Notes under the pieces: generated by a model | What the model was told of the DNA's origin: nothing | Databases searched by the model: none | What the model saw: only the letters and a program-made list of their open reading frames with translations | Shown: piece after piece, positions 1-22,125 of the stretch | Numbering within the stretch: position 1 is the stretch's first letter | How the letters are laid out: every line of letters begins with the position of its first letter | Program-made: the position numbers and the translations under genes | Source of the DNA: a virus | DNA length: 22,125 nucleotides | Virus record (IMG/VR): IMGVR_UViG_3300037246_002397 | Location: 1-22,125 of that record | Reading direction: 5' to 3' (one strand)

Positions 1-40
1 ATACAGTTCTATTCGATCAAAAGAAAATAGGAGAATGATT

Positions 41-325
41 ATGAACAGAGAAATAAGAGACCTTCAAGAAAAAATAAAGATTGAGCAGAATAAAATAAAT
101 AGCTGCGACCATGATTTTTATGATCCTGTTTACAATCCTGAAACGGTAAAAGAAGGTTACGGTTCTAAAATGATTACACAAGGCAGTGATGTTTGGTATG
201 ATTACGAAGGTTATCGTGATGTAAAAAAGGATAGGTGGACTCGCACCTGCAAAAATTGCATGTATGAACAACATACTTATTCCCAAAAGCCGATTGTGTC
301 AGGTAGTGAGCCTGATTTTAAGTAA
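41..325 (+). CDS. hypothetical protein, 94 aa, Cys-containing
   Basis: Unrecognised small soluble protein. Residues 1-20 are charged and helix-prone. The middle is rich in Tyr, Asp and Gly, and a CKNC pair follows near residue 70 with an earlier CDHD, so metal binding is possible. An in-frame ATG also exists at 35, but the TAGGAG ribosome binding site at 29-33 lies only 1 base from it and 7 bases from the ATG at 41, so 41 is preferred. First of a plus-strand run of small genes. Confidence 0.75.
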   Translation: MNREIRDLQEKIKIEQNKINSCDHDFYDPVYNPETVKEGYGSKMITQGSDVWYDYEGYRDVKKDRWTRTCKNCMYEQHTYSQKPIVSGSEPDFK

Positions 326-363
326 CAATATTATTGCAAAAAACAAATCAAATAGGAGACAAT

Positions 364-798
364 ATGGAATTAAAACCATGTCCATTTTGTGGTGGCGAAC
401 CAAAGTTTTCAACATCAAGCGGTGATAGACAAGGACCGGGATCATCAACTGTTCATTGCACTGTTTGTAATGCAAAGTCTGGATATCCGACTAAACAGCT
501 AATGAGATGTGCAGCGCATAGCACAGATATTACTAAATGCCAGACTCTTGAAGATGCAATTGAGAAGCATGATTCAGAAGCGGTGGAACTTTGGAATAAC
601 AGGACATGTGATATTAATAAAATAACATGCGTAATATGTGGAACTCCTGTACCACAATCAGAAATATCACAATACGCTGCATATGGTGGATTACCAAGTC
701 CATGTTGTAATATATGTTTTGAGTGCAATGATTATTCAATTAAATCAACTTCTGAATTGGCAGGAAAAAGCCTTTTAAAACGTACTGAAAAACTATAA
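364..798 (+). CDS. Lar-like zinc-binding protein, 144 aa
   Basis: The N-terminal ~80 residues match the restriction-alleviation Lar-type family seen in many phages: ELKPCPFCGG at the start (C6, C9), a second pair HCTVC (C32, C35) and the closing A-ELWNNR block (77-80). The family is named after Rac prophage Lar, which modulates type I restriction, but most phage members are untested. A second Cys cluster follows (C89/C92, then C114, C115, C118, C121), so this is longer than a usual Lar protein and has two zinc-ribbon-like modules. Start 364 is chosen over 334 because AGGAGAC (354-360) sits 3 bases upstream. Confidence 0.72.
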   Translation: MELKPCPFCGGEPKFSTSSGDRQGPGSSTVHCTVCNAKSGYPTKQLMRCAAHSTDITKCQTLEDAIEKHDSEAVELWNNRTCDINKITCVICGTPVPQSEISQYAAYGGLPSPCCNICFECNDYSIKSTSELAGKSLLKRTEKL

Positions 799-826
799 AA
801 ATAATCAATGAACATAACTAACTTCA

Positions 827-1000
827 TACTTACCGTATTGCTAAGGTTGCCGATATGGGACAGTAATCAAGTACGAGACGGGACTTCCATTCTCAGCCAA
901 AAGCCAGAAGGAAGACTCTCTAAGAATAACCGGAACCGAGCTATTGTGGGTAGCTTATGGACCGCAACCTTTAGAGGTCACAGAGTCGTAGCCTGATAAG
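827..1000 (+). ncRNA. candidate structured non-coding RNA
   Basis: The 292-base gap between genes holds a block clearly richer in G+C than its surroundings (77 of 160 bases at 841-1000, counted by hand). Helices seen: 841-850 with 964-974 (10 bp, one bulged T); 884-893 with 906-914 (9 bp, one bulged A, 12-base loop); 938-943 with 951-956 (5 bp plus a G-U, 7-base loop); and ACTCT at 915-919 with AGAGT at 982-986, which would form a pseudoknot across the first helix. A 62-codon frame at 808-996 crosses it but has no ribosome binding site. I recognise no Rfam family. It could be a free RNA or a 5' leader of the gene at 1091. Strand is inferred from the flanking genes. Confidence 0.5.
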
Positions 1001-1052
1001 GAACGATAAATTAAAGAGAATAAAAAATTCAAGTTTCACACTTAAAATCACT

Positions 1053-1075
1053 GAGGCTGGCTGATCACTAGCCTC
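1053..1075 (+). terminator. hairpin before 1091, possible terminator of the RNA
   Basis: GAGGCT (1053-1058) pairs perfectly with AGCCTC (1070-1075), with an inner G-T wobble and a 9-base loop. It is followed by only two T residues, so termination would be weak. It sits 5 bases before the AGGAGAC ribosome binding site of the next gene, so it could also shape access to that site. Confidence 0.35.
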
Positions 1076-1090
1076 TTAAAAGGAGACAAA

Positions 1091-1375
1091 ATGGAAGTAG
1101 CATTAGGCGAATCAGGATTAAATAAAACTTTCCAGAAAGAATTCCCGAAAGAAACAAAATGTGTCCATTGTTCAGGAAATGCGAGAATCGGATTTGTTGC
1201 TCATGAAGTTGATGACAAAGGTAAAGATTCAGATGCAGATTTACCGCCAGCATATGTTTGCCAAGTAAATGAGCAAGGCAAGGATGATAAATTGTGGCTT
1301 CATGATTTATGCTCAGTTGCTGTTTATTTCTGTGAAAAATGCCTGAATCCAACTGCTTTGTATAATCAAGGATAA
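1091..1375 (+). CDS. small zinc-ribbon-like protein, 94 aa
   Basis: No named family recognised. A CVHC pair near residue 24 and a CEKC pair near residue 80, plus two further Cys (in YVC and LCS) and nearby His, suggest one zinc ribbon with a long acidic Gly/Asp/Lys-rich insertion between the pairs. The ATG at 1091 follows AGGAGAC (1081-1087) with a 3-base gap. It lies directly downstream of the candidate RNA and its hairpin and ends 8 bases before the next gene. Confidence 0.75.
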   Translation: MEVALGESGLNKTFQKEFPKETKCVHCSGNARIGFVAHEVDDKGKDSDADLPPAYVCQVNEQGKDDKLWLHDLCSVAVYFCEKCLNPTALYNQG

Positions 1376-1383
1376 ATCCTATA

Positions 1384-1950
1384 ATGGACATACTAATCAT
1401 AGGTAATGATAACCCTGAGATAGTTGATAAGATTTTAGAATTAATCTCAGACACAAATATAACAGTTAAAGTTTCTAAAAGCTTTGAGGAGTTAGACAAT
1501 AATTTAAGCTTACAGTTAAGTATGTTAGATGTTTCGTTGAGTTCTGAGCTGATAAAGGGGAATGATCCTGTTATCGCAGTTCCACGACATGGGAAAAGTG
1601 GAATCAGGGGATTTATTGAAGATAATATTATGCTCCACCCAAAAAAGATTCAAACCCCACCAGTTATGATAATCGATGATTTGTTTAACGATTACGAACC
1701 AACAATTGAAAACTTTAGAAGATTAGAACCACCTATCCCAATTCAGCCATATATAGAAGATTATGAATTAGAATTCGGATATGGTCATACAACAGGCAAA
1801 AGACTTTACATAAAAAGGCAAGAAGATATCAACAATACAAGATGTCTTTCTGTTCTTGATTGCAACCAAAACAAATCACTTCTAAAACAACATAATATCA
1901 ACCAAAAACTAGTACTATGCCGTAAGCATGGGATAGATAATAGAATGTAA
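1384..1950 (+). CDS. hypothetical protein, 188 aa
   Basis: Not recognised. It opens with a hydrophobic beta strand (MDILIIGND) followed by a helix, as in a Rossmann-like or response-regulator-like fold, but no nucleotide-binding glycine motif is visible. A Pro-rich segment with PPVMIIDD lies mid-protein and resembles a beta strand ending in two acids. The C-terminal third carries scattered Cys (RCLSVLDC, LCRK). No strong ribosome binding site precedes the ATG; it starts 8 bases after the previous stop and may rely on coupling. Confidence 0.7.
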   Translation: MDILIIGNDNPEIVDKILELISDTNITVKVSKSFEELDNNLSLQLSMLDVSLSSELIKGNDPVIAVPRHGKSGIRGFIEDNIMLHPKKIQTPPVMIIDDLFNDYEPTIENFRRLEPPIPIQPYIEDYELEFGYGHTTGKRLYIKRQEDINNTRCLSVLDCNQNKSLLKQHNINQKLVLCRKHGIDNRM

Positions 1951-1957
1951 ATAAGAA

Positions 1958-2638
1958 ATGAAAACATACTACCAAACACTAGAAGTAGATGAAGACGCTA
2001 CTGAAGATGAAATCAAAACAGCTTGGAAAAAACAATCAATGAAATATCACCCAGACAGAGAACAAAATCCAGAGAAAAAAGTGGAGGCCGAAAGCAAACA
2101 GCAAGAAATAAATGAAGCCTATGCAGTGCTAAGTGATCCCGAAAAAAGAAAGCAATATGATGAATACGGAACGGTTGAGGGAAATCAAATAACTCCTTCT
2201 GGTATCATTAAAAATGCTTTTAAAGTTCTTTTAGGGACAGATTTCTCATTAGATAGAATGTTTATTGCTGTTCATAGAGGTACAATAGCAGTGATCGAGA
2301 GCTACGAAGCGTCCCTTGATGAAGCCAATCGCATGATCTCTGAATATGACAAGAAAATAAAACAATTGAATAAAGTTATAAAAGTAAAGGCGCAAGGAAA
2401 AGGTCAAAGTATTCTCAGGGAAGCAGTGAATGAAGAAATCGAAGTATATGAATTCGAAAAAAGAAGAATCAATATTAAAAAAATAAAACATACTATCGAT
2501 ATTCACAAGCAAGCATTTGATCAGCTTAAAGAGCATTATCCAAGGGAAAAAGAGGAAGAGAAGGAAGAATCCTTTTCAGATTTCAATCGTTTAATACAAA
2601 AAAATATTTATCAACATTTTTCAAGGAGAGAATGGTAA
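1958..2638 (+). CDS. DnaJ-like J-domain protein, 226 aa
   Basis: Residues 1-70 form a complete J domain: YYQTLEVDEDATEDEIK helix I/II, the invariant HPD at 31-33, then NEAYAVLSDPEKRKQYDEYG. Such domains stimulate ATP hydrolysis by Hsp70 (DnaK). The Gly/Phe region and zinc-finger domain of full DnaJ are absent. The remaining ~150 residues are charged and helical (Lys/Glu-rich, likely coiled coil), so this is a class III type J-protein that probably directs host DnaK to a phage-specific client. The stop overlaps the start of the next gene as TAATG, which suggests translational coupling to the membrane protein. Confidence 0.88.
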   Translation: MKTYYQTLEVDEDATEDEIKTAWKKQSMKYHPDREQNPEKKVEAESKQQEINEAYAVLSDPEKRKQYDEYGTVEGNQITPSGIIKNAFKVLLGTDFSLDRMFIAVHRGTIAVIESYEASLDEANRMISEYDKKIKQLNKVIKVKAQGKGQSILREAVNEEIEVYEFEKRRINIKKIKHTIDIHKQAFDQLKEHYPREKEEEKEESFSDFNRLIQKNIYQHFSRREW

Positions 2639-3183
2639 TGAACTTCAAAGCACACTTAGCAACGGCTACAGTATTCTCAATCGGAATAGGATACGCTACT
2701 ATCCATTATAACCTAGTAACAATTAGCAACCTAAAAACGGTAATTCCTGCCGTAGTATTAGGTGGACTATGGCCGGATACAGACACAAAATCAATTCCAA
2801 CAAAACTATATTGTCTATTCTTATTAATAGCATCTATCTATTGGTATGCTCAAGGAACGACAGGATATACTTTACTTTTTCTAATACCTTTTCTTGCTGC
2901 TCAAATAGACAAGCACCGAGGCTGGACACATTCGCTATATTTACCACCAATTCTATTCTTTTCAGCCTTAATTGTTAATTATCTTGATCGTCATTTCATA
3001 TCTATGGGATACGGTGATTTTGTGGAAACTGAATCATTTATTATTCATTGGGGGGAAACAAAGGATTTTTTACTGAAGTATTCATTACAGATTCAGAGTC
3101 TGTCAGTCGGAATACTTTTTCATGATATTGTTGATATTATAAGCACTTTTTTGAAGCGGAAAGGAATTATTAAAAGCAGTTAA
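2638..3183 (+). CDS. YdjM/DUF457-like membrane-bound metal-dependent hydrolase, 181 aa
   Basis: The family signature is visible in order: H6 after the start, GLWPDTDTKS (PDTD at 46-49), HRGWTHS (93-99) and GILFHDIVDII (H162, D163, D166), with hydrophobic segments between, about four membrane spans. The family (LexA-binding inner-membrane-associated hydrolase, E. coli YdjM type) is predicted to be an integral-membrane metal hydrolase with unknown substrate. Start 2638 is preferred over an in-frame ATG at 2632 because the AAGGAG (2623-2628) is 9 bases away rather than 3, and it overlaps the J-protein stop by one base. Confidence 0.85.
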   Translation: MNFKAHLATATVFSIGIGYATIHYNLVTISNLKTVIPAVVLGGLWPDTDTKSIPTKLYCLFLLIASIYWYAQGTTGYTLLFLIPFLAAQIDKHRGWTHSLYLPPILFFSALIVNYLDRHFISMGYGDFVETESFIIHWGETKDFLLKYSLQIQSLSVGILFHDIVDIISTFLKRKGIIKSS

Positions 3184-3207
3184 ATTACTTTATGGGTAGG
3201 AGACGAA

Positions 3208-3540
3208 GTGAAAAAACCAGAAAGAATATACAATTTCGATTCAGGATGGAGTATTGATCTTGATAGAGTGGTTGGAATCGGAAAGCCTGAGTATAAAAGT
3301 GAACAAATATGGGCATTCGCCAAAATAAACGTGTGTATGAAAATTTGGCTAAGTTTAGAAACCAATACCATAGAAAATTATGTTCTGTATGAAAAAGAAA
3401 ATACAAGTATGATAGATCCAAAAAATATAATCGAAGTTAATAATTTTACTGAAGAATTTAGAAAAGAAATATCAAAAATAAGTACCGATTTAAATCAAGC
3501 ATGGATAGAATGGATAAACTATAAAGAATCACTAAGATAA
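3208..3540 (+). CDS. hypothetical protein, 110 aa, GTG start
   Basis: Unrecognised in function. It has mixed alpha/beta composition: an N-terminal beta-rich half with aromatic strands (FDSGWSIDLDRVVGIG) and a helical, charged C-terminal half. The GTG at 3208 follows AGGAGAC (3198-3204) with a 3-base gap, the same ribosome binding site form used repeatedly in this window. It closes the first plus-strand run before an operator-like intergenic region. Confidence 0.75.
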   Translation: MKKPERIYNFDSGWSIDLDRVVGIGKPEYKSEQIWAFAKINVCMKIWLSLETNTIENYVLYEKENTSMIDPKNIIEVNNFTEEFRKEISKISTDLNQAWIEWINYKESLR

Positions 3541-3568
3541 AACACCACTCAGTTTGCTTTTTAAGTAA

Positions 3569-3618
3569 TGATTAGTCAAACTAAAGTCTGATTAATCAAA
3601 TTTTTAAGTTAACTTAAA
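3569..3618. promoter_or_regulatory. operator-like array: tandem TGATTARTCA sites plus a 16-bp palindrome
   Basis: Two 12-base copies, TGATTAGTCAAA (3569-3580) and TGATTAATCAAA (3589-3600), start exactly 20 bases apart. The TGATTAATCA core is a perfect palindrome; the other copy has one change. Three bases downstream is a perfect 16-bp palindrome, TTTAAGTTAACTTAAA (3603-3618), ending 14 bases before the ATG of the outer membrane protein gene. The two-turn spacing suggests cooperative binding by a dimeric regulator. No clear -35/-10 pair could be assigned. Confidence 0.5.
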
Positions 3619-3631
3619 TGAACGAGGTTTT

Positions 3632-4345
3632 ATGAAAAAGTTATTGTTATTATTATTAATGGCACTGTTTCCATTAATGTCATTTGCTGAAGGTGGATAC
3701 AATGTTGAAAATGTTCCCAAATACAATTTCCTTCAAAAGTCGGTTTGCCCAGTGCTAGAACCGGATAAGATTTGCAAGGTGTCACAACAAAAATGTGAAT
3801 ACAAATGTGAAAAGAACGAAAAAGCGGAATATGAGTGGGATAGAGAGCCTTTCTCATTGGTTTTTAAAATGCCGGTATTAGTTAAACCTGATAATGGAGC
3901 ATGGCAAACTTTAGTTATGATCCATGAAATGCAGTTCAAGCACTCTACTTCAGATTGGTTGGCATTTGCTATTGTCTATGGACAAATGGAGGGTGTAAAA
4001 AAGAAAAAATTCAAAGAATCAGATTATGGCTCAACATGGAAATATCAATATTTAGCAGCAAATGCGGAACTTTATTTGACACATAATACGGACTATAACT
4101 TCTCAATATTTGGGGGGGCAGGGTCAATGTTTACTGCTGAAGATGAAGATGAAGAAAGTCCATCCCTTGATACACTTATCTCTTATGGGTTCAACTTTTA
4201 TCTACCTCAAAATCAAGCCGGTGGTATGAATTGGATTGCTTCATTAGAAACTAAAGAGTGCGAATCGAAAGAATCGGGGATTAGGACTATTCTGGGTACT
4301 GCTTCAATGACTATGATAACATTAGGCATTGAATACCCGTTCTAA
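3632..4345 (+). CDS. secreted, outer-membrane beta-barrel-like protein, 237 aa
   Basis: A clear Sec signal peptide (KK, then a poly-Leu core, likely cleavage after A19 in SFA-EGG) is followed by a segment with four Cys (SVCP, ICK, KCEYKCEK), then alternating beta-rich segments with aromatic residues. The last residues, TLGIEYPF, end in Phe like a beta-signal recognised by the BAM machinery. I infer an eight-or-so-strand outer membrane barrel. In a phage this would suit surface alteration or superinfection exclusion, but no known family is recognised. It is alone between an operator-like region and a hairpin region, so it is probably its own transcription unit. Confidence 0.7.
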   Translation: MKKLLLLLLMALFPLMSFAEGGYNVENVPKYNFLQKSVCPVLEPDKICKVSQQKCEYKCEKNEKAEYEWDREPFSLVFKMPVLVKPDNGAWQTLVMIHEMQFKHSTSDWLAFAIVYGQMEGVKKKKFKESDYGSTWKYQYLAANAELYLTHNTDYNFSIFGGAGSMFTAEDEDEESPSLDTLISYGFNFYLPQNQAGGMNWIASLETKECESKESGIRTILGTASMTMITLGIEYPF

Positions 4346-4367
4346 TAAACCATAGAAAACAAAAAAA

Positions 4368-4395
4368 CCCCGGCAAGTGGATGGCTCAACCGAGG
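4368..4395 (-). terminator. hairpin with T-tract on the minus strand
   Basis: CCCCGG (4368-4373) faces CCGAGG (4390-4395). Read on the minus strand it is CCTCGG/CCGGGG (six pairs with one G-T wobble) followed by seven T residues, an intrinsic-terminator shape. On the plus strand the same stem has one C-A mismatch and only a short CTTTAA tail. No minus-strand gene is nearby, so the role is unclear; it may still help end the transcript of the upstream outer membrane protein gene. Confidence 0.35.
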
Positions 4396-4400
4396 CTTTA

Positions 4401-4436
4401 AGGATATGTGAAATGAAACCTATCCTCTGATATCCT
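4401..4436 (+). promoter_or_regulatory. leader with two alternative hairpins
   Basis: AGGATAT (4401-4407) can pair with ATATCCT (4430-4436, 7 bp) or, through AGGATA, with TATCCT at 4421-4426. The two pairings exclude each other. The element lies 37 bases before the gene at 4474, in a leader that otherwise shows only an AGGAGAC ribosome binding site (4464-4470). It may be chance in AT-rich sequence. Confidence 0.25.
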
Positions 4437-4473
4437 GCACAAATCTGTCAACAAAAAACTTTTAGGAGACGAA

Positions 4474-5145
4474 ATGAAATACCAAGAAATACTACCTCAA
4501 GTGTTAGCTGGTGAATGGTTTAAATTAGACAATCAAAGATATTGGATGAAAATGCGTCCAGATGGCACATGTGAACTTGATAATGGAGAAACATTTTATC
4601 TTCGAAGAGATGACATGTTACTTGATAATTGGGTAGTAAAACCAGAAGAATCACCAAATCATTCAAATTTAGAAGGGTTAGTCGATCCCCAAACAACCCT
4701 AATCCAAGCAATAGAACAGAAAAAGATTGTGCCAGGTGATAAGGTAATACTTCTAAATCCACACGAAGAAATGAAATACAATATTGATGGTTATTTCCAT
4801 GATATGGAAGATGAACCACAAGATTGGAGTGCTGAACATTGGATGAATAAAGACTTTGAGATCATCAAGCCTGAACCGGAAGTTTTAAATGCAAATGAAT
4901 GGGTAAGGATCAGAATAAAAACAGTGTTCCATGATAACCTAAGTCAAAAAATAGACTGGTCTTATAAATTTGTAAAAACATTCGAAGCAGGAGAAAGAAA
5001 CGGAATCCTAAAAGAACAACTAAGGATTAAAGAGGCTATTAAATTATTGCAATGGCTAGAAAGAAAGTTAGAGATTCATAAAGAAAGAAATGAATATATT
5101 GAAAACGTTCATAAAGCCCTTAAAATTCTATCACCAGAAGAATAA
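4474..5145 (+). CDS. hypothetical protein with Tad2/DUF2829-like N-terminal module, 223 aa
   Basis: The first ~60 residues follow a plan common in phages: MKYQEILPQVLAGEWFKL, an Arg/Tyr/Trp strand, a DG turn, then RRDDMLLDNWVVKPEE. This layout (helix, basic strand, closing D-W-V strand) recalls DUF2829 proteins, some of which (Tad2) sequester the Thoeris signal, but the long middle insertion of true Tad2 is absent. A second part (70-140) has a short PGDKVILLNP strand and acidic loops; the end (150-223) is helical and coiled-coil-like. Strong AGGAGAC ribosome binding site at 4464-4470. No function should be asserted without structure comparison. Confidence 0.72.
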   Translation: MKYQEILPQVLAGEWFKLDNQRYWMKMRPDGTCELDNGETFYLRRDDMLLDNWVVKPEESPNHSNLEGLVDPQTTLIQAIEQKKIVPGDKVILLNPHEEMKYNIDGYFHDMEDEPQDWSAEHWMNKDFEIIKPEPEVLNANEWVRIRIKTVFHDNLSQKIDWSYKFVKTFEAGERNGILKEQLRIKEAIKLLQWLERKLEIHKERNEYIENVHKALKILSPEE

Positions 5146-5291
5146 TGAAAAAAGAAAAAGTCCCTCGTAAAATGAAAAAGCGTTGGAAAAAGAAGATAAT
5201 CGGTAATCTCCAAAGAACAAATAATCTACCAGAAAAATACAAACTCTGGTGGAACAAGTATTACAGATGGACACTTCAACCGAAAGGATGA
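5145..5291 (+). CDS. small very basic protein, 48 aa
   Basis: The start ATG overlaps the previous stop (TAATG). The first 19 residues are almost half Lys/Arg, followed by an aromatic tail with LWWNKYYRW. Such composition suits nucleic-acid or membrane-surface binding, but it is too short to classify. It ends 3 bases before the next gene, so the tight spacing supports it being real. Confidence 0.6.
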   Translation: MKKEKVPRKMKKRWKKKIIGNLQRTNNLPEKYKLWWNKYYRWTLQPKG

Positions 5292-5294
5292 GAA

Positions 5295-5474
5295 ATGAAA
5301 GACCGAAACGGAACTACCATAAAAATAGGCGATACGGTAGACTGTAACAGCCTAGAATTTACCATTAAATCTTTCCATGAACTAGGTAACGGAAACGACC
5401 TAGCTTGTGGAGAATACGGTGATATAAATGTAAATCTACTTGAGAAGGTAGAGACTAAAGGAGAGAAAGCATGA
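5295..5474 (+). CDS. small beta-rich phage protein, 59 aa
   Basis: It begins MKDRNGTTIKIGDTVDC, the strand-turn-strand opening of small SH3-like or beta-barrel phage proteins, and continues with further short strands (EFTIKSF, DLACGEYGDINVNLLEKVE). Function unknown. Its ATG follows the stop of the basic peptide by 3 bases with a GGATGAGA context, and its own stop overlaps the next start (ATGA). Confidence 0.65.
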   Translation: MKDRNGTTIKIGDTVDCNSLEFTIKSFHELGNGNDLACGEYGDINVNLLEKVETKGEKA

Positions 5475-5677
5475 AAGTAGAAATAGAAGATATAAAAAGA
5501 GTAGTTCTTGAGCCAAACGAAGTTCTTGTTATTAAAATGCCTAAAAACCATAATGTATTTTCATCAAACAAAATTGACACGTTTTTAGAAAGCCTTACCA
5601 AAACAAATCATTCTCTTAAAGGAAGAGTATTGGTTATACGCGATGGAATGGAACTTTCAGCCGTAACAAAGAAGTAA
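5471..5677 (+). CDS. small conserved-type phage protein, 68 aa
   Basis: VLEPNEVLVIKMP near the start and GRVLVIRDGMELSAV near the end give two beta strands around a helix. I have the impression of a common small phage family with the pattern 'L-P-E-VLV-K-P ... LV-D', but I cannot name it. AAAGGAG lies upstream at 5457-5463, and the ATGA overlap with the previous gene indicates coupling. Confidence 0.68.
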   Translation: MKVEIEDIKRVVLEPNEVLVIKMPKNHNVFSSNKIDTFLESLTKTNHSLKGRVLVIRDGMELSAVTKK

Positions 5678-5700
5678 TTAAAACAAGGAGATAAATAACC

Positions 5701-5925
5701 ATGGCATCAACAAGCCTAAACGATAAATTTATTTGGCTTCAACTTGAATTAAAAGAGTTGAAAAACGATAAACATGCTGAAGAACTATCTTTCCATTACC
5801 ATCAGCTGTCTGAATCGATAGAGCGCAAAATGAGTGATTTAATCGGGCAATGCACAACGGATATTTCTAATTTTAGATCATTAGTTAAGGAATTAAAAGA
5901 TAAACAAAATCAAAAGGATACATAA
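5701..5925 (+). CDS. small helical protein, 74 aa (MAST-type start)
   Basis: Entirely helical and charged with heptad-like Leu/Ile spacing (WLQLELKELKND; ESIERKMSDLI), likely a coiled coil. Its first ten bases after the start, ATGGCATCAA, are shared with the next two genes, so the three starts may descend from a duplication. AAGGAG lies 10 bases upstream. The stop is fused to the next ATG as TAATG. Confidence 0.72.
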   Translation: MASTSLNDKFIWLQLELKELKNDKHAEELSFHYHQLSESIERKMSDLIGQCTTDISNFRSLVKELKDKQNQKDT

Positions 5926-6275
5926 TGGCATCAACAGAAATACAATCAGAACGAATCATAAAAGCATGTGATGAGTATCTAAAAAAGACAGTAAGCGAAA
6001 TAAAAGAAGATCAAGAATACTGCCAAGAAAACAAACTTCAGAAACGTGAATTTCTATCTGACTCTGGCAAAAAAGATTTTTCTTATGTTAAGAGGTTGAA
6101 AATGTTAGCAGAAGAATCATTGCATGAAAGAGAATGGTTGATGAAGAGAATGTGGCCAGAAGGATATAAAAAAGATGATTATTTCCCTATTATGGTCAAT
6201 TTAAATTTATACGATCACCAATTAATCGGAGAATATCTACCAAAACACGATAACCCACATAAAATAGAGGCATAA
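5925..6275 (+). CDS. hypothetical protein, 116 aa, tandem paralog A
   Basis: Unknown function. MASTEIQSERIIKACDEYLKK at the start and VNLNLYDHQLIGEYL near the end align with the next gene (MASIEIQADKVITSCEKYLS ... ITITHNDYELIGEFL), so these are paralogs with a divergent, charged middle. Start and stop are both TAATG junctions. The LIGE codons include CGGAGA, in the same place where the paralog carries the next gene's ribosome binding site. Confidence 0.78.
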   Translation: MASTEIQSERIIKACDEYLKKTVSEIKEDQEYCQENKLQKREFLSDSGKKDFSYVKRLKMLAEESLHEREWLMKRMWPEGYKKDDYFPIMVNLNLYDHQLIGEYLPKHDNPHKIEA

Positions 6276-6544
6276 TGGCATCAATAGAGATTCAAGCAGA
6301 TAAGGTGATTACTAGTTGTGAAAAATACCTAAGCGTAATAAGAAAACACGCCTTTTATGGAAATGATGTTAAAGCTAAGAAGAAATACAATATTGAGGTT
6401 GAAAATACTTCTACCGTTGAGAAAATCAAAAACCTTGTTGAGTATGCAAATGAAAATTCCGAACAAGAAGGGTTTAGTTCCTATTTATCCCCCACAATAA
6501 CAATAACCCACAACGACTATGAACTAATAGGAGAGTTTTTATGA
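6275..6544 (+). CDS. hypothetical protein, 89 aa, tandem paralog B
   Basis: Paralog of the preceding gene (see its entry), with a shorter middle. The helix at 40-60 (VEKIKNLVEYANENSE) matches VKRLKMLAEESLHERE in paralog A. The last residues ELIGEFL are encoded by a stretch that contains AGGAGAG, serving as the ribosome binding site for the next gene, whose ATG overlaps this stop (ATGA). Confidence 0.78.
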   Translation: MASIEIQADKVITSCEKYLSVIRKHAFYGNDVKAKKKYNIEVENTSTVEKIKNLVEYANENSEQEGFSSYLSPTITITHNDYELIGEFL

Positions 6545-6912
6545 AAACAGAAGAGATATTATTCAATCTTGAATCTACGTATGAGAGAATTAAAAAAGTA
6601 ACCGACAAGATTGATTTTGTTTGCGCTGATTTAAAGCCGGTCATAGATTATTTCTATAAGTATTTAAGTAAAAAGCAAGTAGAAGAGAGAGCTAAAGCTA
6701 AAGAATCATCTGAGTGGATTAAGGAATTGGGGAAAAATGCCATAGACAATCTAAAGGATGCAAAAGAAGGTGATCTTTCAAACGGGTTTGACCCATTTAT
6801 ACACCTAAATTATATTGCAGGCGATAGCGATCACATAATTCTCAAAGGATTTTTTACAACCCAACAACTCCAATCCCTACTAAACCACATGAACCAACAC
6901 AACAAGGAGTGA
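6541..6912 (+). CDS. hypothetical protein, 123 aa, possible distant paralog
   Basis: Helical N-terminus (YERIKKVTDKIDFVCADLKPVIDYF), a charged middle, and a C-terminal IHLNYIAGDSDHIILKGFF strand block placed like the ITITHNDYELIGEF block of the two upstream paralogs, so it may be a third, diverged copy. No enzymatic motif is visible. The C-terminus is Asn/Gln/His-rich. Starts by ATGA overlap and ends 4 bases before the next gene. Confidence 0.75.
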   Translation: MKTEEILFNLESTYERIKKVTDKIDFVCADLKPVIDYFYKYLSKKQVEERAKAKESSEWIKELGKNAIDNLKDAKEGDLSNGFDPFIHLNYIAGDSDHIILKGFFTTQQLQSLLNHMNQHNKE

Positions 6913-6916
6913 TCAA

Positions 6917-7147
6917 GTGAAAACAGAATACAAATACATCCAATTAAATTCATATGAAATAGGACCACCATGGAATAGGGTGAAAATTTGGCAAGTATTT
7001 AATAATAAGGACGAGTATATCTGCCAAATTGAATGGGATAATATTAGTGAGTACGTGTTATCAGAAGATAAAGAATCAATAAATAAAGGATGTTTAGAAG
7101 ATATCAATGATTTTATAACTCAGTTAATGGAGGAGAGGAAGGGATGA
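6917..7147 (+). CDS. hypothetical protein, 76 aa, GTG start
   Basis: Beta-rich first half with aromatic strands (YKYIQLNSYEI, VKIWQVFNNKDEYICQIEW) and a helical acidic end. Not recognised. The GTG at 6917 follows AAGGAG (6904-6909) by 7 bases. The stop overlaps the terminase-like gene start (ATGA), and the purine-rich GAGGAGAGGAAGG inside its last codons supplies that gene's ribosome binding site. Confidence 0.7.
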   Translation: MKTEYKYIQLNSYEIGPPWNRVKIWQVFNNKDEYICQIEWDNISEYVLSEDKESINKGCLEDINDFITQLMEERKG

Positions 7148-7938
7148 AACATCGAAATTGGCATCATGATTTAGCTGAAAATTATTACAAAAGAGCTTTA
7201 AAAGGTGAAATAAAAAAGCTTATGATATTTCAGCCACCAAGAACATCAAAAACAACTATGATGGTGAATGCAATATTAGACGCTCATAACATAAATGATC
7301 AACTTAATATTTCATCATACTATCAAACAAGAGCAGTTGCACTCCAAAAAGCAAGAATTGTAAAAAATGATCTTTCCGAAAAAGGGTTATTAACTCCTGA
7401 CGATCATAGTTTAACATATTTTGGTAGTGGGAAAAGCACTTACTATTCTATGTCAGTCTGTGGGCCAGCAGTACCGCAAACTGATATATGCTTTATTGAT
7501 GACACTGTAAAAAATATAGAAGAGTCTAAAAGCGAAGTGATTCAATCAAAGCTATATGACTGGTATGAAGTTCCTATCCAATGTTCATTATCAGAAGATC
7601 CTGTAATCGTCATCATATGCTCACGATGGGGCAAGAAAGACCTTCCGGGCAGGATATTGAAGAAAGAAGGTATAATGGAATATAATGGCAATCCTTCAAG
7701 ACATTGTGCTTTTTGGGAATGCATGGACGACAAGAAAGGAGAATGGACAGTTTTAAATCTTTTCTCAGAAATAGATGAATCAAATATAGCATGGAAGCAC
7801 CCAGATGACCCAAGAGGAATCGGCGATGCTCTATGGCCTGATAAATTTCCAATGTCACACCTTCAGCAATTCAAACATAATAAAAGTAATTGGTTGTCAC
7901 TGTGGCAAGGAACACCATCATCAGAATATACATTTTGA
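7144..7938 (+). CDS. stand-alone terminase-ATPase-like protein, paralog of terL N-terminus, 264 aa
   Basis: This protein aligns along its length with residues ~55-335 of the large terminase subunit at 8982: NWHHDL/NWHHRL, LMIFQPPRTSKTT/LMVYAPPRHMKSE (P-loop, 31-38 here), ICFIDD/LAGIDD (Walker B, 116-120), IICSRW/IVNTRW (157-162), GEWTVLNL/GEWTILCL and WKHPDDPRGIGDALWP/WKHPIDPREPGEALWP. It stops just where the large subunit continues into its nuclease domain. The central region (50-110) differs most. It may be an accessory motor regulator, an ATPase for another DNA task, or a decaying duplicate; the intact frame and strong ribosome binding site favour use. Confidence 0.8.
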   Translation: MKHRNWHHDLAENYYKRALKGEIKKLMIFQPPRTSKTTMMVNAILDAHNINDQLNISSYYQTRAVALQKARIVKNDLSEKGLLTPDDHSLTYFGSGKSTYYSMSVCGPAVPQTDICFIDDTVKNIEESKSEVIQSKLYDWYEVPIQCSLSEDPVIVIICSRWGKKDLPGRILKKEGIMEYNGNPSRHCAFWECMDDKKGEWTVLNLFSEIDESNIAWKHPDDPRGIGDALWPDKFPMSHLQQFKHNKSNWLSLWQGTPSSEYTF

Positions 7939-7972
7939 TTTCTGTTTGAATACGGTTAGTAGCTCATATAAA

Positions 7973-8049
7973 ATCAATTACGTAATCAACTGAATACAAC
8001 AGGCATATAGAAAAGCCTTAATTAAGATAATAACAATTACGTAATTGAT
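7973..8049. repeat. paired palindromic ATTACGTAAT repeats upstream of terS
   Basis: CAATTACGTAAT occurs at 7975-7986 and again at 8034-8045, 59 bases apart. The second copy is a perfect 14-bp palindrome (CAATTACGTAATTG, 8034-8047), and the first, read on the other strand, shares ATTACGTAATTGAT with it. The downstream copy touches the terS start codon at 8050, where no good ribosome binding site is seen. Possible roles are an operator controlling terS or the packaging recognition site bound by the small subunit. Confidence 0.5.
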
Positions 8050-8991
8050 ATGGCAGGAAGACCATGCAAGGTGTGCAAACTAAAAAAGACACATCCAGAA
8101 GCATACCGATTAATCAGTACCGAAATAAAGAAGGAAAAAGGGAAAGCTAAGATTAAACAACTACTAACAACCCTCAAAGAAAGATTTGGATTAAAAGTCA
8201 ATGGAGTTAACATATTCCGACACAAAGAACACCTCGCTAAAAACTCAGGAAAAGTCGTAAAACCAAAGAAGAAAAAAGCCACCGAAATGGAAGTTTACGC
8301 TGAAAATGGAGAGCTTCTATACACAAACATCCAAGAAATAATCGATGATTTAGACGATAAAGAGAAGCTTTTTTGCGAAGCTTATGTGAATACTCATAAT
8401 CATAATGGGACAAGTGCATATCTTGAAATATATCAAACACCTACGTATGGTTCAGCTGCAACTAAAGCCAGCCTTCTATTGAAAAAGGTAAATATTCAAT
8501 TATATATATCACACCTTATGAATGAATTATCCAAAGGGTTACGGGTATCTTCATCATTCGTAATCACAAGTTTAATGACAAATCTATCCAGATGTATGCA
8601 AGCAGAACCAGTTATGGGCAGGGATGGAGAGCCTATTGGTATTTATAATTATAATGCCAATGCTGCAAATAAGGCAATTGAACTGATCGGAAAACATATT
8701 GGAATGTTTGAAAAAGGAGACAATCAAGGAAATCAAAAACAAATATATGATAATCTTATCCAAAAAATGGCGAATAACGAAGTATCACCTGTTATGGCCT
8801 TATTCGAATTAGCAAAAGAAAAGCTTCCTTTCCAAGACATGGCTAAAATTCTTCTCAATAAAGCCGACTTAACCCAAATAACAGAAGGTCCGAAAAGAGA
8901 AGGGGACGATTTAAAGAAAGCATCTAACGATGAACTTGAAAACCGGTTGAGAATTATTTCCGATAAAAAGGAAAAGTTAAAATGCAGTTAG
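8050..8991 (+). CDS. terS: terminase small subunit, 313 aa
   Basis: It recognises the packaging site and regulates the large subunit. The N-terminus (GRPCKVC, C6/C9, then RHKEHL at 57-62) is a helix-turn-helix type DNA-binding module often fused to phage terminases. The core (100-165), LDDKEKLFCEAYV...GTSAYLEIYQTPTYGSAATKASLLLKKVNIQLYI, is typical of the Terminase_2/XtmA family. Residues 165-313 are a long helical and basic extension, giving a protein larger than the usual 150-200 aa. No clear ribosome binding site precedes the ATG; a palindrome occupies that space. The stop lies 10 bases inside terL. Confidence 0.88.
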   Translation: MAGRPCKVCKLKKTHPEAYRLISTEIKKEKGKAKIKQLLTTLKERFGLKVNGVNIFRHKEHLAKNSGKVVKPKKKKATEMEVYAENGELLYTNIQEIIDDLDDKEKLFCEAYVNTHNHNGTSAYLEIYQTPTYGSAATKASLLLKKVNIQLYISHLMNELSKGLRVSSSFVITSLMTNLSRCMQAEPVMGRDGEPIGIYNYNANAANKAIELIGKHIGMFEKGDNQGNQKQIYDNLIQKMANNEVSPVMALFELAKEKLPFQDMAKILLNKADLTQITEGPKREGDDLKKASNDELENRLRIISDKKEKLKCS

Positions 8992-10865
8992 CCTCTACTG
9001 TAGCAGAAACCTCTGAATTAGCACTGCTTGAGATAGAAGAACAGAGACTAAAGCTTGAGCTTGAAGAAAGAGATATACTAAGAGAGCTTGGCGGTAGAAC
9101 TACTTTCGGATACACAAAGTATACTTTCAGAGCATATAAGCGGGAAAACTGGCACCATAGATTAATAGCTGACTATCTTCAGATGGCAATTGAAAAGAAG
9201 ATAACCAGGCTAATGGTGTATGCGCCGCCTAGGCACATGAAAAGTGAAAATCTTGAAAGGGCTTTCTCTTATTCAATGGGAAAGAATCCAGATGATAAGA
9301 TTATCATTTGCGGCCATACTGCACCAAAAGCAAGAAAGATATCCAATCATATAAAATCCAATGTAACTGATCCAAGGCATCTTGATATATTTCCTGATTT
9401 TCCAGGTATTAATGGGGAAAATACGCAACATTTTTGGGAATTAGGGAATGGTTGGCGTGGGTCATTGTTAGCTGCTGGCCGGTCAGGTCCAATCACTGGT
9501 GAGGGATTTAATTTAGCTGGCATAGATGATTTAGTAAAGGATAGAGAGCAAGCAGAAAGTCCAACCTTCCATGAAAAAAACTACGATTGGTATTCATCTA
9601 CTTTTCTTTCCAGGCAGGACGAAGAAGATTCAGTAATTGTTATTGTAAATACAAGATGGAATCCAAAGGATATTTGTGGTCGTATTTTAGCAATTGATGG
9701 AATCAAAGAATATAACGGCCAATCACCAACTAAAGAAATTACCGGTGAAGATGGCGAACCTCAAACAATTACTTGCCCAGAATACAATGGTGATCCTAAT
9801 GGAGAATGGACTATTCTTTGTTTACCCGCGGAGATGGATCATGAATTTTATGAATGGAAACATCCCATCGACCCAAGAGAACCCGGCGAAGCTCTTTGGC
9901 CTGAACGATTCAGCACTAAACATTTAAAACAGTTCAAGAAAAATAAACATTCATGGAACTCTGAATGGCAACAACGACCGCGGCCAAAAGGTGGAAATGT
10001 TATTGACAGGTCATGGTTTAAGATCTGTCGTGACTTTCCAAGAAATGGAAAATTAGTTCGATTTTGGGACATGGCGTCTACCCCAAAAGAGGAAGCCAAA
10101 AAGAACGATCCTGATTTTACAGCAGGAGTTTTGGCAACATATGTTGATGGCAATATTTACATTATCGATATTGTTGCAACCAGGAAATCACCGAAAGCTC
10201 GTTGGGCATTAATGAAGCAGACTGCCGAGATGGATTATTTAAAGTATGGCGGCAAGGTACTGCAAGTATGGGAAGAGGAAGGCGGTAGTTCAGGAAAGGA
10301 TGCATCTGAGGTTTTAAAAGATGATGAAGTATTTGGAGAATATTTAAGGGCACCATTCCCTGTTAAAAAGAATAAACAATTTTATATCGACTATCTAGCT
10401 AATAAAGCTGAATCAGGAAATTTATATTGTGTAAATCCATCTGCAGGACTTGGAAAAGATGAAATAAATTGGCTGATCGAGAAATGCGATGGTAACACTT
10501 TCTTTGATGAAGCTGAAATTTGGCCAAGTAAATCAGCTCATGATGATAGACTTGATGCAGCTGCAAAAGCGTGTTTCATTCTAATCAAGAGAATTATAAA
10601 ATCATTCTTTGGCGAAGGTTCCGGAACTGAAGAAGAATATAAACCCCAACCCCACAACCCCGAAACAGAAAAAAATACAACCTTCCAATCCCTCGAAAAA
10701 GAAATTCTCACCAAAAGGAAAATAGACATCTCTAAAATCACTGACCTTGACCTTACTTTAACTATTTTAGAAGAAATATCAAGAAAATATGCAGAGAAGG
10801 GAGACTCCGTAACCACTCTATTAGTAATGGATGAGATAGAGCGAATAGAAGATAGTAGAAAATAA
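8982..10865 (+). CDS. terL: terminase large subunit, 627 aa
   Basis: ATP-driven DNA packaging motor and headful or cohesive-end nuclease. ATPase domain: P-loop APPRHMKSE (81-89, with Met where Gly is usual), Walker B LAGIDD (178-183), coupling motif IVNTRW (221-226). RNase H-like nuclease domain: VRFWDMAST with D363, acidic WEEEGG (430-435), and HDDRLDAAAKA (520-530) with D521/D522. This matches the large-terminase C-terminal type (TIGR01630/Terminase_6C). The start overlaps terS by 10 bases. A ~90-residue charged tail follows the nuclease domain. The portal gene normally next to terL is not in the downstream part of this window. Confidence 0.95.
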   Translation: MQLASTVAETSELALLEIEEQRLKLELEERDILRELGGRTTFGYTKYTFRAYKRENWHHRLIADYLQMAIEKKITRLMVYAPPRHMKSENLERAFSYSMGKNPDDKIIICGHTAPKARKISNHIKSNVTDPRHLDIFPDFPGINGENTQHFWELGNGWRGSLLAAGRSGPITGEGFNLAGIDDLVKDREQAESPTFHEKNYDWYSSTFLSRQDEEDSVIVIVNTRWNPKDICGRILAIDGIKEYNGQSPTKEITGEDGEPQTITCPEYNGDPNGEWTILCLPAEMDHEFYEWKHPIDPREPGEALWPERFSTKHLKQFKKNKHSWNSEWQQRPRPKGGNVIDRSWFKICRDFPRNGKLVRFWDMASTPKEEAKKNDPDFTAGVLATYVDGNIYIIDIVATRKSPKARWALMKQTAEMDYLKYGGKVLQVWEEEGGSSGKDASEVLKDDEVFGEYLRAPFPVKKNKQFYIDYLANKAESGNLYCVNPSAGLGKDEINWLIEKCDGNTFFDEAEIWPSKSAHDDRLDAAAKACFILIKRIIKSFFGEGSGTEEEYKPQPHNPETEKNTTFQSLEKEILTKRKIDISKITDLDLTLTILEEISRKYAEKGDSVTTLLVMDEIERIEDSRK

Positions 10866-10888
10866 TTTAAAAATAAGTTATTATTTAC

Positions 10889-10917
10889 TTGACCGATTTG
10901 GACAGTTCAATTAAAGT
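10889..10917 (+). promoter_or_regulatory. sigma70-like promoter after terL
   Basis: TTGACC (10889-10894) and TAAAGT (10912-10917, 4 of 6 matches to TATAAT) are separated by exactly 17 bases. Just upstream, AAATAA (10871-10876) and TTATTT (10881-10886) form a weak AT-only hairpin that could end the terL transcript. Downstream are a CTTAATTAAG palindrome (10918-10927) and the AGATCAGAATTAAAC repeat. The site would drive the small-gene series starting at 10965. Confidence 0.5.
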
Positions 10918-10927
10918 CTTAATTAAG

Positions 10928-10942
10928 AGATCAGAATTAAAC
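10928..10942 (+). repeat. AGATCAGAATTAAAC leader repeat, copy 1
   Basis: A 15-base exact copy recurs at 11374-11388. Both copies lie in leaders, 23 and 27 bases before the start codons of the genes at 10965 and 11415. A shared regulatory or RNA-processing site is plausible; duplication of the leader is the simplest origin. Confidence 0.5.
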
Positions 10943-10964
10943 TTTAACTAAAACGGAGAATCTA

Positions 10965-11219
10965 ATGTCTAAATTATCAGAAGCTCAAGAAAAAACATAC
11001 AATGAAATAAAAAACGCCCCTGAAGCTTCATTTGATTGTTTTACATACAAATCAAATAGGACTTATTCTGATGATTTTAATAGCAGAACAAAAGGATTTG
11101 TGTACGGTCATTTCCACGAAAGAACATTGAAGTCATTAGAGAAAAAAGGGCTTATAAAAGTTCATATATTTGGCGGTCCTCATGGTAGCGCAGCAAGAGA
11201 CGAAATAGAAATTATTTAA
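10965..11219 (+). CDS. small winged-helix-like protein, 84 aa
   Basis: MSKLSEAQEKTYNEIKNAP followed by HERTLKSLEKKGLIKVHIFGG resembles the short phage proteins with a winged-helix plan (helix, recognition helix 'TLKSLEKKGLI', wing strand). Full DNA-binding function is inferred only. GGAG at 10955-10958 lies 6 bases before the ATG. First gene downstream of the promoter at 10889. Confidence 0.7.
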   Translation: MSKLSEAQEKTYNEIKNAPEASFDCFTYKSNRTYSDDFNSRTKGFVYGHFHERTLKSLEKKGLIKVHIFGGPHGSAARDEIEII

Positions 11220-11225
11220 CAACCA

Positions 11226-11239
11226 GCCTCGAAAGGGGC
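11226..11239 (+). other. GNRA-capped RNA hairpin
   Basis: GCCTC (11226-11230), GAAA loop, GGGGC (11235-11239): five pairs including one T-G, closed by a classic GNRA tetraloop, 32 bases before the next small gene. It has no T-tract, so it is not a standard terminator; it could protect an mRNA end or mark a processing point. Confidence 0.35.
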
Positions 11240-11270
11240 ATTAATATAATACTTATCACTGAGAAAGAAA

Positions 11271-11372
11271 ATGTCAAAAAGAGATATAATCGCAATATCA
11301 ATAGCAGCAAACGTAATTAGTTTTGGATTAGGAATTATAGTTTGTCTGGAATTTGCCAGTCAATGTATTTAA
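11271..11372 (+). CDS. single-span membrane peptide, 33 aa
   Basis: MSKRDIIAISIAANVISFG continues into a hydrophobic LGIIVCLEF stretch, so about 22 residues form one transmembrane helix with a basic N-terminus. A purine-rich GAGAAAGAAA precedes the ATG but no strong AGGAG. The stop lies 1 base before the second AGATCAGAATTAAAC copy. It is plausible as a phage membrane peptide, but its shortness leaves doubt. Confidence 0.5.
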   Translation: MSKRDIIAISIAANVISFGLGIIVCLEFASQCI

Positions 11373-11373
11373 C

Positions 11374-11388
11374 AGATCAGAATTAAAC
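11374..11388 (+). repeat. AGATCAGAATTAAAC leader repeat, copy 2
   Basis: Exact 15-base match to 10928-10942, here in the leader of the gene at 11415. Confidence 0.5.
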
Positions 11389-11414
11389 CATACACACTTA
11401 ATTGGGGAATTAAG

Positions 11415-11609
11415 ATGAAAGCACAATTGATTAATTTACAAGTTAAATATTTCATGCTCAACGATAATTCTATCAACATAAATGATGCATTAAGTAAAAT
11501 TTCTACTCATTATGGAAAATATCAAAAGCAACTATCTAAATTAAGAAAACGTGAACTAATTAAAACGTTGAAAATGTTTAGTGATGATTTTTATAGATCT
11601 TTAAAATAG
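11415..11609 (+). CDS. small basic helical protein, 64 aa
   Basis: Unrecognised. Residues 20-64 are basic and helical (SKISTHYGKYQKQLSKLRKRELIKTLKMF). Ribosome binding site GGGGAA lies about 7 bases before the ATG. It follows the repeated leader element and belongs to the small-gene series. Confidence 0.65.
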   Translation: MKAQLINLQVKYFMLNDNSININDALSKISTHYGKYQKQLSKLRKRELIKTLKMFSDDFYRSLK

Positions 11610-11675
11610 CAATCACTCTCACGACCTCCGGTATTAATATATCGTTAGTCGTTAACTCTTAATTAAAGGAAAATA

Positions 11676-11963
11676 ATGAAATTACAATTAGGCAAAACAA
11701 TTGATGATCAGGAAATAGTAATCATTTTAAAAGATCTACCAAAATATAGCCAAATTAGCGTAAAACCATTAGCAGAATTAGACGTAAAAGACGAAATAGC
11801 CATTGATAACGGTTCAATTCAAATGGCACTATGGATTCTCTCAAAGGATGAAGTCGTAATAATCAAAGGAGCGACATTTGACACTGATTATTTGCCAATG
11901 ATGCAACAAAAAGCCGTTGATAAATATATTGGAAGCCTTGCTAAATCTTTAATGAAAAGCTAA
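11676..11963 (+). CDS. hypothetical protein, 95 aa
   Basis: Not recognised. Alternating strands and acidic turns (QEIVIILKDLP, QISVKPLAEL, EVVIIKGATF) suggest a small beta-rich fold closed by a C-terminal helix. AAAGGA precedes the ATG by 5 bases. Its leader carries the first clear copy of the TTAACTCTTAAT element (11652-11670). Confidence 0.72.
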   Translation: MKLQLGKTIDDQEIVIILKDLPKYSQISVKPLAELDVKDEIAIDNGSIQMALWILSKDEVVIIKGATFDTDYLPMMQQKAVDKYIGSLAKSLMKS

Positions 11964-11980
11964 CTCTTAATATAGGATAG

Positions 11981-12253
11981 ATGATGGGTAAATGGAAACA
12001 TACAGTAAATTTTAAATGGTTTTGGGACGTTGACGATTACACTATTGACGAAAAAGCAAAACACGCAGCTAGTGAGCTTGAGAAGCTTCTAAAACATTAC
12101 GAGGGTGACGACACTCTTGAAGAAATAATCTCTGATTTTAAGGATATCAGTAGCGATGATGTACCGGCAAAAATACACGACTTCGACAGTATAATGTATA
12201 ATCTTTATGATTGGGCTGATAGTGAAAAGGTTTGGGTTAAGACTCAATTCTAA
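11981..12253 (+). CDS. conserved-type phage protein, 90 aa
   Basis: It begins MMGKWKHTVNFKWFW, resembling a phage family I recall with an (M)xxWKHTxNIK start and a closing acidic YDYAD-W segment (here YNLYDWADSEKVWVKTQF). Function unknown. The first ATG lies 3 bases after the AGGA element and the second (11984) 6 bases after; 11984 may be the true start. Leader motif copy at 11961-11977. Confidence 0.72.
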   Translation: MMGKWKHTVNFKWFWDVDDYTIDEKAKHAASELEKLLKHYEGDDTLEEIISDFKDISSDDVPAKIHDFDSIMYNLYDWADSEKVWVKTQF

Positions 12254-12293
12254 CCATTAGTAGTTAAACATTAACTCTGTATCAAAGGTAAAA

Positions 12294-12488
12294 ATGTCAA
12301 GAGACATAGTATTTAAATCAGCTGGACACGTTGTAAATATCACTTCTGAAGGTGATAGATACAGGTTTATAAAATTGGGTCATCAAAAATGGGCGTGTGC
12401 CATTCCTGTATATCATATTTTTACATCGTCAGCGACCACACCTGAAAAGTTATTATCAGAATTTAATACTATTATTGCCGATAAATAA
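12294..12488 (+). CDS. small beta-rich protein, 64 aa
   Basis: Unrecognised. Strands HVVNITSEGDRYRFIKLGHQKWACAIPVYHIFTS alternate hydrophobic and polar residues, followed by a short C-terminal helix. AAAGG lies 5 bases before the ATG, within the leader motif copy at 12271-12288. Confidence 0.68.
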   Translation: MSRDIVFKSAGHVVNITSEGDRYRFIKLGHQKWACAIPVYHIFTSSATTPEKLLSEFNTIIADK

Positions 12489-12519
12489 CAATTAATCTTT
12501 ATATAGTAGGAGAAGGGAT

Positions 12520-12705
12520 ATGTTAGTTTTAAAAATACCAACTGAAGTTCTGGAAAAGCAATCTTTTATTGGAAACGATATTAGCGATTTTAACAATGCT
12601 GCGATCAGTGAGAGAAAAAAGTTCTTTGACCACTCGTCCCTAATTATTATTGATGGGTCTGAATATCTTGTTGATAATTCTTGGATTGTAGCGATAAGTA
12701 AATAA
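12520..12705 (+). CDS. hypothetical protein, 61 aa
   Basis: Unrecognised. It runs strand (MLVLKIPTEVL), helix (DFNNAAISERKKFFD), then two strands (SLIIIDGSEYLV, SWIVAIS). Strong TAGGAG at 12507-12512. Stands alone between two leader-motif copies. Confidence 0.68.
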   Translation: MLVLKIPTEVLEKQSFIGNDISDFNNAAISERKKFFDHSSLIIIDGSEYLVDNSWIVAISK

Positions 12706-12729
12706 CACTAAACTATTAAAAGGAACGCA

Positions 12730-13047
12730 ATGTACAAATCCTATTCTGACTTAACAGATCAGGAAAAAGAAGTATTAAAAACACATCGTAGGCAACAGGT
12801 AATTGAGCTACTCACTGGCAAAAAAATTGATCTTAAATTCTGTACCAGTGACTATCAATACAATGAAGATATCAGAAAAGGAAATCCAGGGCTAGACGAT
12901 ATGACTCTTCAGGAATTCCTTTTAAATAATTGCAAATTAGATTTTGTCACTGGTATCTGTGCCTTGGATACAATAGAGGCGATGATTACGGCGGATATTG
13001 ATAATGATAATAATTGTAGTGTGGAATTTTCGGACGATTGGAAATAA
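12730..13047 (+). CDS. hypothetical protein, 105 aa
   Basis: Unrecognised. Helical N-terminus (YSDLTDQEKEVLKTHRRQQVIELL), central region with three Cys, and a very acidic C-terminus rich in Asp and Asn, which could mimic DNA charge, though it is too short a stretch to argue for a DNA mimic. AAAAGGAA lies 6 bases before the ATG. Confidence 0.72.
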   Translation: MYKSYSDLTDQEKEVLKTHRRQQVIELLTGKKIDLKFCTSDYQYNEDIRKGNPGLDDMTLQEFLLNNCKLDFVTGICALDTIEAMITADIDNDNNCSVEFSDDWK

Positions 13048-13079
13048 TTAAACTATTAATCTTTAGGACGGGATACGTT

Positions 13080-13253
13080 ATGCCTAAATACGAAGTAAAA
13101 CTAAAAGACATTGAAATTTACGTTATCAAAGTTAGAGCAGATAACAAAGACAGCGCAATCGATAAAGCATGGGAAATGATTTGCACTGAAAAGGGAAAAG
13201 CTGAACACCATTATGACAGTGACGGTGAAAGTGACGCTACAGAAATTGATTAA
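13080..13253 (+). CDS. small phage protein, 57 aa
   Basis: MPKYEVKLKDIEIYVIKVRADNKD with SAIDKAWEMI matches a frequent phage plan: two strands, then a 'D-A-I-A' helix, then an acidic tail. Function unknown. A longer frame opens at 13038, but AGGAC at 13065-13069 and the leader motif fit the ATG at 13080. Confidence 0.7.
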   Translation: MPKYEVKLKDIEIYVIKVRADNKDSAIDKAWEMICTEKGKAEHHYDSDGESDATEID

Positions 13254-13276
13254 TAATCTTTAATATAGGAGTTGTT

Positions 13277-13435
13277 GTGACATATTATATTGATATTTAT
13301 GAATTTGGTACTTTAGAACCTATAGAGACAAAAGGTCCGTACACCGGATACAGGAAAGCATCAAAGATAGACGATGGCTTAAATATAAACCTAAACCATA
13401 GCAGGTTTTACACTAAAATTAGAGAATCAAGATAA
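13277..13435 (+). CDS. small protein, 52 aa, GTG start
   Basis: The GTG at 13277 follows TAGGAG by 5 bases, inside the best copy of the leader motif (13254-13271). The product is Tyr-rich at its start (TYYIDIYEFG) and ends basic. No ATG is available in a suitable position. Function unknown. Confidence 0.6.
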   Translation: MTYYIDIYEFGTLEPIETKGPYTGYRKASKIDDGLNINLNHSRFYTKIRESR

Positions 13436-13447
13436 AAAAGGCAGAAA

Positions 13448-13678
13448 ATGAACACACAAAAAAGAGCAACCAAACTCCTCGCTGAATTAGTAGGGTGTTT
13501 AGATACTAATGCTAAGATAGATAAGATTGTAGAGTTCGCAAGGAATGAGCAAGAGATAACAAAACAGGCTTGTAACAAAAATGTTTCAGAGTCGTGCAGA
13601 ATGATCGACAGTGGTATTTATTATTGCCATACAGTAAGAGAAATCAAGGAAGCGATAGACGGCACTAAAGTAGTTTAA
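13448..13678 (+). CDS. hypothetical protein, 76 aa
   Basis: Unrecognised, mainly helical, with four Cys spread along the chain (C17, C42, C50, C60 approximately), no CxxC spacing. Ribosome binding site AAAGG about 7 bases before the ATG. It starts 12 bases after the previous stop. Confidence 0.68.
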   Translation: MNTQKRATKLLAELVGCLDTNAKIDKIVEFARNEQEITKQACNKNVSESCRMIDSGIYYCHTVREIKEAIDGTKVV

Positions 13679-13699
13679 CCACTTATTGAGAGAGATGTT

Positions 13700-13981
13700 A
13701 TGAAACAATTTACAGAATTTAAAGGGATAGTAAAGGATAATTTCCGTGACTTAATGGTTCAGTATTGGATGGATGATGAAGGATACTCTACCAAACATCA
13801 AGCTTTATTGACTTATGGTGGTCATAAATTCGAGTTTCTATGCAATGACCTTGTTGGCGAAGTCAGAACGTTCACGCCTGATATTGGATATAAAGATAAG
13901 TCAATCGACGGGACACTATGCTTTGAAAAAGAGGATAATAATTTTGTCATCCCTGTTAATCTTATCAATATACAAAACTAA
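13700..13981 (+). CDS. hypothetical protein, 93 aa
   Basis: Unrecognised beta-rich protein: DNFRDLMVQYWMDDE, HKFEFLCNDLVGEVRTF and NFVIPVNLINIQ look like strands of a small barrel. GAGAGA before the ATG acts as a modest ribosome binding site. Confidence 0.7.
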   Translation: MKQFTEFKGIVKDNFRDLMVQYWMDDEGYSTKHQALLTYGGHKFEFLCNDLVGEVRTFTPDIGYKDKSIDGTLCFEKEDNNFVIPVNLINIQN

Positions 13982-14022
13982 TTAATCAACCATACATAGT
14001 ATTATATAGGAGATTTATTGTT

Positions 14023-14304
14023 ATGAGTAAAGAATATTTAGATGCGATCCATTCTGAAACAGATAAATTAATGAAAATTTCAAAACAGCTTATAAAACTG
14101 TCTAATGCATTTTATACGACAGGGAATTATCCATTAGGTGAACAGCTTGAAATCATGTCTTTGGCTGTGCTGGAATCTCAGTCGAATATTGGTAAAGCAG
14201 TAAATAACGAATTGCAAACTCAATATAAAAACTCTCAACAGGCTTCAGTAAACATGTTAAATGCTGCGCTTGCCGGTTCTGGGTCAAAGGAATTAGTTAG
14301 TTAA
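14023..14304 (+). CDS. helical protein, 93 aa
   Basis: Unrecognised; almost all-helical (ETDKLMKISKQLIKLSNAFYTTGN; LGEQLEIMSLAVLESQSNIGKA), lacking Cys and Trp. The AGGAGA at 14008-14013 lies 9 bases from the ATG; an ATT in frame at 14017 would be closer but is a rare start. Preceded by TATTATATAGGAG, similar to the leader motif. Confidence 0.72.
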   Translation: MSKEYLDAIHSETDKLMKISKQLIKLSNAFYTTGNYPLGEQLEIMSLAVLESQSNIGKAVNNELQTQYKNSQQASVNMLNAALAGSGSKELVS

Positions 14305-14333
14305 CCAACAACCTTTCTACCACAGGAGACGAT

Positions 14334-14918
14334 ATGAATAAAGTAAATCTACCAGACGGGAAATCAGGAGATTGGACACTTGAAAAATTCAAAATAACGA
14401 AAGATGAATCAGTAATGTCTTTATTCTCATATGGTGGACGTGCGCCATCACCGGGAGATTATACAAGATTAAAGTATAAGAATGAAGTCGTTATGTCTGA
14501 TACTCCATCTGAACAAAGAGACCATTATCAACCGATTCAATACGCAAATGGACACATTTTAATCAATGGACTTGGAATCGGAATGGTTCTCTTAAATTGC
14601 ATGAGCAAACCAGAAGTTAATAAAGCTACTGTCATTGAATTATCACAAGATGTTATTGATTTGGTTGGTCCTCACTATCAGAAAATGTTCGGTGATAATC
14701 TTGAGATAATCAAAGCAAATGCACTTGAATATAAGCCAGAAAAGGAAATAAAATACGGAATGGTTTGGCATGATATCTGGACTTATATTTGTTCTGATAA
14801 CCTAAATGATATGAAAAGTCTTCACCGAAAATATGGCAGGAAGGCAGATTGGCAAGGATCATGGTGCAGGAATGAGTGTGAAAGGCAAGCTAAACAAAGC
14901 AGGAGAAATTTCTATTAA
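14334..14918 (+). CDS. class I SAM-methyltransferase-like / spermidine-synthase-like protein, 194 aa
   Basis: Rossmann-type fold features: strand plus glycine loop HILINGLGIG (74-83), second strand ending in acid, ATVIEL (98-103), then a helix with a conserved-looking Asp, a third strand with LEIIKANALEY (123-133), and a fourth YGMVWHDIW (141-149). This order fits S-adenosylmethionine- or decarboxy-SAM-binding enzymes. Substrate cannot be told; DNA-methyltransferase signature (D/N)PPY is absent. Strong AGGAGAC ribosome binding site (14324-14330). Confidence 0.75.
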   Translation: MNKVNLPDGKSGDWTLEKFKITKDESVMSLFSYGGRAPSPGDYTRLKYKNEVVMSDTPSEQRDHYQPIQYANGHILINGLGIGMVLLNCMSKPEVNKATVIELSQDVIDLVGPHYQKMFGDNLEIIKANALEYKPEKEIKYGMVWHDIWTYICSDNLNDMKSLHRKYGRKADWQGSWCRNECERQAKQSRRNFY

Positions 14919-14936
14919 CCTTCACAGGAGACGATA

Positions 14937-15140
14937 ATGCCAACCTACGGACAGATCATAAAAAGGAGATTATACTCAATGCTTCTTATACTTGCTCCAA
15001 TATTACTGATCACTATTGGAATTTCCATTATACTGGTGCCAGTTCAGATTTTTGGAGGGAAAATATACGTGATAATCCCTTCTATTTTAGTACTTTTCAC
15101 TTATATAACGTATGTCTTTGGACTGCATAAAGAAATTTAA
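14937..15140 (+). CDS. two-span membrane protein, 67 aa
   Basis: Two hydrophobic segments, about residues 14-37 (LLILAPILLITIGISIILVP) and 43-62, separated by a short FGGKI turn, with basic residues at both ends (IKRRL, HKEI). This suits a small inner-membrane protein or a holin-like role, but no lysis genes are nearby. AGGAGAC at 14926-14932. Confidence 0.75.
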   Translation: MPTYGQIIKRRLYSMLLILAPILLITIGISIILVPVQIFGGKIYVIIPSILVLFTYITYVFGLHKEI

Positions 15141-15152
15141 AAAGGAGACAAT

Positions 15153-15416
15153 TTGAAACCAAAACAAATAATAGCATTCAGAGAGAAACACTTCCCTGTA
15201 ACCGGTAACGGACACATAAACAAAAGCCGTGAGTTAATGGCTAAAGAGTTTAATACTACTGCTAGAACAATTAGAAACTGGGAGTCTGGAGTTAATGAAG
15301 TACCAGGGATATTTGTTAAGGCGGTTGAGTTGTGGTTGAAGGTTGAGGACGCGATCAGGATTGCAAAGTATCCTCCAGTGGATAAGGCGATTCTTGAGAT
15401 TTTATGTAAACATTGA
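15153..15416 (+). CDS. helix-turn-helix protein, 87 aa, TTG start
   Basis: The segment MAKEFNTTARTIRNWESGVNEVPG (residues ~29-52) is an XRE-like helix-turn-helix with 'TARTIRNWESG' as recognition helix. It is a candidate DNA-binding regulator or homing partner. The TTG at 15153 follows AGGAGAC (15143-15149) by 3 bases, exactly the spacing used elsewhere in the window, so the rare start is likely real. Confidence 0.78.
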   Translation: MKPKQIIAFREKHFPVTGNGHINKSRELMAKEFNTTARTIRNWESGVNEVPGIFVKAVELWLKVEDAIRIAKYPPVDKAILEILCKH

Positions 15417-15485
15417 ATCGAATGCCAATGTTAAAGAAAATCAAAAGTAGCTTGTATACTGTAATAATTAAACAAAAGGAATATT

Positions 15486-15911
15486 ATGAACAATGAAATG
15501 AAATTTCACGAAGCTATTTTAGATATGACACCGGGGTGTATTTTTAAAACAAAGCGTGAAGAGTTTAAGCTTATACGAGATGGATCATTTGAATGCTATG
15601 GCAAAGCATTGGTCTTAACTAAAGGAATGATGCATTTTGAAGGAAGAATTGTCAGACCAGAGCCGGTTGTTTTAAGCGCTGAGGAAATTTTAAATCTTTT
15701 TCCAGACTCGGATTCATACAGTTATTTAACAGCAAAAAATATTATAAGTAAATGTCGATCTAATTTCAGACTCGAAAGAGATAAAGAGTATGAAGAACTG
15801 AGAGCAGCTGTTAAGAATTGTTTCATCGAAGAAGGTCAAGAAGAAGATTTGGAAGCGATGTATAAATTAAGCCAGGCATATGAAAACCTCAAACCACTAA
15901 ACAATAAATAA
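15486..15911 (+). CDS. hypothetical protein, second Tad2/DUF2829-like fold candidate, 141 aa
   Basis: MKFHEAILDMTPGCIFK, a charged FKLIRDGSFECYG strand pair, then MMHFEGRIVRPEPVVLSAEEI parallels the N-terminus of the protein at 4474 (MKYQEILPQVLAGEWFKL ... NWVVKPE, and later PEPEVLNANEW). The two likely share a domain. The rest is helical and acidic. Upstream, TATACT (15455-15460) could be a -10 box but no good -35 is seen. AAAAGGAA ribosome binding site. Confidence 0.72.
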   Translation: MNNEMKFHEAILDMTPGCIFKTKREEFKLIRDGSFECYGKALVLTKGMMHFEGRIVRPEPVVLSAEEILNLFPDSDSYSYLTAKNIISKCRSNFRLERDKEYEELRAAVKNCFIEEGQEEDLEAMYKLSQAYENLKPLNNK

Positions 15912-15960
15912 CCTATTCAAAGAAAACAGCTTTTGATAGTGTAATAGAAAAGGAGACGAT

Positions 15961-16188
15961 ATGAAAAGTAATTATAATTGTAGCAATTGTGGATATGGTC
16001 TTCTGTTGAAAGCTCATAGTAAAAAATGCGCTACACCAAAAAATATAAAATGTTGTAGATATCCAGCTTCTGTTTTTAAATATCACGCTCAATGGTGTGG
16101 TGAACATAAAACCAAAGGTGAGGTAAAGTTGGCAAAAGAAACAAGCATCTCAAGAGTTAAAATAGCATACAACGGCAAAGAAGAATAA
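15961..16188 (+). CDS. Cys-rich zinc-finger-like protein, 75 aa
   Basis: C7 and C10 (NCSNCGYG) with later Cys/His positions H19, C23, C31, C32, H42 and C46 suggest one or two zinc sites in a basic protein. Its resemblance to nucleic-acid-binding fingers is general. AGGAGAC at 15951-15957, 3 bases from the ATG. Confidence 0.75.
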   Translation: MKSNYNCSNCGYGLLLKAHSKKCATPKNIKCCRYPASVFKYHAQWCGEHKTKGEVKLAKETSISRVKIAYNGKEE

Positions 16189-16215
16189 ACAAAACCATAC
16201 TATAAGGTATTTATT

Positions 16216-16377
16216 ATGGATCAATTCTTTATAATGATTTTTATTTTTACGATGGGAATCTGAGTAGGTGGATATTTTGAATCACATCTCCATTTATTTA
16301 AAAGAAAAATATGTTTTGAAAGGCCAGAGCCAAAAGATAAACCGCCAACTGAGAGACTAAATGGCCATAACATTTAA
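16216..16377 (+). pseudogene. small membrane protein ORF interrupted by in-frame TGA
   Basis: From the ATG at 16216 the frame reads MDQFFIMIFIFTMGI, then TGA at 16261-16263, then VGGYFESHLHLFKRKIC and continues to a TAA at 16375-16377. A single base change (TGG to TGA) would restore a 53-residue one-span membrane protein with a Trp at the break, followed by a basic/Pro-rich tail. TGA is a normal stop in neighbouring genes, so this is a nonsense mutation, a readthrough site, or a 15-residue peptide with an untranslated remainder. A weak AAGGT precedes the ATG. Confidence 0.45.
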
Positions 16378-16501
16378 TTTAAATATCCTATGCCTACTTT
16401 TTGGACATAAACTGGAAATGGATGGGTATAATTATGGTATCACTCATTACTGTTCAAGAAAAGGATGTAATTATAAAAAACGAAATCAGGAAACAAAATG
16501 A
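16361..16501 (+). CDS. DUF1660-like small zinc protein, 46 aa
   Basis: CLLFGHKLE ... THYCSRKGCNYKK fits the small prophage protein family DUF1660 (C-x-x-x-x-G-H-K ... C-x-x-C or C-x4-C), thought to bind zinc. It overlaps the end of the interrupted ORF in another frame, and its own stop overlaps the next start (ATGA). Ribosome binding site is weak (GAGAG). Confidence 0.6.
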   Translation: MAITFNLNILCLLFGHKLEMDGYNYGITHYCSRKGCNYKKRNQETK

Positions 16502-17640
16502 GCAAACTAAAAACAGCAATAGAACAAAAAGACTTTCTAAAAGCTAAACGTATAATCCTTGATAATCCGGAATTACTGGAAGAGAATGTTGATTTGGTTT
16601 TGGGGATGGTTGAACAGCTCGATAAAATTAAGACTGAATACCAGATTATGGGTAGAAGTGTCCGATATATCCCCCCAGGAGTTTGTTCTTCAACTACTGA
16701 AGATGAAGCGGAAATGAAATCATTAGAAAAGAACTTGGAAGACCAACATGCTGCGATTTATGGTCCACTTGATGGTTTTAAAAGCTATCAAGAAAAGAGA
16801 TCAACATTTTACAACAAAGAACTAGCTCATGAAGAAGCGTTGAAGATTAATAATCTTCAAAATAAAATGAAAAAGTCATGTTATGCCAATCTTAAAATAG
16901 ACAATTCAATCCCCAAAGATGAAATGTATCTCATTGGTGAAAAGAATACTGTTAAGGTGAAGAATATTGCACCACCTTTAAGTGAAGATGCGTTAATTGT
17001 GGCTGAGTCAGAAAATGGACCTCAGTTCGAATCTAAAACGTATAATTCTTTTGAAGAGCTTCATAAAGCTATAATGGGTGATGATCATCCTAACTCAGAT
17101 GATATTGAAGAACTTAAAAAATCAATTGTTGGCAAGCCTGAAGATTTAGACGAAGGTTGGATAGGACAGAATATTGGTGAAGTTTTAAAACCACATAAGG
17201 CACCTCCAAAACAATCATGGGATACTTTTAAAGGTAATGATTTGGTGGATGAAAATCTTAATCAAAGACTCACCCCTAAATTCAAGATAACCAATCCTTG
17301 GGAAGACTCAGAAAAGACCATTGTTAGTTTTGACCCCGATCATAAAATTGTTTTAAGAAAAGAGCATGAAAAGTCATTTATGAAGTTATACGGCAATCTA
17401 AGTGCTAAGAATATTTTCATTAAATCATGTGAAGAATGCAAAGATGAAATAACACCACATTATAGCTGCATCTACAAAATGCAAATAAATAGTGTCACTC
17501 CTTCTAATGTGAAAGCGGTAAATGGATTATTTGAAGATACGTTTATCGACTTTGATTATTTCAATGTAGACTTTCCAGATATTAGAGAACCAGGAGCATT
17601 TATGTCTTTAGTCACTCTAAAACTAAAGCACAAACAATGA
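16498..17640 (+). CDS. hypothetical protein, 380 aa
   Basis: Unrecognised soluble protein, one of the largest here. Residues 1-60 are helical (KQDFLKAKRIILDNPELL style repeat-like helices); 65-125 form a coiled-coil-like charged segment; 140-230 alternate a strand block (EMYLIGEKNTVKVKN) and acidic helices; 245-380 hold a beta-rich part with CEECKDEI (Cys pair), H and C nearby, and a C-terminal FDYFNVDFPD...LVTLKLKHK. Stop overlaps the next start by ATGA, so it is coupled to the following gene. AGGAAAC lies 3 bases before the ATG. Confidence 0.75.
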   Translation: MSKLKTAIEQKDFLKAKRIILDNPELLEENVDLVLGMVEQLDKIKTEYQIMGRSVRYIPPGVCSSTTEDEAEMKSLEKNLEDQHAAIYGPLDGFKSYQEKRSTFYNKELAHEEALKINNLQNKMKKSCYANLKIDNSIPKDEMYLIGEKNTVKVKNIAPPLSEDALIVAESENGPQFESKTYNSFEELHKAIMGDDHPNSDDIEELKKSIVGKPEDLDEGWIGQNIGEVLKPHKAPPKQSWDTFKGNDLVDENLNQRLTPKFKITNPWEDSEKTIVSFDPDHKIVLRKEHEKSFMKLYGNLSAKNIFIKSCEECKDEITPHYSCIYKMQINSVTPSNVKAVNGLFEDTFIDFDYFNVDFPDIREPGAFMSLVTLKLKHKQ

Positions 17641-18353
17641 ACCTCTCAGAACTAAGCAAAAGCCATCGTAAATTAGCAGCTCTTTACATCGAAAGTAAAA
17701 AGAAAATGAAATACGGTGGCAACCCTGTACCTAAAAAAGATAAAAATTATATTATCTCAATCGTCAATGATCAGCGTAGATGCTTTTCAGTAATTGAATA
17801 TAACGATGGTTGGGAAGCCGACAGCAATAACGGGAAAGTTCACGATAGAAGCGTTCCTTGTATTGAAATGATCAGCTACCATAGTGAACAAGAAAACAAT
17901 ATCTCTGAAAGTGAATTCATTTCATTACTAATGGAGATCATAGAAATCTATTCTACTTTTGATCTTAACAATAATGTGATTATCTGTTCTCGAACAAACG
18001 GAGCTGGCAGGATCGTCTTTGATGCAATCCGGAATGAAGTAAGAGAAATGATTGATCCTGAAAACGTCCGTTTCTTTCCACTTTCCAGAAGATTAAAAAC
18101 CGGAGTTGAACAATTCAAAAACCCAGGAAAAGGCTGGGAAATGACAGCTGCAGATGAAAAGAACTGTCTTAATGCTATGAAAACCGCAGAAGGGGAGGGG
18201 TTTTTCACACTGGTTACTGATAGGTCAAGATCAATGTTTCAGTTAGCTACCAGCATCGACAGCAAGGAACAGCAGGATATAGAATCTTTTCAATACGTTT
18301 GGATGATGCTTTCTTTTATCCGGCTGTATTCGATGAGTTTGTTTCCTGATTAG
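17637..18353 (+). CDS. hypothetical protein, 238 aa, possible degenerate terminase-nuclease fold
   Basis: The layout faintly recalls the RNase H-like nuclease domain of T4-type large terminases: a strand YIISIVND (38-45), FSVIEY (50-55), then VIICSRTNGAGRIVFDAIRNEV (114-135) in the position of the 'E-x-N-x-G-x-x-v' motif, and PGKGWEMTAADEKNCLNAM (163-181) like 'GW-T-x-x-x-K-x-x-l'. The usual catalytic acid before TNGAG is replaced (CSR), so activity is doubtful. Function is unknown if this likeness fails. The 3' end overlaps the convergent gene by 38 bases. Confidence 0.72.
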   Translation: MNLSELSKSHRKLAALYIESKKKMKYGGNPVPKKDKNYIISIVNDQRRCFSVIEYNDGWEADSNNGKVHDRSVPCIEMISYHSEQENNISESEFISLLMEIIEIYSTFDLNNNVIICSRTNGAGRIVFDAIRNEVREMIDPENVRFFPLSRRLKTGVEQFKNPGKGWEMTAADEKNCLNAMKTAEGEGFFTLVTDRSRSMFQLATSIDSKEQQDIESFQYVWMMLSFIRLYSMSLFPD

Positions 18354-18582
18354 GAATTTCATTTTTCTCTGAACACTCACGAATTATATTGATCCAGACT
18401 GATTTCATATCTTCCAACGTGGCTTCGTCAATTCTCCACATAGAATCTTTAATTCCACGCCTATCACATAAATCATACATTATTGATTTAACGGCTAACT
18501 TTTCCCAAGAATCGATATTATCAGTAGTGTATTTTGAAACTGACTTTATTGTTTGTGAAGCAATTTCTTTTGAGTCCATCAT
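18316..18582 (-). CDS. hypothetical protein, 88 aa
   Basis: Unrecognised helical protein with Trp at three positions and a Ser/Asn/Thr-rich tail (NQETNSSNTAG) of low complexity. The last 38 bases overlap the plus-strand gene tail-to-tail, leaving no room for a terminator between the two clusters. AGAGGA directly precedes two consecutive ATG codons; the second (18579) has the better distance. Confidence 0.68.
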   Translation of the reverse strand: MMDSKEIASQTIKSVSKYTTDNIDSWEKLAVKSIMYDLCDRRGIKDSMWRIDEATLEDMKSVWINIIRECSEKNEIPNQETNSSNTAG

Positions 18583-18613
18583 TCCTCTATAGGTATTAGT
18601 TTATGGGTAGCTT

Positions 18614-18802
18614 TTAATGTATTGTACTGTTTTCTTGCTCGAGTAAACTTATCATAACTCTTTCACCATACTTGGCACAAGCAAGCATCATGTCATAATT
18701 TTCAGTCTTTTCTATCTCTTTGAACAATATTTCTTTAGCTTTTACGCCACCATGCTTTTTAATTAGTTTGTCAATATATTCTCGAAGATACAGTTCATCC
18801 AT
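18614..18802 (-). CDS. small helical protein, 62 aa
   Basis: Unrecognised; all-helical and charged (LREYIDKLIKKHGGVKAKEILFKEIEK), Leu/Ile spacing suggests a helical bundle or coiled coil. AGGAAGG lies about 5 bases before the ATG on the minus strand. Confidence 0.68.
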   Translation of the reverse strand: MDELYLREYIDKLIKKHGGVKAKEILFKEIEKTENYDMMLACAKYGERVMISLLEQENSTIH

Positions 18803-18829
18803 AATAACCTTCCTATGATGTATTTGTTA

Positions 18830-19120
18830 TTAAATTCTAAAAGTAGACCCATGCTTAAATAATCCTGAATGCTCTTCACGTAATGCTAGCTTTTCAATTA
18901 TCTTTAAGGCATCTGATTTGTACAACTGGCATTTAAAATCAACATGCATATTCTTGACATCTACCAGTTTATATTCATCATGCCATTTACTGATAAAGGT
19001 TTCACTGCAAATTTTAATACTGTTCTTCCTTAATCGTTGCTTTTTAAATCTTTTGCAAACTTCATCAATATTAATTCCACACGGTCCAGATTGGTTCCAT
19101 TTAGTTAACGCTCTTCTCAT
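18830..19120 (-). CDS. hypothetical basic protein, 96 aa
   Basis: Unrecognised. A basic middle (CKRFKKQRLRKNSIK) and several Cys suggest nucleic-acid contact but no motif is clear. GGAGGAG precedes both a GTG (19123) and the ATG at 19120; the ATG overlaps the upstream stop as TGATG and keeps a 4-base gap from GGAGG, so it is preferred. Confidence 0.7.
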   Translation of the reverse strand: MRRALTKWNQSGPCGINIDEVCKRFKKQRLRKNSIKICSETFISKWHDEYKLVDVKNMHVDFKCQLYKSDALKIIEKLALREEHSGLFKHGSTFRI

Positions 19121-19380
19121 CACTCCTCCACTGGAATTAGTTCATAAGATTCCATTATTGAATTAACGTAATTTAATAATCTAACAACATCTTTTCTGAT
19201 TCTTTTTTCAGATAGGAATATACCACATTCAATACTATCTGACACAATATCTTCTAAACAAAGACAAATGTATTTTTGTTTTTCTGTGATTTCCTTTTCA
19301 GTGGTTCCTTCTTTGTACTGTATTTCAATGACATATTTTGAATTATTGTTAACACCTTTAATTTCTATCGTGCCATGCAT
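19120..19380 (-). CDS. hypothetical protein, 86 aa
   Basis: Unrecognised. Opening strands (GTIEIKGVNNNSKYVIEIQYKEG) then two helices with a CLCLEDIV core. The start codon context has only AAAGAGA as ribosome binding site. Its 3' end supplies the GGAGGAG ribosome binding site of the next gene and overlaps its start by one base. Confidence 0.7.
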   Translation of the reverse strand: MHGTIEIKGVNNNSKYVIEIQYKEGTTEKEITEKQKYICLCLEDIVSDSIECGIFLSEKRIRKDVVRLLNYVNSIMESYELIPVEE

Positions 19381-19393
19381 AATATCTCTTTGT

Positions 19394-19534
19394 TTATATT
19401 GTTTTTACTAAAACACCTTGGCATTCTTCGCAATATTCACAATGTTCTTCGCCGCATGGCAATGAATCAGCTTCAAAGTAATGTTCCTTTCCACATTCAT
19501 TACAGATGTAAAGTATTAAGATTTCGTCGGGCAT
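19394..19534 (-). CDS. small zinc-finger protein, 46 aa
   Basis: Zinc-ribbon pattern: ICNECGKEHYF (C11, C14) and later CGEEHCEYCEECQG with several Cys and His, acidic overall. Such one-ribbon proteins are common in phages with unknown roles. TTACCTGCTG on the plus strand gives a modest AGCAGGTAA ribosome binding site upstream. Ends 13 bases before the gene at 19380. Confidence 0.65.
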   Translation of the reverse strand: MPDEILILYICNECGKEHYFEADSLPCGEEHCEYCEECQGVLVKTI

Positions 19535-19540
19535 ATTGTT

Positions 19541-19804
19541 TTACCTGCTGTAATATCGTTCTTTAATACAAATATGTTTTGATTCTTTGTGACTTGGCCT
19601 ATCTTCCATTGATCCATCTTTTGCATGGCCGATATCAGAAATAGGGCAAGTATCACAATAATCAACACCACATTTCATTCCGGTACGAGATTCATTAAGT
19701 CTAACAATTATTTCTCTTGCAACTTCTAAAGCCTCGTTTCTTTCCTGCAATCTTTTTACAGGTGTCAAAGCGTCATATTCAGCTTGTGTTAAAATGTATT
19801 GCAT
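19541..19804 (-). CDS. hypothetical Cys-containing protein, 87 aa
   Basis: MQYILTQAEYDAL resembles the start of a common phage family ('YILT-EEYD-L') with a helix of charged residues after it. The later CGVDYCDTCPISD block and a terminal HICIKE suggest a zinc site. No function known to me. AAGGTAATATT lies upstream of the ATG. Ends 6 bases before the small zinc-finger gene. Confidence 0.75.
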   Translation of the reverse strand: MQYILTQAEYDALTPVKRLQERNEALEVAREIIVRLNESRTGMKCGVDYCDTCPISDIGHAKDGSMEDRPSHKESKHICIKERYYSR

Positions 19805-19816
19805 AATATTACCTTA

Positions 19817-20023
19817 TTATATGGTTATTGGTTGTTTACATTTGCTTCTAAAATAACATTTATGAGTTTTACACCAACCATTTCTATCTAATTTGCAATC
19901 GCCATCTATTCTTAAAATTTCATCTTCTTGCAGTGTTAGGGAAATTGGTTCCTGATCTTCGTCACTATCAATTCCCCAATCAGAAATCCCGTTATTTATT
20001 TCAAAATCAGCGTATTCACTCAT
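19817..20023 (-). CDS. hypothetical acidic protein with C-terminal Cys, 68 aa
   Basis: The N-terminal 40 residues are strongly acidic (DWGIDSDEDQEP), the C-terminal 28 basic with four Cys and a His (CKLDRNGWCKTHKCYFRSKC), likely one zinc site. Charge is split in two halves. Plus-strand ATACCTTTATT gives AAAGGTAT before the ATG. Confidence 0.68.
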   Translation of the reverse strand: MSEYADFEINNGISDWGIDSDEDQEPISLTLQEDEILRIDGDCKLDRNGWCKTHKCYFRSKCKQPITI

Positions 20024-20046
20024 ACTATACCTTTATTATTAAGTGG

Positions 20047-20169
20047 TTAGTGATCAATAGATGTTCTGATAATATAAAGCGGCACAATACCAAATAGAAA
20101 CCATCCTGTATAAACATACCTCTCTTTTCCACCAAAATGTTTTTTACGCCACGTCTTTTTAATAATCAT
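20047..20169 (-). CDS. small membrane protein, 40 aa
   Basis: Basic N-terminus (IIKKTWRKKHFGGKER) followed by a single hydrophobic span (WFLFGIVPLYIIRTS). Reads from the ATG at 20169 with AGAGGAC 4 bases upstream. It fits between two neighbours in the same direction with short gaps. Probably a membrane-anchored phage peptide. Confidence 0.6.
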   Translation of the reverse strand: MIIKKTWRKKHFGGKERYVYTGWFLFGIVPLYIIRTSIDH

Positions 20170-20182
20170 AAGTCCTCTAAAA

Positions 20183-20389
20183 TTAATATTCTCTGTCAGG
20201 TTCAATATAAAAGAATTGATTTCTGTGATAGCAGTTAGGAAATGTTTCCGCTTTCTGTTTAAAAGGTGGCATTTGGTGAGCGTTGACTTCTTTTCTCAAT
20301 ATAAGCTTTGCATTTTTTAACGAAAAACAATCTTTTTGAGGCGTGTTATAGAAGTCATCATGGCATCCTGAACAGTTATCTTTTTTCAT
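20183..20389 (-). CDS. conserved-type phage zinc protein, 68 aa
   Basis: CSGCHDDFYNTPQKDCFSLKNAKLI is like a phage family I recall with 'CxxCRxDFYN...KECWxxKxAKVV', so the Cys probably bind zinc rather than heme in spite of the CxxCH match. The C-terminal half has NCYHRNQFFYIEP. AAGGAGAC (plus strand 20393-20400 reversed) gives a strong ribosome binding site 3 bases from the ATG. Confidence 0.75.
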   Translation of the reverse strand: MKKDNCSGCHDDFYNTPQKDCFSLKNAKLILRKEVNAHQMPPFKQKAETFPNCYHRNQFFYIEPDREY

Positions 20390-20424
20390 CCAGTCTCCTT
20401 CTCTTAATTAATAATTAATAGTGG

Positions 20425-20553
20425 TTATTCATAAGTAAACAGTTCAAATACAGCTTCCCATAGCCAATCAGGGGCATCGTTTAAAAGGCCATTTCTAATT
20501 AAGTCTGACATCATATTTCTCTCAACGAATCTTTTTAAGTTTGAGTATTTCAT
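20425..20553 (-). CDS. small protein, 42 aa
   Basis: MKYSNLKRFVERNMMSDLI, then an acidic/aromatic helix (DWLWEAVFELFTYE). Start overlaps the stop of the upstream membrane protein (ATGA), so translation is coupled. Amphipathic C-terminal helix; unknown function. Confidence 0.6.
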   Translation of the reverse strand: MKYSNLKRFVERNMMSDLIRNGLLNDAPDWLWEAVFELFTYE

Positions 20554-21107
20554 TTATCTTTCCATTCTTTAGGGATTAAACTGTCTCTGATCTTATCATA
20601 CATCTTCCCTGATAAATCGTAGATTAGATTACCAATTCTAATAATAAGATCACTCAATAAGAAATCTATCACTGAGAAAGGCCAGTAAGTAATCCAATAG
20701 ACCAACTTCTCTTTTGAATTCTTAACGGTTGGTAATTCGGCTTTAAGGTAATAAGATAAACTGATTGGTACACCTAACTTGCCCTTTTTATCACTCCTAT
20801 TATAATAACCGGTTTCTCTCTTAATTTCATCCTTTAGATATAATACCCACTTAAAAATAGACCACAATAATCCAACCGGAAAATATAAAACAGCTATTGC
20901 AATAGCTAATGATAGATTCTCAGATATCATCCTGTATGAATATGTTAACAATTCCGAACACAAACCCATTAATAAAATAAAAGCAACAACGGTAACAATC
21001 GATACTCCCAAATGTTCACTATGAGCTTCAAAGCATAACGCAATAAAAAACAATGAACAGAAAATCATAAAAGGGATGCTTCCCAAAATAAAAAGATCAA
21101 ATAACAT
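20550..21107 (-). CDS. multi-span membrane protein, 185 aa
   Basis: Three hydrophobic segments at about 4-28, 34-52 and 66-90, then a charged region and a C-terminal YWITYWPFSVIDFLLSDLI stretch ending with amphipathic helices. The 'YWPFS' block recalls a membrane protein family found in several enterobacterial phages; role unknown. First gene of the minus-strand cluster, AAAGGAGAC directly upstream (21111-21118), so the cluster promoter lies in 21111-21150. Confidence 0.75.
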   Translation of the reverse strand: MLFDLFILGSIPFMIFCSLFFIALCFEAHSEHLGVSIVTVVAFILLMGLCSELLTYSYRMISENLSLAIAIAVLYFPVGLLWSIFKWVLYLKDEIKRETGYYNRSDKKGKLGVPISLSYYLKAELPTVKNSKEKLVYWITYWPFSVIDFLLSDLIIRIGNLIYDLSGKMYDKIRDSLIPKEWKDK

Positions 21108-21138
21108 AATGTCTCCTTTAATTAATATTAATTAACAC

Positions 21139-21171
21139 TTGATTTAAATATCATAGGTGTATAATATACAC
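21139..21171 (+). promoter_or_regulatory. promoter with operator for the RHH repressor
   Basis: A perfect -10 box TATAAT (21160-21165) lies inside the inverted repeat GTGTAT-AAT-ATACAC (21157-21171, six-base arms). A -35-like TTGATT (21139-21144) is 15 bases away, or ACTTGA (21137-21142) 17 bases away. A protein bound to the repeat would cover the -10 box. The downstream gene codes for a ribbon-helix-helix protein, the class that binds such short palindromes, so autorepression is the natural reading. Confidence 0.6.
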
Positions 21172-21196
21172 GTAAACAATAAAACACAAGGAAATA

Positions 21197-21493
21197 ATGA
21201 AAAGAGTAAATTTAAGTCTAACTAATAAGTATTATAACCTTTTAAAAAAAGAGGCAGAAAAAAGAGGAGAATCACTATCATCAATTAATCGTGAAGCGGT
21301 GGAAGCTTATTTCAATAGTAATATAACAAATGATGATATCATGAAATTACTAAAAGAAATAAAATTACCTTCTTCTGAAGAAATGGCTGATAATATGATG
21401 AAAATAGTTAAACATTATTATGAAAACCCGATCAAATCAGTTGATGATGCTATTTTTAAAACCAAAAAACAACTAACCAAGGAACCAAGATGA
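21197..21493 (+). CDS. ribbon-helix-helix (Arc/CopG-type) transcriptional regulator, 98 aa
   Basis: Residues 1-42 form an RHH domain: ribbon strand KRVNLSL (2-8), helix A (TNKYYNLLKKEAEKRG), turn GESLSS, helix B (INREAVEAYF). The strand residues R3, N5 and S7 would touch DNA as a dimer. The C-terminal half is helical, perhaps for partner binding. AAGGAAA precedes the ATG. The 3' end overlaps the next gene by ATGA. With the palindrome over its promoter, autoregulation is likely; some RHH proteins are antitoxins, an alternative for this pair. Confidence 0.82.
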   Translation: MKRVNLSLTNKYYNLLKKEAEKRGESLSSINREAVEAYFNSNITNDDIMKLLKEIKLPSSEEMADNMMKIVKHYYENPIKSVDDAIFKTKKQLTKEPR

Positions 21494-22032
21494 GCGATAT
21501 AAAATTAACTGATGACTTAATAAAAATAATAACAGAAAAAATAAACAAAACAGGAGAAACGATAACATCTGATGATATTTTAGATTTATGTAATCGCAGT
21601 TATCAATCTGGATATAATCATGGTAATTCAGACACGTTCGAGAACACAAAAGATGCAGTCAGATCATTGGACTTTCCCAAAATCGAAAAGGATTTAATTT
21701 TAAACAAAATAATTTCAGCTCAGGTTTTAACCCAAGATAGACTTCTTGATTCAATAACTAAAGAACTTGATCCAGACCTAAAAGCAATGGCAATAGAATC
21801 AAAAAGAAGAATGGAATCTAGCAGTAAAAGATATTCCATGGAAGAAGTTGATAAGATGTTAGAACAGGGGAATGGGAACAAAATAATCCATGACTGTTAT
21901 GTAGAGTTAAAAGAGTTTACAGATAAAGTTGTCAAACTATTGGTAGATGTCGCTAATGGTGATACTATAGAAGAGAATGATTTAAATAAATTTATCGGTG
22001 AATGGCAGGAATATAAACAGGATGGGCAATGA
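21490..22032 (+). CDS. hypothetical protein, 180 aa
   Basis: Unrecognised, acidic and helical. ITSDDILDLCNRSYQSGYNHG near residue 25-45 is followed by long helices with heptad-like Leu/Ile spacing (LILNKIISAQVL; IIHDCYVELKEFTDKVVKLLVDVA). No toxin signature (RelE, PIN, Fic) is visible. Linked by ATGA overlap to the RHH gene and to the next gene, so the three form one coupled unit. Confidence 0.75.
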   Translation: MSDIKLTDDLIKIITEKINKTGETITSDDILDLCNRSYQSGYNHGNSDTFENTKDAVRSLDFPKIEKDLILNKIISAQVLTQDRLLDSITKELDPDLKAMAIESKRRMESSSKRYSMEEVDKMLEQGNGNKIIHDCYVELKEFTDKVVKLLVDVANGDTIEENDLNKFIGEWQEYKQDGQ

Positions 22033-22125
22033 TCAGATTAAACAGCTACACCGTAGACAAATCAAAAGAATTTGAACTTGAATTAACAGATGATAACAAT
22101 GTCATTGATGTTGATATATTTCTCT
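22029..22125 (+). CDS. hypothetical protein, 5' part only
   Basis: The ATG at 22029 overlaps the previous stop (ATGA). The visible 32 residues MIRLNSYTVDKSKEFELEL ... NVIDVDIF are a beta-rich start, and the frame is open to the window edge. Too short to classify. Confidence 0.65.
   Translation, partial: MIRLNSYTVDKSKEFELELTDDNNVIDVDIFL

Follow-up and report, generated by a model that had tools for sequence, protein, structure and literature searches.

Genomic context and composition of the intergenic block

The DNA analyzed here (the window) is a virus record of 22,125 bases with a mean G+C of 0.339, and many of its genes are small and without known families. Within it, a 292-nt intergenic block separates a gene at 364-798, which encodes a Lar-like zinc-ribbon protein (Pfam PF14354) and flanks the block on its 5' side, from a second gene on its 3' side, at 1091-1375 (Table 1). 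The first-pass annotation had singled out this block as markedly richer in G+C than its surroundings, and its hand count of 77 G+C in the 160 positions 841-1000 was exact on recount. The G+C maximum of the contig falls here as well, since the 160-nt window with the highest value (0.4875) begins at 846. The spacer as a whole was also richer than the remaining intergenic blocks 60 nt or longer, whose G+C was 0.306. This peak coincides with the predicted folded domain, which is bordered by A+T-rich flanks on both sides. The block had also been described as the only long one between genes, which was incorrect: the block at 16189-16497 is longer (309 nt), and another at 11220-11414 measures 195 nt.

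Table 1. Coordinates of the intergenic block, its predicted helices and the downstream gene.
Feature	Position	Strand	Remarks
Non-coding intergenic block	799-1090	+	No coding path beats shuffles in any frame; G+C 0.40
Predicted folded domain	841-1007	+ (deduced from flanking genes)	Prediction; energy z only -0.9; coincides with G+C peak
P1 (841-850 with 964-974, one bulged base)	841-974	+	Closes three-arm junction; inner pairs 845-850 probability 0.85-0.95
Arm I, weak	851-875	+	Pair probability 0.60-0.76
Arm II (contains 884-893:906-914)	876-921	+	Pair probability 0.82-0.99
Arm III (contains 938-943:951-956)	932-963	+	Core pairs 939-944 probability 0.95-0.99
3' hairpin	985-1007	+	Competitor of crossing helix; pair probability 0.89-0.95
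Crossing helix (914-919:982-987)	914-987	+	Complementary, not favoured
Hairpin (1053-1060:1068-1075)	1053-1075	+	From predicted fold; just 5' of gene 1091 ribosome-binding site; no T run after
Alternative long-range helix (883-894 with GAG 1083-1085 and AATGGAAGT 1090-1098)	883-1098	+	Covers ribosome-binding site and start codon of gene 1091
Gene for 94-aa cysteine-rich protein	1091-1375	+	Likely regulated gene; coding z 6.1; AGGAGA upstream

Coding tests on the block

Coding potential was assessed by a codon-usage measure learned from the called genes of this phage, and on this measure the 48 called genes, whose own scores are somewhat flattered by the training, had z values of +1.1 to +11.6 against shuffles. 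The 62-codon frame at 808-996 lacked both marks of a protein-coding gene in this phage, having neither phage-like codon usage (z -0.5) nor a ribosome-binding site (no Shine-Dalgarno site). A second frame, 845-988, is open over 48 codons and reached z 1.69, a value between those of out-of-frame windows (mean -0.31) and in-frame windows (mean 3.0). Neither frame gave a credible match to a phage protein or protein family where tested. When frameshifts were tolerated, the best coding path through the whole spacer scored 7.2 bits (p 0.23 against shuffles), lower than every one of the 53 sense blocks tested (minimum 14.5), and a frameshifted pseudogene thus received no support from this test. Because the codon-usage, coding-path and protein-match tests were all negative, the block is non-coding as judged by the codon usage of the phage itself; a remnant of a foreign gene with a different codon usage could still lie within it.

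Predicted fold of the block

Three helices had been drawn in the first-pass annotation, corresponding to P1 and to the helices contained in Arms II and III. All three were present in the predicted minimum-energy fold, with most of their pairs above a probability of 0.8; the lower values belonged to the A-T pairs 843-844:971-972 (0.54 and 0.27) and to the pair 938:956 (0.66). P1 includes an exact 8-nt inverted repeat (843-850/964-971). The minimum-energy fold agreed with the centroid fold and the ensemble diversity was low, with only 7-9% of shuffles equally low, so that in the folding model the domain appears fairly well defined. The folding energy, on the other hand, was within chance when compared to shuffles, with z values of -0.89 (836-1010), -1.46 (841-974) and -1.80 (799-1090). 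Judged against composition, the quality of the fold amounts to an energy z of -0.9 to -1.8 and an ensemble diversity at the 7-8.5% level, and high G+C by itself accounts for most of the stability of the fold.

A crossing helix between 915-919 and 982-986 had been proposed in addition, which would make the domain a pseudoknot. The two strands are indeed complementary, and extended to 914-919:982-987 they form 6 pairs worth -6.6 kcal/mol. However, freeing the arms for this helix costs about 10 kcal/mol, because 916-919 sits in Arm II and 985-987 in the 3' hairpin, and the crossing helix was therefore energetically unfavourable together with the other helices. A search for crossing helices, which was heuristic and used no full pseudoknot energy model, ranked a different pseudoknot first, 944-949 with 978-983. 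This alternative was itself no better than shuffles, as totals as good as the block's best were obtained in 27.5% of them. Based on these results, the proposed pseudoknot is unlikely. The earlier reading of the block as a structured RNA is thus retained in part: what stands is a G+C-rich block that is non-coding, has no match in Rfam and is predicted to fold into a compact, branched form, whereas the pseudoknot is disfavoured and the energy is not below that of shuffles.

Predicted pairing between the block and the start of gene 1091-1375

The block has the position of a cis-acting leader, being non-coding, on the same strand as gene 1091-1375 and directly upstream of it. This gene has its own ribosome-binding site, and its product belongs to no Pfam or PHROG family. 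We found that the strand 883-894 (ACTTCCATTCTC), which sits inside Arm II, could alternatively form the long-range helix of Table 1, in which 883-891 is a perfect 9-nt complement of 1090-1098. When the start codon was included in the folding, the probability of this helix was about 0.44-0.89, and the two states (Arm II versus start-site pairing) were 0.9-2.2 kcal/mol apart in the model. A complement run this long occurred in 1.6% of shuffled leaders, whereas by duplex energy the pairing was matched in 10-16% of shuffles. Upstream complements stronger than that of gene 1091 exist for some other genes of this phage. The start-site complementarity is at most marginally above chance, and it is weaker as evidence because it was noticed after the fact. 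A scan for promoter-like or terminator-like sites around the block returned none, and scans of this kind miss many real sites as well as phage promoters.

Search for relatives

The claim that the block belongs to no known family was borne out by a search of Rfam release 15, in which it reached the threshold of no family. Under gathering and permissive thresholds alike there was no credible match, and the three sub-threshold hits were chance matches to unrelated families. A tRNA/tmRNA scan found none. When the block was compared by blastn with phage, plasmid and E. coli records, only chance matches of 26-30 nt were returned; likewise, an exact 20-mer and 16-mers of the block gave only chance matches in virus contigs (IMG/VR), and a two-ended gapped pattern of P1 gave nothing beyond chance in the same contigs. 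When the block's frames were back-translated and compared with virus contigs and bacterial genomes, no match was confirmed, and the neighbouring proteins (genes 364, 1091 and 1384) had no relatives in the collections queried.

Relatives of the phage were also sought through its terminase genes (8050-8991 and 8982-10865). The nearest, L002, was 55% identical over residues 42-533; the others were distant only, and bacterial genomes yielded none. L002 lacks the block and, apart from one weak match (to gene 2632-3183), has no neighbourhood in common with the window. The pattern scans depend on exact seeds and may therefore have passed over diverged homologs, and the failure to find homologs of the block is absence of evidence.

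Other features of the contig

Folding signals in the contig were strongest outside the block. In a contig scan, other 160-nt windows folded far more extremely than the block (z -3 to -4.7, the extreme being -4.65); the top signals, with z from -3.5 to -4.7, came from 10801-10960 and 5201-5440, where gene ends and intergenic blocks are found. The arms of an exact 14-nt inverted repeat lie at 7973-7986 and 8036-8049 (ATCAATTACGTAAT / ATTACGTAATTGAT; fold z -3.1), the second of them directly next to the start codon, at 8050, of the gene for the small terminase subunit. This repeat gives a stronger structural signal than block 799-1090 and could serve as an operator or as a hairpin that hides the start. 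The small subunit gene is flanked by two terminase-large-subunit-like genes, 7144-7938 and 8982-10865, which are 35% identical over 281 columns; the former holds only the N-terminal (ATPase-like) part of a large subunit.

Two further repeats lie upstream of genes. The sequence GATCAGAATTAAAC occurs exactly at 10929-10942 and 11375-11388, upstream of genes 10965 and 11415, and is possibly a shared promoter or operator. A non-coding 45-nt repeat (16368-16412 and 21133-21177, 71% alike) precedes gene 16498 and gene 21197, the second of which encodes an Arc-like regulator, and is a possible promoter or operator. The adjoining genes 5925-6275 and 6275-6544 appear to be a tandem duplication, their small protein products being related (29% identical), and gene 1958-2638 of the phage carries a DnaJ domain at its N-terminus (Pfam E 1.2e-22).

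Interpretation of the block

The block is real as a G+C-rich, non-coding region without known relatives, and its identity as a functional RNA is plausible rather than demonstrated. We tentatively read it as the untranslated leader of gene 1091-1375, with an orphan structured RNA domain at 841-1007 that would act in cis on translation of the gene, and we consider this the most likely single reading, a good possibility somewhat short of probable. A structured leader is favoured because a non-coding G+C peak, agreeing folds of low diversity, a downstream gene led by AGGAGA and the complement 883-891:1090-1098 occur together. It is weakened because the energy is at the level of shuffles, the duplex energy is insignificant, and neither homologs nor a promoter-like or terminator-like site were found. 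We infer transcription of the + strand, formation of the fold and regulation by the block.

A switch between two states would be one way for such a leader to work. In the first state, 883-894 would be paired within Arm II, leaving the ribosome-binding site free; in the second, the same strand would pair with 1083-1085 and 1090-1098 and the start would be hidden. This detail is much less certain than a structured leader as such, and we regard it as improbable in this specific form. Doubtful to a similar degree is the wider proposal of an undescribed class of phage RNA, about 170 nt long and with a stem of 10 pairs closing its junction, which would switch translation of the cysteine-rich gene when triggered by a host signal or by a phage protein.

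A substantial possibility is that the block is a spacer without any RNA role, consisting of newly acquired DNA of higher G+C or of a foreign gene remnant, in which the helices arose by chance at 48% G+C. The folding energy and the best pseudoknot, both within the shuffled controls, are consistent with such a spacer, as are the failure to find homologs and the intermediate codon-usage score of frame 845-988. However, neither frame has a family match, the coding-path score does not rise above shuffles, and the ensemble diversity is below that of most shuffles; an idle spacer of this length would moreover be uncommon in compact phage genomes.

Given its composition, its predicted fold and its A+T-rich flanks, the compact domain (about 841-1007) could instead be a small phage RNA that stands by itself and works in trans, on the host or on other messages of the phage, either by base-pairing or by binding protein. 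We consider this unlikely, as promoter-like and terminator-like sites around the domain were not found, even if the scans overlook many genuine ones. Very improbable is a small insertion element (MITE-like) with 841-850 and 964-974 as its terminal inverted repeats: these are near-perfect and enclose 113 nt, and the composition differs from that of the surroundings, but there is no target-site duplication beside the repeats (TTG at 838-840, AGG at 975-977) and no second copy in the window, and the paired ends match nothing in virus contigs beyond chance.

Comparison with known systems

Translational leaders that hide a ribosome-binding site include riboswitches, RNA thermometers and those of autoregulated phage genes. 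The structured leader proposed here resembles them in that 883-894 has two possible partners, one inside the leader and the other at the ribosome-binding site and start codon, and differs in that its complementarity is not clearly above chance. Group I introns are among the large, pseudoknotted RNAs with many helices. The block is likewise predicted to have several helices and a pseudoknot had been proposed for it; in contrast to these RNAs, it has no Rfam match, its pseudoknot is disfavoured, and both flanking genes read complete.

Selecting G+C-rich intergenic regions of A+T-rich genomes is an established way to begin the discovery of structured RNAs (GC-IGR, PMC6429828). The block is similar to such candidates, being a long intergenic region with high G+C for its genome and located upstream of a gene, whereas in that method homologs and a consensus model follow and for the block no homologs were found. 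Phages are also known to carry the structured leader motifs manA and wcaG, which were proposed to regulate genes (PMC2864571). The domain in the block is proposed to be a regulatory phage RNA of the same general kind, but unlike these motifs it matches no Rfam release 15 family above threshold. A G+C island with helices that can be drawn and without a homolog is a lead, not proof. If real, the block would mean one more RNA element in a phage lineage of which very few relatives have been sequenced, and would provide an example of RNA-based control over a small phage gene.
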